Assembly (NCBI GenBank): GCA_017428215.1
Contig: JAFRRH010000052.1
Location: 1 to 64,000 of the forward strand
DNA: 64,000 bases
Direction: 5' to 3'
From: Selenomonadaceae bacterium
Lineage (GTDB): Bacteria; Bacillota; Negativicutes; Selenomonadales; Selenomonadaceae
Shown: in pieces, positions 1-64,000 of the stretch
How positions within the stretch are numbered: the stretch's first letter is position 1
Layout: each line of letters starts with the position of its first letter
Made by a program: the position numbers and the translations under genes
The notes under the pieces: generated by a model
The model's input: the letters and a program-made list of their open reading frames with translations, nothing else
The model's database searches: none
What the model was told of the DNA's origin: nothing

Positions 1-3000
1 CCGCCGACTAGAGTATCATTGCCTTTGCCACCTTTTAGAATATCGATACCATCGCCGCCTACTAGTGAATCATTTCCGTCACCGCCAGATAACGAATCAT
101 CATTGTCGCCGCCACTTAGAGTGTCCTTACCAGTGCCGCCAAATAGAGTATCCTTGCCTTTGCCGCCGAAAAGTTTATCATTGCCCGACTCGCCAAAAAG
201 CTTATCGTTGCCGTCGCCGCCGTTCAAGATGTCATTACCTATACCGCCGTAAAGAGTAGTATCTTTATCGTTGGCATGTAGGATATCTTTGCCGATATAG
301 CCATAGAGAACATTTTTATTTATCGTGCCGATTATTGGATCTTTGGGCGTAGGGTCGCCTGGCGCGATAATATATGACTGTCGTTTAATGCCGACGTTGT
401 CTTGTAAAATGTCACCCTTTGCAGAGCCGAAGATTGAGCAGACGACCTCGCCGCTTGAATCATTACTGTAAGCTCGCGTTGTCAAGGTGCCGTCCGCCTC
501 GCGCAGATTAAATTCCTTATTTACGGCATCAATCAATCTTACTGAACCGTCTCCGATTTTAAATATAACATCTTTGCCGCTGATTGTAGCAGAAGTAATC
601 AAACCTTCGGAAACTTCGAGAGTATCTTTTTCGCCAATACCTTTAATTGAGTCTTTGCCGTCTCCGTCTTTGTAAAGGAAAAGAGTATTGTCTTCGCTTG
701 TTACAATGCTGTCATTGCCCGTGCCGCCGATAATTGTATTATTCGAGCTGTTACTTATGATAGTGTCATTGTTTGCTCCCCCATTAACGGAAACATAACC
801 CCATTTATAGACAGAAGAAATTCCGCCGTTAGCATATGGATTGTAACCTGAAACGACAATATAATCGTCGCCCGCGCCGCCGTCAACAGTATCATGGCTA
901 CCTTTGAAAGGATTGGAATCACTTGACATCAACCCTGCATAAATGGAATCGTTGCCAATGCCGCCGTCGAATACATTTTTTTCGCCGCCGCTGTATAAAA
1001 CGTCGTGCCCTTTGCCGCCTTTAAGGGTATCGGAGCCGTCGCCACCGTCGAGCGTATCATCTTTGACACTTCCGATAAGCAAATCATCGCCGCCTCCGCC
1101 ATAGAGAGCATTTCGATAGATCGCACCGCTTATCGTGTCCTTAATAGTTTCGTCGCTGTCGCCGCCGAAGATAGAACAAATCGTATCGACTCTATCGGGG
1201 TCGCATTTGTAGGCAAGCGTCGTTGTCGTGCCATTGGCTTCACGGATTTTAAATTTTTGGTTCGCACCGTCAACGAGTCTGATTGAGCCTTCGCCGACGT
1301 TAATCATCACGTCAGAGTTGTCGATTTTTACGTTGTCGAGCGTAATATTTTTTATCGTGCCTTTGGTAATATGAATAGTCGACAAAAAAGCATTCTCTTT
1401 AATGAGAGGAACATTACCACTGTTAAGCACAGATTTAAGGGTACTGTCGACAGAGAATCGATGAATCTCGTCGTTGCCGTCACCTGTTTTGTATTCAAAG
1501 ACACGCGGCGCAAATCCGTCGCTGACAATGGTATCGTCGCCAGTGCCGCCGTTTACCGTGCTACTTTTCGAGAGCTTATTGATGTATCTTCTAAAATTGT
1601 TCAGGTCCACCCCGCCGACAATAGCACTGACGACCCAGCCTATTTTTTTTATAGATTTTTCGGCGAGTTCTTTTCCAATATCTTCTTCGAGCATTTTCCC
1701 TGCAAGATATTGTGTCAGTTTTCCGGCTATGCTTGCCCACGTTGCCGAATCTGTCCAACCTTCATCTTCCAAGAAACCTTCCAAACTCGGAAAAGGTGTA
1801 AAAGTATCAACTAAAAACCAACCGACGTGAGTTAAGCCTTTGTTGCTTATTTTATCGAGTTCCTCTGCCGTAATTCTGCTCACGGATATAGAATCATTAC
1901 CCGCGCCACCCATTATCGAGCCGTTTGCATCATTAAAAGCCACGATTGTATCATCGGAATCGCCACCGTCTATCGTGACTTTCTCGCCTTTATCGGTGGA
2001 TATATAGTCGCCGACATTATTCGAATTTTTTCCGCCGCCTTTATCTCCTTGGATAAAAACAGCTTTGCCATAGTTTTGGATAACGTCTCCGTCGTCTCCG
2101 CCAAAGATAAATACGTTGTTGCCTTCATTCTTGATGTAATCGTTTCCGCCTGCTCCGTTGAGGGTATTTTTTTTGCCCGCGTTTAGGATAACGTCTACAT
2201 CATTGCCACCGTCTATTGTAACAAAACTTCCATTGCTACCAATGCTGACAAAGTTGTTGCCATCACCTGCGTCTATCGTTACGTAAGATCCTGTTCCGCT
2301 TTGTTCTTTCTCAAAAGCAACAATAACATCACCGTCTTTATCGCCTTTGACGGAAATATCGGAACCTTTTCCACTCAGATGAATTCGGTTTTTTCCTTCA
2401 CCCGCATCTATCGTGATGTGAGAGGCACGGTGATTATGAATAAAATCGTCATTTTTGCCTGCCGTTATGGTGACATTGTCGCCGCCTTTAGTATCTTCGT
2501 CTATAATAGTTGCCGGAATGGGAATGTCATTATTTGCTCCGTAACCTATTTCTATATGCGCCTCATAATTTCCGTTTCTTATGGTGTTGTTGCCAGTCCC
2601 GGCGTTTATCGAGACATTGTTGCCGGCGTTTTTAATAGAATCATTGCCCGCGCCCGCGTCTATCGAAACTTTGGAGCCGCCGAAATTGTAAATTTTATCG
2701 TCGTGTTTGCCTGCCTTGACAGAAATATTACTGCCGCCGTCAATGTTAATTTGATTTTTGCCGATTCCCGCCTCGACCGTTATAAACGAGCCGCCTCCCA
2801 CATAAATGCTGTCCGCGCCTTTGCCCGCGTCGATAAAAATATTTTTGCCGTCCGCATTATTAATTTCATCATTACCGACACCCGCATCAATCGTGACCGT
2901 CGAGCCGTAATTCGTAATAGAATCCATTCCCGCCTTTGTAGAAATTTTAACTGACGTACCGCGATTTTCAACGGTATCGCAACCTTCATCGTCGCCGCCG

Positions 3001-3086
3001 TCGATTGTCACGTTATTGCCAGTGTTATCAACAGTATCATTGCCTGTGCCGCCGAGAATCGTAACATCGTTACCCCAACTCCAAAT
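1..3086 (-). CDS. RTX repeat protein, main part (partial, cut by window edge)
   Basis: The frame stays open from just after an in-frame TAA at 3087-3089 to the left edge, so the C-terminus lies outside. It encodes a probable secreted calcium-binding RTX protein. From about 3080 to 1950 it carries repeats with a 19-residue period (pattern xVxIxAGxGNDxIxNxGx). A non-repeat, probably helical insert follows at about 1890-1580. Below that are classical nonapeptides (GGxGNDxLx), densest at 1-250. No own ribosome site follows the stop; in-frame GTG (3011) and ATG (2927) codons exist but look like ordinary repeat codons. It is most likely the continuation of the 3087-3575 reading frame. Known of the family: calcium-folded beta-rolls exported by type I secretion. 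The role (adhesin, S-layer-like or enzyme) cannot be told without the C-terminus. Confidence 0.85.
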
Positions 3087-3575
3087 TTAATCGTTGTCCG
3101 AACCCGCGTTGATTGAAACATTCGAGCCTTCGTTGACGATTGAATCGTTGTCTGCCCCTGCGTTGATTTTGACTTTGTCGCCGCTCCACCAGTTTACAAT
3201 AGTATCATTGCCTGTGCCGCCGAAAATTGTGACATTGGAGCCAGCATTGGCACGAATTAAATCATCGCCATCTCCAGCTATCATTGTAACGTTAAAACCA
3301 CATCCACTTAGTACGTCATTACCAGCTCCGGCATCAATGTATACGTTATCAGCATCGCTATCAATGAAATTAGCTTGCTCATTACCATACACTTTTGATC
3401 CTACTGCTCGTGAATCATTATAAAATTCGGTAGCGTTGCCATAGTAAATAGTAGCCTTGCTCCCCCAATTGTTCAAATCATAGCCCGCAACTCCCGTAAC
3501 TACTGCACCCGGCACAGTATTCCAATAAAACCAAACTCCGGGATGGTCACTATATTCTGTAAAACCGGGATCCAT
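3087..3575 (-). CDS. N-terminal piece of RTX repeat protein, ends at premature stop
   Basis: This 162-residue reading frame has a good start: AAAGGAG lies 7-8 bases before the ATG at 3575. The first 90 or so residues are a non-repeat head without a signal peptide, which fits type I export. GxGND-type repeats then begin. It ends at TAA 3087-3089 in the middle of a repeat unit, and the same frame continues as repeats for another 3 kb. At this repeat position other units have Lys, Ser, Thr or Glu, so one base change in AAA or GAA would give the stop. It is therefore best read as the 5' part of one large gene with a nonsense mutation, a sequencing error, or rarely read-through. Confidence 0.8.
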   Translation of the reverse strand: MDPGFTEYSDHPGVWFYWNTVPGAVVTGVAGYDLNNWGSKATIYYGNATEFYNDSRAVGSKVYGNEQANFIDSDADNVYIDAGAGNDVLSGCGFNVTMIAGDGDDLIRANAGSNVTIFGGTGNDTIVNWWSGDKVKINAGADNDSIVNEGSNVSINAGSDND

Positions 3576-3593
3576 AGAGATTCACTCCTTTAC

Positions 3594-3621
3594 AAAAAAT
3601 GCCCGTCGATAATCGGCGAGC
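3594..3621 (-). terminator. Rho-independent terminator after rpiB-like gene
   Basis: On the minus strand a 9-bp stem (arms at 3613-3621 and 3601-3609, two G-U pairs) with a short loop is followed by ATTTTTT. It separates the RpiB-like gene from the RTX gene. Confidence 0.7.
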
Positions 3622-3641
3622 TGAAAATTTTTGTGATGAAA

Positions 3642-4103
3642 TTATTTTACGGGGACGCAATGTTTGTTGTTGATGTCGGCAACTTTCTGTACACGGCGAC
3701 GATATTTTTCTGCAGTCAGAGGTTCAGTCTTGAGCCAAGTCTTGACGATTTCCATTGCGATAGCCGAGCCGATAATTTTCCCGCCAATGCAAAGGACGTT
3801 TGAATCGGTGTGTTCACGGGAAAGTTGAGCGCAGAACGGGTCTTGACAGACAGCCGCGTAAATGCCGTAAATTTTGTTGGCGATAAGTGCGCTACCGTAA
3901 CCGACGCCGTCAACGAAAATTCCGCGATCGCATTCACCCTTAGCAACCGCCAACGCCGCAGGATAAACGAAGTCGGAAAGGTCGCAAGCTCCCTCGTCGT
4001 AGGTGCCGAAGTCTTTAACCTCGTGCCCCTGCTCTTCGAGATAAGCTTTAATCTGATTTTTGAGCGCGGTGCCGGCGTGGTCGTTCGCCATTGCAATTTT
4101 CAT
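3642..4103 (-). CDS. RpiB/LacAB-family sugar-phosphate isomerase
   Basis: The 153-residue protein has the length and fold signature of ribose-5-phosphate isomerase B, a cytosolic enzyme interconverting ribose-5-P and ribulose-5-P or related sugar phosphates. The N-terminal NDHAG, the SREHTDSNVL segment with the conserved His, and the GGKIIG turn are all present. The usual active-site segment ICGTGxG is instead VDGVGYG, so the expected Cys is Asp65, and the usual DYPxYA segment is also altered. It may therefore be a divergent isomerase with another substrate. The start ATG has AAGGAGG 7 bases upstream. It is flanked by terminators and appears to be a single-gene unit. Confidence 0.85.
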   Translation of the reverse strand: MKIAMANDHAGTALKNQIKAYLEEQGHEVKDFGTYDEGACDLSDFVYPAALAVAKGECDRGIFVDGVGYGSALIANKIYGIYAAVCQDPFCAQLSREHTDSNVLCIGGKIIGSAIAMEIVKTWLKTEPLTAEKYRRRVQKVADINNKHCVPVK

Positions 4104-4149
4104 TTGAATTCCTCCTTAGAAATATTTTGAATATTTTATCATGCCGCCG

Positions 4150-4181
4150 AAAAAAAATAAAGCCCGTAAATTAATCGGGCT
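4150..4181 (-). terminator. Rho-independent terminator after zinc-ribbon gene
   Basis: The arms AGCCCG (4161-4166) and CGGGCT (4176-4181) form a stem; on the minus strand it is followed by TTATTTTTTTT. It lies just downstream of the zinc-ribbon gene ending at 4210. Confidence 0.75.
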
Positions 4182-4209
4182 AAAAAATATAAGTTCGTTC
4201 GTATGAATT

Positions 4210-4512
4210 TTATTGGAATTGAGCGCGCCGCGCAGGACGATGCTTGCTGAAACAATCGCGACAATAAATCGGGCGGTCGTTTTTGGGTTCAAACGGAACC
4301 TCTGTTTCCTTACCGCAGTCCGCGCAGGTCACGGTAAACATTTGCCGATGATCTCCGCCGTCGCGATTGCGTTTGCGTTTGTCGCGGCAGTCGCGGCAAC
4401 GTACTGGTTCGTTTTCAAAGCCGCGCTCATGATAGAATTCTTGTTCGCCTGCGCTGAAGATGAATTCTTTTCCGCAGTCCTTACACACGAGTGTTTTGTC
4501 TTCAAAAGCCAT
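4210..4512 (-). CDS. Small zinc-ribbon protein
   Basis: The protein has 100 residues with four CxxC pairs (LVCKDCG, VRCRDCR, VTCADCG, IYCRDCF), consistent with two zinc-ribbon modules. The two halves are joined by a basic, Arg-rich stretch, and the C-terminus is basic. This matches the probable zinc-ribbon or CxxC-x17-CxxC family of small Firmicute proteins, whose function is not established; nucleic-acid binding is possible. The start chosen is the ATG at 4512 because AAGGAG sits about 8 bases upstream; a longer version from 4569 has no ribosome site. It is monocistronic, with a terminator at 4150-4181. Confidence 0.8.
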   Translation of the reverse strand: MAFEDKTLVCKDCGKEFIFSAGEQEFYHERGFENEPVRCRDCRDKRKRNRDGGDHRQMFTVTCADCGKETEVPFEPKNDRPIYCRDCFSKHRPARRAQFQ

Positions 4513-4629
4513 AAAAAAAATCTCCTTACAAACCAAAAAATTCTTCCTGTTCGACTTTGAACTTTCCAAAATCGATACGCGGGAATTATATCACGCTTTA
4601 CAAAAAAAGCAAGCTTTGCATAACGTAAA

Positions 4630-4653
4630 GAGACACGCCTTTTGACGTGCCTC
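4630..4653 (-). terminator. Hairpin downstream of tRNA-Gly
   Basis: An inverted repeat, GAGGCACG on the minus strand pairing with CGTGTCTC (one G-U pair), lies 12 bases past the tRNA 3' end. The following U-run is short (TTTA), so it is a weak intrinsic terminator. Confidence 0.5.
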
Positions 4654-4665
4654 TGAAATTTCTTT

Positions 4666-4739
4666 TGGAGCGGGCAATGGGAATCGAACCCACCTCTAAA
4701 GCTTGGGAAGCTCTCATTCTACCGATGAACTATGCCCGC
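4666..4739 (-). tRNA. tRNA-Gly (anticodon CCC)
   Basis: A full cloverleaf can be drawn. The acceptor stem GCGGGCA pairs with TGCCCGC, followed by discriminator T and an encoded CCA (4666-4668 on the plus strand). The anticodon stem AGAGC/GCTTT closes a TTCCCAA loop, giving anticodon CCC. The T-loop is TTCGATT. It is a lone tRNA gene between the zinc-ribbon and flagellin genes. Confidence 0.92.
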
Positions 4740-4821
4740 CTATTTTTAAAAAGTAGCAAACAGCAGTCGCGATTAGCCGTTAAAAAATTTCAACCGCTCG
4801 CCGCGTTCGTTGTTTTCAATG

Positions 4822-5715
4822 TCATGGTAATAATTGCGAGATACTCGCGCGATTTTGATTGAACATTTTCATTCCGAAGAGTGCAAATTGTTCTTGAACT
4901 TGCTGATTGCGCAACTGTACAACCTGCGCGGCAATATCGGCGTCGCCAATGGTCGAGCCAAAATTCATTTGATTTTCTTCCATTGTCGCATAATTCTTCG
5001 CTTGGAATTCAAGACGTTGAAGTTGTGCACCTTGCGTCGTCGCCTCGTCCAATGCCACGTCGAACGTGTCAAAAGTAAAGCCGTCGACAACATAATCTCC
5101 CAATACGTGCATATTGTCGAGAATATCTCCGACTTTTGTTTTGGCAGTGTCAACAAGTTTTAAAGAATTTTTCGCCGCGTCAATCGTCGACACGTCGAGT
5201 TTAACATTGCCCTGTTCGTCGGTCAATCCCAAAGTCTCCGCACGCAAATCGCCGACTTGAAAATTCTCGTAGCCGTCAATGCCTGCCAAAACCATGCCAT
5301 TGCGAGAGCCGTCAAGCATATTCATGCCATTGTATTGCACATAAGCATTAGCGTCGATTTGAGCGATAATTTGATTGACATTTTTTTGAATAGCCTGGCG
5401 GTCAAGCGAACCGTTCGAGTCGTTAGCCGCGTTGACAAGTTGTTCCCTAATCGCCCTCAATGCGTCAATGGTGTTAGTCGTCGCACCTTCGGAAACTTTA
5501 ATCGCCGAACTTATATTCTGCGTGTTCCTAATCGATTGCGAAGTTGCGCCGATGTTGTTTGCAAGTTTTGCGGCTATAGCGTATTCAGAGGCACCCGTTG
5601 ACGCGGTCGGATGATTAGAACCGCTAGATATTTTATCGACAGTTCTCTGCGTAGCACGATTAATGCTATTATACATGTTAACTGAAGAATTTACGCCGCC
5701 CACTGTCATAGCCAT
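4822..5715 (-). CDS. Flagellin-family protein (short)
   Basis: The 297-residue protein has both conserved flagellin ends: an N-terminal helix region with SSVNMYNSINRA, KISSG and ASEYAIAAKL, and a C-terminal region with DIAAQVVQLRNQQ and SISQLLP. These are the D0/D1 parts that polymerise into the filament core; the central variable region is small. Flagellins pass through the flagellar type III export gate and have no signal peptide, which fits. AAAGGGTG precedes the ATG. No other flagellar gene is in the window, so this is an isolated filament gene and may be one of several flagellin copies. The N-terminus differs from the commonest flagellin start, so a minor flagellin is possible. Confidence 0.88.
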   Translation of the reverse strand: MAMTVGGVNSSVNMYNSINRATQRTVDKISSGSNHPTASTGASEYAIAAKLANNIGATSQSIRNTQNISSAIKVSEGATTNTIDALRAIREQLVNAANDSNGSLDRQAIQKNVNQIIAQIDANAYVQYNGMNMLDGSRNGMVLAGIDGYENFQVGDLRAETLGLTDEQGNVKLDVSTIDAAKNSLKLVDTAKTKVGDILDNMHVLGDYVVDGFTFDTFDVALDEATTQGAQLQRLEFQAKNYATMEENQMNFGSTIGDADIAAQVVQLRNQQVQEQFALFGMKMFNQNRASISQLLP

Positions 5716-5773
5716 TTTGTTTCACCCTTTCCTCTTCCGTGAACAGAAAAATCCGTACAGAATCTTATCGTGA

Positions 5774-5802
5774 ATAATAGCATAAAAAATTTTTTTGCAC
5801 AA
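5774..5802 (-). promoter_or_regulatory. Sigma-A-type promoter for flagellin
   Basis: On the minus strand TTGTGC (5797-5802) and TATTAT (5774-5779) are separated by 17 bases, upstream of the flagellin start at 5715. A flagellar-sigma -10-like CACGATAA lies just after it, but no matching TAAA element stands 15 bases before it. Confidence 0.55.
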
Positions 5803-5841
5803 GGATTTTTTACTGAAAACTTAAAAATTTTTTTCTGACGC

Positions 5842-6279
5842 TCAAAAGCTCCGGATAAATATTTTCGTGCCAATGGGAAATTTTTTATACAGTTCATAAG
5901 TTTTGCCGTTCAATTTAATTGTAAGTTGGGTTCCTTTGCCCGTCCGTAATTCTAACGATTTAAATTGGCGGTTCATGTCGTCCATTATAAACCAATCGCC
6001 GTCACGATAAAATTTCCCGTCTGCCGCGTCGAAGGGAAGTCCGACGCCTTGAGATTTATATTTCGTGCGAATCAAGACGAATTCTCCGTTGCGATATTCC
6101 AATTCCTCAATGACAGGAGTTTTCTGCACCGAGTGAATAAAACTTATCGTGAGCGGAAGATTTTCCTCTGCATTGACAACGGCGACGGTTTCATTCTGCG
6201 TTCCGATAAAAATTTTTGGCGTACTCGTGACGAAAAACAAAATTATCAGCACGACGGCGGCGAGTAAAATTTTTTTCAT
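5842..6279 (-). CDS. DUF1850-type protein
   Basis: The 145-residue protein starts with a signal peptide or single membrane anchor (MKKILLAAVVLIILFF) followed by an exported domain with IxFIHSVxKTPVxEE near residue 45, typical of DUF1850. The start at 6279 is chosen for AAGGAGG 6 bases upstream; a longer frame to 6474 runs antisense into the next gene without a ribosome site. DUF1850 genes are usually next to TAXI-type TRAP transporter genes, but none is visible here. The divergent neighbour is an ABC-3 permease. Function is unknown beyond this association. Confidence 0.75.
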   Translation of the reverse strand: MKKILLAAVVLIILFFVTSTPKIFIGTQNETVAVVNAEENLPLTISFIHSVQKTPVIEELEYRNGEFVLIRTKYKSQGVGLPFDAADGKFYRDGDWFIMDDMNRQFKSLELRTGKGTQLTIKLNGKTYELYKKFPIGTKIFIRSF

Positions 6280-6328
6280 GGCTTCCTCCTTACTTGCAAA
6301 GAATTTCAAAGCTGATACAATCTGCGCG

Positions 6329-7135
6329 GTGATTAAATTGTTTGAATATGAATTTATGCGCAACGCCTTAACAGCAGTGTTGTTGGTGACGCCGCTATTC
6401 GGCTTGCTGTCGACAATGGTTGTATCGAACCGCATGGCGTTTTTCTCTGATTCGTTAGGGCACGGCGCGTTCACGGGTATAGCGATTGGAGCGTTAATCG
6501 GCGTCGGCTCGGAAATGGTCGGCTTGCTGGGTTTTTCGATAATTTTCGCGCTGTTGATAACTTACATAAAAAACAAATCTCATGCGGGCGCGGACACGGT
6601 TATAGGCGTCTTCAGCTCAACTGCAATAGCACTTGGGCTAATGATAATGTCGGCGGGCGGACAATTCAATAAGTTTTCAAGATTTTTAATCGGCGACTTG
6701 CTTAGCATAACCAAAGGCGACTTAACAGGGTTGTTTATAGTCTTTTTAATCGTGCTGATAAGTTGGGCAATACTTTTCAATCGGCTGTTGATAATTTCGG
6801 TAAATCAGACGTTAGCACGCAGTCGAGGAATAAAAACTCAAGCGGTTGAATCGATATTTGCGGTGTTATTGGCAATCGTCGTGGCGTTAAGTATACAATG
6901 GGTCGGCATTTTAATAATCAACGCGCTATTAGTTTTGCCGGGCGCGGCGGCGCGTAATGTGACGAATTCAGTTAAAAGTTACCATGTATTGAGCGTATTA
7001 ATCGCGCTGGGGTCGGGCTTAGTCGGATTGTTTTTGGCGTATGAAATAAATTCGGCGGCGGGCGCAACAATCGTAGTATTCGCGGCGATAATTTATTTTG
7101 TGACGCTAATTTTAAAGCCGCGATTTATAAAGTAG
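6329..7135 (+). CDS. ABC-3 family metal-ion transporter permease (ZnuB/MntB type)
   Basis: About 268 residues with eight or so hydrophobic helices match the ABC-3 permease family that imports zinc, manganese or iron. Typical segments are visible: FSDSLGHGAFTGIAIG (the cytoplasmic loop contacting the ATPase), HAGADTVIGVFSS, and WVGILIINALLVLPGAAAR. The start is uncertain. I chose GTG 6329, giving a short head before FMRNALTAVLL; ATG 6278 and ATG 6356 are also in frame and none has a convincing ribosome site. No matching ATPase or binding protein is adjacent, which is unusual because these systems are normally one operon. It is followed immediately by an EamA transporter. Confidence 0.88.
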   Translation: MIKLFEYEFMRNALTAVLLVTPLFGLLSTMVVSNRMAFFSDSLGHGAFTGIAIGALIGVGSEMVGLLGFSIIFALLITYIKNKSHAGADTVIGVFSSTAIALGLMIMSAGGQFNKFSRFLIGDLLSITKGDLTGLFIVFLIVLISWAILFNRLLIISVNQTLARSRGIKTQAVESIFAVLLAIVVALSIQWVGILIINALLVLPGAAARNVTNSVKSYHVLSVLIALGSGLVGLFLAYEINSAAGATIVVFAAIIYFVTLILKPRFIK

Positions 7136-7144
7136 GTGGCAGTT

Positions 7145-8038
7145 TTGAAAAGAAGTTTAGCATTAATCGTAGTAGGAATGGCGGGAATACTTTGGGCGAG
7201 TTCGGGCGTCGCCGTGCAAGATTTTTTTATGCATTCGGAAAAAAACGCAATGGAGCTGACAAATATCCGCATGTGTTTAGCTGGTGCGATTTTAATAATA
7301 TTTTCAACACGACGTAAAAGTTTTTGGCTGACATTGGGCATTTTAAATCGTCATGGGTGGCTTTGGCTTGACTTGATAATTTACGGGATAATCGGAATGA
7401 TGTTAATGCAGTTCACGTACTTTCAAGCAATTTCAATCGGCGGGGCGGCGGCGACAACTGTAATCTGTTATGCATGTCCGGCGATGGTCGTAATATGGGA
7501 ATCATTTTATCACAAAAAATTTCCAAAGCGCGGAGAAGTTATAGCGGTGATTTTGGCGATGAGCGGCGTATTTTTATTGGTCACAGGCGGCAATCCGACA
7601 AAATTGCTCGTGCCGCTCGGTTGTGTAGTGTGGAGTTTAGCAAGCGGCGCGACATTTGCCTTCAGCGCGATATTCCCTAAACATTTATTCGCAAAAAAAA
7701 TAGACCCGTACTTTTTGACGGGCGTAGGAATGTTTATTGGCGGCTTATCGACGTTTGCATTGATTGACGATAAAAATTGGTTGCCGTTTTTTGCGCCAGA
7801 AGTTTTATTCGACGTTAGCTGGATAATAATTTTCGGAACGGTCGGAGCATTTTTGAGTTTCAACGCGGGCTTAAAATTTTTAACGCCGGAGGAAGCGTCA
7901 ATCACGGTGACAACGGAGCCTGCGGCGTCAGTTATAATCAGTTGGATAATTTTCGGAACGACGTTTGGATTAATCGAATCATTCGGGATAATCTTAGTTT
8001 TGCTGGCAATCGTCATGCCGTCAATAGTCAAACGATAG
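7145..8038 (+). CDS. EamA/DMT-family transporter
   Basis: About 297 residues with ten predicted membrane helices in two EamA repeats. The first repeat begins GMAGILWASSGVAV. The second contains SLASGATFAFSAIFPK and ends with the family hallmark LTPEEASITVTTEPAASVIISW. This drug/metabolite transporter family exports metabolites or amino acids; the substrate cannot be read from sequence. TTG 7145 is preferred because AGGTGG stands 6 bases before it; GTG 7136, right after the previous stop, lacks a site. It is co-transcribed with the upstream permease. Confidence 0.88.
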   Translation: MKRSLALIVVGMAGILWASSGVAVQDFFMHSEKNAMELTNIRMCLAGAILIIFSTRRKSFWLTLGILNRHGWLWLDLIIYGIIGMMLMQFTYFQAISIGGAAATTVICYACPAMVVIWESFYHKKFPKRGEVIAVILAMSGVFLLVTGGNPTKLLVPLGCVVWSLASGATFAFSAIFPKHLFAKKIDPYFLTGVGMFIGGLSTFALIDDKNWLPFFAPEVLFDVSWIIIFGTVGAFLSFNAGLKFLTPEEASITVTTEPAASVIISWIIFGTTFGLIESFGIILVLLAIVMPSIVKR

Positions 8039-8040
8039 AA

Positions 8041-8502
8041 TTATTTATCTTTGAGTGTAGGATCCGCCGCTTCGATTAGTTTCGTATATTTATCTGCGCG
8101 GGCTTCAAATTCTTTAGATTCTTTTTCATATTTATCTTTAATATCCGCGCTCATATCTTTAACGATTGGGTCGGAGAAAAGAATTAAACCTGCGAGAGCG
8201 GAGCGTCCAACGTCGATAAAAGCCTTTTGGATTTCGGGCTGTTCATTCAATTTCATTAAGCGTTGGAGTTTTTCTCTATCTTCGGGTTTGCCGTCCTTAT
8301 CGAGGTCGACGTTCGACAAAAGCTCGTTGACGTTATCCAAGATATATTTATCCTGCGCGGCTTCGTCCATTTGCAGATATTGGCGAAGTTGCGGCTCGTG
8401 CTCTTTTAAAGTCTCGTCAGCAACTTTGTAAGTTCCAAATCCGATGACTGCAAAAGCTATCGCGCCAAGAACCACTACACCAATCAAGATTTTTTTAAGC
8501 AA
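8041..8502 (-). CDS. Unknown single-pass membrane protein
   Basis: About 153 residues: one N-terminal hydrophobic helix (ILIGVVVLGAIAFAVIGFG) and then a charged, probably helical domain rich in Lys, Glu and Asp, with a DLDKDGKPED stretch that resembles an EF-hand loop. The TTG at 8502 with GGAAGGTG about 6 bases upstream is the likely start; GTG 8511 is an alternative. The start overlaps the end of the nucleotidyltransferase-HEPN gene by 8 bases, so translation is probably coupled. I do not recognise a family. The residual hairpin-free gap to the convergent transporter is 2 bases. Confidence 0.7.
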   Translation of the reverse strand: MLKKILIGVVVLGAIAFAVIGFGTYKVADETLKEHEPQLRQYLQMDEAAQDKYILDNVNELLSNVDLDKDGKPEDREKLQRLMKLNEQPEIQKAFIDVGRSALAGLILFSDPIVKDMSADIKDKYEKESKEFEARADKYTKLIEAADPTLKDK

Positions 8503-9208
8503 AATTATCACCTTCCAAAAGATTTTGTGTTCGTTTATTTAATTCGTCGCGCAAATTTACAAATGCGGACAAATATTTATCAAAAATTAAGTTGACGAGT
8601 TCGACGGCAATTTCCTCGTTATAAACATGAATCGTTTGATTGCGCCGTTTAAGCATGTCAAGCCAAGTTTCCTCGTCGTCTAAAAAATGGAACTCATAGC
8701 CTGCTTTAATAATTTCACGCGGCGAACCAGTTGCCGCTTTGTTTACGCCGTGAAGCAAAAGAACTTCGCGCAACGCCCTCCACGATAACTCAAAAGTCAA
8801 ATTGAATTGTCCGATAATTCCCATACGATAAATTTCGTCGCTAATGTTTTTTTCCGCCTCAAGTAAAACTGTCAAGCATTTATTAAAGTTCTCAAATTTT
8901 TTCATAGCAGGATTTTCCTCGTATAAAATAATTCCGTCGCGAGCGATTTCAACTTGAAAATTTTCGTCAATACCTTCGTCAAGATTTACAATGTCAAATG
9001 ACAACAAAGTTTGAACATTTTCTTCAACTGCCTCAGCAAAATTAAAAATGTCACCGTCCTGCGCGGCAAGGTCAATGTCGCTACGTTCACGATTGGTGCC
9101 GCGAGCGCGTGAGCCAAAAAGAATTAATTTCTTTATTCCGAACTTTTTAGCCAGAGAAATAATTTCGCGCTCAAGTTTCTTATCCAAATTGTAATTTATT
9201 TTTCCCAT
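8495..9208 (-). CDS. Fused MNT nucleotidyltransferase-HEPN protein (MntA/HepT-like in one chain)
   Basis: 237 residues with two domains. Residues 1-100 are a minimal nucleotidyltransferase with GS (32-33), ten residues, then DID (44-46), the GSx10DxD motif of MntA antitoxins. Residues 105-235 are a HEPN/HI0074-like helical domain with R189-N-Q-T-I-H194-V-Y196, an exact Rx4HxY motif as in HepT RNase toxins. In the known two-gene system MntA adds AMP to the HepT tyrosine to silence it. Here antitoxin and toxin modules form one polypeptide, so self-modification is inferred. It overlaps the end of cbiG by 13 bases and no Shine-Dalgarno sequence is seen, so it is probably coupled to cbiG translation. 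Confidence 0.85.
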   Translation of the reverse strand: MGKINYNLDKKLEREIISLAKKFGIKKLILFGSRARGTNRERSDIDLAAQDGDIFNFAEAVEENVQTLLSFDIVNLDEGIDENFQVEIARDGIILYEENPAMKKFENFNKCLTVLLEAEKNISDEIYRMGIIGQFNLTFELSWRALREVLLLHGVNKAATGSPREIIKAGYEFHFLDDEETWLDMLKRRNQTIHVYNEEIAVELVNLIFDKYLSAFVNLRDELNKRTQNLLEGDNFA

Positions 9209-10086
9209 AATAAGGAGACCGTCACGCCCTTAAAAGAAGTTTTCGTTAGGGCAAATCGCGCCTCTTCTACGCAACAAAGTGCCGCCGCCTCGCAGACATT
9301 TCCGACGCCAACGGAGCGTGCAACAAATTTTGATTCGTCGAGTTTGTATTCGGCGATTTTTTTCTGCAATTCGGAGGCGGAGAAAAATTTTATTTCAATC
9401 CCCATGACTTCTGCTAACGACACAAGCCCTACCTCGTCTTGTTTAGCGTCAATGCTTGCCAAAAGTTTCACGCGCTCAATCGGTTGATGAATCATTGCAC
9501 AAGCCCGTTGAATTGCCTCAAAAATTTTTAGTGACGAAGTTCCGCGCCTGCACCCGACGCCCGCGATTAGATTTTGCGGAATCAAATTCAAGCGAACGTC
9601 GCCCGCCGTTACGAAAACTTCCTCGTCGCGTAAAATCGCCGCGTTAATCGCCTTAATTACCTCTTTAGGTTCGGGAACAAGTCCGAGCTTAGAGGCAACA
9701 GCGTCAACAGAAAATTTCCCCGCAATGTCAGTCGCCGTCGTTATCACAGGATTAGCTTCAATCGCCCGCGCAATTTCAAGCGTCAATTCATTCGCCCGCC
9801 CAACATGCCCGCTTAAAAGGCTTATAACATTTTGCCCGCGTTCATCGACAACCAAAACCGCAGGGTCGCTAAGCTTGCTAATAATATGCGGCGCAATCAT
9901 TCTTACTACAATGCCCGCCGCGCAGATAAAAATAAGTCCGTCAAACTTGCCGAAAATCTCTGCAACCAAATCGGCAAGCTTATCAAAATTTTTCCCCTTA
10001 ACAAAAGTCTGCCCGCCGACCTTTGTAGAAATTTTCTCGGCAATTCGGGCACCATTCGCCGTCACTGAAATAATTGCTGTTCTCAA
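9196..10086 (-). CDS. cbiG: Cobalt-precorrin-5A hydrolase CbiG
   Basis: 296 residues. CbiG opens the delta-lactone ring of cobalt-precorrin-5A, releasing acetaldehyde, in the anaerobic cobalamin pathway. Visible hallmarks are FICAAGIVVRMIAPHI near residue 55, LSGHVGRANEL near 90 (CbiG central region), and the C-terminal domain with GVGCRRGTS and SVGVGNVCEAAAL. Start is TTG 10086, one base after the stop of the cbiF/cobM gene, so the two are co-transcribed, in the order in which their products act. Other cobalamin genes except cobU are not in the window. Confidence 0.93.
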   Translation of the reverse strand: MRTAIISVTANGARIAEKISTKVGGQTFVKGKNFDKLADLVAEIFGKFDGLIFICAAGIVVRMIAPHIISKLSDPAVLVVDERGQNVISLLSGHVGRANELTLEIARAIEANPVITTATDIAGKFSVDAVASKLGLVPEPKEVIKAINAAILRDEEVFVTAGDVRLNLIPQNLIAGVGCRRGTSSLKIFEAIQRACAMIHQPIERVKLLASIDAKQDEVGLVSLAEVMGIEIKFFSASELQKKIAEYKLDESKFVARSVGVGNVCEAAALCCVEEARFALTKTSFKGVTVSLLWEK

Positions 10087-10087
10087 T

Positions 10088-10849
10088 TTAATATCTCGCC
10101 TGCCTGAACATATGACTAAATTGCGGTGAATAAAGACTGGACTTTTGATAATTTTTAGAATTAAGACATTGCCCGACGATAATCATAGCCGTGCGGTCGA
10201 TATTTGCCTCTTTAACCTGTTGTACGATTGTATCGAGTCGCCCGCGAATAACTTTTTCCTCGCCAGGCCACGACGCTTTATAAACCACAGCAACCGGCGT
10301 TGACGACTTAAAGCCCGCCGACATGAGGTCGCGTTTGATTTCGTCCAAAAGATTTACGGATAAGAATATGCAAAGCGTCGTTTGATGTTGCGCGAGTTTT
10401 TTGAGTGATTCTGAATCGGGAACGGGAGTTCGTCCGCCGCGCCGTGTAATTATGACGGTTTGTGTTACGCCGGGCAATGTGTATTCTTGCTTGAGAGTTG
10501 CCGCCGCCGCCAAAAAAGAACTTACGCCCGGTGTTACGTCGAATTCTATTCCGCGCTCCGTCATGGCATCCATTTGCTCCTGAACTGCGCCGTAAATCGA
10601 CGGGTCGCCAGTGTGCAATCGGACTGTCGTTTTGCCAGCCTTTTCCGCCAGCGATATGACGTGCAGAATTTCTTCCAACATCATCTGCGCGGAGTTATAA
10701 ATTTCTGCTTCGGGCTTGCAAAGTTTTAAAATCTCTTCGTTGACCAGCGAGCCTGCATAAATCACAACGTCAGCCTCGCGCAAAAACCTCTGTCCTTTTA
10801 CTGTGATTAGTTCGGGGTCGCCTGGTCCCGCGCCGACTATGTGAACCAT
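10088..10849 (-). CDS. cbiF: Precorrin-4 C11-methyltransferase (CbiF/CobM)
   Basis: 253 residues of the tetrapyrrole methylase family, which transfers a methyl group from S-adenosylmethionine to C-11 of (cobalt-)precorrin-4. The start VHIVGAGPGDPELITVKG, the ADVVIYAGSLV segment, the RLHTGDPSIYGAVQEQ motif and the PGVSSF loop are all diagnostic. It has an ATG start with AAAGGAGG upstream. It leads a tight operon with cbiG and the nucleotidyltransferase-HEPN gene. Presence of cbiG next to it points to the anaerobic, cobalt-early route. Confidence 0.94.
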   Translation of the reverse strand: MVHIVGAGPGDPELITVKGQRFLREADVVIYAGSLVNEEILKLCKPEAEIYNSAQMMLEEILHVISLAEKAGKTTVRLHTGDPSIYGAVQEQMDAMTERGIEFDVTPGVSSFLAAAATLKQEYTLPGVTQTVIITRRGGRTPVPDSESLKKLAQHQTTLCIFLSVNLLDEIKRDLMSAGFKSSTPVAVVYKASWPGEEKVIRGRLDTIVQQVKEANIDRTAMIIVGQCLNSKNYQKSSLYSPQFSHMFRQARY

Positions 10850-11027
10850 GATTTTACCTCCTTTGAGTTTATCGTCTAAAAATTTACCCCTCCGCCTTTG
10901 GAGGGGCTAAACGTCTGCTACTTCCATTAATGTATTATGCTGTTCAATCACCAAGTTTCTTTCATATTTGTTTTATTTTACACGAAAGGAAAAACACTGT
11001 CAATTAAGCTTTAACATGCCTCACCAA
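10850..11027 (-). terminator. cobU-cbiF intergenic region with terminator hairpin
   Basis: A 7-bp stem (GGAGGGG at 10900-10906, CCCCTCC at 10887-10893) is followed on the minus strand by TAAATTTTTA. It most likely terminates cobU transcripts or attenuates read-through into cbiF. I looked for cobalamin riboswitch boxes in this 178-base gap and did not find a convincing one. Confidence 0.55.
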
Positions 11028-11585
11028 TTAAATTTTTTCCGCTAACTTTTTTATGTCAACGGCAATGCCCGCAACCGTCAAGAAAACTTTATCAGCATGC
11101 GCGGCTAGCATTTGATTTGCAATTCCCGCTAAATCTCGGAAGCGTCGCGCCAATTTATTTTCAGGAACGATACCGAAGCCGACCTCGTTAGTTACAAAAA
11201 TCGTCGTGACGTTGGCGTTCAAAGTTGCGTCGATAAGTTTTTGAATCAGCTCGCGAAGATTGTCGTATAAAAATTTTTCGTCGTCGAGTTCAGCCGCGCA
11301 GAGGAAGTTGCTAACGTAAATCGTCACACAGTCGAATAAAATCGCGTCGAAAGTTTTTGCCGCAAATGAAATCGATTTATCCGCATTAAAAGGCGATTCA
11401 AAAGTTAACCAATTTTTGCCGCGCCGCTTTTTATGGAGCTTTACGCGAAAACTCATCTCGTCATCAAAAATTTGCGCGGTTGCAATGTAAGCCGCCCGCC
11501 CGTCTCCGATTTTCAACGCGAGCTTTTCAGCGAATGAACTTTTTCCGCTACGCGCCCCGCCTGTCACTAAAATTATTTTACCCAA
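11028..11585 (-). CDS. cobU: Adenosylcobinamide kinase/guanylyltransferase CobU
   Basis: 185 residues. The bifunctional enzyme phosphorylates adenosylcobinamide and then attaches GMP, in late cobalamin assembly. The N-terminal P-loop GGARSGKSSFAE, the AYIATAQIFDDEM segment, HKKRR with the expected basic pattern, ILFDCVTIYVSN (Walker B-like) and TNEVGFGIVPENKLAR are all typical. Start is TTG 11585 with GGAGGG about 7 bases upstream. It is separated from cbiF by a hairpin, so it may be its own unit. Confidence 0.93.
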   Translation of the reverse strand: MGKIILVTGGARSGKSSFAEKLALKIGDGRAAYIATAQIFDDEMSFRVKLHKKRRGKNWLTFESPFNADKSISFAAKTFDAILFDCVTIYVSNFLCAAELDDEKFLYDNLRELIQKLIDATLNANVTTIFVTNEVGFGIVPENKLARRFRDLAGIANQMLAAHADKVFLTVAGIAVDIKKLAEKI

Positions 11586-11711
11586 AACTTTGCCCTCCGA
11601 AAAAATTCTTTATTCTACCTCCACAGCAATAATCCCTACTTAGCCGCCGAAAAAATTTGACTAAAAATAAGCCGTGCAGTATAATCAGCGCGTAAAAATG
11701 GAGGACGTAAC

Positions 11712-12449
11712 ATGAAATCGAACGTTGAAAATTCTTTCGAGAGTGAAATCGCCGACGAGTACGCTAAATATGAATCGCTCACCGACGAGGAACTTATTGT
11801 CGAGATAAAGGAAAAAAATAATACTTCCGCGCTTGATTATCTGATTCATCGCTACAGGAGTTTCGTTAGAGCTAAGGCGCGTTCTTATTTTTTAATCGGC
11901 GCAGACAGGGAAGATATTATCCAAGAGGGCATGATTGGATTTTATAAGGCGGTGCGTGATTTTAAAAGTGATAAGCTGTCGAGTTTCCACGCCTTCGCCG
12001 AATTGTGCGTTACGCGACAAATTATTACGGCGATAAAAACTGCTACGCGCCAAAAACATATTCCGCTAAACTCTTATATTTCGCTAAACAAGCCGATTTA
12101 CGACGAGGACAGCGACCGAACACTTTTAGACGTGATTAGCGGCGTTAAAGTTGCCGACCCCGAAGAGTTGATTATCAGCCGCGAAGAGTTCCTTGCTATC
12201 GAAAAGAAAATGTCCGAAATTCTTAGCGAACTGGAATGGCAAGTGCTTATGGCTTATCTTGACGGCAAATCTTATCAAGAAATTGCGTCGAGCTTAGATC
12301 GTCATGTTAAATCAATCGACAACGCACTACAACGAGTGAAACGTAAACTTGAACGCTACGTTGCCAGTCGCGGCGAGGCTATCGACATCAGCACAGTCTA
12401 TCGCGGGCTGTCGACGCTTGATCGCCATATGAAATATACTCATACTTAG
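11712..12449 (+). CDS. sigH: Sigma factor of the SigH (Spo0H) type
   Basis: 245 residues with sigma-70 regions 2 and 4 but no region 1 or 3. Region 2 is at about residues 40-110 (DYLIHRYRSFVRAKAR, DREDIIQEGMIGFYKAVRDF, FAELCVTRQIITAIK) and is followed by RQKHIPLNSYISLNKP, a hallmark of SigH. Region 4, with the helix-turn-helix SYQEIASSLDRHVKSIDNALQRVKRKL, is at about 190-225. In sporulating Firmicutes SigH controls the stationary-phase transition. Start ATG has GGAGGA upstream. About 25 residues follow region 4, slightly longer than usual. Confidence 0.92.
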   Translation: MKSNVENSFESEIADEYAKYESLTDEELIVEIKEKNNTSALDYLIHRYRSFVRAKARSYFLIGADREDIIQEGMIGFYKAVRDFKSDKLSSFHAFAELCVTRQIITAIKTATRQKHIPLNSYISLNKPIYDEDSDRTLLDVISGVKVADPEELIISREEFLAIEKKMSEILSELEWQVLMAYLDGKSYQEIASSLDRHVKSIDNALQRVKRKLERYVASRGEAIDISTVYRGLSTLDRHMKYTHT

Positions 12450-12491
12450 GCGTCCGTTGAGGGCGTCTTCTTTAATTTTGGAGGCGACATC

Positions 12492-13145
12492 ATGTTATTC
12501 AAAAATAAGAAGTTTAATCGCGAAAAAATTTTGAATCACGGCTTTGAAGTCGACGGGGAAAATTTTATTCGCCGCCAAAAATTCTTAGATGACTTTACGC
12601 TGACAATTATAATCGACAAAGGCGGCTCTGTCACTACAAAAATTGTCGACGCGGACGGCGAACCTTATACACTGCATTTAGTCGAGGGCGCGAGCGGCGA
12701 ATTTGTCGGTACTATCAAGGCGGAATATGAGCGCGTCTTGAATGAAATTGCAGAGCAATGTTTTGACGACGAAACTTTTAAGTCCGCGCAGACGTTGAAA
12801 CTTGTTAAGTTTATCGATGAAAAATTTTCTGACGAGCCGGAATTCCTCTGGGAGAAATTTCCAAACTTTGCAATCTTTCGCCGTAAAGACAACCGTAAAT
12901 GGTATGCAGTGATTATGAATATCTCGAAAAATAAATTGAAACTCGACGGCGCGGAGGAAATTGAAATTTTAAATCTGCGCATTGAGCCTGAAGAGTTGGA
13001 TAAAATTTTCGACGGAGAAAAATATTTTCGCGGCTGGCATATGAATAAAAAATCATGGCTAACGTTGCGCCTCGACGAAACCTTGACTTTTGAGGAAATT
13101 TCTGCGCGGCTGGAAAAAAGTTATCAACTTGCCGGCAAAAAGTAA
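12492..13145 (+). CDS. MmcQ/YjbR family protein
   Basis: 217 residues. The C-terminal half (about 110-215) is a MmcQ/YjbR (DUF419) domain, with WEKFPNFAIFRRKDNRKWYA, LRIEPEELD, YFRGWHMNKKSWLTLRLDE and FEEISARLEKSYQLA. The N-terminal half is an extra domain I cannot name that is often found fused in Firmicutes. The family has a double-wing fold and is proposed, but not proven, to bind DNA. Start ATG has GGAGG 6-7 bases upstream. It follows sigH by 42 bases and may share its transcript. Confidence 0.85.
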   Translation: MLFKNKKFNREKILNHGFEVDGENFIRRQKFLDDFTLTIIIDKGGSVTTKIVDADGEPYTLHLVEGASGEFVGTIKAEYERVLNEIAEQCFDDETFKSAQTLKLVKFIDEKFSDEPEFLWEKFPNFAIFRRKDNRKWYAVIMNISKNKLKLDGAEEIEILNLRIEPEELDKIFDGEKYFRGWHMNKKSWLTLRLDETLTFEEISARLEKSYQLAGKK

Positions 13146-13176
13146 CTGTGATATATTTTCTTTGAGGTGATTGTAA

Positions 13177-13446
13177 ATGAAATTAATAGTAACAGTCGTT
13201 GGCAAGGATAGAGTCGGGATAATCGCCGCCGTAACTAACATTCTTGCCGATAACAACGTCAACATTCTAAGCATTAATCAAAATATTTTGGACGGCTTTT
13301 TTAATATGATACTTTTCGCTGAAGCGTCCGAAAGTAAAATTCGGCTCGTCGACTTGCAACAAAAACTTCGCGAACAGGGCGAGGCTATCGGCGTCGAAAT
13401 TAAAACTCAACACCAAGATATTTTCGACGTTATGCACAAGATTTGA
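13177..13446 (+). CDS. ACT domain protein, UPF0237
   Basis: 89 residues forming a single ACT domain, with the UPF0237 start [21 protein letters not shown], then [14 protein letters not shown]. The family is a predicted small-molecule sensor, related to the GcvR regulators. The gene directly precedes UPF0210, a pairing that is conserved across many Firmicutes and archaea. GAGGTG lies before the ATG. Confidence 0.92.
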
Positions 13447-13456
13447 GGTGTCGACT

Positions 13457-14818
13457 TTGATAACGATTGAAGACATACTCGAAACAAATCGCATGATAAC
13501 CGTAAACAAACTCGACGTGCGTACAATAACTATGGGCATTTCTTTAAGAGATTGCGCCCATCCGAATTTGCGCGATTTCTGCCGCAAGGTTTACGATAAA
13601 ATTACCCGCTCCGCTGAATTTTTAGTTAAGACGGGCGAGGAGATTGAAGCCGAATACGGCGTTCCGATTATCAACAAAAGAATTTCCGTCACGCCGATTG
13701 CCATTGTCGCTGAAAGTTGCAAGGCGGAAAGTTATGTTCCCGTCGCTGAAACTCTTGACCGCGCCGCCAAAGAGGTTGGCGTTAATTTTATTGGCGGCTT
13801 CAGCGCGTTGGTTGAAAAGGGCTATACGCCTGGTGACAGGATTTTAATTGAATCTATTCCGCAAGCCCTCGCCGCGACTGATTTAGTTTGTAGCTCAATT
13901 AACTTGGCGTCTACTAAGGCGGGCATAAATATGGATTGCGTCCGCGAAATGGGCGAAGTCATTAAACGGACGGCGGAGCTTACTCGCGATAAGCAAGCTA
14001 TCGGCTGTGCGAAGTTGGTAATTTTCGCCAATGCGCCCGAAGATAATCCGTTTATGGCGGGAGCGTTTCACGGTGTCAGCGAGCCAGATAAAGTTATCAA
14101 CGTCGGAGTAAGCGGTCCCGGCGTCGTCAAACACGCACTAGAAGATTTAAAGGGCGCGAATTTTACGGAGATTGCCGAGACGATTAAAAAGACGGCGTTT
14201 AAAATTACTCGCGTCGGTCAACTTGTAGCTAAAGAGGCGTCGCGTAGATTAGGCGTGCCGTTCGGAATAATTGACTTGTCATTAGCTCCCACTCCTGCAG
14301 TAGGTGATTCTGTTGCGCGTATTTTAGAGGAAATGGGACTTGAGGCTTGCGGTGCGCCGGGAACTACTGCCGCGCTTGCTTTATTAAATGACGCGGTTAA
14401 AAAGGGCGGACTTATGGCAAGTTCACACGTCGGCGGCTTGAGTGGCGCATTTATTCCCGTTAGCGAAGATGAAGGCATGATTGAGGCGGTCAAGTGTGGC
14501 TCGTTGTCGATTGAAAAGTTGGAAGCTATGACTTGCGTCTGCAGTGTCGGGTTGGATATGATTGCGGTAGCTGGCGACGTTAGCGCGGCGACTTTAAGCG
14601 GAATAATTGCAGACGAGGCGGCGATTGGCGTCGTCAACAACAAAACTACCGCCGTGCGACTTATTCCCGTACCAAATGCTAAAGTCGGCGATGTTGTCGA
14701 ATATGGCGGTTTGCTAGGCTATTGTCCGATTGTTCCCGTTAAAAATAATTGGAGTTCGGAGGCGTTCATAGCTCGCGGCGGAAGAATTCCCGCGCCTGTT
14801 AGGAGCTTAACTAATTGA
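13457..14818 (+). CDS. UPF0210 (DUF711) family protein
   Basis: About 453 residues of the PFL/UPF0210 family, which structurally resembles glycyl-radical enzyme barrels but lacks proven activity. Typical segments include ILETNRMI at the start, [59 protein letters not shown] and [21 protein letters not shown]. The TTG at 13457 with GAGGTG 6 bases upstream is preferred over GTG 13448. It follows the ACT protein after a few bases and precedes the GNAT gene by a single base, so all are in one operon. Confidence 0.93.
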
Positions 14819-14819
14819 C

Positions 14820-15266
14820 ATGGAAATTTTAATCAGAAAAATGCAACGTGGCGACGCTGAAATTGTTACGGACATGATGCGCAGATTTTACAATTCGCCC
14901 GCCTTGATAACCAACGGTTCCGAAAAAATTTTTACAGCTAATGTTGAAAATTGTTTAGGCGGCTCGCCTTACGTCGAAGGCTTTGTTTTTGTCGACGACG
15001 GAAAAATTATCGGCTACGGCATGACAGCTCGCAGTTATTCCACAGAGTTTGGCGGCGAATGTATTTGGATTGAAGACATTTACGTCGAGGCGGAATATCG
15101 CGGGCGCGGCATTGGCTCGCAATTCATCAGATACGTTAAGGCGCATTATCCCGAAAAAATTTTGCGACTTGAGGCAGAAGCGGACAATACGGTGGCTGTA
15201 ACATTTTATAAACATTTCGGTTTCAAAGAGTTGCCGTATTTGGAATTGGTTTGTAGCGGTGATTGA
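14820..15266 (+). CDS. GNAT-family N-acetyltransferase
   Basis: 148 residues with the GNAT fold. The acetyl-CoA binding motif A is IYVEAEYRGRGIGSQFI near residues 90-106 (RGxGxG), and motif B ends with NTVAVTFYKHFGFKEL. The protein acetylates an unknown small molecule or protein. The stop overlaps the nth start by 8 bases. No ribosome site is clear; the ATG is one base after the UPF0210 stop, suggesting coupling. Confidence 0.88.
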   Translation: MEILIRKMQRGDAEIVTDMMRRFYNSPALITNGSEKIFTANVENCLGGSPYVEGFVFVDDGKIIGYGMTARSYSTEFGGECIWIEDIYVEAEYRGRGIGSQFIRYVKAHYPEKILRLEAEADNTVAVTFYKHFGFKELPYLELVCSGD

Positions 15267-15900
15267 AATGGACGACAAAATTAAACTTGAAGAATTAAAA
15301 ATTTTGGAGGAGACATATCGCGGCGCAATCCCACAACTGAAATTTGATTCTGTGTTTGAATTGTTGGTTGCAGTGATATTATCCGCGCAGTGCACCGATA
15401 AGCGTGTCAATCAAGTCACACAAGTTTTATTTCCCATTGCAAACACGCCCGAAAAAATTTTACAACTCGGTCAGTCAAAGTTGGAGGAGATTATCAAGCC
15501 GTGCGGATATTTCAGAGCAAAGGCAAAACATATCGTCGAGACTTCAAAACTTTTACTGGAGAATTACGGCGGCGAAGTTCCAGGCGATTTTGACGAGCTG
15601 ATAAAGTTGCCTGGTGTCGGCAGAAAAACCGCTAACGTCGTGACAAGTGTCGCCTTTAAAAATCCCGCGATTGCCGTTGATACTCATGTTTTCCGCTTAG
15701 CCAATCGCATGAAACTTGCCGAAGGTAAAACTCCGCTTGAAGTTGAGTTAGGCTTACAGAAAATTATTCCGCGTGAAAAATGGTCGGACGCTCACCACTG
15801 GCTGATTTGGCATGGGCGCGAAATTTGCAAAGCACGTAATCCTAAGTGTGGAGATTGCCCGTTGTCGAAAGTTTGTCCGTCGTCAATGATTGGAGGCTGA
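15259..15900 (+). CDS. nth: Endonuclease III
   Basis: 213 residues, the usual length. Endonuclease III is a DNA glycosylase and AP lyase that removes oxidised pyrimidines. The helix-hairpin-helix LPGVGRKTANV carries the catalytic Lys and VDTHVFRLANR the catalytic Asp. The [4Fe-4S] ligands appear at the C-terminus as Cx6Cx2Cx5C (from CKARNPKCGDCPLSKVC). The start may be GTG 15259 or the ATG at 15268; the overlap with the upstream gene suggests translational coupling. Confidence 0.95.
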   Translation: MIEMDDKIKLEELKILEETYRGAIPQLKFDSVFELLVAVILSAQCTDKRVNQVTQVLFPIANTPEKILQLGQSKLEEIIKPCGYFRAKAKHIVETSKLLLENYGGEVPGDFDELIKLPGVGRKTANVVTSVAFKNPAIAVDTHVFRLANRMKLAEGKTPLEVELGLQKIIPREKWSDAHHWLIWHGREICKARNPKCGDCPLSKVCPSSMIGG

Positions 15901-15904
15901 TAAA

Positions 15905-17071
15905 ATGTTTAAAGTCGTACTTTGGGATTATACGGGCGAAAGCGAGGCTTGTGCCAAAGGTTATTTGCGGGACGACATTAGAATTATTCGCACGCTCCGC
16001 CCCAACGACCCCGACCAAGCGGAAGTCATTATGCGCGGCGACTATGATTTTGTTCTGATTTTTGAGCAAGGTCAACGCGAATTTTTCGATGAAATTTTTA
16101 AAATTATGCAAGCTATGAATATCTCTACGAAGAATATTATCTTCGCGAAAGATATTTACAACATGTTGAACAATCCTGACGCCGTCCGCTCGCTCTTTAA
16201 ACCGACTACCGATATTTACAATACGATTCAACGCAACACCGACTTTTTCAGCCACAAACGTTGGTATAAATACATTTCGTGTTCCGTTGAAGATCTTCAT
16301 TACGTCGCTACCGCCGATGACATGGCTATAATGCACAATATGTATGTTTTCAATCGAAGCTTTGCGTCACACGCGATAAAAAAATTTTATGAGTGGTCGA
16401 AAAAATACTATAAAGCAAATGTATCGGGGGGGGGGATTTTTCTCGACTTGGGCGCGAATATCGGCACGACGGGGCTTTATTTCCTCAAGAAGTTTGCACC
16501 TGATATGAAGTTGCTCGCCTTTGAGCCCGACGCAGAAAATTTCAAACTTCTGCGAATCAACACCATTCTCAACGACATGGAAGATAAAGTTACTCTCGTC
16601 AACTGCGGACTCGGCAACAAATTTGACGAAATGACTATGTACATAGAGACGAGCAATCCAGGATACAACAGCGTTATAAAGTTTGCGGACAGAAATTTGA
16701 CAGAAACAGTTAAAATTATTCCGTTGGACGCTTACCTTGCCGAAAACAAAATCGCCGCGTCGGAGGTCAAATACATTTGGATTGACACGGAAGGTTTTGA
16801 GCCGCAAGTTTTGCTCGGCGCGAAAAATTTACTCAGAGAAAATCCTGCGCCGATTTTTATGGAGTGTAATTTAAAAGCTTGGGATAAATCGGGTTGCTTT
16901 GAAGATATGATGACATTACTGGCAGAAAATTATTCGCACTTTATCTTGTTGCACAGAAACGGCAGTAAAACTTTTTATCCGCTTGAGGCTCTGCCAAAAC
17001 TTGAAAGACCGAATAATCCTTTCGGACAAATCGGCGATATTTTCTTGATTCGCAAGGGCACAATCGATTAA
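15905..17071 (+). CDS. FkbM-family methyltransferase with internal G10 tract
   Basis: 388 residues. The N-terminal 160 residues are a divergent region of no known family. The C-terminal part is a SAM-dependent FkbM methyltransferase: motif I is IFLDLGANIG at about 178-187, then LLAFEPDAENFKLL, VTLVNCGLGN and KYIWIDTEGFEPQVLLGA. FkbM enzymes methylate hydroxyls, commonly on polysaccharides. Codons 174-177 (Ser-Gly-Gly-Gly) lie in ten consecutive Gs directly before motif I, so a one-base slip would remove the catalytic domain. The copy shown is in frame. The start ATG has GGAGG 8 bases upstream. Confidence 0.88.
   Translation: MFKVVLWDYTGESEACAKGYLRDDIRIIRTLRPNDPDQAEVIMRGDYDFVLIFEQGQREFFDEIFKIMQAMNISTKNIIFAKDIYNMLNNPDAVRSLFKPTTDIYNTIQRNTDFFSHKRWYKYISCSVEDLHYVATADDMAIMHNMYVFNRSFASHAIKKFYEWSKKYYKANVSGGGIFLDLGANIGTTGLYFLKKFAPDMKLLAFEPDAENFKLLRINTILNDMEDKVTLVNCGLGNKFDEMTMYIETSNPGYNSVIKFADRNLTETVKIIPLDAYLAENKIAASEVKYIWIDTEGFEPQVLLGAKNLLRENPAPIFMECNLKAWDKSGCFEDMMTLLAENYSHFILLHRNGSKTFYPLEALPKLERPNNPFGQIGDIFLIRKGTID
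16426..16435 (+). repeat. Homopolymeric G10 tract inside the FkbM gene
   Basis: Ten uninterrupted Gs in coding sequence; the longest other G run I noticed is six. Tracts of this length in surface-glycan genes are classical slippage sites for phase variation. Confidence 0.95.
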
Positions 17072-17117
17072 GAAAAAATTAAAGCCCACCGATAAAACTT
17101 CCAAAGGGGGAGATTTT

Positions 17118-17801
17118 ATGGCGAACGAGATTCATTTGGACAACGTTTATATCGGCGGCGCGGTTACGCTTATGGAAGATTTAGAGCGGCGCGTCGAAAA
17201 TTGGCACAAAGAAAAATCCTACGACGAAATTTTATCCGAAGCTCGTGACGGAATAAAAAAAATTTCGCCGCAGGAAATGACGCTTGACGAGTACAAATCT
17301 TACATTGAAGGGAAACTCCAAAATATTCCGCGCAATTTTACTCGTTATCGCGACGAGGTAACTGTTTGTATTTCCGACGCGGGCTTTCAAGCTATGCAGA
17401 ATGATTCGGAGTATGAAATTTGGGTTTTGGACAGCGTGCGCGAAGAGTTAAGCTTTCCGGATTATCTTTGCGGCTATCCTGGTACTTACGGACGATATGA
17501 CGTTATGCAATTCGGCGCGACTAAGGAAGATTTTCGCGGGCATATGTCGGCAATTCATAAAAACGATTCGCGCCACGTCGAAGAGGAAACTTATTGGGAG
17601 CGTCGGATTAAACGTTTAAAGGCGCGTCTCAAGGCGGAGCAAGAACTTTTCGAGCACGAACAAATTTTGCAAAAGATTAATGACGAGTCCGCGCAGGTTG
17701 AGGCGATTCAAAAGGCTAAAGAAGGCTTAACAGATCCATTTGCGCCGCAAAAACCGATTGTCGGCGTGCCTGCAAGTCATCTGCTTAGCATGTTGAATTA
17801 A
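17118..17801 (+). CDS. Unknown protein with coiled-coil tail
   Basis: 227 residues, soluble, no signal peptide. The central part contains a Gly/Tyr-rich segment (DYLCGYPGTYGRYDVMQFG) and the C-terminal third (about 155-205) is a charged helix, likely coiled coil (WERRIKRLKARLKAEQELFEHEQIL). I do not recognise the family. GGGGGAG precedes the ATG. The last four bases overlap the convergent DeoR gene. Composition resembles its neighbours, so there is no sign of recent transfer. Confidence 0.75.
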   Translation: MANEIHLDNVYIGGAVTLMEDLERRVENWHKEKSYDEILSEARDGIKKISPQEMTLDEYKSYIEGKLQNIPRNFTRYRDEVTVCISDAGFQAMQNDSEYEIWVLDSVREELSFPDYLCGYPGTYGRYDVMQFGATKEDFRGHMSAIHKNDSRHVEEETYWERRIKRLKARLKAEQELFEHEQILQKINDESAQVEAIQKAKEGLTDPFAPQKPIVGVPASHLLSMLN

Positions 17802-18568
17802 TCAGCTGAAATAATTTTCACGCCTAATTTTTCCGCCGCCTCAACTAGTTTGTCGGAAAGTTTAGCTTCGGTGATAATGCCGTCAACTTTATCAAGCGGA
17901 GCAAAACTGTAGGTGCTTTCGACGCCAATTTTACGCGACTCGGCAATTATATAAGAAGTTTTACTTAGTTCAATCATTCGCGCCTTGTGGACGCCAGCGG
18001 CTGTATCACGCGAGGTTAGCGAATTTTTTTTGATGTCCACACCGAACGAACCAATAAACGAAATGTCAGGGCGAAAATTTGAAAGGAACGTCATATTGAG
18101 TACGTCCGAAAAACCGTCGCGGCTCTGATTAATCTGTCCGCCCGCGAAGAACAAATTTATCTTTGGATTGCGAGCGAGCATAACAAGTACGTCAACCATA
18201 TTCGTAAGGATTTTATAATTAGTCTCTGTTTTTTCCAAAATCTGCGCAATAGCAATACTAATCGTGGAAATGTCCAAGAAGATTAAATCCTGCGGCTGGA
18301 TAAGTTTGACGGCGGCGGCGGCAATTTTCCTTTTTGCCTCCACGTCAGAGATTCTGCGGCGTTGTGCCTCTGTCATTTGAAGTTTTTCTTCTATAGTCAC
18401 TGCGCCGCCGTAGGTTCGCTTTAATTTCCCGTCCATTTCTAGTGAGCTTAAATCTTTACGTATTGAATCCTCTGTCACACCGAAAATTTCTGCCAATTCT
18501 TTTACTAAAACTTTGCCGTCTTGTTTGAGCATTTCTAAAATTTTAGCTTGTCTTTCTTCTAAAAACAT
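17798..18568 (-). CDS. DeoR-family transcriptional regulator
   Basis: 256 residues. The N-terminal helix-turn-helix is typical of DeoR: ERQAKILEMLKQDG, then VTEDSIRKDLSSLEMDGKLKRTYGGA. The C-terminal DeoRC sensor domain (about 75-250) has DLIFLDISTIS, TNMVDVL, FFAGGQI and SFIGSFGVD. Such regulators usually respond to phosphorylated sugars. No sugar operon is adjacent, so the target is unknown. It is divergent from the proB operon, and its upstream region holds that operon's promoter. Confidence 0.92.
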   Translation of the reverse strand: MFLEERQAKILEMLKQDGKVLVKELAEIFGVTEDSIRKDLSSLEMDGKLKRTYGGAVTIEEKLQMTEAQRRRISDVEAKRKIAAAAVKLIQPQDLIFLDISTISIAIAQILEKTETNYKILTNMVDVLVMLARNPKINLFFAGGQINQSRDGFSDVLNMTFLSNFRPDISFIGSFGVDIKKNSLTSRDTAAGVHKARMIELSKTSYIIAESRKIGVESTYSFAPLDKVDGIITEAKLSDKLVEAAEKLGVKIISAD

Positions 18569-18763
18569 TTTCCATACTTCCTCTAATTATTTTTTATGAG
18601 CTACGTTTTTATTTATCTTTACCTGTTTTTTTCATAATACTACAAGCAGACAATTTTGACAATAATCAGTGAGCTATTGAGAAAAATTTGCAAGTCTTTC
18701 ACCAGAGTTTACAAAAATTTTTTACAGCAATGATACAACATGAATAAAAATAAATAAAGCGGC
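18569..18763. other. DeoR-proB intergenic region
   Basis: A gap of about 200 bases, AT-rich, between divergent genes. A TTGACA-like box lies near 18655 but without a good -10. I see no further structure. Confidence 0.4.
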
Positions 18764-18792
18764 TTGCACAAATCGCTAAATGAATTTATAAT
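18764..18792 (+). promoter_or_regulatory. Sigma-A promoter of the proB operon
   Basis: TTGCAC (18764-18769), 17-base spacer, TATAAT (18787-18792), ending about 25 bases before the proB start. Confidence 0.8.
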
Positions 18793-18816
18793 GAAAACAA
18801 AAAGGACGTGATGATA

Positions 18817-19626
18817 TTGAGCACGGCAAGAGAAAATTTAAAATCTGCGCGGCGAATCGTTATAAAAGTCGGGACGAGCACGCTGGCGCATTCGGATACG
18901 GGTAAATTAAACTTATACAGAATTGAACATTTGATTCGCGAGATAGCTGACTTGCACAACGCAGGCAAGGAAATAATTTTCGTGAGTTCGGGCGCAATCG
19001 CGGCGGGTATGAATAAACTCGGAATAAAAATTAAGCCGCAGACAATCCCCGAAAATCAAGCATTGGCGGCAGTTGGGCAAGGTGTCCTTATGCACATCTA
19101 CGAAAAATTTTTCGCAGAGTACGGACAAACTATCGGGCAAATTTTGTTGACGAAAGAAAATGCCGTTGACGAACACGCCCGCGAAAATTCTCGAAACTCC
19201 TTCCAAGCAATTCTCGCTATGGGCGCAATTCCCGTCGTTAACGAAAATGACGCGGTCGGCGTTGACGAAATTAGAATCGGCGACAACGATAACCTTTCAG
19301 CAATCGTCGCCGCAATGATTGACGCTGAAGTTTTAATTATCCTTAGCGACATTGACGGGCTTTACGACAGCAATCCGAAACTTGATAAATCTGCGCGGCT
19401 AATCGACGAGGTAGCAGAAATTAATTCTGATATTGAACGAATCGCTGGAGGCGCAGGAACAAAGCTTGGTATAGGCGGCATGTTTACTAAAATTCAAGCC
19501 GCAAAGCTCGCGACTTCAAACGGCGTAACAATGTTAATCGTAAACGGCTCAACGAACGGAAATTTGCGGCGAGCTTTGAACGGCGAATCAGTCGGCACAA
19601 TTTTTCCAAGGAGGGAATCATCATGA
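18817..19626 (+). CDS. proB: Glutamate 5-kinase (without PUA domain)
   Basis: About 269 residues. ProB phosphorylates glutamate, the first step of proline synthesis. Amino-acid-kinase motifs are VIKVGTSTLAH, FVSSGAIAAGMNKLG, VVNENDAVG, GDNDNLSAIVA and GGAGTKLGIGGMFTKIQAA. The protein stops at the end of the kinase domain, lacking the C-terminal PUA domain of the E. coli type; such short forms are known in other bacteria. TTG 18817 is about 10 bases after AAAGGA; ATG 18811 and GTG 18808 are alternatives. It overlaps the next small gene by ATGA. Confidence 0.92.
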   Translation: MSTARENLKSARRIVIKVGTSTLAHSDTGKLNLYRIEHLIREIADLHNAGKEIIFVSSGAIAAGMNKLGIKIKPQTIPENQALAAVGQGVLMHIYEKFFAEYGQTIGQILLTKENAVDEHARENSRNSFQAILAMGAIPVVNENDAVGVDEIRIGDNDNLSAIVAAMIDAEVLIILSDIDGLYDSNPKLDKSARLIDEVAEINSDIERIAGGAGTKLGIGGMFTKIQAAKLATSNGVTMLIVNGSTNGNLRRALNGESVGTIFPRRESS

Positions 19627-19781
19627 ACGGAAAGTTTTTGGCATTAATCGCAGGCGGCTTGTTGACGTTCGGGAAAATTTTAGAGTTGTTTCCGACAATT
19701 ACAATCGTGGCAAATATTTTGGGTGGCGGGGGCGCAGATACAATTTTCCTCGCAGAAAATCTTGAGGAGGACTTTGTATGA
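19623..19781 (+). CDS. Small 52-residue membrane-type protein
   Basis: A 52-residue frame overlapping proB (ATGA) and the NlpC/P60 gene (ATGA) at its two ends, with AAGGAGGG 6-7 bases before its ATG. This ribosome site is stronger than those of many neighbours, so the gene is probably translated. The first 35 residues are hydrophobic (GKFLALIAGGLLTFGKILEL, then a VANILGGGG turn), with an acidic tail (ENLEED). It resembles a small membrane protein, but I know no family for it. Its own end contains the GAGGAGG used by the next gene. Confidence 0.75.
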   Translation: MNGKFLALIAGGLLTFGKILELFPTITIVANILGGGGADTIFLAENLEEDFV

Positions 19782-21103
19782 GAAAAAATTTTCTAATCTT
19801 GTTTGGAGTGGTGCTTATGCTCTTTTCTGCGACCGCGCAGGCGGCAGGAATTTCAATTCAAGATAACCGCGCGACCGCTGACTATTGGACGGGCAAAAAT
19901 AAAAACGGCGAATCCGTCTTTGTGTCAACGGCAGATTTGGACATGCTCAACTTGCAAATTCGGCAGAAAAGCGCAAATACAATCGTCGATTTAGCAAATT
20001 ATCCCGAAAAAGTTTATACGCAATGGATGACGAATAAAATTACCGCGACAATGAAGCTTGGCGGCTTTGATAAAGAAGAACTTCCGAAACTTTTTAAGGG
20101 CGGCACGGCGTTAACGGAATTCAGTTACACGCAAGCTAGAAAAAATTGCGGACTTGACGCTTTGCCCGCCGTGTGTGTCGTTCGTTACGCCTTGACGGTT
20201 GACAGAACAAATCTTAGACTTTTGCCTGAAGCGGCGGGTTGGTTTGAAAGTGAAAACGATACGCACTACGATCAACTGCAAGGAACTGCTATTGACCCCA
20301 ATGAACCGGTTATCGTTTTGATTGACAGCCAAGATAAAGAATTTGTTTTCGTCGAGTCGCGAACTTATGCCGGTTGGGTTAAGCCCTCCGCGCTTGCTTT
20401 TACCGATAAAGTAACGTGGTTAAAATACGCCGAACCGCAAAGTTATCTGACGGTTATCGCGAGCCGCAAGACAATTCCTCAAGGTAAAGCTTTTTATCAA
20501 ATGGGCGGTAGAGTTTTGCTCCGCGCTCCCGATTTGCAAAAAGACGGTAGCTGGGCTATTAACGTTCCCGCCGCCGATGCCAACGGAATTTTAATTGAGC
20601 AGGGCTTAAATATTCCCAACGATAAATTCGTCGTCAAAGGAACGCTTGCTTGCTCCGAGAATAATTTGATTCGTCAAGCGTTCAGATTTTTGGGCGAAGG
20701 CTACGGTTGGGGCGGCTTAGAAAATAATGTTGACTGCTCCGCCTTTGCGCAAGATGTTTATCGCTCCGTAGGAATTGAATTGCCACGCGACACCAGTAAG
20801 CAGGAAAAAGCTATGGCGCGTTCAATTTCCCTTAATAACATGACACGAGAACAACGCTTGGAAATTCTTAAAAAATCTAAGCCAGGCTCTTTGCTGTTCA
20901 CGAAGGGGCATGTTATGATATATCTTGGCACCGACGACAACGGCGAACCACTTATCATTCACGCGCTAAGCAGTTACTACACTTTCGACAATGGACAGAC
21001 AGCTAAGCACTATATAAGAAAAGTTTTGGTTAGCGATTTGCACTTCATGAACCGCGACAAAGTTGAAATGATTGACAGACTGACGAGCGTCGGGAATTTC
21101 TGA
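19778..21103 (+). CDS. Exported NlpC/P60 cell-wall hydrolase with SH3 regions
   Basis: 441 residues with a signal peptide (MRKNFLILFGVVLMLFSATAQA). Residues about 60-290 hold SH3b-like wall-binding regions (RTNLRLLPEAAGWFES, TYAGWVKPSAL). The C-terminal NlpC/P60 domain (about 290-425) has the catalytic Cys in NNVDCSAFAQDVYRSVGIELPRD (about 319) and His in TKGHVMIYLG (about 377). Known relatives cleave the gamma-D-Glu to diamino-acid bond of peptidoglycan stem peptides in the periplasm. It sits unusually between proB and proA. Confidence 0.9.
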   Translation: MRKNFLILFGVVLMLFSATAQAAGISIQDNRATADYWTGKNKNGESVFVSTADLDMLNLQIRQKSANTIVDLANYPEKVYTQWMTNKITATMKLGGFDKEELPKLFKGGTALTEFSYTQARKNCGLDALPAVCVVRYALTVDRTNLRLLPEAAGWFESENDTHYDQLQGTAIDPNEPVIVLIDSQDKEFVFVESRTYAGWVKPSALAFTDKVTWLKYAEPQSYLTVIASRKTIPQGKAFYQMGGRVLLRAPDLQKDGSWAINVPAADANGILIEQGLNIPNDKFVVKGTLACSENNLIRQAFRFLGEGYGWGGLENNVDCSAFAQDVYRSVGIELPRDTSKQEKAMARSISLNNMTREQRLEILKKSKPGSLLFTKGHVMIYLGTDDNGEPLIIHALSSYYTFDNGQTAKHYIRKVLVSDLHFMNRDKVEMIDRLTSVGNF

Positions 21104-21104
21104 G

Positions 21105-22868
21105 ATGGATAAGCAGGAAAAATTAATCGCCCGCCTCTTCAAAGACACGCTGATAATTTTTCTGTTGTCAATGTTCGTCTCGACAATCGGCTATGTAATT
21201 GACGGAATACTTACGGGAGAATTTCTCGGCACGGAGGCAATCGCGGCGTTCGGTTTGACAATGCCCTATCAAAAATTCGTGACGATTTTTCCAAGCGTTG
21301 TCGTACTCGGAATGCAAGTCCTGTGTAGTAAATTTTTGGGCAGAGGCGAATTGCACACGGCGAACGGAATTTTTTCGTTGGCAGTGATCGTGACGTTGAT
21401 TGCGGCATTATTAACGATGTGCGCAACGCTTTTATTTACAACTCAAATTGCAGATATTCTCGACGCAAAAGAAGAACTTGGAGTTATTCGCCCCTTGACG
21501 ATTGATTTTCTGCAAGCTTATTCGTTCGGTTTGCCGGCAATCACAGCAGTTACGATTTTTACGCCGATAATGCAACTTGACAACGACAGACAGCAAGCGG
21601 TAATTTCAGCAGTAGTATTGGCTCTTTGTGACATTGCTGGCGATTTGATAAATGTTTTTGTACTCGACGGCGGACTTTGGGGCATGGGCATTGCCACGAC
21701 GATAAGTTATTGGATTGCGGCGGGCGTTCTGCTATTGCACTTCCTCAAGGCAAATTCAAATTTTAAATTCCTGCCTGAATTCGTGAGCTTAAAACATTTT
21801 CGCCAAATGATTTTAATTGGACTTCCCGTGATTTTGGGACGCGGCACAGCGGTTTTGCGTCTTGAGTTTTTTACGAGAATGTCGGTTGCATTGGCAAGCG
21901 GTGTCGGTGTTGCCGCATATGCCGCGATTGAAAATTTTTCGGGACTGTTGGAAATAATCCCAAAAGCATTCGGCGCGTCAACGCAAATGATTGGCGGAAT
22001 TTTAATCGGCGAACAAGATAAAAATTCAATCCTGCGCCTGATGAAACTCGCGTTGAAATATTCGCTGATAATTTCCTTGATAATAACGGCGGCTGTATTT
22101 TTGGGCGCACCGATAATCGCAGACCTTTACACGCACGACGACGCGACGGGTTATCAAATGACGCTTGAGGGATTTCAACTTGCGATAGCGTTTTTGCCAC
22201 TGTGTGCAGTCGGAATAATTTTTACGTATTATTATCAAGCTTGCGGACGATTTAAACTCGTGAGCAATTTGACAGTCGCGGGCAATGTCGGATTCGTCGT
22301 GCCGATAGCTTTACTCTTGACGCCACATTTCGGAATAAACGGACTGTGGTTATCCTTCCCGTTGAGTTATGTCGCGTTTCTGCTTGTTATATTTTTTATA
22401 ACGTGTCGACATTGCGGAAGAATAACTTTTCGGCTGGAAGATTATCTGCTGTTGCCCGAAGACTTCGACGTTGCCAACGATAAGCAACTCAACATAACCG
22501 TCACGAACAAAGCGGAGGTTTTGGGGCTTTCGGAACGAACTCAAACTTTTTGCGAAACGCAAGGTATCGACGGGCGGCGTAGTATGTTTGCAGGAATTTG
22601 TATCGAGGAGATGGCGGGCAATATCGTTGATTACGGCTTTGATGACGGCAAGAAACATTTCGTCGACGTGCGAGTTATCGTAAAGGGCGAGCAAGTTATA
22701 ATTCGATTGCGCGACGATTGCCGGCCGTTTGACCCGAAAAAATGGGCGAAGATTCATAATCCTGAAGATGCCGCCTCTCATATCGGGATAAGGCTTTGCA
22801 GAAAAATTTCTAAGGATTTCAATTATGTAAACGTCTTGAAGTTAAACAATCTGATTATCAAGCTTTAA
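21105..22868 (+). CDS. MATE-family transporter fused to a GHKL-type ATPase domain
   Basis: 587 residues. Residues 1 to about 435 are a twelve-helix MATE transporter (GEFLGTEAIAAFGLTMPYQ, LGRGELHTANG, AYAAIENFSGLLEIIPKAFG). Residues about 465-587 are a soluble HATPase_c_2 domain, as in anti-sigma-factor kinases: N-box-like CIEEMAGNIVDYGFDDG, G1-like IRLRDDCRPFDP and IGIRLCRKIS. MATE proteins export cations or drugs against Na+ or H+; the ATPase half suggests a sensory or kinase-like role, which is inference. It starts one base after the NlpC/P60 stop. The 3' end is duplicated downstream (see 22868-23035). Confidence 0.88.
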   Translation: MDKQEKLIARLFKDTLIIFLLSMFVSTIGYVIDGILTGEFLGTEAIAAFGLTMPYQKFVTIFPSVVVLGMQVLCSKFLGRGELHTANGIFSLAVIVTLIAALLTMCATLLFTTQIADILDAKEELGVIRPLTIDFLQAYSFGLPAITAVTIFTPIMQLDNDRQQAVISAVVLALCDIAGDLINVFVLDGGLWGMGIATTISYWIAAGVLLLHFLKANSNFKFLPEFVSLKHFRQMILIGLPVILGRGTAVLRLEFFTRMSVALASGVGVAAYAAIENFSGLLEIIPKAFGASTQMIGGILIGEQDKNSILRLMKLALKYSLIISLIITAAVFLGAPIIADLYTHDDATGYQMTLEGFQLAIAFLPLCAVGIIFTYYYQACGRFKLVSNLTVAGNVGFVVPIALLLTPHFGINGLWLSFPLSYVAFLLVIFFITCRHCGRITFRLEDYLLLPEDFDVANDKQLNITVTNKAEVLGLSERTQTFCETQGIDGRRSMFAGICIEEMAGNIVDYGFDDGKKHFVDVRVIVKGEQVIIRLRDDCRPFDPKKWAKIHNPEDAASHIGIRLCRKISKDFNYVNVLKLNNLIIKL

Positions 22869-23035
22869 TTGAAGTGCGCGACGACTGCCGACCTTTTGAC
22901 CCGAAAAAATGGGCGGAAATTAATAATCCGGAAGATCCCGCCGCTCATATCGGGATAAGGCTTTGCAAAAAAATTTCTACCGAATTTGATTATGTAAACG
23001 TTCTCAAGCTGAACAATCTGATTGTAAAAATTTAA
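22868..23035 (+). pseudogene. Orphan second copy of the ATPase 3' end
   Basis: These 168 bases read, in a frame shifted relative to the MATE gene, IEVRDDCRPFDPKKWAEI and continue to NNLIVKI followed by TAA. They match the last 55 or so codons of the gene before (22701-22868) with about ten changed residues. No start or ribosome site precedes it. It is a fossil of a tandem paralog. Confidence 0.85.
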
Positions 23036-23051
23036 CAAAGGAAGGATCGTT

Positions 23052-24305
23052 ATGTTTATGAAAGACCACGTAACTAAACAAGCGCGGCGGGCAAAAGAAG
23101 CGTCGCGAAAATTGGCGTGCATTCCTGAAGAAATTCGCAACACAGCACTTTTAGCAATGGCGTGGGACTTGGAAACACGGCAAGACGAAATTTTAGAGGC
23201 GAACGCCAAAGAGGTCGCGGCGGCTAAAGAACGGGCTACGCGGCTCAACATGATTGACAGACTGATTTTGACGCCCAAAAGAATTCACGACATGGCAGAG
23301 GGAATTCGTCAAGTTGTAAAGTTGCCTGACCCGCTGGGCAAATTGGATTTTGAAACTGTGCGCCCGAATGGCTTAAAAATTCGTCGTGTGCGCGTTCCAT
23401 TTGGCGTCGTCGGTATCGTTTACGAGGCGCGCCCAAATGTCACGGCGGACGCAATCGCGCTTTGCATTAAATCGGGCAATGCTTGCCTTCTGCGCGGCGG
23501 TTCAGAGGCTGTTCGTACCAATAAAAAAATCGTCGACATTATGCGCGAAGCGGCGGTTGAAAAGGGTTTGCCGGAAAAGTCTATTGAGTTTATCGGCATT
23601 CTTGACCGCGACGCCGTTGTTGTCATGTGCAGATTGCGCAAACTCGTCGACGTGATTATCCCGCGTGGCGGCGTCGGCTTGATTACCCGCGTCATTGAGC
23701 ACAGCACCGTTCCCGTTATCGAAACTGGCACCGGCATTTGTCACACGTTTATTGATAAATCAGCCGATATTGACATGGCTATTAAAATTTGTATGAATGC
23801 AAAAACCTCGCGCCCGTCGGTTTGCAATGCAATGGAAACTTTGCTGATTCATAAAGACATTGCGAAAGAATTTTTGCCAAAAGTCGCGGCGGCTTTGATT
23901 GAGGCTAAAGTTGAACTGCGCGGCGACGAGGCGAGCAGAAAAATTTTCCCCGACATGAAAGAGGCTGTCGAGGAAGATTGGACGACTGAATACAACGATT
24001 TGATTTTGTCCGTTAAAATTGTTGACGACGTGGACGCCGCGATTGAGCACATTAATAAATACAGCAGTCAACATTCTGACGCTATTATTACTCGCGACGC
24101 TAACAACGCCAAAAAATTTGAACTTATGGTTGATTCGGCTGATGTTTACGTCAACACTTCGACGCGGTTCACTGACGGCTTTGAATTCGGATTTGGCGCG
24201 GAAATCGGTATCAGTACGCAAAAACTTCACGCTCGCGGACCTATGGGACTTGAGGCTTTAACGACGATGAAATATTTAATCGAAGGCGATGGACAAATTC
24301 GCTAA
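23052..24305 (+). CDS. proA: Gamma-glutamyl phosphate reductase
   Basis: 417 residues, the usual length. ProA reduces glutamyl-5-phosphate to glutamate semialdehyde with NADPH. Motifs: VPFGVVGIVYEARPNVTADA, CLLRGGSEA, DVIIPRGG, VIETGTGICHTFID with the catalytic Cys, and FGFGAEIGISTQKLHARGPMGLEALTT near the end. AAGGAAGG lies before the ATG. Its normal partner proB is 3.4 kb upstream, with three other genes inserted between them. Confidence 0.95.
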   Translation: MFMKDHVTKQARRAKEASRKLACIPEEIRNTALLAMAWDLETRQDEILEANAKEVAAAKERATRLNMIDRLILTPKRIHDMAEGIRQVVKLPDPLGKLDFETVRPNGLKIRRVRVPFGVVGIVYEARPNVTADAIALCIKSGNACLLRGGSEAVRTNKKIVDIMREAAVEKGLPEKSIEFIGILDRDAVVVMCRLRKLVDVIIPRGGVGLITRVIEHSTVPVIETGTGICHTFIDKSADIDMAIKICMNAKTSRPSVCNAMETLLIHKDIAKEFLPKVAAALIEAKVELRGDEASRKIFPDMKEAVEEDWTTEYNDLILSVKIVDDVDAAIEHINKYSSQHSDAIITRDANNAKKFELMVDSADVYVNTSTRFTDGFEFGFGAEIGISTQKLHARGPMGLEALTTMKYLIEGDGQIR

Positions 24306-24445
24306 TGGGCTATCTTCGCACGCTTAGAAATTATTTACGCACGCCGAAAGCTCGCCACGACTTAAAAGATTACGCCCGCGCAGGTTGCATAATTTTTTCA
24401 ACGGCACTTATAATTTTTCTGATTGTTCGGAGGTGTGCAACTTGA
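24305..24445 (+). CDS. Small 46-residue membrane protein
   Basis: Its ATG overlaps the proA stop (TAATG), so translation is likely coupled. A basic head (RTLRNYLRTPKARHDLKDYA) is followed by one hydrophobic helix (GCIIFSTALIIFLIV) and ends RRCAT. The stop overlaps the TTG of the nadD-like fragment. No family is recognised; conservation is needed to prove it is a gene. Confidence 0.55.
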   Translation: MGYLRTLRNYLRTPKARHDLKDYARAGCIIFSTALIIFLIVRRCAT

Positions 24446-24534
24446 AAATTGGAATAATGGGCGGGCAACGTGACGTTGCATCCAGCGGACGCGTCTTGTC
24501 ACTCGACGATTTGAACGTTATCGCCGCGATTTAA
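24442..24534 (+). pseudogene. Partial duplicate of the nadD 5' end
   Basis: It starts TTGAAAATTGGAATAATGGG, identical for 20 bases to the real nadD start at 24566, and an AGGTG site precedes it. After MKIGIMGG the sequence departs (QRDVAS) and it stops after 30 codons. The motif TFDPxHxGH of NadD is lost, so it cannot be active. Confidence 0.7.
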
Positions 24535-24565
24535 TTTTATAAAAAATTTTATGGAGATTAACGCT

Positions 24566-25165
24566 TTGAAAATTGGAATAATGGGAGGAACCTTTGACCC
24601 AATACATTTGGGACATTTGGCAACGGCGGAGGCTGTTCGCGAAAATTTTTCACTCGACGAAATTTTATTTATCCCCGCCGCTCGCCCGCCCCATAAGCTC
24701 GGAAAAAAAGTTACGGACGAAAGCCACCGCTTAGAAATGACAATCCTCGCGACGCAATCAAACAAATTCTTCCGCGTCTCGGATATGGAACTTAAGCGCA
24801 CGGGACTTTCCTACACGCTTGACACGATGAACGAACTGCATAAAACTTTTGGACACTCGACGGAATTATTTTTTATAATCGGCGCAGATTCGTTAGCGGA
24901 TTTATCTAAGTGGCACGCGGCAAAAGAATTAGTCGCTAAATGTCACTTCATAGCGACGACACGGCAGGGCGTGGACGTGAACTTTTCAGCGGTAGAAAAA
25001 TTTTTCGGCGCGGCGGCAATGGAACATATTCACCGAGTGACTACACCAGGACTTGAAATTTCCTCAACCGACATTCGCGAAAAAGTTAGGTGCGGTCGTT
25101 CGATAAAATATCTTGTCCCCGAAGTTGTCGAAGAATATATTTTGCGGGAGGAGCTTTATCTGTGA
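24566..25165 (+). CDS. nadD: Nicotinate-nucleotide adenylyltransferase
   Basis: 199 residues. NadD joins nicotinate mononucleotide and ATP to give deamido-NAD in NAD synthesis. The nucleotidyl-transferase signature GGTFDPIHLGHL is at residues 7-18 and [10 protein letters not shown] near the C-terminus is the second ATP-binding motif. TTG 24566 with GGAG 10 bases upstream gives the family start MKIGIMGG; ATG 24551 lacks a site. The stop overlaps the GTG of the first GT61 gene. Part of its 3' end recurs 1.87 kb downstream. Confidence 0.93.
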   Translation: MKIGIMGGTFDPIHLGHLATAEAVRENFSLDEILFIPAARPPHKLGKKVTDESHRLEMTILATQSNKFFRVSDMELKRTGLSYTLDTMNELHKTFGHSTELFFIIGADSLADLSKWHAAKELVAKCHFIATTRQGVDVNFSAVEKFFGAAAMEHIHRVTTPGLEISSTDIREKVRCGRSIKYLVPEVVEEYILREELYL

Positions 25166-26784
25166 CAAATTTGAATTATCTTTACAATCCCGAACCCGCT
25201 AAAAAATCTCCGGTTTTCAATAGAAAATATTTCGTTGACAAAAAGTTGAGTTTCCGAACCATTGAAGACGGTATGATTCTTCCGCCTAGCCCTATTGACG
25301 ATGACGGAAAAAAGAAATTCCTCGGCTACGGTGGCATTGTCGATAACAATGGAAAATATATAAAAGAAAGTTTTATTCATTACGAAACCGGCGGAAAGTA
25401 TACGCCGCCCTCCGAATCAATTCAACGTAGCAATGAAACTGTTATTTATCTAGGAACTTCTTGGCCTGTATGGGGACACGTAATCACTGACAATCTTCGT
25501 CGTTTGTGGTTCTTGAATAGCGAATACTTTAAATCGTTTAAAAATTGTCCACTCGTTTACATTATAACTGGGAGTAATATTAAGCAACAAAAAAACTTCT
25601 GTAGATTGCTTGAAATTTTAGGAGTTGATGTTGAAAAACTTCGCCCAATAACTCAACCAACACAGTTTGAAAAGATTATTCTTCCCGATGAATCCTTTGA
25701 TACTGTTTCGCTAAAAGGATTTACGGCGGAATATAAAGAGACTATTGATCGCTTAAGAGAATTTGCGCTGAAAAATTATACGCCAATCTCAAGCAAAAAA
25801 ATTTACTACTTTCACGGCTTAAGAGCGCAGATTGGTGCAGAACGGCTTGCAGATTATTTAAAATCTAAAGGTTACGAGATAGTTTCGCCCGAAAAGTTAC
25901 CTCTCGATGAACAGCTCAATCTCTTGATAAAATGCGAAAGCTTTGCCTCGACGCTTGGCTCCTGCTCGCATAATTCGTTATTCCTTTGTGACAAAACAGA
26001 AGCCATTTTCATTCCTCGTAATCCCAACAGATTTACAGTTTATCAGCCGGTTATAGACGAACTCCGCTCTTTAAATGCAACTTATGTCGATACATCGTTG
26101 TCTATATGTGGCAATTATACATTGGGTCCGTTTTATTACATGCTTAGCGAGCAGTTAAAGAGATTTTTTGGCGATAAATTTGACGGCTACGAAGAAGAAG
26201 ACTTTAAAACTTTTTTGCAATATGTAAAATATTCGCTGGATAAGAATTATGTTCTTAATCAAAGTTTTGTAGCCGGATATGGTTCAATTCTCTCTGACTT
26301 TATAGAACAGTTGCGGCGGCGCAAGGATTTATTAGAAGATTTCGGAATGGATTCGTTTGACTGGAAAACATTTCAGCCGAAACTTAATTATCAAACGCAT
26401 GTCGCTGCTAGAGGTTGGAGCGATGGTTGGAAGGACGAGGATAAAATTAGCAATCCCCTCGACCAAAAATGGGACATTCAAGCGATTAAAATAAATTTCT
26501 CTCCTTACAAAGTATATTACTCTGTTTATTACAATGCCGAAGAAGGCTGGTCGGAAGAAGTTTTATCGCCGGATATGGCGGGCACGACCGGCAAAAGCAA
26601 ACCTATTTACGGCATCAGAATTCGTCTTGACGAGGCAGGCGCAAAGAAATTCGATATTCTCTACCGCGTGCATAAATTTGACGATACGTGGACAACTTGG
26701 GCTAAGAACGGCGAGGCGATTTATTCATACGGAATTAAATTAAATGCGATTCAAATAAAATTGGAAACTAAGGCGGATGCATGA
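25162..26784 (+). CDS. GT61-family glycosyltransferase with C-terminal ChW-like repeats, copy 1
   Basis: 540 residues. The first 350 resemble the GT61/DUF563 family: [52 protein letters not shown] and [18 protein letters not shown]. The C-terminal 140 residues show Trp-centred repeats like clostridial hydrophobic W domains ([43 protein letters not shown] with LNAIQIKLE). Such repeats are wall- or surface-binding in other proteins; here they may dock the enzyme. GTG start overlaps the nadD stop, with GGAGGAG about 9 bases upstream. It probably builds a surface glycan. Confidence 0.82.
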
Positions 26785-26809
26785 TAAGCCGCCAAATAGG
26801 AGATTATTT

Positions 26810-27037
26810 ATGACTATTGACGAAATGCGGCGCGAACTCCAACGCTGGCTAAAGAAAAGCAGATTCGCGCATTCAATCGGCGTGGCTGCTAAAGAATATA
26901 TTCACCGAGTGATGACGCCGGGACTTGAAATTTCCTCAACTGATATTCGCGAAAAAATTCGGCGCGGGTGTTCGATAAAATATCTCGTACCCGAAGTCGT
27001 CGAAGAATATATTTTGCGGGAGGAGCTTTATCTGTGA
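26810..27037 (+). CDS. Chimeric YqeK-head/NadD-tail frame
   Basis: 75 residues: the first 26 match the YqeK start ([20 protein letters not shown]) and the rest matches the NadD C-terminus ([13 protein letters not shown], ending ILREELYL). It keeps the yqeK ribosome site and the overlap into the next GT61 start, so it may be translated and used to couple that gene. It lacks the YqeK HD residues and the NadD HxGH motif, so no enzymatic role is expected. Confidence 0.75.
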
Positions 27038-28659
27038 CAAATTTGGATTATCTTTACAATCCCGAACCCGCTAAAAAATCTCCGGTTTTTAATAGAAAAT
27101 ATTTTGTTGACAAAAAGTTGAGTTTCCGAACCATTGAACACGGTATGATTCTCCCGCCTAGCCCTACTGGCGATGACGGAAAAAAGAAATTTCTTGGCTA
27201 CGGTGGCATTGTCGACAAAAATGGAGACTATATAAAAGAAAGTTTTATTCATTACGAAACCGGCGGAAAGTATACGCCTCCCGCCGAATCAGTTCAACGT
27301 AGCAATAAAACTGTTATTTATCTAGGAACTTCTTGGCCTGTATGGGGGCACGTAATCACTGATAATCTTCGTCGTTTGTGGTTCTTGAACAGCGAATACT
27401 TTAAATCGTTTAAAAATTGTCCACTGGTTTACATTGTAACTTGGAGTGATATTAAGCAACAAAAAAACTTCTGTAGATTGCTTGAAATTTTAGGAGTCGA
27501 TATTGAAAAACTTCGCCCGATAACTCAACCAACACAGTTTGAAAAAATTATTCTTCCCGATGAATCATTTAATATACTCTCTCCACTAAGCGGATTTACG
27601 GCGGAATATAAAGAGTCGATTGATCGTGTAAGAGACTTCGCGCTTAAAAATTGTACACCGACCTCAAGCAAAAAAATCTATTACTTTCACGACGTAAAAG
27701 CGCAGGTTGGCGCGGAACGGCTTGCAAAATATTTTAAAGCTAAAGGTTACGAAATTGTTCGTCCTGAAAGATTAACGCTTGATGAACAACTCAATCTCTT
27801 AATAAACTGCAAAAGCTTTGCCTCGACGCTCGGCTCCTGCTCGCATAATTCGTTATTCCTTTGTGACAAAACCGAATCAATTTTCATTCCGCGTAATCCT
27901 GATAGATTTACAGTTTATCAGCCGGTTATAGACGAACTCCGCTCTTTAAATGCAACTTATATCGATACATCGTTGTCTATATGTGGCAATTCTTTGATAG
28001 GTCCGTTTTATTACATGCTTAGCGAGCAGTTAAAAAGATTTTTTGGAGATAAATTTGACGGCTACGAAGAAGAGGACTTCACAAATTTTTTGCAATATAT
28101 GAAGTATTCGCTGGATAGTGGTAACGATCTTAATCAAGATTTTGTAGAGGGTTATGGTTCAATTCTCTCTGACTTTATAGAACAGTTGCGGCGGCGCAAG
28201 GATTTATTAAAAGATTTCGGAATGGATTCATTTGACTGGGATAAATTTCGTCCGAAACTTAGTTATCAAACGCATGTCGCTGTTAGAGGTTGGAATGATG
28301 GTTGGAAGAATGAGAATCAACTCAGCAATCCCTTAACTAGAAAAAATGATATTCAGGCGATAAAGATAAATTTACCTGGTTACAAAGTATATTACTCGGT
28401 TTACTATAATGGGCAAGAAGGCTGGTCGGAAGAAGTTTTATCGCCTAAAATGGCAGGCACGACCGGCGAATCTAAATCAGTTTACGGCATTAAAATTTGG
28501 CTTGACGAAACGGGCGCAAAAAAATTCGATATTCTCTACCGCGTGTACAAGTATGATGGCAAGTGGACTTCTTGGGCTAAGAACGGCGAAATAATTTATT
28601 CACATGGCATTAAGTTAAACGCGATTCAAATAAAATTGGAAACTAAGGCGGGTATATGA
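27034..28659 (+). CDS. GT61-family glycosyltransferase with ChW-like repeats, copy 2
   Basis: 541 residues, a diverged paralog of 25162-26784 with the same domain order: GT61-like part ([45 protein letters not shown]) then Trp-rich repeats ([43 protein letters not shown]). Changes are scattered, including [10 protein letters not shown] where copy 1 has SLKGFTAEY. Motifs seem intact in both, so both may be active on different acceptors. GTG overlaps the chimeric frame's stop exactly as copy 1 overlaps nadD. Confidence 0.82.
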
Positions 28660-28685
28660 TATAGCCGCCAAACGGGAGATTATTT

Positions 28686-29252
28686 ATGACTATTGACGAA
28701 ATGCGACGCGAACTCCAACGCAGGCTGAAGAAAAGCAGATTCGCGCATTCAATCGGTGTGGCAAATACGGCAGTCAAGTTGGCAAAAAGATTCGGCGTCG
28801 ATGAAACCAAAGCTTACATTGCGGGGTTGCTCCACGATTGCGCCAGAGAATTTGAGAATGAGGAATTGCCCGCGCAGGCTAAAATTCGCGGTATAAAAAT
28901 CGGCGAGGTCGAACGGGCAATGCCATTGCTCCTACATGCCTACATAAGCGCAAAAATGATTAAGGAAATTTACGGCGTAGACGATGCGGAGATTGCTCAA
29001 GCGATTTATCGGCACACAGTCGGCGCACCCGATATGACTAAACTCGATAAAATTATTTACTTCGCGGATATGATTGAGCCTAACAGAAATTATCCTGGCG
29101 TAGAAAAACTTCGCGCCCTTGCGGAGACTGCCGAGCTTGACGAAATTTTATTGACGGCGTTCAGCGAGTCGATTATATTCGTCGTACAAAAAAATTCTCT
29201 AGTGCACCCCGACACCGTCGCCGCCCGAAATTATTTGTTACTATGTAAATAA
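28686..29252 (+). CDS. yqeK: YqeK-type HD-domain hydrolase
   Basis: 188 residues. YqeK proteins are HD-domain, metal-dependent symmetrical Ap4A hydrolases. Visible: [20 protein letters not shown], the HD pair in IAGLLHDCARE, LLHAYISAKMIKEIYG, AIYRHTVG and LDKIIYFADMIEPNRNYPGV. An ATG with GGGAG upstream begins the gene. The usual nadD-yqeK adjacency is broken by the two GT61 genes. Confidence 0.93.
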   Translation: MTIDEMRRELQRRLKKSRFAHSIGVANTAVKLAKRFGVDETKAYIAGLLHDCAREFENEELPAQAKIRGIKIGEVERAMPLLLHAYISAKMIKEIYGVDDAEIAQAIYRHTVGAPDMTKLDKIIYFADMIEPNRNYPGVEKLRALAETAELDEILLTAFSESIIFVVQKNSLVHPDTVAARNYLLLCK

Positions 29253-29269
29253 GAAATGAGCGGAACCTT

Positions 29270-30289
29270 ATGGCTAACGAAACGCAAGACAACATAGAAA
29301 AAAAACGCAAAAGCATGCGGCGTAGGCGCAGAATTAAAGCCTTCCGCCTGATTTTTGCGTTGGTAATTTTGTGCTTGATTGGTTCCGCAGTTTTATTTGT
29401 CGGCTACAGTGTGTACAATGCGGGCGTTCGCGTTTATAATGAGTTCGCAGACATGTATCAAGGCTACACCGACCGCAGAACGGCGCGTATGGGTTCAACG
29501 GATCCGAAGTTTGAAGGCTACACAAATATTTTAATCTTAGGCGTGGACGACAGCGAACGGCAAGAGGCTGATACGATTTTGGTTTTGAGCTTTTCAAACG
29601 ACACGGGCAAGAGCCGAATTATCGGCATACCTCGTGACACGTGGATAACTTCGCGCAGTCATTCCGGCAAAATCGGCACGTTATACAGTTGGGGCGGCGC
29701 AAATATTCTCGTCCGCGAAGTTTCAAAACTTTTGGGCGTTCCGATTCATCAATATATAATTATCGACATGACGACGTTCGCAGATTTGATTAACGTTTTG
29801 GGCGGGCTAGATATTTACGTCGAAGAAAATATGGATTATGACGACGAATTTTCTGGCTTGTCGATTCATATTCCGCAAGGCTATCAGCACTTATCGGGCG
29901 AGGAAGTTCAAAAATATTTGCGTTATAAAGGCGAAAAACTCGGCGATGTGGGACGAGTTCAGCGGCAACAGAAATTTATCAAGGCACTCTATGCAAAAGT
30001 TTTGCAACTTGATACTATACCAAAGCTACCAGCCATTGCCGATATTTTCCGCAACAGAATGGAGACCAGCGCGGAAATTTTTGACTCGGCGCATTTAGCG
30101 AACGTGTTAAGAAAAATGAGTTCAGACCCGCCAACGACGCTAATGTTGCCAGGCTCGGAAAATGTAGACGGCGCATGGGTTCCAAACGTCGCGGAAGTCG
30201 AAGTGCGAATGAGTGAACTTTTCCCGTTACGTGATATAATTCCGCAGTCAGTCGAAGGCGACGCAGACAGCGAATCAATAGGCGAATAA
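29270..30289 (+). CDS. LytR-CpsA-Psr (LCP) family protein
   Basis: 339 residues: a basic cytoplasmic head (KKRKSMRRRRRIKAFR), one membrane helix at about 24-45, and an extracytoplasmic LCP domain with ILGVDDSERQEADTILVLSF, RIIGIPRDTWI, YIIIDMTTFADLINVLGGLDIYV and YLRYKGEKLGDVGRVQRQQKFI. LCP enzymes attach glycopolymers to peptidoglycan from undecaprenyl carriers. It is in the usual place between yqeK and rsfS. Confidence 0.92.
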   Translation: MANETQDNIEKKRKSMRRRRRIKAFRLIFALVILCLIGSAVLFVGYSVYNAGVRVYNEFADMYQGYTDRRTARMGSTDPKFEGYTNILILGVDDSERQEADTILVLSFSNDTGKSRIIGIPRDTWITSRSHSGKIGTLYSWGGANILVREVSKLLGVPIHQYIIIDMTTFADLINVLGGLDIYVEENMDYDDEFSGLSIHIPQGYQHLSGEEVQKYLRYKGEKLGDVGRVQRQQKFIKALYAKVLQLDTIPKLPAIADIFRNRMETSAEIFDSAHLANVLRKMSSDPPTTLMLPGSENVDGAWVPNVAEVEVRMSELFPLRDIIPQSVEGDADSESIGE

Positions 30290-30309
30290 AATTTTTGGAG
30301 GTATGTGAC

Positions 30310-30654
30310 TTGAAAACTTTTGAATTGGCGAAGAAAATTTGCAAGGCGGCGAGCGACAAAAAGGCTAGCGAAGTCATAACAATGGACATGCGCAACGTAA
30401 TGTTCTCGACGGATTATTTTGTCGTGTGTTCGGCGCAAACGGCTACTCAAGTTCGTGCGATTGCCGACAACATTGAAGAGGAGCTTGACAAGGAAGGAAT
30501 TCATTTCAGCCACCGCGAGGGCTATCACGAGGGCGAATGGATTCTGTTAGATTATGGCGACGTAGTTGCGCATATTTTTAAGGAAGAAAGCCGCCAATAT
30601 TACGCGCTTGAACAGCTCTGGAGCGAGGCTAAAATTAAACTCTATGAAGAATAA
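30310..30654 (+). CDS. rsfS: Ribosome silencing factor RsfS
   Basis: 114 residues. RsfS binds ribosomal protein uL14 and blocks subunit joining when nutrients are scarce. The family pattern KKASEVITMDMRN, DYFVVCSAQTATQVRAIADNIE, EGYHEGEWILLDYGDVVAHIF and YYALEQLWSEA is clear. TTG 30310 is 9 bases after GGAGG. It overlaps the S1-protein start by 11 bases. Confidence 0.94.
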   Translation: MKTFELAKKICKAASDKKASEVITMDMRNVMFSTDYFVVCSAQTATQVRAIADNIEEELDKEGIHFSHREGYHEGEWILLDYGDVVAHIFKEESRQYYALEQLWSEAKIKLYEE

Positions 30655-31510
30655 ATTACAGCTTAAGCCCATGACGGTTGTCGCGCTTAAAGTCGTCCGT
30701 ATGAACGATATGGGAGCTTTCCTCGACGCGGGCACGGGCAAAACTTCCGACGATATACTTTTGCATAAAGCACAACAGACGGCGGAAGTTAAAATCGGCG
30801 ACGTCGTGAAAGTTTTTCTTTACCTCGACCCTAAAAAAAGATTAACGGCAAGTATGAGAGTTCCGAAAATGCGCGAAGGGCAAATTGCATGTCTGGAAAT
30901 TATCAATGTGACTAAAGACGGAGCCTTTGTTGACGTGGGAGCCGAGCGCGGAATTTTTATGCCGTTCGCTGAAATGCGCGGGCGTCCAAAAGTTGGCGAG
31001 ATTGTTTGGGCTAAACTTTACAGCGATAAATCGGGCAGGCTTGCGGCGTCCATGAAAGTTTCCGATGAAATTCGTCGCGCCTCCAAGCCTGCTGAAAATA
31101 TCAAGCGTGGCGATAAAGTTAAGGGCGCAATTTTTAATATCATTGAGGCGGGCGCGTTCGTCTTCAGCGAGGAACGTTATATCGTCTTCATTGCGAAAAA
31201 AGAAATGCCGCGTGAATTGCGGATAGGCGAAGTCGTCGAGGCACGAGTAACTTTTTTGCGTGAGGACGGACGCCTTGACGCTTCACTACGCGATATAAAA
31301 GAAAATGCCCTTGAACGCGATGCCGAAAAAATTTTTGCGTTCATGCAGAAAAATGGCGGCTCAATGAATTTCCACGATAAGACCGCGCCCGAAAAGATTC
31401 AAGCCGTGTTCAAAATCAGCAAAGCGGCGTTTAAGCGGGCAGTCGGACATCTTTATCACGAACGGCGAATAGAAAAAATTGACGGCGGCTTCAAGCTTGT
31501 TAAGCAATAA
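30644..31510 (+). CDS. S1-type RNA-binding protein (CvfB/YitL-like)
   Basis: 288 residues with three S1-like domains and a C-terminal winged-helix: first domain VVRMNDMGAFLDAGTGKTSDDILLH, second INVTKDGAFVDVGAERGIFMPFAEM, third FNIIEAGAFVFSEERYIVFI, then AVFKISKAAFKRAVGHLYHERRIE. This matches CvfB/YitL, an RNA-binding regulator. The ATG at 30644 overlaps rsfS; ATG 30671 is an alternative. A bidirectional terminator follows. Confidence 0.9.
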   Translation: MKNKLQLKPMTVVALKVVRMNDMGAFLDAGTGKTSDDILLHKAQQTAEVKIGDVVKVFLYLDPKKRLTASMRVPKMREGQIACLEIINVTKDGAFVDVGAERGIFMPFAEMRGRPKVGEIVWAKLYSDKSGRLAASMKVSDEIRRASKPAENIKRGDKVKGAIFNIIEAGAFVFSEERYIVFIAKKEMPRELRIGEVVEARVTFLREDGRLDASLRDIKENALERDAEKIFAFMQKNGGSMNFHDKTAPEKIQAVFKISKAAFKRAVGHLYHERRIEKIDGGFKLVKQ

Positions 31511-31513
31511 AAA

Positions 31514-31548
31514 AAGCGTCGGGAGAAAATCCTGACGCTTAATTTTTT
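31514..31548. terminator. Bidirectional terminator between convergent genes
   Basis: Arms 31514-31523 (AAGCGTCGGG) and 31531-31540 (CCTGACGCTT) form a 10-bp stem with one wobble pair, with A-runs before and a T-run after (AATTTTTTTT), so it can serve both strands. Confidence 0.88.
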
Positions 31549-32091
31549 TTACTTGTCCAGCCAATCACTCATGCCCAAATGTACGACATATTCTTTAGCA
31601 CATTCGTAATAATGCATAGCCGAAGTCCTTAGCGCGACAATCTCGTCCTCGCGAAGGGCACGCATAATCTTAGCGGGATTGCCGAAGACAAGCGAATTAT
31701 TCGGGATTTTTTTATATTGCGTGATGACTGTACCCGCGCCGATAATGCAATTGTTGCCAATCTCCGAGTAGCCGAGAATTATCGAGCCCATACCGATTAA
31801 ACAGTCGTCGCCGATTGAGCGGCAATGAATAATCGCGTTGTGCCCAACAGTTACGTAGTTGCCAATTTCGGTCGGCGTATCGCCCATAACGTGAACGGTA
31901 CAATTATCTTGAATGTTCGTGTAGTTGCCAATCCTTACGGGCTGAAAATCACCGCGAACCGTGACACCGAACCAAATGCTTGCCCCTGCTCCAATCACCA
32001 CGTCGCCGACAACAGAGGCACTCGGCGCAACAAAAACATCTTTAGCGATTTTCGGCTGCTTGCCCTTATAAGGCAGAATGACGGGTTCCAT
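31549..32091 (-). CDS. Gamma carbonic anhydrase-like hexapeptide-repeat protein
   Basis: 180 residues of left-handed beta-helix: hexapeptide turns VGDVVIGAGASIWFG, VRIGNYTNIQDNCTVH, IGNYVTVGHNAIIHC, IGDDCLIGMGS and IGNNCIIGAG. The three His ligands of gamma-class carbonic anhydrases are at NCTVH and VGHNAIIH. Family members hydrate CO2 or act as acyl carriers; activity is not certain. AAAGGAGG lies about 9 bases before the ATG. Confidence 0.9.
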   Translation of the reverse strand: MEPVILPYKGKQPKIAKDVFVAPSASVVGDVVIGAGASIWFGVTVRGDFQPVRIGNYTNIQDNCTVHVMGDTPTEIGNYVTVGHNAIIHCRSIGDDCLIGMGSIILGYSEIGNNCIIGAGTVITQYKKIPNNSLVFGNPAKIMRALREDEIVALRTSAMHYYECAKEYVVHLGMSDWLDK

Positions 32092-32119
32092 TTAATCAGT
32101 CCTCCTTTAAAACTTAAAC

Positions 32120-35100
32120 TTACGTATCGCTTCTGTGCGGGAGCCATTCCACTTGAATTTTAACTTCCTCGTTGGCTTTTACGTCTATGCTGTGGTTGTA
32201 GGCTTTATCGTGCCAAGCGGGCGTAATTTTGTCGAATATTGTTTTGCTGTTAATCGTCAGCTTAGTGTAGTCAATCCAAATGGGAATTCGTTTAGAGTTA
32301 TCCTTAGGGTCGCGTACATCTAATCCCATAAGAGCTAAATTAATTTTTCCGTCTGCAGTTGCTTTAGCAATGAAATCCATTTTGCCTGCATAGGATTGAA
32401 TTTGATAGCCTACCCCGCCCTTCTGTAACCAGGCAGGTTTGCGAACTTCGGCTTGATTATCCGACATGGAAAGAATTTGGAAATCGCCCTCTGTCGACTG
32501 TAATTTAACGTCCATTCTGCTACTAACATAGGGCAGGAATTTATCCACGAGCGGCTTTTCCACAGGTTTATCCGGTAAAATGTTTTCTCTATGCGGTAAC
32601 CATTCCACTTGAATTTTAACTTCCTCGTTGGCTTTTACGTCTATGCTGTGGTTGTAGGCTTTATCGTGCCAAGCGGGCGTAATTTTGTCGAATATTATTT
32701 TGTCGTTAACAGTCAGCTTAGTATAGTCAATCCAATAAGGAATTAATTTAGAGTTATCCTTGGGGTCACGTACATCTAATCCCATAAGCTTCAACTGAAT
32801 TTTTCCGTCTGCAGTTGCTTTGGCAATGAAATCCATTTTGCCTGCATAGGATTGAATTTGATAGCCGACTCCGCCCTTCTGTAACCAGGCAGGTTTGCGA
32901 ACTTCGGCTTGATTATCCGACATGGAAAGAATTTGGAAATCGCCTTTTGCCGACTGTAGTTTAACGTCCATTCTGCTACTAACATAGGGCGGGAATTTAT
33001 CAGCAATCGGCTTCTCCACAGGTTCGGGTATTGCAGGCAAAATGTCGCCTCTGTGCGGTAACCATTCAAATTGAACCTTAATTTCCTCGTTGGCTTTGGC
33101 GTCCATAGTGTAGACATAAGGTTGATCATGCCAAGCTGGCGTAATTTTGTCGAATATTATTTTGCCGTTAATCGTCAGCTTAGTGTAGTCAATCCAATAA
33201 GGAACTAATTTAGAGTTGTCCTCAGGGTCTTGAACCCACATTCCTCTAAATTCAAAACTAACTCGACCGTTTGCAGTGGCTTTGGCGACGAATTCCACTT
33301 TGCCCGCGTAGGACATAATTACATAGCCAACGCCGCCATTTTGGAACCAATCGGGTTTTATGGCTTCCGCTTTATCATCGGACACAGAAAGCAGTTCAAA
33401 ATCGCCCTCTGTTGACCAGAATTTGAAATCCACTCTGCCCGTAATGTGGTTTCTGAATTTACTGATTATCGACGTATTTTTCTCTTTAAAAAGAGCAGAG
33501 CACAGCGCAGAAATCGGAACATCATAATCCCCCAGCCGTTCGCTGAATTCATCTTTTATCGTCTCGTAAACTTCCAACACAGAAAGTTGTGCTGCATCGT
33601 TAAAGCCCGCGGTTATTGTATCATTAACGAACCTTTCCAAAATAGCGTAGCGTTGTTTCGGATTCGTCTTGAAGAATTCATGCTTACTCATAAAGTTGTC
33701 GAGAGTCTTTAGACCTAACAGGAAGGGATTCAAATGAAAATTCAGTGCTTGTTGCGGTGACTTTTTAATCCCTGTTATCGAATCATTTCTCATGCGGCGA
33801 GTATATATTATGTTCGGCACACGTAAAAACTTTTTAGCGGAAAAAATCAATCCGTAAGTCCAAATATCATCGTCGCCAATCGTTAAACCTGGGAAAAATA
33901 TCTCATTTTTTAGTAGTAGGTTACGCTTGACTAATTTATCCCAAGGCACAACCCAAAATCTATAGTTCAATATTCCTTTAACACGTTCAGATAAATCTTC
34001 AGTTTCAAGTGTTGGCTTGTCGACAAAAGGTGGCGGTTGCATTTCTGTGTCAGCAATATGAATATTTTTGATAAATTCTTCGCCTACGCCCGTCGACATG
34101 AAATATTTTTCGCAATAAACAACATCAGCGTCGTATTTTTTTGCGAGTTCGTACATCTCCTCCAGAGCTGTCTTCGTTAACATATCGTCGTTATCCATGT
34201 TATAAACATATTCGCCGCTCGAATGGCTGAGTCCAATGTTCCTAGCAATCGCGCCACTACCAAAATTTTTATCTGTATTATACAGTTTTAGTCGTCCGCC
34301 AAATTTTTCAACGTAGCTTTCGACAATTTTTACGCTGTTATCAGTTGAGCAATCGTCGACGATGATAACTTCAAAATCTTTAAATGTTTGCGCAAGAAGG
34401 CTATCCAAACATTCAGCGATATATTTCTCGGCATTGTACATAGGAATAATAACCGAAATTGCCGTGAGATTTTCCGTGATAGATATAGGGGCGAATTTCT
34501 TCTGATCAATTTTGCTTTCAGTCGAAAAAGCTTTATCAATATCAGCAATATGCGGGAGCCACTCCACTTGAACTTTAATTTCTTCGTTGGCTTTTATGTC
34601 CATGCTGTGGTTGTAGGGTTTATCGTGCCAAGCGGGTGTACGCTTGTCAATTATCGGCTTGCCATTAATCAACAACTTCGTGTAATCAATCCAAGCGGGA
34701 ATACGTTTAGAGTTGTCCTTTGGGTCACGTACATCTAATCCCATAAGCTTCAATTGAATTTTTCCGTCTGCGGTGGCTTTAGCAACGTACTCCATTTTCC
34801 CTGCATAAGACTGAATTTGATAGCCTACTCCGCCCTTCTGTAACCAAGCAGGTTTGCGAACTTCAGCTTGATTATCCGACATGGAAAGAATTTGGAAATC
34901 GCCTTTTGACGACTGCAGTTTAACGTCCATTCTGCTACTAACATAGGGCGGGAATTTATCAACAATCGGCTTTTCTATAAGTTTGGGAGCCTCTAGCAAA
35001 TTGTCAGCTCTGTGCGGGAGCCATTCAAATTGAACCTTAATTTCCTCGTTGGCTTTGGCGTCCATAGTGTAAACATAAGGTTGATCATGCCAAGCGGGCG

Positions 35101-37924
35101 TAATCTTGTCAATTATTGACTTGCCGTTAATCGTCAGCTTAGTGTAGTCAATCCAATAAGGAACTAATTTAGAGTTATTATCAGGGTCTTGAACCCACAT
35201 TCCTCTAAACTCAAAACTAACTCGACCGTTTGCAGTGGCTTTGGCAACGAATTCCACTTTACCCGCATAGGACATAATTACGTAGCCAACGCCGCCATTT
35301 TGGAACCAATCGGGCTTGAGAACTTCAGCGTTATCGTCGGACACGGAAAGAAGTTCAAAATTGTCCTCTGCTGACCAGAATTTGAAGTCCACTCTGCCCG
35401 TAACATATGGCAAGAATTTTTCCACCGGTTTAATCGATAAAATATCGCCACTATGCGGGAGCCATTCAAATTGAACCTTAATTTCCTCGTTGGCTTTGGC
35501 GTCCATAAAGTAAACATAAGGTTGATCATGCCAAGCGGGCGTAATTTTATCGAATATTGTCCGCCCGTTTATCGTCAGCCTGGTATAGTCTATCCAGTAC
35601 GGAATTAATTTAGATTTATCTTCCGGGTTTTGAACCCATATTCCCCTAAACTCAAAACTAACTCGACCATTTGCAGTGGCTTTGGCAACGAATTCTACTT
35701 TGCCCGCATAGGACATAATTACGTAGCCGACGCCATCCTTTTGGAACCAATCAGGTTTGAGAACTTCAGCTTTATCATCGGACACGGAAAGAAGTTCAAA
35801 ATTGCCCTCTGCTGACCAGAATTTGAAATCTACTCTACCAGTAAAATAGCGGCTGAATTTACGCATAATCTGCGTTTGAGTATCAATTTTTGAGAAATCT
35901 GACAACGCATATAAGAAGAATTCCATCAAAATCGTTTGTTCAGAATCAGTGAATATCTCTTTTAAAACTCTATTGCGATCAGGATCAGAAATTTCATGAT
36001 AAATTTTTTGTATATACAGTTCCCATATTTCCTTTAAATAGGTGCTGAGGGCAATGCGTTTGATTTCAGGATTTTGTTGAAAGAACTCTTTTTTGCTCAA
36101 AAATTCATCTAAATACTTAAAGCCGAATTTTAACGAACTCAGGTATGTTTTTAATTGCTGTAAGGGTTCACGCTTTTGATGATATAAAGAGTTTTCACGT
36201 ATACGATAAAAATTAACTGCATATGGCACTCGTACAAATCTTTTTGCAGTGTAAGCCATGCAACAAGTCGCTAAAAAATCCTGAATAATATTTTTCGTGA
36301 AATGGATTTCATTTTCTATCAGGAAATCGCGACGAATTAATTTAGTCCACAGTTCCCATAAGAATTTGCGATCGTAACAATCTTGCACGCGTTGAGGAAT
36401 ATTAAAAGGGATTAAAGTCGGTTCCGATACAGGACCGCCCTGTTGATAGCCATGCGGTTCGAGGTTCTTTCTAAATTCGACGTCATTCCAATGTTTTTCT
36501 GGCACCCAATAATATTTATCGCAAGCAACCACGTCGGCATCAAATTTTTTTGCGGTAGTGTAAAGTTTTTCGAGCGCGTCGGGGGTTATGGTGTCGTCAT
36601 TGTCCATTATGAATAAATATTCGCCACGCGACAAGGCAACGCCAATATTTCCCGGCTCTCCTGGACTGCCAGTATTTTTGTCTGTTTTTGTAAGTTTGAG
36701 CCGCCCGCTGAAGCGCGTCCCGTAACTGTTAACGATTTGGATACTATTATCGGTTGAGCAATCATCAACCGCGATAACATCAAAATCTTGAAAAGTCTGA
36801 TCGAGGAGGCTGTCAAGACATTCCCCGATATATTTTTCAGCGTTGTACATCGGAATAATAACCGTGATGCATTTTTGATTCGTAGCTGATTGGAGTCGAT
36901 AGGTATTGTTAAACAGAAACGACGTAAACGCGCTATCGTCGCCTAATTCTTTTCTTAAGAGCTCGTCAACATTATAGGGTGGAGATTCATCATAGACCTT
37001 TTTGAGTAAATATATAATTTCATTCATAAAGGCATTAAATAAAGCATATTTTAAATTGGGTCTATGCGAAAAAAATTCACTAGTACTTAAAAATTTGTCG
37101 ATATAATTTATTCCGTTCTTTAAAGTTAATGCGTATTTGTGAATTATTTCTGTCACACCAAGATTTATGTGATCTTTTACTGACGAATCTTTCCTTAAGC
37201 GATATAGATAAAAAGTATTCGGCATAACGAGATAATTTTTTGCGCAACAAATTTCGCACATAGTAAAAATCATATCTTCGGCATAAATATCTGCAAATCG
37301 AATTTCATTTTCGAACATAAAATCCCGGCGAACCATTTGCAGGCAGACGCTCCACGTTAGCCACCTTTTTTGACAGAAATCTTTAACTCGCTCTTCAATG
37401 TCTTTCGTCAAAAGTGTAGGTTGCGTTGTAAAAATTCTTTCTCCTGACGGGTGAACAGTAGGCTTTACGTTTTTCCTATATTCGGCGTCGTTATAATGTT
37501 CTTCGGGAATACCATACCATTTTTCGCAGTGAACAACGTCCGCGTTAAATTTTTTTGCCGCTTTATACATTTCTTCAAGTGCAGTTGGCGTAATTGTATC
37601 ATCGGGGTCAATAAAAGATATATATTCGCCGGTAGAAAGTTCAATGCCGATATTACGCGGTTCACCTGCCCCGCCAGAATTTTTTTCCGTTTGTGCAATA
37701 GTGAGCCGCCCTTTAAATTTCGATTCATAGCTTTTGACGACTTCGCGGCTTTTATCTGTTGAGCAATCATCTACTACGATAACATCAAAATCTTGGAACG
37801 TCTGAGCTAGAAGACTGTCGAGACATTCGCCAACATATTTTTCCACATTATACAGTGGGATAACTACAGAAATTGCAGAAGTTGCCCGGGGGGAATTATT
37901 TAACCAGTTAACAACGTTTTCCAT
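32120..37924 (-). CDS. Giant glycosyltransferase: three GT2 domains and six beta-rich repeats
   Basis: 1934 residues. Order from the N-terminus: GT2 domain at about 15-330 (VVIPLYNVEKYVGECLDSLL, IDPDDTITP), GT2 at about 355-690 (VIIPMYNAEKY, MDNDDTITP), three roughly 140-residue modules at about 690-1126, GT2 at about 1156-1490 (VIIPMYNAEKYIAECLDS, MDNDDMLTK), then three more modules to the end. All three GT2 domains keep VDDCS and a DxDD metal motif. Modules come in two types, RVDFKFWS (1, 2, 4) and RMDVKLQS (3, 5, 6), each ending EWLPH; I cannot name their fold, though a carbohydrate-binding sandwich is plausible. No signal peptide. It probably assembles a surface polysaccharide. Confidence 0.85.
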   Translation of the reverse strand: MENVVNWLNNSPRATSAISVVIPLYNVEKYVGECLDSLLAQTFQDFDVIVVDDCSTDKSREVVKSYESKFKGRLTIAQTEKNSGGAGEPRNIGIELSTGEYISFIDPDDTITPTALEEMYKAAKKFNADVVHCEKWYGIPEEHYNDAEYRKNVKPTVHPSGERIFTTQPTLLTKDIEERVKDFCQKRWLTWSVCLQMVRRDFMFENEIRFADIYAEDMIFTMCEICCAKNYLVMPNTFYLYRLRKDSSVKDHINLGVTEIIHKYALTLKNGINYIDKFLSTSEFFSHRPNLKYALFNAFMNEIIYLLKKVYDESPPYNVDELLRKELGDDSAFTSFLFNNTYRLQSATNQKCITVIIPMYNAEKYIGECLDSLLDQTFQDFDVIAVDDCSTDNSIQIVNSYGTRFSGRLKLTKTDKNTGSPGEPGNIGVALSRGEYLFIMDNDDTITPDALEKLYTTAKKFDADVVACDKYYWVPEKHWNDVEFRKNLEPHGYQQGGPVSEPTLIPFNIPQRVQDCYDRKFLWELWTKLIRRDFLIENEIHFTKNIIQDFLATCCMAYTAKRFVRVPYAVNFYRIRENSLYHQKREPLQQLKTYLSSLKFGFKYLDEFLSKKEFFQQNPEIKRIALSTYLKEIWELYIQKIYHEISDPDRNRVLKEIFTDSEQTILMEFFLYALSDFSKIDTQTQIMRKFSRYFTGRVDFKFWSAEGNFELLSVSDDKAEVLKPDWFQKDGVGYVIMSYAGKVEFVAKATANGRVSFEFRGIWVQNPEDKSKLIPYWIDYTRLTINGRTIFDKITPAWHDQPYVYFMDAKANEEIKVQFEWLPHSGDILSIKPVEKFLPYVTGRVDFKFWSAEDNFELLSVSDDNAEVLKPDWFQNGGVGYVIMSYAGKVEFVAKATANGRVSFEFRGMWVQDPDNNSKLVPYWIDYTKLTINGKSIIDKITPAWHDQPYVYTMDAKANEEIKVQFEWLPHRADNLLEAPKLIEKPIVDKFPPYVSSRMDVKLQSSKGDFQILSMSDNQAEVRKPAWLQKGGVGYQIQSYAGKMEYVAKATADGKIQLKLMGLDVRDPKDNSKRIPAWIDYTKLLINGKPIIDKRTPAWHDKPYNHSMDIKANEEIKVQVEWLPHIADIDKAFSTESKIDQKKFAPISITENLTAISVIIPMYNAEKYIAECLDSLLAQTFKDFEVIIVDDCSTDNSVKIVESYVEKFGGRLKLYNTDKNFGSGAIARNIGLSHSSGEYVYNMDNDDMLTKTALEEMYELAKKYDADVVYCEKYFMSTGVGEEFIKNIHIADTEMQPPPFVDKPTLETEDLSERVKGILNYRFWVVPWDKLVKRNLLLKNEIFFPGLTIGDDDIWTYGLIFSAKKFLRVPNIIYTRRMRNDSITGIKKSPQQALNFHLNPFLLGLKTLDNFMSKHEFFKTNPKQRYAILERFVNDTITAGFNDAAQLSVLEVYETIKDEFSERLGDYDVPISALCSALFKEKNTSIISKFRNHITGRVDFKFWSTEGDFELLSVSDDKAEAIKPDWFQNGGVGYVIMSYAGKVEFVAKATANGRVSFEFRGMWVQDPEDNSKLVPYWIDYTKLTINGKIIFDKITPAWHDQPYVYTMDAKANEEIKVQFEWLPHRGDILPAIPEPVEKPIADKFPPYVSSRMDVKLQSAKGDFQILSMSDNQAEVRKPAWLQKGGVGYQIQSYAGKMDFIAKATADGKIQLKLMGLDVRDPKDNSKLIPYWIDYTKLTVNDKIIFDKITPAWHDKAYNHSIDVKANEEVKIQVEWLPHRENILPDKPVEKPLVDKFLPYVSSRMDVKLQSTEGDFQILSMSDNQAEVRKPAWLQKGGVGYQIQSYAGKMDFIAKATADGKINLALMGLDVRDPKDNSKRIPIWIDYTKLTINSKTIFDKITPAWHDKAYNHSIDVKANEEVKIQVEWLPHRSDT

Positions 37925-37939
37925 TTACTCCATCCTTTC

Positions 37940-38314
37940 TTAAAAATTTGTTATGACTTCAAAGGCATTTTCAATATGATTAATATCCTCGACGCGTTCG
38001 CCGCGCAGATAAATTTCTACAACGTCAAAACGGCAGGCATAATCGCAAAATTTTTCATCTTGTAAGAAGACGCCTGCCGCCTCGATAATTTTTTTCTGCT
38101 TACGAAGATTAACAGCCTCGCTCGGCAAGCCGTGACGAATATTTGAACGCGCCTTGACCTCGACGAAAACAATTACGTTATCAATTTGTGCGATTATATC
38201 AATCTCCGCCGAACGAATCCGAAAATTCCTCGCGACGATTGTATAACCCGCCGCCTCAAGAAATTTTGCCGCGCAGTCTTCGCCGAGTTTGCCTAAATTT
38301 TTTTGCGTGCTCAA
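37940..38314 (-). CDS. YraN-family (UPF0102) nuclease-like protein
   Basis: 124 residues with a restriction-endonuclease-like core: GKLGEDCAAKFLEAAGY, AEIDIIAQIDNVIVFVEVKARS (D...ExK), and LRKQKKIIEAAG. UPF0102 members are found next to DNA-repair and ribosome genes; the function is not settled. It overlaps the nitroreductase by 4 bases (ATGA), so is in its operon. Confidence 0.9.
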   Translation of the reverse strand: MSTQKNLGKLGEDCAAKFLEAAGYTIVARNFRIRSAEIDIIAQIDNVIVFVEVKARSNIRHGLPSEAVNLRKQKKIIEAAGVFLQDEKFCDYACRFDVVEIYLRGERVEDINHIENAFEVITNF

Positions 38315-38823
38315 AGTTCGACGACGGCTTCAGACATTGGGCGGCGGTCTTCGTGGCGATTGGAAGGCTTTGCTGTCTCTGCAGGATAGCCCACAGGGAA
38401 AATCGCAATTAATTCATAGCCTTGCATTTCGGGGAAAAGTTCTTGCATTTTGGGCGCGTCGAAATAACCAACCCACGTCGTGCCAAGTCCCTCGTCTTGA
38501 ACGGCAAGCATTAAATGCGTTGCGACAATCGCCGCGTCTACTTCTGCGAAATTTTTGTTATCGAACGGGCGGTCAAATGCTCCGTCCTTTTTCGCGCCGA
38601 CGACAAATGCCAATGCTGAACCAAACGTGTAATTGGTCGTCTGCTTAAGCTTGTCGAAAGCTTCGGGCGATTTGACTGCCCAAATTGTGTAGCGTTGAAG
38701 ATTCTTTGCAGTAGGAGCCGCTATCGCCGCTTGTAATATGCGTTCGATTTTTTCCGGCTCAATCGCCTCGCTCGTCAACTTCCGGCACGAATAACGCGCC
38801 TTAGCCAATTCTAAAAAACTCAT
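38311..38823 (-). CDS. Nitroreductase-family protein
   Basis: 170 residues: FLELAKARYSCRKLTSEAI at the N-terminus, the FMN-binding AAIAAPTAKNLQRYTIW, DAAIVATHLMLAVQDEGLGTTWVG and FPVGYPAETAKPSNRHEDRRP at the C-terminus. These match the flavin-dependent nitroreductase fold; the physiological substrate is unknown. It lies between purF and yraN. Confidence 0.92.
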   Translation of the reverse strand: MSFLELAKARYSCRKLTSEAIEPEKIERILQAAIAAPTAKNLQRYTIWAVKSPEAFDKLKQTTNYTFGSALAFVVGAKKDGAFDRPFDNKNFAEVDAAIVATHLMLAVQDEGLGTTWVGYFDAPKMQELFPEMQGYELIAIFPVGYPAETAKPSNRHEDRRPMSEAVVEL

Positions 38824-38845
38824 TTAAAAATCTCCTCTCAAAAAT

Positions 38846-40273
38846 TTATTTTAAATACTCGCCGCGAATATCTTCCGTCGGCGGAGCAATCGGATAATCA
38901 CCACTGAAACACGCCGTGCAAATCGGACGCCCGCCCGTCATCTCGCTAAGACATTCAATCGGCAGATAGCCTAATGAATCTGCGCCAAGAATTTTACAAA
39001 TCTCCTCGACGCTCCGATTGTGCGCAATAAGTTGCTCGCGGTTTGGAATGTCAATCCCAAAATAGCACGGGTGACAAAACGGCGGACTTGAAACGCGCAT
39101 GTGAACTTCAGCCGCGCCCGCTTCCCTGAGCATTGAAATAATTTGTCCGCTCGTCGTACCGCGAACTATCGAATCATCAATCATTACAATGCGCTTGCCT
39201 TTAACTACATCACGCAGGACATTGAGCTTGACTTTGACACTTTGCATACGGCTGGACTGTTGCGGCTTAATAAAAGTTCTGCCAACGTAAGTATTTTTAG
39301 TAAAAGCAATGCCGTAGGGAATTCCCGACTCCATAGAGTAGCCGACAGCCGCCATGTTGCCGCTTTCAGGGACGCCAACGACTAAATCAGCCTCAACAGG
39401 GTGAGTACGTGCTAAAAGTTTACCGGCGATAATCCGCGATTGTGTTACGCTCATTCCGTCGAAAGTTGTATCGGGGCGGCAAAAATAAATATACTCGAAG
39501 ACACACCGCGCAGATTTTTCTTTAGGCAGGGCGAGATCCATATTGGATTCAATCCTGCCGGTGTGAAAAATCGTAACGACTTCGCCTGGCTCTACGTCGC
39601 GAATAAATTCTGCGTCGATAGTTTCCAGCGCACATGTCTCCGAAGTTATGATATAAGCGTTGTCGAGTTTGCCAATAACCAGCGGGCGAAAACCCCACGG
39701 GTCACGCGCTCCGATTAATTTTCTTGGACTTGCAATTACTAAAGAATACGAGCCTTGAACTTTTTTTAATGCGCGGACGGTTGCCTCTTGAACGGAACGA
39801 CTTTTAACACGTTCGCGGGCAATGTGATAAGCAATGGTTTCGGTGTCAATGGTAGTTTGGAAAATTGCGCCGCCCGCCGCAAGTTCGCGCCTAAGTCGCG
39901 GGGCATTAACCAAATTTCCATTGTGAGCAAGCATAAGCGTACCTTTAATGTAAGCCAAGACGAGCGGTTGAGAATTTTCCGGAGTGGACGCGCCCGCCGT
40001 CGAATAGCGCACATGTCCGACGCCTAAGTTGCCGTCAAGCGCGGCGATATTTTCCGCGTTGAAAACTTCGTTGACACGCCCTAAATCTTTGTGGCAAAAA
40101 ACTTTATCGCGCCTAATTGCCGTGTCAGTCACCGCGATACCTGCGCTTTCTTGCCCGCGATGTTGCAGAGCATAAAGCCCGTAATAAATTGTAGTTGCTA
40201 CGTCGCCGCCGTCGAGGTCATACATGCCAAACACGCCGCACGATTCACCCGCTGAACTAATTCCGAAATCCAT
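38846..40273 (-). CDS. purF: Amidophosphoribosyltransferase
   Basis: 475 residues. PurF makes phosphoribosylamine from PRPP and glutamine, the first purine step. A short propeptide precedes CGVFGMYDLDGGD, where the Cys is the glutaminase nucleophile. YGLYALQHRGQESAGIA, the PRPP loop VMIDDSIVRGTTS and the Fe-S Cys (CRPD, CHPCYFGID, ICTACFSGD) match the clostridial/Bacillus type. ATG 40273 follows AGGGGTGG; GTG 40282 is an in-frame alternative. A consensus promoter stands upstream. Confidence 0.95.
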   Translation of the reverse strand: MDFGISSAGESCGVFGMYDLDGGDVATTIYYGLYALQHRGQESAGIAVTDTAIRRDKVFCHKDLGRVNEVFNAENIAALDGNLGVGHVRYSTAGASTPENSQPLVLAYIKGTLMLAHNGNLVNAPRLRRELAAGGAIFQTTIDTETIAYHIARERVKSRSVQEATVRALKKVQGSYSLVIASPRKLIGARDPWGFRPLVIGKLDNAYIITSETCALETIDAEFIRDVEPGEVVTIFHTGRIESNMDLALPKEKSARCVFEYIYFCRPDTTFDGMSVTQSRIIAGKLLARTHPVEADLVVGVPESGNMAAVGYSMESGIPYGIAFTKNTYVGRTFIKPQQSSRMQSVKVKLNVLRDVVKGKRIVMIDDSIVRGTTSGQIISMLREAGAAEVHMRVSSPPFCHPCYFGIDIPNREQLIAHNRSVEEICKILGADSLGYLPIECLSEMTGGRPICTACFSGDYPIAPPTEDIRGEYLK

Positions 40274-40331
40274 TGCCACCACCCCTTTGCAAATTTGTTA
40301 AGTCTTAGTGCTGAAGTTTTTTTGCGTGTCA

Positions 40332-40360
40332 ATTATATTCAAGCGGCTTGCCTTTGTCAA
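40332..40360 (-). promoter_or_regulatory. Consensus promoter for purF
   Basis: On the minus strand TTGACA (40355-40360), 17-base spacer, TATAAT (40332-40337), a perfect match to consensus, about 59 bases before the purF start. Confidence 0.9.
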
Positions 40361-40448
40361 AATTTATGGCGGCGTTATTTTCATGCGGATTTTATTTACA
40401 TCGTTAACGTAGAAGTAATAAAAAATTTTACGCTCGGTTTCGTATTTC

Positions 40449-41114
40449 TTAAAGGTAATCGTATAAAATGGACGAAGCCGTTATCAAAATCAAATCGAAT
40501 GTTGCAATGATAACGAGCGAACTCATATCGAATGCATCGCCCGTTAATGAAATTTCTGTCAAAGATATTGCAGGCAAAAAAATTGGAAGAGTTATCGGGA
40601 AGAGTAAAATTGGGAAAAGTCCGCCTCTGACTGTTGCTGAAGTCGTTAGAGCCGCCGTCAACGTTCCCGCCGCCGCAATTCCAATTAGTCCAAAAAAAAT
40701 CGTCGCGAGTAGCAAAAAAAATCTCTCGACGACAACATCAAATAGGATTAAAAATATCGGCAAGATAAAAATTGTCAACACAGTTAACGATAAGAAAACG
40801 TAAATCATTTTGCCGAAAAGAATTGCTTGTGCGTCGGCATAAAGTTTCAAAGTTTGAAGAGTTCCCGCTGTTGCCTCGTCGTCGAAAGTTCCTGCTATTC
40901 CTGCACTTGCCGCAAAGAATATCACAACCCACAACAACGCCGCTAAAAATTTTGGTTCGACGAATGCGCCGCCTGTTGATAAACTCAAACTTGCTACGGC
41001 TGTTAAAGCGAACATCATCATAGCCGCGAAAGTCGCACGTCGCCGCAAGCCGATTAGAAAATCTTTTCGGACGATAGCCGTGACTTGTTCAAAGCGGGAG
41101 CTGAATAATTTCAT
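40449..41114 (-). CDS. CcmB-like ABC exporter membrane protein
   Basis: 221 residues with six hydrophobic helices. It resembles CcmB of cytochrome c maturation: VRKDFLIGLRRRATF at the start, then LLWVVIFFAASAGIAGTFDDEATAGTLQTLKLYADA and GKMIYVF. The start ATG at 41114 lies inside the end of the ATPase gene (26-base overlap), so they are coupled. In heme-handling systems CcmAB form an ABC exporter with CcmC-E partners, none of which is in the window. A different export substrate is possible. Confidence 0.8.
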   Translation of the reverse strand: MKLFSSRFEQVTAIVRKDFLIGLRRRATFAAMMMFALTAVASLSLSTGGAFVEPKFLAALLWVVIFFAASAGIAGTFDDEATAGTLQTLKLYADAQAILFGKMIYVFLSLTVLTIFILPIFLILFDVVVERFFLLLATIFFGLIGIAAAGTLTAALTTSATVRGGLFPILLFPITLPIFLPAISLTEISLTGDAFDMSSLVIIATFDLILITASSILYDYL

Positions 41115-41676
41115 CGCAAATTTTTTCCTCCGCGTTATCGTTCGTAGCAAGCAAAATAATTTTTTTTGACTTCGCGGCTTGAATTTCGTTAAAAAATTTA
41201 TCGCGTCCGTCGTCGTCAAGATTAGCGGTCGGTTCGTCAAGGAGCCAAATATCTGCGTCGACGCTTAAAAGAATTGCAAACTTTAATCGTTGCCTCATGC
41301 CCGTTGAAAAATTTTCTGCGCGGACGTTTCCAAAAGTTTTAAAATCTAAACCGACGCGCCCGCCAAGTTTAAAAATATTTTCCGTAGATAAAGTTTTACC
41401 TCTAAGTTTGGCGAAAAAAAATAAATTTTCCTCTGCTGTCAAATTGTCGTAAATTTTCATTTCTGGCGAAACAGCGGCAATGTTTTTAGCGGCGGGCAAT
41501 TTGACTTCTCCGCTGTCAGGACGAATAATTTTTCCTGCAAGTTTTAGAAAAGTAGACTTGCCCGCGCCGTTAGCTCCCGTGATTCCAATAACTTGCCCGC
41601 CGTGCAGATTCAACGAAATATTTTTAAACAGTGCATGCCGTCCAAAACTCAAGCTCACGTCGTCGAAAATAATCAC
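41089..41676 (-). CDS. CcmA-like ABC transporter ATPase
   Basis: 195 residues, short for an ABC ATPase, as CcmA is. Walker A is GITGANGAGKSTFLK at about 35, signature FSTGMRQRLKFA, Walker B DIWLLDEPTANLDDD and an H-loop position replaced by ATND, which is unusual (most have His). GTG start overlaps the stop of the Crp/Fnr gene (GTGA). It pairs with the CcmB-like gene downstream. Confidence 0.85.
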   Translation of the reverse strand: MIIFDDVSLSFGRHALFKNISLNLHGGQVIGITGANGAGKSTFLKLAGKIIRPDSGEVKLPAAKNIAAVSPEMKIYDNLTAEENLFFFAKLRGKTLSTENIFKLGGRVGLDFKTFGNVRAENFSTGMRQRLKFAILLSVDADIWLLDEPTANLDDDGRDKFFNEIQAAKSKKIILLATNDNAEEKICDEIIQLPL

Positions 41677-42338
41677 TGGAGCATTTCCTTATTGAGACGC
41701 ATCCATTTATCGCCACACTCAACTATCCCTTCTGCTTGCATTTGCGAAATCTCCCGCGTTAATGCCGAGCGGTTGCACTCCAATTCTTTAGCTAATTGAA
41801 CGCGCCCCGGCACGCGTACCTGTTCCGATTCTTGGCGGCGTTCGCGTTGTAGCAGATAAAGAATCATTCGTTCGCGCAAAGTTTTTTGGCTTAGCAGTTC
41901 AACCTTTTGCATCATCAAAACATTTTTGCGGCTGAATGACTCTAATAAATTTTTCATAACAATACCGTGCATACGTCCGAGCTTAGGTCCAGCGATGAGC
42001 AGTGAACGATAGGGCAACCACATTATAATAGCGTCGGTTGTAAGCTGAACACTCGTGGCAACTAAATCTTCACCGAGTATTGCCGAAATAGTTCCGAACA
42101 TTGCGCCGCTTTCGAGTGAATGTCCGACTGTTTCATTGCCGAGCCTGTCGAGAGCAAGAAGTTGCGCCTCGCCGCTAACAATCACTCCGATATTTGCATT
42201 GGGCGTAAATGCCTCCAAGATTCTTTCACCACGATGATAACTCTTAACCGTCGTTCCCGTGAACTTAACAAATTTCTCAATCTCGTCTGGCAACAAATCT
42301 TTAAAGAGCGGCACTCTTTGCAAAGCCTCACCTATCAA
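41673..42338 (-). CDS. Crp/Fnr-family transcriptional regulator
   Basis: 221 residues. A cNMP-type beta-barrel (residues about 10-125) is followed by a long helix and a C-terminal helix-turn-helix (VQLAKELECNRSALTREISQMQAEGIVE). The sensor lacks Cys clusters of Fnr, and no classical cAMP-binding Arg-Ser motif is visible, so the ligand is unknown. TTG 42338 has GGGAGGTG about 7 bases upstream. It is in operon with the CcmAB-like genes, which it may control. Confidence 0.88.
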   Translation of the reverse strand: MIGEALQRVPLFKDLLPDEIEKFVKFTGTTVKSYHRGERILEAFTPNANIGVIVSGEAQLLALDRLGNETVGHSLESGAMFGTISAILGEDLVATSVQLTTDAIIMWLPYRSLLIAGPKLGRMHGIVMKNLLESFSRKNVLMMQKVELLSQKTLRERMILYLLQRERRQESEQVRVPGRVQLAKELECNRSALTREISQMQAEGIVECGDKWMRLNKEMLQ

Positions 42339-42424
42339 CGCCGCTCACCTCCCAATAAAAATTTTTCCGATTATACTACTGATAATTTTATCATACTGTT
42401 AAAAATTAATCAAAATAAATACGG

Positions 42425-43678
42425 TTAATCCCTGACTTTATCGGGGACTTCTGCAACGGGAACTTTTTCCTGCGCGGCGGTCTCCAAATTTTTTATCGTG
42501 ACAGTTGAGGTTGCAACTTCGTCATCGCCGATTATCAGCGCGAATTTTGCTCCGGACTTTGCTGCCGACTTCATTTGGGCTTTCATGCTCTTTTTACCAA
42601 AATCCATTGTCGCCGAAATATTTTTCCGCCGCAAGTCCGTCAACAAATTAAACGCGTAAGTTTCCGCCTCTGAACCGCTCGCCACCATGAACGCGGTTAT
42701 TTTTTTGTCCTGCGCGGGCAATAAGCCTTGCAACTCCAATGCAAGCAAAATTCTTTCAAGCCCCGCCGCAAATCCTACTGCAGGCGTATCAGTGCCGCCA
42801 ATTTCGCGAATCAAACCGTCGTAGCGACCGCCGCCCGCAACCGCCGATTGAGCACCTAACGGAGCGTATTGAATTTCAAAAGCTGTCTTAGTGTAATAGT
42901 CCAATCCGCGCACCAGACGATTATCAATCACGAAATCAACGCCCGCCGCTGTCAAGAATTTTTTTACGTCGTTGAAATGCTCGCGGCACTCGTCGCAAAG
43001 GCAAGTTTCAATCTTCGGCGCGTCATCCATAAAATCTTTCAAGCCGTCAATTTTGCAATCCAAAATTCTCAACGGATTTTTTTCAAGCCGTCGGCGACAA
43101 TCGCCGCATAATTCGTCGGCTTCTTCCGTAAAATACTCCGTGAGCTTGCGTCTAAAAATCGGGCGGCATGCCGGACAACCTACCGTATTAATTTTTAATT
43201 TGAGGTCGTCCAATCCCAAGCCCTTTAAAAAATCCCACGCCAATAAAATTATTTCCGCGTCAACGGCAGGATTTTTTTCGCCCAATGCCTCAACGCCGAA
43301 TTGATGAAACTCGCGTAAACGTCCCGCCTGCGGTCTGTCGTAGCGGAACATTGAACCGATATAAAAAAGTTTTACCAGTCCCGTGTTGGCATAAAGTTTA
43401 TTCTGCAGATAAGCACGCACAACCGACGCGGTATTTTCGGGGCGCAAAGTTATCGAGCGGTCGCCTCTGTCCGTGAACGTGTACATTTCTTTATCAACAA
43501 CGTCAGTGCCCTCGCCTATACCGCGTTGAAAAAGTTCCGTGTGTTCAAAGGTCGGCGTCCTTATCTCCTCGTAACCGTAAAGTCTGCACAGTTTACGGAT
43601 TTTATTTTCCAGCCACTGCCAATTACTCGCTTGACTCGGCAAAATATCTTTGGTACCTCTTGGTGCATTCGTTAGCAA
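42425..43678 (-). CDS. hisS: Histidyl-tRNA synthetase
   Basis: 417 residues. Class II motifs: GTKDILP at the N-terminus, motif 2 FRYDRPQAGRLREFHQFGVE, histidine-specific VRGLDYYTKTAFE and motif 3 GFAAGLERILLAL, then an anticodon-binding domain. A Cys-rich segment (CPACR, CGDCRRR, CLCDECREH) at about 180-240 is found in several bacterial HisRS. TTG start with AAGGAGG 8 bases upstream. It is divergent from bioY. Confidence 0.95.
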   Translation of the reverse strand: MLTNAPRGTKDILPSQASNWQWLENKIRKLCRLYGYEEIRTPTFEHTELFQRGIGEGTDVVDKEMYTFTDRGDRSITLRPENTASVVRAYLQNKLYANTGLVKLFYIGSMFRYDRPQAGRLREFHQFGVEALGEKNPAVDAEIILLAWDFLKGLGLDDLKLKINTVGCPACRPIFRRKLTEYFTEEADELCGDCRRRLEKNPLRILDCKIDGLKDFMDDAPKIETCLCDECREHFNDVKKFLTAAGVDFVIDNRLVRGLDYYTKTAFEIQYAPLGAQSAVAGGGRYDGLIREIGGTDTPAVGFAAGLERILLALELQGLLPAQDKKITAFMVASGSEAETYAFNLLTDLRRKNISATMDFGKKSMKAQMKSAAKSGAKFALIIGDDEVATSTVTIKNLETAAQEKVPVAEVPDKVRD

Positions 43679-43695
43679 TATTAAAACCTCCTTAC

Positions 43696-43729
43696 TTAGT
43701 TAACACATAAAAAAATTGACGTTTACAAA
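43696..43729. promoter_or_regulatory. Probable BirA (biotin repressor) operator
   Basis: TTAGTTAAC (43696-43704) and GTTTACAAA (43721-43729) form an inverted repeat with 16 bases between, close to the known BirA palindrome (TTGTTAAC-N14-16-GTTAACAA type). It covers the -35 of the bioY promoter. Repression by biotin-bound BirA is inferred; this is the normal logic for bioY. Confidence 0.72.
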
Positions 43730-43744
43730 TGGCTTTTATATAAT
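43716..43744 (+). promoter_or_regulatory. bioY promoter
   Basis: TTGACG (43716-43721), 17-base spacer, TATAAT (43739-43744), 25 bases before the bioY start. Confidence 0.85.
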
Positions 43745-43769
43745 CGACACATTGACAGGAGGAATCTTA

Positions 43770-44285
43770 ATGCAAACAAAAATTTTAACAAAAATGTCAA
43801 TGTGCGTCGCGCTGTGTTGTGTGACGGCTTATATCTCGTTCCCGTTGCCATTTACGCCGGGCATGGTCACGGCTTTAACTTTTGCGTTGAGCTTGACGGC
43901 TTACCTGTTAACGCCTAAACAAACTTTTATCGTGATTTTGGTTTATATCGCGCTGGGCGCAGTTGGCTTGCCGGTTTTGGGCGGCGGACAAAGTTTATCC
44001 CGACTTATCGGACCGACGGGCGGATTTTATTTTGCTTGGTTAATTGCCTATCCGCTGATGAGCTTAGCTAAAGGTTCGCCGCCAAATTTAAAACGGTACG
44101 TCGCAACAAATATCCTAATCGCCATGCCGATAACTTATGTGGGCGGGCTAATCTCAATGATCCTTTTACTCGAAATTAATTTATGGCAAGCGTTAACTAT
44201 GGCAGTTTTCCCGTTCATATTAGGCGACATTTTAAAGGCAACGGCGGCGGCTCTTCTCGGTGTAAAGTTGAGCAAATTATTCTAA
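43770..44285 (+). CDS. bioY: Biotin transporter BioY
   Basis: 171 residues, five to six hydrophobic helices. BioY is the substrate-binding S-component of energy-coupling-factor transporters and takes up biotin. The start AYISFPLPFTPGMVTALTFA and the region GAVGLPVLGGGQSLSRLIGPTGGFYFAWL are family signatures. ATG 43770 has AGGAGG 7 bases upstream; the longer frame to 43716 runs through the promoter. No EcfA/T genes are nearby. Its end overlaps the convergent PARG-like gene by 9 bases. Confidence 0.93.
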   Translation: MQTKILTKMSMCVALCCVTAYISFPLPFTPGMVTALTFALSLTAYLLTPKQTFIVILVYIALGAVGLPVLGGGQSLSRLIGPTGGFYFAWLIAYPLMSLAKGSPPNLKRYVATNILIAMPITYVGGLISMILLLEINLWQALTMAVFPFILGDILKATAAALLGVKLSKLF

Positions 44286-45086
44286 GATTTGCTTGAACGT
44301 ATTAAAATTTTGCATTTCCTGCTGACGACAGTAAATCGCGAAGACTACTTCCTTAAAGTAGCCGTCAAATTCTGCCAAAATTTTTTTATAGGCGTTCGCG
44401 ACCACTTCCGGATTGTTTTGGAACGCGCCGCAACCAAATGCTCCAGTTACAAAAATTTCCGCGCCGTGATGAGCTACAACCGTAAACATATGCCTTAATC
44501 GCCGCTCTTGAAGCTCAAAAAGTTCCTCGTCAGTGATTTTTTTATTGCGCAAATTCGGCGCGGCTATAGTTATCACGTCAACTAATTCCCATTTATCCCG
44601 CGACAACCGCGCAGGTTTATCCGTGTCATTTTTGCAAATTATAATTTCGGGCGTGTAAATACAGGCGTCGTCGTGAAGTGAATCGCCACGAGCACGATTG
44701 ATATTGTAAAAGCATTGCCAATTTTTTTTGTCGTTTAACACTGGATAAAGCGTGGTGCAACGGCAGATTGCCTCCTCTTGAGCGCGTGAACCGTGACGAA
44801 CGCCGCCGCCAGGATTTGTCGCCGAAGCGAAATTGTGCACCGCAATTCTTAACTCCAAATATTTTCTCTGCATGGAAATCGCCGCGTCTAATGACCGCCG
44901 CTTGACTACAGAAATTGCCGTATTCTTGAAGCGTCGCTTAGGCAGTGGCGGATATTCTTCTGCCGCGTAAAATTTCGTGCCCTTTATCGAATCGTGAATC
45001 GCTTGCTTTAAATTTTCGTCCGTCTTTAAATAAAGCTCTGTATCACTAAATATTTCTATCATCTCATTGCGCGACACATATGCCAT
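44277..45086 (-). CDS. PARG-like ADP-ribose glycohydrolase (TIGR02452 family)
   Basis: 269 residues. The central macrodomain carries NFASATNPGGG and, seven residues on, QEE (GGG 93-95, QEE 103-105), the GGGx6-8QEE signature of poly(ADP-ribose) glycohydrolases. It continues with ICRCTTLYPVL, VDVITIAAPNLR and GAEIFVTGAFGCGAFQNNPEVVANAYKKIL, typical of TIGR02452. The known chemistry is removing ADP-ribose from proteins. The ATG overlaps hemZ's stop by one base (TAATG), with a strong GGGAGGG, so it is cotranscribed with hemZ. Confidence 0.9.
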   Translation of the reverse strand: MAYVSRNEMIEIFSDTELYLKTDENLKQAIHDSIKGTKFYAAEEYPPLPKRRFKNTAISVVKRRSLDAAISMQRKYLELRIAVHNFASATNPGGGVRHGSRAQEEAICRCTTLYPVLNDKKNWQCFYNINRARGDSLHDDACIYTPEIIICKNDTDKPARLSRDKWELVDVITIAAPNLRNKKITDEELFELQERRLRHMFTVVAHHGAEIFVTGAFGCGAFQNNPEVVANAYKKILAEFDGYFKEVVFAIYCRQQEMQNFNTFKQILE

Positions 45087-46555
45087 TAATTTTCCCTCCC
45101 TCCGTAGACTTGCGCTAATATTTCTTCCCGCCGCGCTGTGTATCTTTCTAATTCTTGCAGGTAAGTTTTTAAATCTTTTGCATTGAACGCCGTTTGTATT
45201 CGATTGCCGTCGGGAACTTTAGTTGACGCCGCCGCCCCAACGCCAATTATCGTCTGTTGCTCGCCCATTATCTGAACGTTATAAATCCCTTCCGCGCCGC
45301 GCTTGCACCAGCCGACATTTTCAATTTGCCCGCTCATGTAGCCTTGCCGATATAAATAGTACGGATAAAAATTTTCGCCGCGCAGAACTTTAGCCGCATG
45401 TTCAGCCATTTTGCGAACTTCTAAATCACTCGGCAAATTAAAATCCGCCAAAGTGTTCAGCTCATCGGCAAGCCGCATTTGCAACTTTGAACCGCGCTTT
45501 ATGGCTAAGCTGTGTATCGTCACGTCGTCGGGCGCAAGCTCTAAAACTTTTTCCAATGTCGCCTTAAAATCTGCAAGCCGTTCGCCGGGCAAGCCAACTA
45601 TTAAATCCATGTTTATTTGCCAATCGCTTGCCGCTCGTAAATCTTTGAAAGCTCGCATTACGTCTTCTACCGTGTGCTGTCGTCCGATTAAGTCAAGCGT
45701 TTTTTGGTGCATACTTTGCGGATTGACGCTAACTCGTGTCACGTTGAAATTTTTTAGCGTAGAAATTTTTTCAGCTGTCAACGTGTCAGGGCGTCCGCAC
45801 TCAACGGTAAATTCTTCGACGCTCGCGCTGTAAAAATTTTCATGAACCGCCGCTAACATTTCAGCAAAATATTTTTCCGGCAATGCGCTAGGAGTTCCGC
45901 CGCCTATGTAAATCGTCTGCACTTTCAAGCCGTAACGATTAATCGCGCTCGCCGCCGCCGCTATGTCGCGCTTTAAAACGTCAATGAATTCGTCGATAAT
46001 TTTTTCAGCGGGCAAAACATTCGACGGGAACGAACAATATAAACAGCGCGTCTTGCAAAACGGAATTCCGACGTAAACGCTAACAGTTTTATCGTCGCTG
46101 GCATTTATAATCGGCAACTGGCGAAGAGCAACCTCCGTTAAAAGTTCCGCCTTGTCGCGCTCGGTGAGGAAATCTTTAATAATTCGGCGGCAAATTTTAT
46201 CGCGGTCGATAACGCCGTGACTTGTGACGCCATAACCTTCCTTTAGCCACCGCTGAATAATTTTCGTAGGGCGCACGCCGTGCAAAATTCCATAGGGCAC
46301 ATCGTCTAAGCCTAAATTCGTCGTCAACAGCTGATATAAATTTTTTTTGACTAAACGATTGACTTCCGCGCCAAATCTTTCATCAGCACGAATCATTCCG
46401 CTTTTCCTGAAAAAATATTCCCTACCGTCAATCGCAACTTTTAGCCGCGTAGTAATTCTTTTGCCAACGACTTCATTAAATATTTCCAAGCCCGTCGCGT
46501 CGATTTTGAGACTGCGCAACACGTCGCCAATAACTTTGCTGTAATCGCTATTCAT
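45086..46555 (-). CDS. hemZ: HemZ-type oxygen-independent coproporphyrinogen dehydrogenase
   Basis: 489 residues. The N-terminal 150 residues are the HemZ-specific extension (GILHGVRPTKI); the radical-SAM core follows, with FCKTRCLYCSF (CxxxCxxC, about 166-174), YIGGGTPSAL and MDLIVGLPGE. HemZ/HemN enzymes decarboxylate coproporphyrinogen III during heme synthesis, though some relatives are not. Overlaps the Fur-family gene by 8 bases upstream and the PARG-like gene downstream. Confidence 0.92.
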   Translation of the reverse strand: MNSDYSKVIGDVLRSLKIDATGLEIFNEVVGKRITTRLKVAIDGREYFFRKSGMIRADERFGAEVNRLVKKNLYQLLTTNLGLDDVPYGILHGVRPTKIIQRWLKEGYGVTSHGVIDRDKICRRIIKDFLTERDKAELLTEVALRQLPIINASDDKTVSVYVGIPFCKTRCLYCSFPSNVLPAEKIIDEFIDVLKRDIAAAASAINRYGLKVQTIYIGGGTPSALPEKYFAEMLAAVHENFYSASVEEFTVECGRPDTLTAEKISTLKNFNVTRVSVNPQSMHQKTLDLIGRQHTVEDVMRAFKDLRAASDWQINMDLIVGLPGERLADFKATLEKVLELAPDDVTIHSLAIKRGSKLQMRLADELNTLADFNLPSDLEVRKMAEHAAKVLRGENFYPYYLYRQGYMSGQIENVGWCKRGAEGIYNVQIMGEQQTIIGVGAAASTKVPDGNRIQTAFNAKDLKTYLQELERYTARREEILAQVYGGREN

Positions 46556-47000
46556 TATTACGACACTCGCTACAGTAGCCGAAAAATTTTACCTCGTGAT
46601 TAACTATCTGGAAGCCGGATTTATCAGAGATATTCGCCTCCAAATCGTCAAGCAAATCCTCTTCAAACTCAATGACTTTCTTGCACTTGAGGCAAATTAA
46701 ATGGTGGTGATGATGAATTTTCGGGTCGGCGGTGTTCAGCTCATAGCGGGCGCAACCGTCGCCAAAATCAATTTGCACCAAAATTCCAAGCTCGCTAAGC
46801 AAATCCAATGCCCGATACACCGTCGCCAAACCGATTTCCGATTCCTGCTCGCGAAGAATTTTATAAACGTCCTCCGCGCTCATATGTCCCTTGTGCTCAA
46901 TAAATATTTTCAATATCTCTTTGCGTTGCGGCGTCATTTTATAGCCGTGCTCCGACAATTTCCCGCGCAGGTCTTTCAATTCGTAAAGTTGTCCACTCAT
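46548..47000 (-). CDS. Fur-family metal-dependent regulator
   Basis: 150 residues. Winged helix at 10-85 (LSEHGYKMTPQRKEILKIF, LATVYRALDLL), then a metal-binding region with HHHHHLICLKC and a C-terminal CSEC. This is Fur, PerR or Zur, and the metal sensed cannot be decided. The ATG at 47000 has AAGGGGG 8 bases upstream; the longer frame to 47147 lies in the promoter of the divergent RTX gene. Confidence 0.9.
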   Translation of the reverse strand: MSGQLYELKDLRGKLSEHGYKMTPQRKEILKIFIEHKGHMSAEDVYKILREQESEIGLATVYRALDLLSELGILVQIDFGDGCARYELNTADPKIHHHHHLICLKCKKVIEFEEDLLDDLEANISDKSGFQIVNHEVKFFGYCSECRNNE

Positions 47001-47025
47001 TTTAAAGCCCCCTTTTTTTTTATTA

Positions 47026-47054
47026 ATTATAACAGCTTTGCTAATCTCTGAAAA
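47026..47054 (-). promoter_or_regulatory. Likely promoter of the Fur-family gene
   Basis: On the minus strand TTTTCA (47049-47054), 17 bases, TATAAT (47026-47031). The -10 region TTATAATTAATAA resembles part of a Fur/PerR box, so autoregulation is possible. Confidence 0.55.
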
Positions 47055-47066
47055 GCCTGTTAAAAT
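47038..47066 (+). promoter_or_regulatory. Likely promoter of the RTX metalloprotease-like gene
   Basis: TTGCTA (47038-47043), 17-base spacer, TAAAAT (47061-47066). It overlaps the divergent Fur promoter, so the two genes may be co-controlled. Confidence 0.5.
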
Positions 47067-47096
47067 ATCCAAAGCATTTCCAAAGGAGTTGTTTTT

Positions 47097-49925
47097 ATGA
47101 ATGCCCAAGATGTTATCAAAAATTTTATGGCTAAACTCGCCACGCACGGTTTAGCTTATTCCAGTTCCGTAGGCACAAATATGTTAAATGCCGCAATCCG
47201 CGCTTGCTCTAGCTATGCTAATATTAACGCCGTTATAAAAGCTATGAAAACTGACCAAATTGCCGCCGAAAAACAAGCCGTCAAAGAAATTTTCGGCAAA
47301 TCTAAATTAATTTCCGCGCTCACCTCCGCCCAAAGAAAACAGCTGGCAATTAATAACTCTAAAGCTAAGGCGTTGAGCAATGCTTTCTATAACGGTGCAA
47401 CCAATGACGCCGCTAAGAAAATTACCGTCGAGCAAGTCCTCTTGGAGCGCAAAGCTTATATCTTCCTCGAAAAATATTGCGGTATTAAATTGCCGACGCG
47501 CTATTGGGTTAACGCCAGCGGAAAAGTTACAAATTCCGGCGACAAAACCGGTAACACTGACACCGGCGCGATAACCGGATCCGACGCAGGCGGCGACACC
47601 GTTAAAACTGCCAAAACGATTATCAACGAAACTTTTATTAACACTTACACTGCAACGACGACTGCCGCGCAGATTATCAACACCGGCTCCCGCGATTGGG
47701 TTGTTCAAGCTACGAAAAAAGCTGATACAATAACTTCAGGCGGCGCAGATTCAATTAATGCAGACGCGGGTAACGATATTATTTTTGCCAATGCAAGCGG
47801 CGCAACGATTACAACGGGCGCGGGCAATGATACCGTAATAATTTCTAAAGATGTCAACGATATTACGCTTAATGATTTGAACGCTAGCGACGCTTTGATA
47901 ATCGACGGTACTTTTAAAGTTGGTTTCGCGCAGGTTGAAGATAATCTGCTCGTCATAACCGATAAAACAAGCGGCAGAAAAATTCGCATTCCCTCCAACG
48001 CAATCTACGCCAAAGTTAACGGCGTGACTATCAATAATTGGATTAACGGCGCGACAATAAATAACGTTGCTTTAAAATACAACGATACAAGCGGCGTTGA
48101 GGTCGATTTGGACACCGTTGACACTTCCAAGACGGGCAAAGTTAAAGTTAATAATAACGACGTTGGGAACTTATCAAGCACGTATCCTAATGCTACGACG
48201 TTCACGCGCAACGGTTTGACGATTAAATTGCTCGGCGAAACTTCCGACACCGACGGCAATCCGAATAATATTGAATCAAAAACTTTAGCCGAATTAACAG
48301 ACGACCAAAAAACGATTATCGCGGGTCTGTTTAAGTGGTGGGGTGCCGATTGCCTTAAACTTAACGAAGAAAGCTACGGTATAGGTTTTAATTCGTCGAC
48401 GGCAATGATTAAAGATATTGAGCTGTATTTTTACGACGGGCAAGGCAAGAGTAGCACGCTGGCGACTGTTTGGAATTGGCAACGCTACGATAGCGACGGA
48501 TATGCAACGCGGCTCATGCTAAGTATCAACATGGATTACTATAAAAATATCAAAGCTGATAACATGGACGGTAGCTCTAGCAAAAGCAGCGCGATTTATT
48601 TGGATAGAGCTTTGGCGCACGAATTTACACATGCGGTTATGGCGACTAATATAAATTTCTTTAACAGCTTGCCAATATTTATCAAAGAAGGTTCAGCCGA
48701 ACTCACGCACGGCATTGACGACGTTCGCGGCTCCGATATTTTCGGCGTGGCTTATAATGCCACTCGATTAAGTAATTCTCTGAACGTAAAAAACAGTACC
48801 ACTAAAACAAACGACAGTTACGCGGGCGGCTATATGTTCCTACGCTATTTGGCTAAGCAAGCCGCTACTCAAAATGCGTTCGGAGAAATTACCGCTAAAG
48901 TAAATCTCAACCAGAACGGGAATTATTACATAAGCGGGAATTCAACTTTAGAAACGGCAAGTCGTTCCTCAAAGGCGATAAAATTGGGCAAGTTGGCGAG
49001 TAAAGTTTATACTGTGACGGATACGGGCGTTCATCAAATTATTAACGGCAAAAAAGGCGTTAAAGTTGTCGGACTTACTTCAAATGACACTTACAACGGC
49101 ACGAGCGGCGCGGACACCGTTCAAACTGCTGAGGGCTCCAATGTAATCACGGGCGCGGGCAAGGACAGCATAAAAGTTTACGGACAATACGCGACAATCA
49201 GCGCGGGTGCGGGCAACGATACTGTACAAGTTATGAATGGCTCGCATCACCTAATCGATTTGGGCGCAGGAAATAATCTGCTGAACTTCACGAGCAAATA
49301 CAACTATCACAACAGTATAACGGGCGGCACCGGAAACGACATCATCAAAGGCGGCAGTAACGGTTATTTTAATAACATAATTGACCTTAGCGACGGGAAA
49401 AATAAAGTTCAGCTATATTACGGCGAAGAAAATATGATAACGACTGGCGCGGGCAAGGACTTAATCAGCATTGGCGGCGGAGCGAGCAATTCAGTTAATG
49501 CGGGCGGCGGCAATGATACTCTTTACGTCTACGGAAAAAATAATACAGTCGAAGGCGGCGCAGGTAACGATTCAATTTATGGTGGCGACGGCGCGGATTT
49601 ATTTTATGGCGGTAAAGGCAACGATACACTCTGGGGCGGTGGCGGCAATGATTCACTTTATGGCGGCGCAGGCAATGATACGTTCATTTATAAGCCTGGC
49701 GACGGCACCGATACGATTTTTGATTACCAGAGCGGAGACATTTTGCAAATTTTAACAACGAACGGGACGACAGGCGGAACTTTCACTAAGTCAGAGTTCA
49801 CAAATGGAGACTTGACACTTACAATCAGCGGCGGCGGCAAAATTATTCTCGACGACGTTAGCAAAGGCGATTCGGTTAATATAAACGGCAAAAATTACAC
49901 GATTGGAAGCAAAGGTTTAAGTTAG
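47097..49925 (+). CDS. RTX protein with HExxH metalloprotease-like domain
   Basis: 942 residues, no signal peptide. A helical N-terminal 150 residues is followed by a short RTX block (about 200-255), a middle domain with HEFTHAVMAT near residue 508 (HExxH, a zinc-protease motif) and, about 17 residues later, EGSAEL, which could supply the third ligand. Classical nonapeptides (GGxGNDTLx) run from about 670 to 860. RTX proteins of this form are exported by type I secretion and folded by calcium; no secretion genes are present here. AAAGGAG lies before the ATG. It stands divergent to the Fur-family gene. Confidence 0.85.
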   Translation: MNAQDVIKNFMAKLATHGLAYSSSVGTNMLNAAIRACSSYANINAVIKAMKTDQIAAEKQAVKEIFGKSKLISALTSAQRKQLAINNSKAKALSNAFYNGATNDAAKKITVEQVLLERKAYIFLEKYCGIKLPTRYWVNASGKVTNSGDKTGNTDTGAITGSDAGGDTVKTAKTIINETFINTYTATTTAAQIINTGSRDWVVQATKKADTITSGGADSINADAGNDIIFANASGATITTGAGNDTVIISKDVNDITLNDLNASDALIIDGTFKVGFAQVEDNLLVITDKTSGRKIRIPSNAIYAKVNGVTINNWINGATINNVALKYNDTSGVEVDLDTVDTSKTGKVKVNNNDVGNLSSTYPNATTFTRNGLTIKLLGETSDTDGNPNNIESKTLAELTDDQKTIIAGLFKWWGADCLKLNEESYGIGFNSSTAMIKDIELYFYDGQGKSSTLATVWNWQRYDSDGYATRLMLSINMDYYKNIKADNMDGSSSKSSAIYLDRALAHEFTHAVMATNINFFNSLPIFIKEGSAELTHGIDDVRGSDIFGVAYNATRLSNSLNVKNSTTKTNDSYAGGYMFLRYLAKQAATQNAFGEITAKVNLNQNGNYYISGNSTLETASRSSKAIKLGKLASKVYTVTDTGVHQIINGKKGVKVVGLTSNDTYNGTSGADTVQTAEGSNVITGAGKDSIKVYGQYATISAGAGNDTVQVMNGSHHLIDLGAGNNLLNFTSKYNYHNSITGGTGNDIIKGGSNGYFNNIIDLSDGKNKVQLYYGEENMITTGAGKDLISIGGGASNSVNAGGGNDTLYVYGKNNTVEGGAGNDSIYGGDGADLFYGGKGNDTLWGGGGNDSLYGGAGNDTFIYKPGDGTDTIFDYQSGDILQILTTNGTTGGTFTKSEFTNGDLTLTISGGGKIILDDVSKGDSVNINGKNYTIGSKGLS

Positions 49926-49987
49926 GTTGCAAAAAGATAGGTGCTGTGTTACGATTAAAAATATTATAAATTCAGAGGTGGAAAAAA

Positions 49988-51625
49988 TTGCCCGTAATGG
50001 AATATTTGGAGCGCAATGCGGCACTTTATGGCGATGAAGTTGCGCTTGTGGAATTAAATCCCGCTGTTGCCGACGGTCGGCGCATGAGTTGGAAAGAATT
50101 TAGCTTGATTGAGTCGAATTCTTTTGCGCCATATCGCAGAGAGATAACTTGGCGCGTTTTCGACGAGAAGGCTAATCGTTGTGCGAATCTTTTAATTGAA
50201 CGTGGCGTTCGCAAGGGCGATAAGGTCGCAATTTTGATGTACAACTGTCTTGAGTGGTTGCCGATTTATTTTGGGGTGCTGAAAACGGGAGCAATAGCTG
50301 TTCCGTTCAATTTTCGCTACGATGCGGCGGAGATTTTGTACTGCGCGGAGCTTGCTGAAGTCGATGTAATAATTTTCGGTCCGGAATTTATCGGACGCAT
50401 TGAAACTAATGCCGAACGCCTTAGCAAAGGTCGTTTATTGATTTATGTCGGGGATAATTGTCCCAGTTTCGCGGAAAGTTATCACATAATGGTTGATGAT
50501 TGCTCAAGTCTTAAGCCAATGGTCGGCGGAATCACTGAAGACGACTTCGGCGCGATATATTTTTCGTCAGGGACGACTGGATTTCCTAAAGCGATACTTC
50601 ATAAGCACCAGAGCTTGACGCAAGCCGCGCAGATGGAGCAAAAACATCATTTAACCAGCCGCGAGGACAATTTTTTATGTATACCGCCGCTTTATCACAC
50701 CGGAGCGAAATTTCATTGGATGGGAAGCCTCGTTGCGGGTTCAAAAGCCGTTTTACTCAAGGGAACGAAGCCGGAAATCATTTTGGACGCGGTTTCGAAG
50801 GAAAAATGCACAATCGTTTGGCTTTTAGTGCCGTGGGCGCAAGATATTGTTGACGCTCTCGACAGAGGCGACATTAAACTTGAAGATTATAAACTTGACC
50901 AATGGCGGCTCATGCACATAGGCGCACAGCCCGTTCCGCCGAGTTTAATTCGTCGTTGGAAGAAATATTTCCCGAATCATGACTACGACACGAATTATGG
51001 CTTGAGCGAATCAACCGGACCTGGTTGCGTTCACTTAGGATTGGAAAATATTTCTAAAGTTGGCGCAATCGGCGTGCCTGGTTATCGTTGGGAGTGCAAA
51101 ATCGTTGACGAACTCGGCGTTGAAGTTATTCGCGGCGATGTTGGCGAACTTTGCGTTAAAGGTCCCGGCGTTATGACGTGTTATTACAACGACCCGAAGG
51201 CTACCGCTGAAGTTTTGCACGATGATTGGCTTTTTACGGGCGATATGGCTATGCAAGACGAGGAAGGCTTTTATTTTTTGGTTGACAGGAAAAAAGATGT
51301 CATAGTCATGGGCGGCGAGAATATTTATCCCGTCCAGATTGAAGATTTCCTGCACAAATTCGAGAAAATTAAAGACGTGGCGGTTATCGGATTGCCTGAC
51401 AGGCGACTTGGCGAAATTTCTGCCGCGATTATCGAACTTCAACCCAATGTCACATGCACGGAAGAGGAAATTAACAATTTCTGCCTCGATTTGCCGCGTT
51501 ATAAGCGTCCGAAGAAAATAATTTTCGCCGATGTTCCGCGTAATGCCACTGGCAAGATAGAAAAGCCCACTTTGCGTAAACGTTATGGCGCAGATAAACT
51601 CGTTGCGTTGGAAAATCGCAGTTAA
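49988..51625 (+). CDS. Acyl-CoA-synthetase-like AMP-forming ligase
   Basis: 545 residues of the ANL superfamily. P-loop SSGTTGFPKAILHKH, A5 GLSESTGPG, A7 WLFTGDM, A8 DRKKDVIVMGGENIYPVQIE and A10 RNATGKIEKPTLRK with the catalytic Lys are all there. It activates a carboxylic acid as acyl-AMP, then usually acyl-CoA; the acid is unknown. Start is TTG 49988 with GAGGTGG about 7 bases upstream. It is 12 bases before rfbA. Confidence 0.9.
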   Translation: MPVMEYLERNAALYGDEVALVELNPAVADGRRMSWKEFSLIESNSFAPYRREITWRVFDEKANRCANLLIERGVRKGDKVAILMYNCLEWLPIYFGVLKTGAIAVPFNFRYDAAEILYCAELAEVDVIIFGPEFIGRIETNAERLSKGRLLIYVGDNCPSFAESYHIMVDDCSSLKPMVGGITEDDFGAIYFSSGTTGFPKAILHKHQSLTQAAQMEQKHHLTSREDNFLCIPPLYHTGAKFHWMGSLVAGSKAVLLKGTKPEIILDAVSKEKCTIVWLLVPWAQDIVDALDRGDIKLEDYKLDQWRLMHIGAQPVPPSLIRRWKKYFPNHDYDTNYGLSESTGPGCVHLGLENISKVGAIGVPGYRWECKIVDELGVEVIRGDVGELCVKGPGVMTCYYNDPKATAEVLHDDWLFTGDMAMQDEEGFYFLVDRKKDVIVMGGENIYPVQIEDFLHKFEKIKDVAVIGLPDRRLGEISAAIIELQPNVTCTEEEINNFCLDLPRYKRPKKIIFADVPRNATGKIEKPTLRKRYGADKLVALENRS

Positions 51626-51637
51626 GGAGGTCAAATT

Positions 51638-52519
51638 ATGGTAAACAAAGGGATAATTTTGGCGGGCGGCTCTGGTACGCGCCTTTATCCGCTAACAGAA
51701 GTCGTTTCTAAGCAACTTATGCCCGTTTTCGATAAGCCAATGATTTATTATCCGCTGTCCACGCTGATGTTGGCTGGTATTCGCGATATTTTAATCATCA
51801 CGACGCCGCAGGACAGTCATTTATTCCAAGAATTGCTTAAAAACGGCTCGCAACTCGGCTTGAACATTTCATACGCCGTTCAACCTAAGCCCGAAGGTTT
51901 AGCACAAGCATTTTTAATCGGCGAAGAGTTTATCAACGGGCAAGGTTGCGCATTAGTTTTGGGCGATAACATTTTTTACGGCTCGGATTTCGCTAAATTG
52001 GTGCAAAGGGCGGCTTCACACGACGAGGGCGCGACTGTTTTTGCTTATTACGTCAACGATCCGCAAAATTATGGCGTCGTCGAATTCAATCGCGAAACGG
52101 GGCAAGCCGTTAGCTTAGAGGAAAAGCCTAAAAATCCCCGCTCAAATTACGCCGTCACAGGTCTTTACTTTTACGATAAAAATATTGTCGATATTGCCAA
52201 ATCTATTAAACCTTCCGCTCGCGGCGAACTCGAAATCACCGACGTGAATAAAGTTTACTTGGAACGTGGCAATTTGCGTGTGGAAAAGATGCGTCGCGGC
52301 TATGCTTGGCTCGATACTGGCACTCACGAATCACTTTTGCAAGCTGGTTCCTTCGTACATACAATTCAGACGCGGCAAGGCTTAAAAATCTCCTGCATTG
52401 AGGAAATTGCCTACCGTATGGGCTATATCGACGAAAATCAACTGCTAAAACTCGCTGAACCATTGCTTAAAAACGATTACGGCAAATATTTACAGCGACT
52501 AGCTAAACACGGACGATAA
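51638..52519 (+). CDS. rfbA: Glucose-1-phosphate thymidylyltransferase
   Basis: 293 residues. It makes dTDP-glucose, entry to dTDP-rhamnose and other surface sugars. [48 protein letters not shown] and [13 protein letters not shown] match RmlA exactly. AAGGAGG lies before the ATG. The other rml genes (B, C, D) are not in the window. A terminator follows. Confidence 0.95.
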
Positions 52520-52530
52520 TTTTTCTACAA

Positions 52531-52565
52531 GCTGTCTGCTTAACGGCGACAGCAATTTTTTTTGA
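52531..52565 (+). terminator. Terminator after rfbA
   Basis: GCTGTC (52531-52536) and GACAGC (52548-52553) form a 6-bp stem followed by AATTTTTTTT. Its U-run overlaps the -35 of the next promoter. Confidence 0.65.
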
Positions 52566-52590
52566 CATTATGCCGCTACAAATTTATAAT
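52562..52590 (+). promoter_or_regulatory. Consensus promoter for the D,D-carboxypeptidase gene
   Basis: TTGACA (52562-52567), 17-base spacer, TATAAT (52585-52590), a perfect consensus about 32 bases before the start. Confidence 0.92.
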
Positions 52591-52622
52591 CAAATGGAAT
52601 TTCCTTGCAAGGAGAGATAAAC

Positions 52623-53906
52623 TTGAACTTGAAAAGATTTTGGACGACGATAACCGTAATCGCAATGATTTTCGTCGGCGCAGAGGCTGCTCCAGAAGGA
52701 AGAATGCCCGCTTCCGAACTTATGCAGCTCGACGCGGCTCCACGCGGTGAAATTGCTCGTCCTATGCAACAAACTTTAACTTCAGAGAATTCTGGGCTAA
52801 ATCCTGGCTATTCTGTCACTCCAATTCAAAATACGCGCCCAGTTTCGCCCGATGATGTCCTTCCTAACGTCACTGCAACCGCCGCTATCGTGATTGAGGC
52901 TTCAACTGGTCATGTTCTCTACGAACGCAACCCAGATCAGCGAATGTTCCCCGCAAGTACGACTAAAATGATGACATTAATCACCGCGCTTAAAAATAAT
53001 AAGCTTGATGAGATTGTAACCGTCGGTCCGGGCGCATATAACGCTGAAGGTTCGACTTTGTGGCTCGATGTCGGCGAAAAAATTCCTCTCGGCGAACTTT
53101 TATACGGAATGATGTTGATTTCCGGTAATGACGGCGCGATTGCCATTGCTGAACACTGCGGAGGCACCGTTCCTGACTTCGCCGCTAAAATGACTGCCTA
53201 TGCTCACGAATTTGGCGCAGTTAATACCAATTTCACCAATGCAAACGGCTTACCAGACTCAAATCACTACACAACAGCACGCGATTTGGCAATTATGGCG
53301 GCTCACGGCTTCACAATTCCGCATTTCGAGGAAATTTGCTCAACCAAAGAGATTTCTTTTAACTGGATTCACGATGAAACTAAACTTTTACGCAACGAAA
53401 ATCAAATGTTGTGGCTATATCGCGGCGCAAATGGCATTAAAACCGGCTACACTGACGCGGCGGGGCGTTGTCTTGTCACTTCCGCTAAACAAAACGGCGT
53501 TCAACTAATTGCGGTCGTTTTGGACAGCCTTTATATATGGAATGATTCAATTTTCCTGCTTGATTACGGTTTTAGCCGCGTTTCGTCGCAAAGTTTGATT
53601 AAGGAGGGCGAAATCGTTAAAACTTTGCCAATTATCTCCGGTCGGCGTAAATCTATGCAAGTTAAAACCGCTGGCGAAATTATTATGCCGGTTTTCGAGG
53701 GCGACGACAACGCATATGACATTATTTACGATTTGCCCGACGCTTTAACCGCTCCGATAACTTCTGGCGAGACTATTGGCAAAATTCGCGTTGTTTTACC
53801 CGACGGAACGGAGGCGGCGTCCGTTAATGTCGTCACAACGGTTGATGTTGAGCAAAAATCTTTCTTCCGATTGATTATTGATAAGATAAAAAGCTTTTTT
53901 GCATGA
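52623..53906 (+). CDS. D-alanyl-D-alanine carboxypeptidase (DacF type)
   Basis: 427 residues with a signal peptide (KRFWTTITVIAMIFVGAEA). Serine-type penicillin-binding motifs: SxxK in FPASTTKMM (Ser about 112), SGN in MLISGNDGA, and KTG in NGIKTGYTD. Class A carboxypeptidase domain to about 310, then a C-terminal PBP5-like domain and an amphipathic helix (SFFRLIIDKIKSFFA) that may anchor it to the membrane. It trims terminal D-Ala of peptidoglycan. TTG 52623 has AAGGAG 8 bases upstream. Confidence 0.93.
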   Translation: MNLKRFWTTITVIAMIFVGAEAAPEGRMPASELMQLDAAPRGEIARPMQQTLTSENSGLNPGYSVTPIQNTRPVSPDDVLPNVTATAAIVIEASTGHVLYERNPDQRMFPASTTKMMTLITALKNNKLDEIVTVGPGAYNAEGSTLWLDVGEKIPLGELLYGMMLISGNDGAIAIAEHCGGTVPDFAAKMTAYAHEFGAVNTNFTNANGLPDSNHYTTARDLAIMAAHGFTIPHFEEICSTKEISFNWIHDETKLLRNENQMLWLYRGANGIKTGYTDAAGRCLVTSAKQNGVQLIAVVLDSLYIWNDSIFLLDYGFSRVSSQSLIKEGEIVKTLPIISGRRKSMQVKTAGEIIMPVFEGDDNAYDIIYDLPDALTAPITSGETIGKIRVVLPDGTEAASVNVVTTVDVEQKSFFRLIIDKIKSFFA

Positions 53907-53921
53907 AAAGGAGAGTTTAAC

Positions 53922-54326
53922 ATGAGCGAGAGAGTAAAATTAGCAGATGAGCTTCACCGTAAGGGCTTTAGTTGTTCGCAATCGGTGGCTGTCGCCTGCG
54001 CGGACTTGGTTGACGTGCCTAATGACGTTTTATTTAAGGCAACGGAAGGTTTTGGCGCGGGTATGGGCACTATGGACGGCGTTTGCGGCGCATTGACGGG
54101 CGGTTTGCTTATCGCGGGATTGAAAAACAGCACTGGCAATTTAATTTCGCCGAAATCTAAGCCGTCAACGATGAAAATTTCCAAAGCTATGCTGAATAGT
54201 TTCCGCGAAAAGAGCGGCGCGATAATTTGCCGCGAAATTAAGGGCGTCGATACCGGAAAAATGCTTTGCTCGTGTCCGGATTGCATTAAACACGGCGTCG
54301 AGGTCGTCGAAGAACAATTTAACTAA
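53922..54326 (+). CDS. C_GCAxxG_C_C family redox-type protein
   Basis: 134 residues: SCSQSVAVACADL, then MDGVCGALTGGLLIAGL (the CGAxxGG motif) and the Cys-rich tail MLCSCPDCIKHG with CREI before it. This is the C_GCAxxG_C_C family, whose members are suspected redox or metal proteins without proven function. It follows the carboxypeptidase by 15 bases, with GGAGAG upstream, so may be cotranscribed. Confidence 0.9.
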   Translation: MSERVKLADELHRKGFSCSQSVAVACADLVDVPNDVLFKATEGFGAGMGTMDGVCGALTGGLLIAGLKNSTGNLISPKSKPSTMKISKAMLNSFREKSGAIICREIKGVDTGKMLCSCPDCIKHGVEVVEEQFN

Positions 54327-54342
54327 AAATTAGGTGTTGAAA

Positions 54343-55629
54343 ATGAAAAATTTATTAATTATGCATTGCTTTTTAGCGGTGCTGATTTTTTTTATGAATA
54401 TGCCAAAAGTTTCAGCGGAAAATGAACTTGAAACTGCCGAAATTAGGCTCGTCTGCGCGATTTGTTCAATGGGAGCCTATTCCGACGACGAAAGTTATCT
54501 TATGCGCTCAATGTTAAACGAACGCGGCTGGACGATTGAAAAAATTACTCAAAAAAATAATCGCGCATATGCAAGGGCGTATTTAGTAAGTAAAAATAAT
54601 ATAAAAGTGCTCGCAATCGCCGGTACGGAGAATTTAAAAGACGTTGAAGTCAATTTCCGCGTCGGTCGAGTGCATTTGAATGATAATTTTACGCTTAATC
54701 CTTATGAAAAAAATATTCGCGATAAAATTTTCGTGCACAGAGGCTTTCGCGATTATGCCGACTTAGTTTTAAGCGACGGATTGGCTGAACGGCTTAAAAA
54801 TTCCGTTGAAAATAATCCGAACGAAATAATTTACTTGACTGGACATAGTTTAGGCGGTTCAGTGGCGACGATTGTGGCTATTCGGCTTGCTGATTCAGGA
54901 TTTTCAACTAAAAATTTAAAAGTTATAACGTTTGGTGCGCCGGCGGTCGGTTCTCGCGAACTTGCAAAGAATTATTCCGATAAAATCGAATTAACTCGCG
55001 TGGTTATGCGCGGCGATGTCGTAAAAAAGTCTTTACGGGCACTCGGATACGTTCAATTTGGCAAAACTTTGGAATATCGGCAGAATTCGAGTAGTGAACA
55101 TATGGAACATAAAATGGCGGTGTATTTGGATTGCACAATTCGCGATTATTTATCGTCTGGCGGCACTTTGCGCTACGAAACGCAAAATAAAATTGCTACG
55201 CCGATTTATGTTGCGCCGATTCATTTAGTTAAGGGCGATTTTCACTCCGACGACGAAAAAATTATTTTGAACGCGCTTGACGATAGTTTAAGGAATAATT
55301 TCAGCAATTTGACGTTCGCACCGGTTCAGAGCGTCAAAATAAACGAGAAAAAAATTTTGGACGAAGATTTTGATGAATTTGTCGCGGCGAGTAAAAATTT
55401 TGGCTGTAAATACGTGCTGATTCGTATACTTCGCGCAAAAAAAATACGTGACGCGCAATCTGGAGAAAAATTCGTCACGTTGGAGGAAATTATTTTAGAT
55501 ACAAACGGCGTGCCGCTGTCCATGCAAACATCAGGCGAATCAACGGCAGAATTGACGATATTTGAGGCGGCAATCGCCGTTCAAGAGAATTTAAAGGATA
55601 ATATCAGGAATTTTTTAGCCAATAATTGA
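54343..55629 (+). CDS. Exported class 3 lipase-like protein
   Basis: 428 residues with a signal peptide to about residue 25 (FLAVLIFFMNMPKVSA). Lipase class 3 core: VLAIAGTENLKDVEVNF, VHRGFRDYAD, then the nucleophile elbow LTGHSLGGSVATI (Ser near 169) and ITFGAPAVGSRELA. The C-terminal 170 residues is an unrecognised domain. The substrate may be a lipid or ester outside the cytoplasm. ATG 54343 has TAGGTG 6 bases upstream. Confidence 0.85.
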   Translation: MKNLLIMHCFLAVLIFFMNMPKVSAENELETAEIRLVCAICSMGAYSDDESYLMRSMLNERGWTIEKITQKNNRAYARAYLVSKNNIKVLAIAGTENLKDVEVNFRVGRVHLNDNFTLNPYEKNIRDKIFVHRGFRDYADLVLSDGLAERLKNSVENNPNEIIYLTGHSLGGSVATIVAIRLADSGFSTKNLKVITFGAPAVGSRELAKNYSDKIELTRVVMRGDVVKKSLRALGYVQFGKTLEYRQNSSSEHMEHKMAVYLDCTIRDYLSSGGTLRYETQNKIATPIYVAPIHLVKGDFHSDDEKIILNALDDSLRNNFSNLTFAPVQSVKINEKKILDEDFDEFVAASKNFGCKYVLIRILRAKKIRDAQSGEKFVTLEEIILDTNGVPLSMQTSGESTAELTIFEAAIAVQENLKDNIRNFLANN

Positions 55630-55723
55630 ATTGTCAACAACGATTGGCGAGAAATCCGGCGTAGACTTTTGGGAGATTTTGATTTAAAATTCAGTCAAAA
55701 CTTTTCAGAAGGGAAGATTCACT

Positions 55724-57316
55724 TTGTTTGATGAAAAATTTTCACGCAGAGATTTTATAAAGAAAACTTCAGCCGCCGCACTTGCACTTACTGCGACGAA
55801 TTTCTTGATTAAAGATGTTCACGCCGCTGAACCTTGCCGAATTCGGACGCGCTACGGAATTTACAATGGTTTTGTCGATAAACGCGGCGTTCAAACGTGG
55901 CTTGGAATTCCCTACGCTAAACCGCCCGTCGGGAATTTACGTTGGCACGCGCCCGAACCTTTGGAGCCGAGCAATAAAGAGTTCAACGCAAAAAAATTCG
56001 GCTTTTCGCCCTTGCAAGACCGCGACCCCGTCGAGCCTGCCTCCATGCTTAAACAAAGTGAAGATTGTTTGACGTTAAACATTTGGCGGCGTAGTTCAAA
56101 AAAAAATCAACCTGTTATGATTTTCATTCCTGGTGGCGGCTTTGTCAACGGTGGCAGTGGCGACCCGCTTTATAACGGCGCAAATCTCGCGGCAAGTCAC
56201 GACGTCATTATTGTTACGATTAATTATCGGCTTAACATTTTTGGCTTCATGAATTTTTCTGTTATTGATTCGGCGTTCGAGGACACGGGGTATCTTGGCA
56301 TTAAAGATCAAGTTGCGGCGTTGAAGTGGATTAAAGAAAATATTTCCGAATTTGGCGGCGACCCTGACAACGTGACGATTTTTGGCGAAAGTGCCGGCTC
56401 AATTTCAACTATGTTACTAATGGTCACACCCGCCGCGCAGGGATTGTTCAATAAGGTTATCGCGCAGTCGGGGCATTTGGCTTTTTACCATGTGCACGAA
56501 AAGTCGTCGAAACTTGCCGAAGAGTTCATGAACTTTGGTGGCTATAAAAGTATGTCAGAGCTTATGAAAATGCCCGCCAAAAAACTCAACGCGACTTACG
56601 TAAAATTTACAGAGAAACGCGAGCTTGAGACGGAGGTTGACTACTTCCCGACGTGCGACGGAAAATATTTGCCTTTGCACCCGCTCCGAGATTTAAAAGA
56701 CGGTGTAGCACGCGACATTAAACTTTTGACGGGCACGACTGCGGCTGAATATCTTTATTGGGCGTTTTACTTTGAGGGGATTTTGGAAGAACTGCAACAA
56801 TACCATGCAATACTTACGCCGATTTTATACGAAGGCGAATTTTTAACGGCTAAGGAACTTTATCAATCGTGGGAGCAAAATCATTTGGAGTTTGAAGATA
56901 TTAAACGTTATGTGGAGTTCGCCAACCAGTTAGATTGGCGCGTTGGACATGAGCTGGCGGCGGAATATCAATCGGCGTTCGATGACGTTTATTTTTATTT
57001 GTTCAGCCAAGAATCGCCCATTGAAGGTTTTGGCTCGTGCCACGCGATTGATTTGCCGTTTGTCTTCAACAACCCGAACAAGGAACTTGAGCCGAATCCC
57101 GATGCAAAATTAGTTAAGCAGATACAAGCGGCGTGGTGTTCGTTTGCGGCGAGCGGCAATCCGAACAACGATTTAATTCCGACGTGGAAAAAATATACCG
57201 CCGCCGACCGCGAAACTATGGAAATGAATTTAGAGGCGTGGACGCTGCACAAAGATTTGAACACCGAAAACTTGACCGAACTGCGCGGCGTCTACGAAGA
57301 TCATCTTTTAGATTGA
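55724..57316 (+). CDS. Carboxylesterase (type B) with Tat signal
   Basis: 530 residues. The N-terminus has SRRDFIKKTSAAALALTA, a twin-arginine signal, so it is exported folded. The alpha/beta hydrolase core shows IPGGGFVNGGSGDPLYNG (oxyanion hole), EDCLTLNIW and FGESAGSIS with the nucleophile Ser near 224. Type B esterases hydrolyse a range of carboxylic esters. Start TTG 55724 has GAAGGGAAG upstream. It is 15 bases from the sugar transferase. Confidence 0.9.
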   Translation: MFDEKFSRRDFIKKTSAAALALTATNFLIKDVHAAEPCRIRTRYGIYNGFVDKRGVQTWLGIPYAKPPVGNLRWHAPEPLEPSNKEFNAKKFGFSPLQDRDPVEPASMLKQSEDCLTLNIWRRSSKKNQPVMIFIPGGGFVNGGSGDPLYNGANLAASHDVIIVTINYRLNIFGFMNFSVIDSAFEDTGYLGIKDQVAALKWIKENISEFGGDPDNVTIFGESAGSISTMLLMVTPAAQGLFNKVIAQSGHLAFYHVHEKSSKLAEEFMNFGGYKSMSELMKMPAKKLNATYVKFTEKRELETEVDYFPTCDGKYLPLHPLRDLKDGVARDIKLLTGTTAAEYLYWAFYFEGILEELQQYHAILTPILYEGEFLTAKELYQSWEQNHLEFEDIKRYVEFANQLDWRVGHELAAEYQSAFDDVYFYLFSQESPIEGFGSCHAIDLPFVFNNPNKELEPNPDAKLVKQIQAAWCSFAASGNPNNDLIPTWKKYTAADRETMEMNLEAWTLHKDLNTENLTELRGVYEDHLLD

Positions 57317-57331
57317 GTAAGAGAAAATATT

Positions 57332-58768
57332 ATGTCTGCTACTAAAAAAAATTCGACGACACTAAGCACATTTGCGCCGCCGATTTTATTTTTATTATTC
57401 GATTATGCGGGCGTTGTCTTAAGTGAACACCTTGCATTTATTTTGCGCGACCTCGCCGATTTTTGGAACCGTGTAACTTATCTTTACGGCGACGCTTACA
57501 TTTATGGTTGGGTGCCGTTGCTATTTTTAATTTTCTTAGGACAATCGCGCTCCTATCGACAAATGAAACCGGTCGTCGACACCATGCGCGATATTTTTCA
57601 ATCGGTCTTCGCGGGCTGGATAGCGTCAATAATTTTAATTTACTTCCTCAAGGCGAGTAATCAATCATCGCGGCTGTTCATAATTTTATTCGGGCTGTTC
57701 GTTTTGGTAAATGTCTGCTTGATTCGATACGGCGTGTTAAAATTTCTCAAGCGGCGAAATTTATTTTGTGAGCCGATAATTTTAATTGGTGCGGGATTGA
57801 CAGCGGAGAAGTTGATAAAATTTTGGCAGGAGGATTTAGGTTATCGCTACAAAATAGTTGGACTGATTGACGACCACCCAATTTCCGAGACTTTACCGAA
57901 AAATTTTCCGATATTGGGCGGCTTCGACGAGGCAAGGCGAATAATCAGAGCCGCGCAGGTTAAAACCGTCGTGATAGCCGCGCCAGGTTTAAGTAAGGAA
58001 AAACTTCAAGCCCTAATCAGCGAAATTCAACCGCACGTCAAAAATATTTCGTTCGTGCCAGATTTAATTGGAACGCCAATGTCGAGTGTGGAGCCAGCAA
58101 TTTTATTCAGCGAAAAAATTTTAATGCTCAATCTGCGCAACAATCTTTCACGCCCGTATAATCGAGTTTTCAAAAGAATTTTCGACCTAACGTTGACGAT
58201 TATCGGCGGGCTGATGATTTCGCCTTTCTTGTTGGCGATTGCGATTGCCGTTGGAATTGACAACCGCGGACGAATAATTTTTGCTCACAAACGAGTTGGC
58301 GCGGCGGGAAAAAAATTTCCGTGCTATAAATTTCAAACTATGGTGCCCGATGCTGAGGCTAAGTTAAAAAAATATCTCGCTGAAAACCCGGAGGCTCAAC
58401 GAGAATGGAACGAAACTTTTAAACTTACAAATGATCCGCGTGTTACGAAACTTGGAAATTTTTTGCGTCGGAAGAGTTTGGACGAATTGCCGCAACTTTG
58501 GAATGTTATTCGCGGCGAAATGAGTTTAGTTGGTCCGCGCCCGATTGTTCAAGCCGAAGTTCCGCGCTACGGTAAAAATATTCGCGAATATTACATGGTT
58601 TTGCCGGGGATAACGGGCATGTGGCAAGTCAGCGGCAGGAGCGACACGACTTATCCGGAGCGCGTCGCTATGGATACTTGGTACGTACGCAACTGGTCGG
58701 TTTGGATTGATTTAATGTATCTTTTTAAAACTGTCAAAGCCGTCTTTACCGGAAAAGGTGCCTATTAA
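57332..58768 (+). CDS. Undecaprenyl-phosphate sugar phosphotransferase (WbaP-like)
   Basis: 478 residues. Four or five N-terminal membrane helices (to about 140), a central nucleotide-binding-like domain (IILIGAGLTAEKLIKFW), and a C-terminal bacterial sugar transferase domain (about 270-478) with RIFDLTLTIIGGLMISP, RVGAAGKKFPCYKFQTMV, RKSLDELPQLWNVIRGEMSLVGPRPIVQAE and LPGITGMWQVSGRSD. It starts a lipid-linked glycan by moving sugar-1-phosphate to undecaprenyl phosphate. It is a likely initiator for the surface polysaccharide built by the window's glycosyltransferases. Confidence 0.93.
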   Translation: MSATKKNSTTLSTFAPPILFLLFDYAGVVLSEHLAFILRDLADFWNRVTYLYGDAYIYGWVPLLFLIFLGQSRSYRQMKPVVDTMRDIFQSVFAGWIASIILIYFLKASNQSSRLFIILFGLFVLVNVCLIRYGVLKFLKRRNLFCEPIILIGAGLTAEKLIKFWQEDLGYRYKIVGLIDDHPISETLPKNFPILGGFDEARRIIRAAQVKTVVIAAPGLSKEKLQALISEIQPHVKNISFVPDLIGTPMSSVEPAILFSEKILMLNLRNNLSRPYNRVFKRIFDLTLTIIGGLMISPFLLAIAIAVGIDNRGRIIFAHKRVGAAGKKFPCYKFQTMVPDAEAKLKKYLAENPEAQREWNETFKLTNDPRVTKLGNFLRRKSLDELPQLWNVIRGEMSLVGPRPIVQAEVPRYGKNIREYYMVLPGITGMWQVSGRSDTTYPERVAMDTWYVRNWSVWIDLMYLFKTVKAVFTGKGAY

Positions 58769-59620
58769 ATTTAATGTCGCCCCTGTGGGGAGCCATTCAA
58801 CTTGTATCTTAATTTCTTCGCCGGCTTTTACGTACATATTCCTGTTCGAGGAAACGTTTCATATCTTGATACGGTGGATAATTGCGCTGGCTAATTTCCA
58901 CATCTTCCAAAACTTTCGTAACACCTACAACCGTATATAAAAGACGAAGACGCTCAAAAGATGAGTATCATAAAAATACGCCGCATAACGATAAAATTCC
59001 TCGTCAAAGTAGCTGTTAAACAAACTATAAGTTTTGCTGGAATCTTTTTTTTGCATACTCAATTGTTTCGGGCGCAATGGAACGATTACTATTAAAAGGG
59101 AACGTTAACGAATCTGGTGCATAGCGAGTAAAAATTAACGCAATGAGCAAATTATAATCTGGACATTCAAAACAATTAAGTTTCAAAGTGCACAATTCAG
59201 GGTCAATCGCAGTAGAAAACGTAAAAGCATTGCGTAAATAATTGTAAAGTACACTCTTTCCAAATTGATGCCTGCTATTTACTACAAAATAAAAGTATTG
59301 TGGAATGTCTATAGAATCTGCATTTTTAATACTGTGTAATATCTCTGTTAACAGTCAACGGATATTTAAACTTAATGTGGTCGAGCAAACGGAAAAAAGA
59401 ATTACTCAACGCGAAATAATCGCCATGACGGAAAAGATAGATACCCCGGCAACCATTCAAATCCTGCTTGAGTAGCCATAAAGTCGGGGACGAATTTTGG
59501 ATAAATTGTTAGAATCAATAAGGAAAAATTTTTTCGACATCGAAATAATTGACGCTATTTTTTTCAAGCTCCGTGATTTGCGTCAATAATTTCTTGTATT
59601 TGTCAGCGTTTATCATACGC
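58769..59620 (-). pseudogene. Frameshifted remnant of a glycan-related protein
   Basis: No intact gene, but a coherent protein can be read on the minus strand through several frames: a start like MINADKYKKLLTQITELEK, then GCRGIYLFRHGDYFALSNSF, IDIPQYFYFVVNSRHQF, PDYNLLIALIFTRYAPDSL, SYFDEEFYRYAAYFYD and LRLLYTVVGVTKVLEDVE. One frameshift falls at a T8 run (59045-59052, A8 in the coding sense), where seven As restore the frame. Near 58776-58835 it ends in GEEIKIQVEWLP, the same end as the repeats of the 1934-residue protein. Confidence 0.75.
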
Positions 59621-59736
59621 ATCAACCTTCTAAATAATTTATATCAAACGGTAATCTTAATGTCAATGATACTTACTCTTTTGTTGATCTTTGTTTTCAA
59701 AAAGGTTATCTAACTCTTCAGCGTTCGCGCACACGA

Positions 59737-60384
59737 TTAACGCGGACGGCTGAACAAATTCATAGCAAAAATAAATAACAACGACATCGCGGCAAGCAAC
59801 ACCGCCCACTTAAAAGCGAGGTCGTAATCGTTAGCTTGAACGGCGGCATAAATGGCGGTTGACATAGTTTGAGTTTTGCCAGGCACGTTGCCAGCAAACA
59901 TAATCGTCGCGCCGAATTCGCCCATAGCACGAGTAAAACTCAACACTAGCCCCGCCAAAATTCCCTGCTTAGTATTGGGAATTAGTATGTGCCAAAAAAT
60001 ATTCCAGTTAGAAATACCGAGCGTTCTAGCGGCGTTGATTATATTTTGGTCGAGCTGTTCAAATGCACCGCGCGTCGTACGATACATTAACGGCAACGAA
60101 ACAACTACCGCCGCGATAACTGCCGCCTTAAACGTGAAGACAAAATTAATATCGAACTGCAGGAGGAATTGTCCGATTGGCGAGCGTTTACCTAGCGCGA
60201 GCAATAAGAAAAATCCTACGACGGTTGGCGGCAAAACCATTGGCAACATAATCACCGCGTCAACGAAAGTTTTACCGTGTTTTAGATTTACGACGAAATA
60301 AGCCAGCGCAATGCCGACAAAAAACGTTACGACGGTGGCGAGCGCGGAGGTTTTAAATGTGATAATAAGCGGGCTAAGTTCCAT
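59737..60384 (-). CDS. modB: Molybdate ABC transporter permease
   Basis: 215 residues, about five membrane helices, with the molybdate-permease signatures LPMVLPPTVVGFFLLLALG, YRTTRGAFEQLDQNIINAARTLG and GFT-like SFTRAMGEFGATIMFAGNVPGKTQT. It passes molybdate through the inner membrane with ModC. The start ATG at 60384 has GGAG 8 bases upstream and is one base from modC's end; the longer frame to 60462 lies in modC. Confidence 0.93.
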   Translation of the reverse strand: MELSPLIITFKTSALATVVTFFVGIALAYFVVNLKHGKTFVDAVIMLPMVLPPTVVGFFLLLALGKRSPIGQFLLQFDINFVFTFKAAVIAAVVVSLPLMYRTTRGAFEQLDQNIINAARTLGISNWNIFWHILIPNTKQGILAGLVLSFTRAMGEFGATIMFAGNVPGKTQTMSTAIYAAVQANDYDLAFKWAVLLAAMSLLFIFAMNLFSRPR

Positions 60385-60385
60385 A

Positions 60386-61393
60386 CTAATTCTCCAGCAA
60401 AATAATTTTATCGGGCGGGAAATGTACGTAGAAATCTTGAGCACAACGACGAGATTTATCAAGCTCTAAGCGTAAAGGTTTACCTTCGGCGCGAGCCATG
60501 ACGATAAACGCAAAAGTATCCTCAATAATGCGGTCGGCGTGCATGGGAAAAGAATTTATTTCCGCGTTAACAAGTTGCAAATCGTGCGAACGAATGCCGA
60601 TAAATTTCAAGCGGTCGGGAACGTCGGGAGCAGTCAGTTCAAGTTGCCAATCTTCGGCGTAAAGTTTATTATCGGCGATTTTGCGGGCGGGCGAAATATT
60701 TTTACAACCGGTCAATACAGTTGCGGCTAATGTCGTCGGGTGAGCAAAGACGGCTTTTTTTGTGTCTAGCGTCGTGATAACTCCGGAGTGCATGACGGCG
60801 ATTTTATCCGCTAAACGATAGACTTCGCCGCGATCGTGACTAACCAAAACTGCCGCGCCGTAGTGCTTAAAAATGTCACCAAGTTCAAGTTCAAGTTGCC
60901 ATTTTAAGTGACTGTCCAACGCGCTGAAAGGTTCATCAAGCAAAAGAATTTCGGCATGCGAGGCAAGAACTCTGGCGAAGGCGACGCGCTGTTGTTGTCC
61001 GCCGCTAAGTTGATTAGGATAGGCATTTTCCAGCCCGTTAAGTTGAAAACGTTCAAGATTTTGCCTAAGCGTTGCGGTTTTATCACCGACGGCGGCGAAC
61101 GTGATATTTTGCGCTACTGTCATGTTTGGGAAGAGCGCGTAATTCTGAAAAAGATAACCTGCGCGGCGAGCTTGAGGCGGCAGGTTAATTTTATTTTCGG
61201 AATCATATAAAGTTCGTCCGTTAAGGATAATTTTACCTTCGTCGGGCGTTTCAATTCCCGCGATACATTTAAGCGTCATAGACTTGCCGCAACCACTCGC
61301 GCCGAGCAACGCGAAAATTTCATCGTTAACGGCAAAGTCTACATTCAAATCGAAGTCGCGGAGTTTTTTTCTAATGTTGATGACTAAGTTCAT
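60386..61393 (-). CDS. modC: Molybdate ABC transporter ATPase
   Basis: 335 residues. ATPase core: Walker A LLGASGCGKSMTLK, Q-loop LFQNYALFPNM, signature LSGGQQQRVAFAR, Walker B ILLLDEPFSALD and HDRGEVYRLAD. The C-terminal 110 residues is a regulatory TOBE-like region. Start overlaps modA's stop by 4 bases. It powers molybdate (or tungstate) uptake with ModAB. Confidence 0.94.
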   Translation of the reverse strand: MNLVINIRKKLRDFDLNVDFAVNDEIFALLGASGCGKSMTLKCIAGIETPDEGKIILNGRTLYDSENKINLPPQARRAGYLFQNYALFPNMTVAQNITFAAVGDKTATLRQNLERFQLNGLENAYPNQLSGGQQQRVAFARVLASHAEILLLDEPFSALDSHLKWQLELELGDIFKHYGAAVLVSHDRGEVYRLADKIAVMHSGVITTLDTKKAVFAHPTTLAATVLTGCKNISPARKIADNKLYAEDWQLELTAPDVPDRLKFIGIRSHDLQLVNAEINSFPMHADRIIEDTFAFIVMARAEGKPLRLELDKSRRCAQDFYVHFPPDKIILLEN

Positions 61394-62160
61394 TTAACAA
61401 CCTTGAATCCGTATTTTTCAAAAACTTTAGCGGCGGCGTCGGTTCCCGTGAAGTCTAAGAAAGCTTTAGCGGCGTCGAGATTTTTAGAAGATTTAATCGC
61501 GGCGGCAGGATAGATAACGGGCTTGTGAGAACCTTCAGGCGCGGCGCAAACGACTTTGACTTTATCGGAAATGGCGGCGTCAGTAGCGTAAACAACACCG
61601 CAATCAACCTCGCCGGATTCAGTCCACGCAAGAACTTGACGGACATCGGAGCCGTAAACCGCCTTAGCTTTAACGACATCTAAGATATTAAGATTAGTAA
61701 AGATTTCTTCGGAATATTGTCCGACGGGAACGCCTTTAGGTTCACCGAGAGCAATCTTTTGAACTTTATCAGTTGCCACGTCTTCATAACTCATAATGTC
61801 TTTAGTTGAATCATTCGGGACGATAAGGACAACGGCGTTTTCGAGTAAATTCTTGCGCGTGCCGTCAGCGAGTTCTCCTTTTTCTTCGAGTGCGTTCATT
61901 TGCTTTTGCGCGGCGGAGTAGAATAAATCGGTTTCGCCGCCGTTTTCAATAGCCTGTTGAAGTGCGCCGCTTGAGCCGAAGTTAAAAATAATTTTGACGT
62001 TAGGATTGTCTTTGGCGTAAAGTTCGGCGAGTTCGTTCATGGCATTGGTTAAGCTTGCTGCCGCCGAAACGTGCAACTCAACATTTTTTTCGACGCTACC
62101 GCCGCCGCAACCCGTCAGCAAAAGTCCCGCCGCGCAGATTGCCGCTAAAAATTTTTTCAT
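61390..62160 (-). CDS. modA: Molybdate-binding lipoprotein
   Basis: 256 residues. Lipoprotein signal with lipobox LLTGCGGG. The binding domain has VSAAASLTNAMNELAELY, FNFGSSGALQQAIENG, DLFYSAAQKQMNALE, VGQYSEEIF and GVVYATDAAIS, all ModA-like. It captures molybdate (or tungstate) outside the membrane and hands it to ModBC. The ATG at 62160 follows GGAGGG by 7 bases. The leader upstream holds the riboswitch described next. Confidence 0.94.
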   Translation of the reverse strand: MKKFLAAICAAGLLLTGCGGGSVEKNVELHVSAAASLTNAMNELAELYAKDNPNVKIIFNFGSSGALQQAIENGGETDLFYSAAQKQMNALEEKGELADGTRKNLLENAVVLIVPNDSTKDIMSYEDVATDKVQKIALGEPKGVPVGQYSEEIFTNLNILDVVKAKAVYGSDVRQVLAWTESGEVDCGVVYATDAAISDKVKVVCAAPEGSHKPVIYPAAAIKSSKNLDAAKAFLDFTGTDAAAKVFEKYGFKVVK

Positions 62161-62186
62161 GATGAATCCCTCCAATAAAAGTTTAA

Positions 62187-62345
62187 GGACTACCCTCCGC
62201 GTATGCAAAGGATAGTCCGAAACTTCAATGTAAAATTACTTGCGCACTACTGTGGACGTCTCCTTTTCAAACAGGGAAGGCGATGCAGTTTCCCGCATCA
62301 CCCCGGCTAAACGTCATGGCATAAGCTTTAGACGTTTTCGCTCGG
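62187..62345 (-). promoter_or_regulatory. Probable molybdenum-cofactor (Moco) riboswitch with downstream hairpin
   Basis: The modA leader folds into several stems on the minus strand. One is the perfect GGTGATGC/GCATCGCC helix with a GGGAAACT loop (near 62277-62301). It is followed by TTCCCTG, then GGAGACGTCCACA (near 62252-62264). A 10-bp hairpin (62187-62196 with 62209-62218) lies just before the modA ribosome site and could be the switch output. The layout, and position ahead of modABC, match the Moco RNA motif as I recall it; I could not run a covariance search. Confidence 0.68.
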
Positions 62346-62404
62346 AGAATTTAAAGGATTTTAGCATAATAAAGTAACGTTGTATGTGACAACAATCACG
62401 CCGT

Positions 62405-62441
62405 AAAAAAAATTTGGCGACAAGCTTTAGAGCCTGCCGCC
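62405..62441 (-). terminator. Terminator after fruA
   Basis: GGCGGCAGGC (62432-62441) pairs with GCTTGTCGCC (62416-62425) with two wobble pairs, followed on the minus strand by AAATTTTTTTT. Confidence 0.85.
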
Positions 62442-62465
62442 GTTTTTTATGCGGAAATTATTTTA

Positions 62466-64000
62466 TCAATCTTGTGGTCTGGGTTTACGGATAAAGCCGA
62501 GAATTACGCAACCGACAATCGCGCCAACAATAATGGAAGCTAGATACATCAACGGGTTGCCGATAGTCGGGACAACGAAAATACCGCCGTGAGGAGCCAT
62601 AAGCGTGCAACCGAAAGCCATAACGCCTGCGCCCGCGATAGCCGAACCGACAACGCAAGCGGGTATAACGTGGAGCGGGTCACCAGCCGCAAACGGAATT
62701 GCGCCTTCTGTGATAAACGATAAGCCCATTATGATATTCGTAGCAGTAGTTTTCTGTTCGTTCTTGGTGAATTTGTTCTTAAAGAAAATAGTTGCAAGCG
62801 CAATGGCAATCGGGGGAACCATGCCGCCAGCCATAGCCGCCGCGATAACGTAATAGTTGCCGTCAGCCAAAAGACCAACGCCGGTAACGTAAGCCGCCTT
62901 GTTCAAAGGACCGCCCATATCAACAGCCATCATGCCGCCGATAACCGCGCCCATAACGAGTTTAGCATTGGGATCCATGTTGGCAAGAGTATCTTTAAGT
63001 GCCTCGTTAATACCGGAGACAGGCGGACCAATTACAAAGTTGCAGATAAGACCGATAATCAAAACGCCGAGCAACGGATAGAAGAGAATCGGTTTGGTAC
63101 CTTCCAACGAGGGCGGCAGGAAACTAAGAGCTTTTTTGAGCCAGTTGACGATAAAGCCTGCGAGGAAGCCTGCGAGCAATGCGCCTAAGAAACCAGAGCC
63201 ATTGGAAGCACTAAGTGCACCGCCGACAAATCCAGCCGCTAAGCCAGGGCGGTCAGCGATTGACATAGAAATAAAACCTGCGAGAACCGGCAACATAAAT
63301 CCGAATGACGCGCCGCCAATGCCCATAAAGGTTGCCGCAACAGGAGTTATCGAACCGAATTTGCTACGCTCTTCAGCGGGCAAGCTGTTCAAGTCAACGG
63401 AGAAACCGTCGACCAAGAATGCAAGCGCGATTAAGATACCGCCGCCGATAACGAACGGCAACATATGCGAGACGCCGTTCATTAAGTGCTTGTAAACTTG
63501 ACGCCCAATACTTTCGTTTTCGCCGCCCCCGCCGCCAGAGTCGCCTGCAGATTCGCCCGCTTTAGCATGATAAATCGGGGCATTTCCTCCGAGTGCCTTG
63601 TCAATGAGTTCGTCAGCTTTGTTGATACCGTCAGCAACTTTGGTAATGACAACGTGCTTGCCGTCGAAACGAGCCATTGCAACGTTTTTATCCGCCGCAA
63701 CGATAATGCCGTCAGCTTTGGCAATTTCGTCAGCAGTCAAAACATTTTTCGCGCCGCCAGAACCGTTAGTCTCAACCTTAATGGAAATGCCGCGTTTCTT
63801 AGCGTGTTGTTCCAAAGATTCAGCCGCCATAAACGTATGAGCAATACCCGTCGGGCAAGCCGTAACAGCAAGAATTTGGATATGGTCGGCAACAGGAGCG
63901 GGCGCGGCGTTTGCGCTATCAGCGGGTGCTTGGAATTTGCCGTCCTCTTTGTCGTCGATAATCTTCAAGAATTCTTCTTTGGTTGTCGCCTTAATCAAAG
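62466..64000 (-). CDS. fruA: PTS fructose transporter, IIBC part (5' end beyond window)
   Basis: 511 codons lie in the window and the frame is open to the right edge. The visible order is the end of a likely IIA domain, then IIB (about 41-140, with the phospho-Cys in AVTACPTGIAHTFMAAE), then IIC with about nine helices (HMLPFVIGGGILIALAF, GGLAAGFVGG-like, TEGAIPFAAGDPLHVIP). It takes up fructose as fructose-1-phosphate by phosphotransfer. A TTG at 63998 could be a start but the IIA-like residues and lack of a ribosome site argue for an upstream start. A terminator follows. Confidence 0.93.
   Translation of the reverse strand, partial: LIKATTKEEFLKIIDDKEDGKFQAPADSANAAPAPVADHIQILAVTACPTGIAHTFMAAESLEQHAKKRGISIKVETNGSGGAKNVLTADEIAKADGIIVAADKNVAMARFDGKHVVITKVADGINKADELIDKALGGNAPIYHAKAGESAGDSGGGGGENESIGRQVYKHLMNGVSHMLPFVIGGGILIALAFLVDGFSVDLNSLPAEERSKFGSITPVAATFMGIGGASFGFMLPVLAGFISMSIADRPGLAAGFVGGALSASNGSGFLGALLAGFLAGFIVNWLKKALSFLPPSLEGTKPILFYPLLGVLIIGLICNFVIGPPVSGINEALKDTLANMDPNAKLVMGAVIGGMMAVDMGGPLNKAAYVTGVGLLADGNYYVIAAAMAGGMVPPIAIALATIFFKNKFTKNEQKTTATNIIMGLSFITEGAIPFAAGDPLHVIPACVVGSAIAGAGVMAFGCTLMAPHGGIFVVPTIGNPLMYLASIIVGAIVGCVILGFIRKPRPQD

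Follow-up and report, generated by a model that had tools for sequence, protein, structure and literature searches.

Within the genome of an uncultured member of the Selenomonadaceae, a gene for an FkbM-family methyltransferase carries ten consecutive G residues in the middle of its reading frame, just ahead of the SAM-binding motif of the predicted enzyme. The question raised by this locus is whether the tract acts as a slippage-driven switch of the gene, as had been proposed from a reading of the sequence alone, or whether it is a stable run or an error. We examined the tract in the 64,000-nucleotide stretch of DNA in which it was noticed (the window; contig JAFRRH010000052.1 of assembly GCA_017428215.1), in the source genome as a whole, which is a Selenomonadaceae MAG of 2.82 Mb and 88.6% completeness, and in genomes of the same genus and family.

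Results

The FkbM-family SAM-dependent methyltransferase gene extends on the forward strand from an ATG at 15905 to a stop at 17071 and encodes 388 amino acids in a frame that is at present full length (ON). Its product matches PF05050 (Methyltransferase FkbM domain) over residues 181-341 with an E-value of 2.8e-15 and a score of 57.3 bits against a curated cut-off of 22.7, and a GGAGG at 15892-15896 (+), which overlaps the 3' end of the upstream nth gene and lies 8 bases ahead of the ATG, is a putative Shine-Dalgarno element. The tract (16426-16435, +) begins at the third base of codon 174 and runs through codons 175-177 (TCG GGG GGG GGG, read as Ser-Gly-Gly-Gly) and precedes the SAM-binding DLGANIG motif (16445-16465, +; residues 181-187), which is nearly invariant among 18 aligned homologs; the count and frame given in the sequence-only reading are exact. 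That reading had also claimed that a change of one G would remove the catalytic domain, and the computed products agree: G9 gives 200 and G11 gives 199 amino acids, both without the DLGANIG motif and the catalytic domain, and G13 restores a protein of 389 amino acids.

An AlphaFold2 model of the protein (pLDDT 91) predicts a Rossmann SAM-methyltransferase fold like that of the FkbM methyltransferase 2py6, the closest solved structure (rank 1, Foldseek E-value 4.2e-12). Superposition on 2py6 gave a VIA Z of 14.8 over 255 residues with an rmsd of 13.7, a value which indicates that the domains of the model are arranged differently. The tract residues are placed in a loop between the helix at 155-169 and the strand at 178-182, which opens the catalytic Rossmann fold, and aligned homologs show SAG, STG or SDG at this position. 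One glycine more or fewer should be harmless in such a loop, which would explain how a tract can be accommodated here. The sugars of LPS and of macrolides are O-methylated by characterised members of the FkbM family, and by family knowledge a glycan would be the substrate here. Rhizobium LPS is the example cited for FkbM O-methylation in PMC2651432.

The gene lies between endonuclease III (nth; 15259-15900, +; Pfam HhH-GPD) and an ORF for an uncharacterised protein of 227 amino acids without a Pfam match (17118-17801, +). No glycan gene cluster was found around it; its neighbours are nth, a GNAT and the uncharacterised protein. In the relative G131, the counterpart of the 17118 gene comes straight after nth and no FkbM gene separates the two, so the FkbM gene appears to have been inserted here; in L180 the copy of the 227-aa protein directly after nth is 82% identical. 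FkbM paralogs in L097, L058 and L054 are located directly 3' of a radical SAM gene, those in L097 and L058 also directly before a GGDEF gene, and radical SAM genes bear tracts themselves in L132, L138 and L123. Elsewhere in the window, a single ORF of 1934 amino acids (32120-37924, -) encodes three GT2 glycosyltransferase domains, and a 942-aa RTX-repeat ORF (47097-49925, +) has no preceding G tract, unlike several RTX genes of the same genome.

The window contains one G run of six, none of seven to nine and the single run of ten, which agrees with the sequence-only reading that no other G run exceeds six, and the G10 tract is its only G or C run of seven or more; a first-order Markov model predicts 0.008 runs of ten per window. 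Across both strands of the 2.82 Mb genome there are 50 G6, 8 G7, 13 G8, 12 G9, 14 G10, 1 G11 and 1 G13 runs, against 263, 51, 9.7, 1.9 and 0.36 expected for G6 to G10 by the same model, which was trained on the window and over-predicts G4-G7. Runs of six and seven are thus depleted and those of nine and ten in large excess, and the second peak at G8-G10 is beyond chance. The 41 runs of eight or more all lie in the interior of contigs, in most cases between coding sequences. One of them, C48:65398, is 1.4 kb past the end of the window; it could be given no confident class, nor could C22:83993, C22:85117 and C63:11480, and the G8 tracts C12:67294 and C64:813 and the C8 in the phage primase at C11:20086 may be chance runs. 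None of 20 control sites with G6 splits two overlapping frames. Of ten control genes typed by Pfam, most have housekeeping roles (RelA/SpoT, folate enzymes, transporters), while one is a GT2 and another a nucleotidyltransferase. The G6 runs lie mostly at gene 5' ends, a position consistent with ribosome-binding sites, and were rejected as weak switches.

All 41 tract loci were taken with their flanks and their genes typed by Pfam. They include three FkbM genes (that of the window among them), TylF and other methyltransferases, GT2, GT11, two GT61, GT92, RTX and three DUF1919 genes, two of these assigned by Pfam scan and one from its location and sequence. Acyltransferases, a hexapeptide transferase, an epimerase and a TupA-like ATP-grasp protein are also represented, as are UbiA, a citrate lyase ligase, a LytTR regulator and a phage primase; the functions of most tract genes would lie in glycan synthesis or at the cell surface. 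At 12 or more loci of the source genome the tract is exactly the point at which one of two overlapping frames gives way to the other (OFF), most clearly in TylF, GT2, GT11, both GT61, the three tandem DUF1919 genes and the FkbM gene of C43, whose Pfam domain is divided over two frames at its tract. Since the genome is a MAG, pseudogenes or consensus errors may account for some of these breaks. The tandem DUF1919 copies have identical bases beside tracts of G13, G8 and G10, and all three are OFF because the reading frame needs a multiple of three Gs; in genome G126, promoter copies with a common flank carry G6 or G9, the length differences in both cases being between copies and not within a clone. 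Two C runs were also noted: a C9 on the coding strand at C45:38344 (L034:2545-2553, G000:C45) adds Pro-Pro-Pro to the leader of an ORF that resembles Flp pilin (GQGVVEYGLILGFVAVIG), and a C8 lies near the N-terminus of a phage-type primase/helicase ORF with PriCT-2, Toprim and D5_N (L012:2287-5001).

A separate class of tracts is found between promoter boxes. In the source genome, TTGACA, a spacer of 19-20 bases with a G tract, and GATAAT stand ahead of three RTX genes and of a long ORF whose repeats are RTX-like, and an AAA-ATPase gene has TTGACA-16-TATAAT with G8 inside the spacer. Of 46 genomes in the genus, 17 have TTGACA-Gn-TATAAT-like patterns, with none for a reversed-pattern control. 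The spacer measures 19 bases in 17 of the 29 parsed loci, and this commonest length of 19 rather than 17 suggests that the usual state is a weakened promoter. RTX repeats occur in the downstream ORF at 13 of the 29; other ORFs behind poly-G promoters, named from their sequence starts only, resemble flagellin, radical SAM proteins or GT2 enzymes. Examples from across the genus, often before RTX-repeat genes, are L010, L013, L017, L028, L024 and L148-L177, and in L153 (G098:C10) the ORF has a flagellin-like N-terminus. With the promoter tracts included, the source genome is estimated to hold about 30 poly-G switches, mostly in surface-related genes.

Related genomes were also examined for a fixed tract length in the FkbM subfamily, the pattern that the sequence-only reading had set against a switch. 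A fixed, conserved tract was rejected, since the closest orthologs (64-68% identity) have no tract and others have tracts of differing length. A tract is present at the codon of the window gene in three lineages (G10 in the window, G8 in L053, G9 in L078) and at codon ~100 in L056 (G13), L058 from Quinella 1Q7 (G7), L059 (G9), L075 (G9), L076 (G7) and both genes of L077 (G9), and the frame is broken at the tract in L056, L058 and L076. The tree pairs the window gene with the tract-less L044 as its sister (97/93) and L053 with the tract-less L052 (99/98), for which independent gains at one codon would be the simplest reading and losses the alternative.

Homologs of the FkbM protein with 46-67% identity come from uncultured Selenomonadaceae or Selenomonadales MAGs, mostly from ruminants, and include Quinella sp. 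1Q7. The genome appears Quinella-like, and its genus is probably placed near Quinella, because the UPF0210-like protein of the window (13448-14818) is 94% identical in Quinella 1Q7 versus 86-93% in several genomes listed under the same genus. Tracts of nine or more number 21 per genome at the median (range 4-88) in 13 genomes of the genus and 3 in 108 genomes from other genera of the family, two or three of which are also rich. Some tracts in fragmented MAGs are located near contig ends (e.g. G181:C30:12-21 and G175:C193:14-23) and may be artefacts. Genome G040 of the same genus has 88 G tracts, mostly G10-G14, with GT8 and FkbM genes among the tract genes, and its loci L131, L133, L135, L140, L143, L144 and L145 are similar-sized genes, two of them GT8, of which some are in frame and others split at the tract. 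MutS1 is present and full length in the source genome, and loss of mismatch repair was rejected on this ground as the cause of the many tracts.

Discussion

The testable sequence-level predictions of a slippage-switched contingency locus, as first proposed for this tract, are all borne out: truncation, an excess of tracts, OFF alleles split at the tract, length differences between copies, repeated gain and mostly surface-type functions of the tract genes. The G10 tract is very probably a slippage on/off switch, a reading that these sequence comparisons support well, and we put at about 0.86 the probability that it is a contingency locus of the frame-switch type within a genome-wide set of poly-G switches that would diversify the cell surface. 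During replication, slipped-strand mispairing would add or remove single Gs in the tract; cells with 10 or 13 Gs would produce the methyltransferase of 388 or 389 amino acids (ON), and other lengths would stop after about 200 amino acids, consisting of the N-terminal ~177 residues and a short out-of-frame tail (OFF), such that the population would be a mixture of ON and OFF cells. Most of the roughly 30 switches would act on the frames of glycan-modifying enzymes and some as promoter spacers before RTX-type surface or secreted proteins, and their combined effect would be a more varied cell surface, with phages, grazing protozoa or host factors in the rumen as plausible targets of this defence. 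That switching is ongoing in the source species, that the enzyme acts on a glycan or other surface substrate, and what selects for variation are inferences. The absence of the tract from the closest orthologs is one counterpoint. Intact MutS1 is another, as it would lower slippage rates; Neisseria and Haemophilus switch despite the presence of mismatch repair, and the tract here would likewise switch with mismatch repair working.

A chance run of Gs that encodes a glycine loop could instead be neutral and effectively stable, leaving the gene constitutively on, and such a run would be compatible with a loop that tolerates SAG, STG and SDG in homologs, with the in-frame length of the present tract and with closest orthologs that manage without one. 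We regard this as improbable given that ten Gs are inherently slippery, that neighbouring copies differ in tract length, that relatives carry OFF alleles and that L053 and L078 have tracts at the same codon, in addition to the genome-wide second peak at G8-G10. A frameshift might also be resolved during expression, with ribosomal or polymerase slippage letting a single allele give full-length as well as truncated protein, in a ratio tuned by tract length. Long homopolymers do cause transcriptional slippage in other bacteria, and several OFF alleles keep their downstream frames intact; the usual slippery sequence is nevertheless poly-A/T rather than poly-G, no observation specifically favours this mechanism and it cannot apply to tracts in promoter spacers, so we consider it very improbable.

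That the tracts are products of assembly or sequencing, through two-colour Illumina poly-G or homopolymer consensus errors, is hardly credible. The genomes are MAGs and some tracts in other genomes fall within tens of bases of contig ends, yet those of the source genome are all interior and usually flanked by coding sequence, the pattern recurs in MAGs of several independent projects, and the tracts occur at homologous codons and precisely between promoter boxes.

Comparable systems have been described in other bacteria. In Haemophilus influenzae 86-028NP, ntHI0694 encodes an FkbM-family methyltransferase with a (G)12 tract, for which its authors propose a bearing on O-methylation of LPS (PMC2651432). 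Both genes belong to the FkbM family and carry a homopolymeric G tract within the ORF, but the tract of ntHI0694 is at the 5' end of the gene and that of the window gene is mid-gene, just before the SAM motif; the phyla are unrelated, and the 86-028NP genome is dominated by tetranucleotide repeats rather than many poly-G tracts. The Campylobacter phasome is similar in tract number per genome, length range and gene types, being a multi-locus poly-G/C system of mostly G8-G11 and mostly intra-ORF tracts (median 20 per genome in C. jejuni), whose genes include many methyltransferases, sugar transferases and radical SAM enzymes (PMC6321876). It differs in that the host here is an uncultured rumen Negativicutes with intact MutS1 and a large class of RTX promoter spacers. 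For promoters, PMC3639595 describes a poly-G tract in the porA promoter that alters expression of this outer-membrane protein in Neisseria meningitidis; the TTGACA-Gn-TATAAT class of the Quinella-like genus would work in the same way, although the G10 tract itself is not of the promoter class and the promoter tracts here mainly drive RTX genes. No report on phase variation in Quinella, Selenomonas, Negativicutes or Veillonella, or on rumen contingency loci, was found in the open-licence literature, a weak indication of novelty; the type of switch is already known, and its host lineage and scale appear to be new.

We think it likely that an uncultured rumen genus around Quinella has a large poly-G phasome, with 4-88 tracts of nine or more Gs per genome, in which frame switches in glycan enzymes are combined with promoter-spacer switches of RTX genes and a flagellin-like gene in at least one genome, and in which tracts have arisen repeatedly at one codon of a single enzyme family. 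If so, poly-G phase variation at many loci of one genome, a strategy known mainly from pathogens, would also operate in uncultured rumen bacteria that are not known to be pathogenic. Quinella-like bacteria are abundant in some low-methane sheep (PMC9585023), and their surface traits would, if this reading is true, differ from cell to cell, which would matter for phage sensitivity, protozoal grazing and attempts at culture.

Follow-up and report, generated by a model that had tools for sequence, protein, structure and literature searches.

A MATE transporter fused to an RsbW/SpoIIAB-like GHKL domain in Quinella, and the fossil second tail behind its gene

What is a GHKL ATPase domain of the anti-sigma-kinase type doing at the end of a membrane exporter, and why is the gene for this combination followed by an out-of-frame copy of its own 3' end? 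Both questions arise from a single gene in the stretch of DNA analyzed here (the window: 64,000 nucleotides, positions 1 to 64,000 of the forward strand of contig JAFRRH010000052.1, assembly GCA_017428215.1). An earlier note, made from the sequence alone, had proposed that a MATE transporter carrying such a domain could couple transport to signalling, and that the copy of the last 55 codons behind the gene records a tandem paralog lost by recombination. The window's genome (G000) is a 2.82-Mb assembly in 73 contigs with a completeness of 88.6%, and we infer that its genus is Quinella (Selenomonadaceae, rumen); the closest orthologs in named records are from Selenomonadales/Selenomonadaceae MAGs, several of them ruminant-gut and including Quinella sp. 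1Q5.

The fusion itself is borne out. The gene, which has orthologs in other genomes, is an intact 587-aa ORF at 21105..22868 on the forward strand, the strand of all locus features given below, and it starts one base past the stop of nlpC (19778..21103), an NlpC/P60 and SH3 peptidase gene that is its conserved 5' neighbour; proB (amino-acid kinase, Pfam AA_kinase, 18808..19626) and proA (aldehyde dehydrogenase family, Pfam Aldedh, 23052..24305) form the left and right edges of a locus recognized by synteny. The MATE transporter part covers aa 1-440 (21105..22424) and matches the Pfam MatE profile with E 6e-22 (78.5 bits against a curated cut-off of 24.9), and the GHKL domain, aa 441-587 (22425..22865), matches HATPase_c_2 with E 6.4e-7 (29.9 bits against 27.4). 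An AlphaFold (AF2) model of the full protein has a mean pLDDT of 88.0 and a pTM of 0.87, and Foldseek recognizes the MATE fold in it (3wbn, TMt 0.86). The product is thus predicted, from sequence and model, to be an inner-membrane MATE transporter with an RsbW/SpoIIAB-type GHKL C-terminus, with cation-coupled export the putative activity of its transporter half.

Two known domains are here in a real, conserved combination, and the fusion is old. Matches at E <= 1e-60 occur in 28 of 66 genomes of the genus Quinella, and an intact ortholog with 58-100% identity in 20 of the 66 (G000, G014, G035, G005, G070, G015, G061, G086, G068, G030, G032, G062, G077, G084, G064, G060 with two copies, G069, G071, G085 and G021). 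These intact orthologs, together with the many fusion paralogs present besides those at the proBA locus, led us to reject assembly error as the source of the fusion, the eventuality that the earlier note had named as fatal to it. In the genomes compared the ortholog has nlpC on its 5' side and proA on its 3' side, and the G060 pair sits between the two. Distant fusions of 580-615 aa extend to further Selenomonadaceae and to further families of the class, where 48 of 200 genomes have a GHKL-profile match and fusions are part of these; in the rest of the phylum such matches occur in 11 of 299 genomes, with distant fusions in a few. The architecture may be listed in domain databases. A full-text literature search, with preprints and most subscription journals outside its coverage, found no paper on MATE-GHKL fusions, and a word search of the Quinella genome paper (PMC9585023) gave zero matches.

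Structural comparison places the GHKL half with the anti-sigma serine kinases. Modelled alone with AlphaFold (pLDDT 85.6, pTM 0.80), the domain has SpoIIAB as its top Foldseek match (E 1.5e-7) with RsbW and UsfX just behind, and VIA gives Z scores of 15.3 for UsfX, 14.4 for RsbW and 14.3 for SpoIIAB; the best five VIA rows, at Z 14.0-15.3, assign it to the anti-sigma-kinase fold, the top 12 (Z 11.7-15.3) include UsfX, RsbW, SpoIIAB and an RsbU-RsbW protein, and histidine kinases reach Z <= 8.2. Sequence resemblance is slight, with a profile E value against SpoIIAB of only 0.0095 and 7-14% identity in the best structural alignments with UsfX, RsbW and SpoIIAB. Because the top structural matches are anti-sigma factors, some in sigma-bound complexes, the domain could be read as an anti-sigma factor anchored in the membrane, which would hold a sigma factor directly until the MATE half binds its substrate; we consider this very unlikely, given that no sigma factor lies among the neighbours scanned and that the gene context is one of PP2C and STAS.

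The nucleotide pocket is largely, though not wholly, that of the kinases. The N box ICIEEMAGNIVDYG (22596..22637) contains E501/E502 and N506; E502 and N506 align with SpoIIAB, all 21 orthologs compared retain the EE pair and the Asn, and we take E502 to be the catalytic Glu, and N506 the Mg-binding Asn, of the RsbW/SpoIIAB serine kinases. The G1 box RLRDDCRPFDPKKW (22704..22745) likewise retains its Asp in all 21 window-clade orthologs, but its first Gly is Cys (C539), so that all 21 read RDDC instead of RDDG, and the G2 region, H-I/V-G-I in the orthologs, is down to one glycine. These losses, along with the absence of partner genes near the window copy described below, are what one would expect if the GHKL half were degenerate and non-catalytic, binding nucleotide or a partner and regulating the MATE half allosterically with no phosphorylation switch at work here. 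We treat this as a tentative possibility, well short of an even chance, against which stand the invariant N-box Glu/Asn and G1 Asp, the RDDG glycine kept by an NRPS-linked paralog on contig C7 (and by several other paralogs), and strong purifying selection: nine of nine ortholog pairs give a dN/dS of 0.07-0.18 for the GHKL half, and the domain is therefore not decaying. The MATE half, at 0.11-0.36 in ortholog pairs, is also under purifying selection. For the ATPase pocket, which the earlier note had singled out for checking by structural prediction, the outcome is thus mixed: the fold of the anti-sigma kinases is there, as is most of the pocket, and the G1 glycine is not.

An association with partner-switch and nonribosomal peptide synthetase (NRPS) genes is evident from the neighbourhoods of related fusions. 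The context sample comprised 57 fusion-type ORFs in regions selected from match lists, with neighbours counted on the same strand within 5 kb; 12 of the 57 have no phmmer GHKL match and were counted by length, and some fusion-length matches (e.g. G014:C91, G035:C77, G032:C278 and G009:C220) stand outside the count. STAS, SpoIIE or HATPase genes lie near 20 of the 57 fusions and NRPS genes near 16, so that 32 have one or the other and 25 have neither; among the 45 ORFs with a GHKL match the numbers are 18 and 12. The same count for plain MATEs of Quinella gives 1 of 21 and 0 of 21, a difference with Fisher p values of 0.008 for STAS/SpoIIE/HATPase and 0.004 for NRPS when shared descent is ignored; the fusion counts are not independent, because the fusions are related by descent. 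Within Quinella only, the NRPS difference persists (12 of 41 fusions vs 0 of 21 plain MATEs, p 0.005), and that for STAS/SpoIIE/HATPase is 9 of 41 vs 1 of 21, with p 0.14.

Particular branches of the tree show the association at closer range. In a clade of eight fusions, a GNAT-like gene and a SpoIIE gene adjoin the fusion in eight of eight; the SpoIIE protein, scanned in one member, carries dCache and HAMP sensor domains, and next after this set come STAS and HATPase genes in L175, and in L179 a HATPase gene. The GNAT-like protein, of about 340 aa, is encoded between the fusion and SpoIIE in each of the eight (L126 at 6965-7996, L133, L135, L136, L138, L175, L179 and L181), and that of L126, the sole one scanned, has weak Pfam acetyltransferase matches below the cut-off. 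Outside the class, SpoIIE is on the same strand within 4 kb in four of the four fusions examined. The window clade falls inside a larger clade (support 0.977) together with seven STAS-APH-linked fusions, and in the STAS domains of the surveyed regions the key column, which we take to be the phosphorylated Ser of RsbV/SpoIIAA, holds Ser in 15 of 17, Thr in one and Gly in one.

Several neighbourhoods are worth recording in their own right. The window genome's second fusion, only 28% identical to the 21105..22868 product, lies on contig C7 (L106, 2016-15301) in an operon of NRPS, NRPS, MATE-GHKL, a 459-aa protein, a STAS-APH fusion and NRPS. The pair formed by the 459-aa protein and STAS-APH is also present in L111, L112 and L171; the 459-aa protein has no Pfam match, and its best PDB sequence match, at E 0.3, is unconvincing. 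In L107 (5383-7979) a phosphatidylglycerol-lysyltransferase-like protein with a C-terminal STAS adjoins a plain MATE, in L113 (6255-7631) a PAS-adenylate/guanylate cyclase gene is immediately next to a MATE-GHKL fusion, and GT2-GH3 fusion proteins are encoded near MATE-GHKL in L114 (2601-5240) and L172 (3246-5819), with STAS-APH between them in L172.

The window copy has none of this company: its neighbours are proB, nlpC and proA only, the context survey found no STAS, SpoIIE or NRPS gene beside it or beside the clade members L148 and L149, and there is no STAS on the window's contig, although the genome as a whole gives seven STAS matches. The proposed coupling of transport to signalling therefore draws its support from the gene context of relatives and finds no partners at the window's own locus. 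At the level of the family, gene order and sequence give good reasons to suspect membership of a partner switch. In such a switch the GHKL domain would bind a STAS partner and, in relatives, phosphorylate its conserved Ser, a PP2C phosphatase would undo the phosphorylation, and the bound or released state of STAS would couple the transport cycle to a cellular response; the direction could be either, with the transporter gating the switch or the switch gating the transporter. For the window copy, the partner may be encoded elsewhere, or the protein may be a binding-only version in which the G1 Gly has become Cys. Our fuller picture of the family is offered tentatively, and we would not be surprised to see it fail: MATE-GHKL proteins may be 'transceptors', exporters with their own anti-sigma-type serine kinase that form a partner switch with STAS-APH or STAS and a sensor PP2C and so tie export, which in many operons would be that of nonribosomal peptides, to cell regulation, with the proBA-locus branch of Quinella derived, orphaned and repeatedly lost.

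Known systems offer parts of this arrangement. SpoIIAB, RsbW and UsfX (HATPase_c_2) share the fold, the N-box Glu/Asn and the G1 Asp, and relatives of the window protein have the STAS and SpoIIE neighbours; unlike them, the window protein is fused to a MATE, has Cys for the G1 Gly in its clade, and has no sigma factor among the neighbours scanned. The entire N-terminal 440 aa resemble the MATE transporters PfMATE, DinF, NorM and ClbM, the last an exporter of a peptide-polyketide, but the window protein has a cytoplasmic signalling domain in addition, and NRPS operons are where many of its paralogs lie. SLC26/SulP anion transporters bear a C-terminal STAS and so likewise carry one half of a partner-switch pair at the C-terminus of a transporter; in the window fusion that half is the GHKL kinase instead of STAS. 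In the BceAB-BceS flux-sensing modules a transporter is physically coupled to a GHKL-type kinase, but there the transporter is an ABC transporter and the histidine kinase a separate protein. CapK-CapS and VapK-VapS are cases in which a GHKL kinase acts on STAS outside classical sigma control, through HTH-STAS-GHKL or STAS-GHKL proteins with no transporter (PMC13373217).

The second question, that of the tail, can be followed nucleotide by nucleotide. Tail 1 (22702..22868), delimited by alignment and by comparison with G014 and G035, is the working 3' end of the gene; tail 2 (22869..23035) follows directly in frame 2 after the stop and ends at its own stop at 23035. The two align over 161 nt with a score of 113, against 17 for the best of 500 shuffles, and differ at 28 of 171 nt. 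The insertion measured against five single-tailed orthologs comes to exactly 167 nt, that is 55 codons and 2 nt, and tail 2 is therefore out of frame. A second genome, G014, has the same double tail with substitutions of its own and a TAA within tail 2, and the double tail is therefore neither chance nor assembly error, which we reject as its source. The out-of-frame copy of the last 55 codons that the earlier note described is thus confirmed. Translation of tail 2 by frameshifting was also considered and is disfavoured by the internal TAA in G014.

Which tail is native is answered by G035, the nearest single-tailed relative. At the 17 sites that separate both tails in G000 and G014, the single tail of G035 agrees with tail 2 at 12, with tail 1 at four and with neither at one, and three of the four tail-1 letters fall at the junction, within the first 8 nt. 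In G000, identity to the G035 tail is 91.1% for tail 2 and 85.1% for tail 1; the tail tree pairs tail 2 with G035 at only 71% bootstrap and unites tail 1, tail 2 and G035 at 97%. The 16-nt spacer behind tail 2 is identical to that of G035, and tail 2 and spacer together resemble G035's single tail with its ribosome-binding site. On these grounds taken together we regard the fossil as the native tail. A plain 167-nt tandem duplication whose copies later drifted would account for the exact length of the insertion; it is improbable, because the non-coding tail 2 is nearer to G035 than the coding tail 1 is, the reverse of what drift in the copy released from coding would give. The tail-1 stop and a TAATT inside the tail meet at 22866..22870, read directly from the sequence as a microhomology join, and tail 2 would be what remains of the resident gene's own 3' end after a divergent copy bearing tail 1 was joined to it there.

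The site 5' of proA in relatives bears on how that copy arrived. The reading covered the synteny genomes and 14 genomes that lack an intact ortholog; about 26 of the 63 proA-bearing genomes lie outside it. Two intact copies stand at the site in G060, with 75.8% DNA identity overall and 94% in one 150-nt GHKL stretch, a sign of conversion; in G019 the end of one copy precedes a downstream copy broken by a stop at codon 503. The ortholog is frameshifted in G010 and degraded in G020, only deletion remnants are left in G001, G017, G065 and G067, tail remnants adjoining proA recur in relatives, and five genomes have a clean nlpC-proA gap of 18-28 nt. With tandem pairs and remnants at the site, the loss of the second body from a tandem pair is the most natural route, and the join most likely came about by collapse of a pair of the kind still present in G060 and G019. 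The tandem paralogs that the earlier note suggested looking for thus exist at this very site, and its loss of a tandem copy here is plausible; what needs amending is the identity of the pieces, since the fossil is native and the live tail divergent, and tail 2 is therefore more than a defunct duplicate of the tail in use. No full second copy was seen in G000 or G014, and no donor for tail 1 was found in the window's own genome, where the only other fusion found is the 28% identical one.

The 3' end of a divergent allele could instead have been imported by homologous recombination with one illegitimate crossover and no tandem pair, an alternative that we regard as a serious one while placing it somewhat below even. 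The gene is mosaic at 21350-21499, where G000 is 93.3% identical to G005 and 75.3% to G035 with flanks about 94-95% identical to G035, and the grouping of both tails with G035 also fits import, but the tandem pairs in G060 and G019 and the recurrent remnants beside proA speak against it. Taking both questions together, our best joint explanation, which we hold with about equal belief and doubt, is that MATE-GHKL is linked to a STAS/PP2C switch and that the double tail arose by the joining of a divergent copy, most likely through collapse of a tandem pair. Elsewhere in the window, 25005-28762 is a tandem duplication of about 1.9 kb (25005-26886 vs 26877-28762, 88.3% identical) that contains a glycosyltransferase-like gene twice; its joint leaves an ORF at 26777-27037 in which the head of an HD-domain (yqeK-like) gene is fused to the tail of nadD, a second remnant comparable to the one behind the MATE-GHKL gene.

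The tail fossil is a small, well-resolved case of gene turnover at one chromosomal site, ordinary though instructive: intact, tandem, broken, deleted and cleanly absent states of the proBA-locus fusion coexist in one genus. Partner switches made up of kinase, STAS and phosphatase are familiar as soluble systems that control sigma factors. If the proposal is true, a kinase half inside a drug or metabolite exporter would join transport physically and directly to such a switch, and would offer a hypothesis open to test on how rumen and gut bacteria time or sense nonribosomal peptide export.

Follow-up and report, generated by a model that had tools for sequence, protein, structure and literature searches.

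How did a bacterium come by a protein in which three family 2 glycosyltransferase (GT2) domains are interleaved with six copies of a second module, and what might such a chain do? The question is raised by an open reading frame in the window, the 64,000-nucleotide stretch of Selenomonadaceae DNA analysed here, which is read from an ATG on the minus strand at 32120..37924 as one 1934-aa protein, at the place and of the length given in a preliminary description of this DNA. The repeat module is referred to below as R, its copies as R1 to R6 and its two types as A and B. The features on which the analysis is based are as follows, with the two flanking genes marking the edges of a variable site that is discussed further on.

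37940..38314, minus strand: UPF0102 (YraN-like) gene, upstream neighbour and one boundary of the variable site
32120..37924, minus strand: 1934-aa protein, GT2-GT2-A-A-B-GT2-A-B-B, from ORF, motif and domain mapping
36923..37900, minus strand: GT2 number 1, residues 9-334; VDDCS at 51, DPDD at 106, E216-D217
35918..36916, minus strand: GT2 number 2, residues 337-669; VDDCS at 386, DNDD at 441, Q548-D549
35453..35836, minus strand: R1, type A, residues 697-824
35012..35395, minus strand: R2, type A, residues 844-971
34550..34933, minus strand: R3, type B, residues 998-1125
33455..34504, minus strand: GT2 number 3, residues 1141-1490; VDDCS at 1189, DNDD at 1244, D1351-D1352
33053..33436, minus strand: R4, type A, residues 1497-1624
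32591..32974, minus strand: R5, type B, residues 1651-1778; the unit used for the structure model
32135..32518, minus strand: R6, type B, residues 1803-1930, 4 aa from the C-terminus
31549..32091, minus strand: hexapeptide-repeat, gamma-carbonic-anhydrase-like gene, downstream neighbour and second boundary of the variable site

A domain search of the whole protein, which the preliminary description had suggested, matched Pfam PF00535 in three stretches (E 1.4e-105, 350.9 bits against a cut-off of 23.3) and left R unnamed in the libraries used. The three GT2 domains claimed earlier are thus present, each with the VDDCS and DxDD motifs attributed to it (residues 51, 386 and 1189, and 106, 441 and 1244, respectively), and the reported order of repeats (A A B, GT2, A B B) is confirmed, with two further GT2s in front of it. 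The repeats are six in number, as had been stated, and shorter than the ~140 residues assigned to them: they are ungapped units of 128 aa with a spacing of 147–154 aa inside each block. Type A (RVDFKFWS) comprises R1, R2 and R4, and type B (RMDVKLQS) R3, R5 and R6; identity is 88–92% among A units, 86–93% among B units and 61–65% between the types, and the six copies are detectable at the DNA level, without translation. The protein has no hydrophobic segment, its top 19-residue Kyte-Doolittle mean being 1.35, and its gene lies among housekeeping genes, outside any glycan operon. Elsewhere in the window, at 4822-5715 on the minus strand, is a 297-aa protein matching only the N-terminal flagellin domain.

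A syntenic ortholog bears on whether such a long frame is real. Locus L025 (CAMJRX01, 'uncultured Selenomonadales'), from a separately published MAG, carries an open 2098-aa frame with the order GT2-GT2-R-R-R-R-R-GT2-R-R and has the neighbours of the window gene, a nitroreductase and UPF0102 before it and the hexapeptide (gamma-carbonic-anhydrase-like) gene after it. GT2 numbers 1, 2 and 3 are 88%, 86% and 88% identical to their L025 counterparts, with dN/dS values of 0.099, 0.114 and 0.097, and purifying selection acts on all three. Judged by the motifs, every R block in both species opens with an A unit after a GT2 and closes with a B unit, the blocks being A A B and A B B in the window protein and A B B B B and A B in L025. 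An assembly error that joined separate genes, the possibility raised in the preliminary description, or that miscounted R units would draw on the near-identity of some units (R5 and R6 are 92% identical over 300 nt, and two L025 units are identical over 384 nt) and on the occurrence of GT2-GT2-R and GT2-R as separate genes at this site in Quinella sp. 1Q5; yet the GT2 order, both flanks and the open frame recur in L025, from another MAG, and we regard such an artefact as highly improbable. The domain order is sound in the light of L025; the exact repeat number is less sure, because near-identical R units could be miscounted from short reads.

The nature of R was explored through its fold and its sequence profile. 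An AlphaFold2 model of one unit (R5), the kind of prediction that had been proposed for one module, reached a pLDDT of 95 and is all beta apart from one short helix, a predicted β-sandwich with weak likeness to carbohydrate-binding module (CBM) and PA14 folds. Foldseek returned CBM51 as the best match (E 7.7e-3), with CBM35 and GH31 chains among the next; VIA-align gave Z 5.9 for a GH3 enzyme and 5.6 each for the GH31 enzyme 5jou and CBM51, its top row being a virus tail protein (Z 6.0). Over the GH31, GH3 and CBM51 chains the scores against the PA14/CBM sandwich fold ranged from Z 5.0 to 5.9, weak matches that agree with the earlier label of carbohydrate-type repeats and that, being this low, may reflect only the common sandwich. 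The R sequence profile also matched GH31 alpha-xylosidases (5jou, E 0.0052; 2xvg, 0.10; 7kmp, 0.17), and the profile and fold matches fall on the same GH31 stretch; the region of GH31 and GH3 enzymes concerned we take to be a PA14 domain. With a broader R profile the values were 0.028, 0.012 and 0.48, and the top match was an unrelated protein labelled pD5-14. The resemblance to these enzymes (5JOU, 2XVG, 7KMP) is therefore weak, if concordant in profile and fold over one stretch, and the matched region is an insert in hydrolases, whereas R has no Pfam PA14 match: for the whole protein PA14 was absent from the listed matches, which extended to E 10 although filters remove most of those above about 0.1, and none of 60 R units gave a PA14 match up to E 0.01. 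B4GALNT3 (LacdiNAc synthase) is reported to be a glycosyltransferase whose activity requires a non-catalytic PA14 domain (PMC11254600); it differs in being an animal enzyme with one PA14.

Across the 60 units any one Pfam family was matched in at most 7 at E 0.01 or better (best 0.0013), and the first R unit matched none. PF08948 and PF20736 exceeded the cut-off for the whole protein only with the repeats pooled; among single units PF20736 reached at best E 0.0017, with 7 units at E 0.01 or better, and PF08948 was found in none of the 60 at E 0.01. Naming R after either family was dropped, as single units match weakly or not, and R is without a Pfam family.

The distribution of R is narrow. 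The host genome, an incomplete assembly (88.6% complete, 73 contigs), has 18 R copies on nine ORFs, some of them cut by contig ends. Within its genus, a group (g1) that includes Quinella sp. 1Q5 (G030), R occurs in 17 of 66 genomes, the host's own included, and is missing from several that are 93–99% complete. At the family level it is present in 21 of 189 genomes (17 of the genus, 2 of genus g301 and 2 of g302); a broader profile found it in 4 of 250 class genomes (the host's own, one more of the genus and two of family f15), and among 398 phylum genomes sampled only the host's own had it. All 37 R loci from a profile scan of a genome contig collection are titled Selenomonadales, Selenomonadaceae or Quinella. 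No relatives of R were found in viral contigs, in phages or, with a sister-genus R as query, in plasmids, and a viral or plasmid origin was rejected on these grounds; a viral fold library gave no match to R at E 0.001 or less. R is thus a lineage-specific accessory module. A literature search returned no description of GT2/R interleaving or of a shared module R. Quinella has an envelope of the Gram-negative type and an uneven surface layer by microscopy, according to the searched text of the Quinella genome paper (PMC9585023), which names GT families and not the 1934-aa protein.

In the host genome R is joined to GT2, to GT11 plus GT2, to a citrate-lyase-ligase-like nucleotidyltransferase and to an Asn-synthase-like class, and in relatives to GT8 plus GT2, GT92, sulfotransferase-like, Asp2/hydrolase-like and DUF6270 proteins and to proteins without a match. 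The R carriers with weak Asn-synthase-like matches have SGGxDS in 6 of 13 cases (fragments and relatives counted) and no Pfam match in those scanned; at ~750–800 aa (L018 5295-7562, L102 5877-8132 and relatives) they form an unnamed R-carrying family. The number of GT2s per R-bearing ORF is 0, 1, 2, 3 or 4, and that of R copies 1 to 7. R is unnamed in the libraries used. The view that no standard family has the architecture of the window protein holds only locally, since three or more GT2s occur in 6 of the 57 R-bearing ORFs (the window protein included) and L025 is a syntenic ortholog.

R is the last of the R/GT2 domains in 56 of these 57 ORFs, those cut by contig ends included, and ends exactly 4 aa before the protein end in 37; in the sister genera R, where C-terminal, stops 12–37 residues before the C-terminus. 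Such a position would suit a C-terminal sorting or secretion signal, but R is internal in the window protein and N-terminal in four relatives, three sister-genus proteins and one in the genus:

L102, residues 19-144 of 405: N-terminal R
L104, residues 36-164 of 489: N-terminal R
L105, residues 27-156 of 906: N-terminal R
L108, residues 27-149 of 922: N-terminal R

Its partners, moreover, include GT2 enzymes, which use cytoplasmic nucleotide sugars. A sorting role is accordingly very unlikely, and because internal and N-terminal positions occur, R is an accessory module and not an obligatory C-terminal signal. Long tandem (VADKAVAPTPKPP)-type linker repeats precede R at L017 1-801 and L041 3-737, in two species.

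When 79 R units were compared, with rows of unknown class and same-locus pairs dropped, the nearest R belonged to the same enzyme class in other genomes for 71; for the other 8 it was on an enzyme of a different class within the unit's own genome, in one case because no same-class row was available. In Quinella sp. 1Q5 (L037, L033, L039) the R units of two AsnB-like proteins and a GT8-GT2 protein are 83–88% identical, with 84–88% between the AsnB-like pair and the GT8-GT2 protein against 60–73% to the AsnB-like class elsewhere, which by all appearances is recent module exchange between enzymes of one genome. Strain-wide homogenisation of R across classes, clear in this genome, is not general (8/79) and was set aside.

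Successive internal duplication, the origin proposed in the preliminary description for the protein, applies to the R repeats and not to the GT2s. The three GT2s are only 41–47% identical to one another, and in a tree of 63 GT2s number 3 falls in a 19-row clade (100/97) and numbers 1 and 2 in a 9-row clade (99/94), each of the three having kin in other proteins. Judged by this tree, which rules out an internal origin of the three, the GT2s are old, separately shuffled lineages that did not arise by internal duplication. In the comparison of modules with those of relatives, which had also been proposed, the B units of the window protein are closest to each other and next to those of L025; from their identities and kinship, the R units evidently arose by internal duplication and evolve together.

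The site between the UPF0102 and hexapeptide genes is variable across the 30 loci examined. In a survey in which 60 genomes were searched, 57 gave a match and the contents of these 30 loci were tallied by eye, R without visible damage was present in 5 (one cut by a contig end), a decayed GT2/R remnant in 1, and GT2 genes without R within 1.5 kb in 10; 7 were empty, with UPF0102 directly adjoining, and 7 had nothing recognisable or a contig end. The gene remnant at L086 (G032 C116) has stops inside its R fragments. Quinella sp. 1Q5 has two genes at the site, GT2-GT2-R (899 aa) and GT2-R (506 aa), and a simple end-to-end fusion of the two is not supported, as the GT2 types run 3,2,R and 2,R there versus 1,2,R,3,R in the window.

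With respect to catalysis, the VDD, DxDD and base-Asp positions are kept in all three GT2s, of which number 1 has a sequence match in the PDB to TarS (5tze, E 5.6e-26). At the positions of TarS R75, D91, D93, D94, E177 and D178 number 1 has R, D, D, D, E and D; number 3 has Asp at the E177 position, and number 2 has Gly at R75 and Gln at E177, likewise in L025. The R75 column is Arg in 58 of the 63 GT2s, the only two Gly being those of GT2 number 2 in the window/L025 pair. Because this Arg is missing and the R75A substitution abolishes TarS activity according to the TarS study (PMC5156392), GT2 number 2 may be inactive or altered in donor choice; it is still preserved by selection.

A GT2-R-R model built with GT2 number 3 (pLDDT 80.8, pTM 0.54) has a GT-A head and a helical bundle, followed by two sandwiches on linkers of pLDDT <50. 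Against the PDB it matched TarS with Z 28.3 (rmsd 3.4, 285 aligned), TarP with 27.0, RmlT with 26.9 and chondroitin and heparosan synthases with ~22; no solved structure aligned over GT2 plus R, the VIA rows covering model residues 11-343, and the Foldseek TM to 5tz8 was 0.31. Staphylococcus aureus TarS, a wall teichoic acid beta-GlcNAc transferase (5TZ8, 5TZE), shows the same order of a GT2 GT-A head, a helical bundle and tandem C-terminal sandwiches, which in TarS are CBM-like, and has the same DxDD and xD base motif, whereas it has one GT2 and two CBM48/68-like modules where the window protein has three GT2s and six interleaved R of another sandwich type. The TarS study reports that the tandem CBM domains trimerise and that their removal lowers polymer affinity and processivity while catalysis persists (PMC5156392). 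The next best structures, Listeria monocytogenes RmlT (8BZ4-8BZ8) and S. aureus TarP (6H1J), are likewise GT2 enzymes that decorate glycopolymers, with a single GT2 and without R. Escherichia coli K4 chondroitin synthase (2Z86) and Pasteurella multocida heparosan synthase 2 are two-domain polymerases of the GT2 type, without R modules. Several GT modules plus others are combined in one chain in the O-polysaccharide assembly proteins O7 ORF6 (with two GT2) and O12 WbbB of Klebsiella pneumoniae, which are reported to have a coiled-coil spacer where the window protein has repeated sandwiches (PMC11231755). The window contains another pair of GT-plus-accessory-module proteins, conserved in L025: two GT61 proteins encoded in tandem on the plus strand (564 aa at 25090-26784 and 563 aa at 26968-28659), both of which carry a ChW (Clostridial hydrophobic W) repeat towards the C-terminus. 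A cytidylyltransferase-like gene (24551-25165) lies beside them.

On balance, we consider it somewhat probable that the 1934-aa protein is a multifunctional GT2 enzyme, soluble and probably located in the cytoplasm, by which sugars are added in a TarS-like manner to the precursor of a surface glycan; a cytoplasmic location is suggested because the GT2-R-R model is TarS-like and the protein has no hydrophobic segment. Each GT2 would consist of a GT-A catalytic head followed C-terminally by a helical bundle, and flexible linkers would connect the heads to tandem β-sandwich R modules; these would hold the acceptor glycan, a putative ligand, or pair the enzyme with partners. R would in this way concentrate the acceptor locally around two or three active sites, and two or three sugars, possibly different ones in succession, would be added to the glycopolymer or lipid-linked acceptor that it holds. 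These Selenomonadaceae also join R to other glycan-modifying enzymes, all of which may be directed at a single common polymer.

Compatible with a TarS-like enzyme are the junction of R to several classes of glycan-modifying enzymes and the linkers of low pLDDT, which would string the modules like beads. A host-genome homolog on C73, which has four GT2s and R and is truncated where the contig stops, overlaps a gene whose product is a membrane protein of sulfatase fold. Genes of similar type stand ahead of GT or GT2 genes at L029, L044 and L045; Pfam was run on two of these four sulfatase-fold genes, and the others were judged by shared end sequence. A membrane protein of this kind, which presumably resembles phosphoethanolamine or LtaS-type transferases, fits envelope work as a neighbour. 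Sulfatase-fold membrane genes lying upstream of GT/GT2/R genes and overlapping the next frame were observed at L014 2048-3919 and L045 2775-4619 (plus strand). Against the TarS-like reading stand the weak fold matches of R (no better than E 7.7e-3 in Foldseek or Z 6.0 in VIA-align), the description of the TarS modules as CBM48/CBM68-like, a type different from R (PMC5156392), the finding that alignments to solved structures did not extend over GT2 plus R, the location among housekeeping genes instead of a glycan operon, the missing R75-equivalent Arg of GT2 number 2, and the likeness of R by class (71/79), where a strain-specific common ligand would favour likeness within a genome.

Some of the same observations could be read differently. 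R might be an oligomerisation or scaffold module, tandem R docking on the R of other enzymes in a glycan-assembly complex without sugar binding. It is common to enzymes of unlike chemistry, it varies from 1 to 7 copies per ORF, as for a valency device, and the CBM-like domains of TarS are reported to trimerise (PMC5156392). No result points to R-R contact, the GT2-R-R model being of a single chain with flexible linkers, and we hold a scaffold to be possible, if unlikely. Three GT2s per chain, and the presence of chondroitin synthase 2z86 and heparosan synthase among the PDB matches, would instead recall a processive polymerase, one of the roles considered in the preliminary description, whose GT2s would alternate on a growing chain, as in those two-GT2 enzymes. 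This is decidedly improbable, as TarS, TarP and RmlT rank higher (Z 26–28 versus 22), GT2 number 2 is without the key Arg, and R-bearing relatives have 0–4 GT2s and so no fixed repeating set.

The acceptor could also be flagellin or another surface protein and not a polysaccharide, given that at L045 GT2 and R genes lie ~0.8–4 kb from the gene of a 681-aa flagellin and that the host genome has seven flagellin matches over the cut-off, one of them in the window. We find this quite doubtful: the window gene is ~26 kb from the flagellin fragment, few R genes adjoin flagellin among those with neighbours listed, and among the enzymes joined to R are sulfotransferase- and nucleotidyltransferase-like ones.

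Chains with several GT2s have precedents, as has the combination of GT2 with CBM-like modules. The present analysis defines an accessory module that lacks a Pfam family, is multi-copy in part of an uncultured genus from the rumen, and is linked to enzymes expected to construct or decorate the cell surface. We tentatively suggest, as a possibility that is rather unlikely to hold in full, that R is a common handle, one glycan-binding or docking module on unlike enzymes (GT2, GT8, GT11, GT92, and sulfotransferase-, amidotransferase- and nucleotidyltransferase-like) through which dispersed genes without an operon would act on one surface polymer, and that tandem multi-GT2 chains with a variable number of R would be evolvable encoders of sugar sequence. 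The diversification of surface sugars could be studied at the variable GT2/R site, flanked as it is by two conserved genes. If R recognises a common glycan, scattered genes could act on one polymer, and R would serve as a probe for it in uncultivable bacteria.
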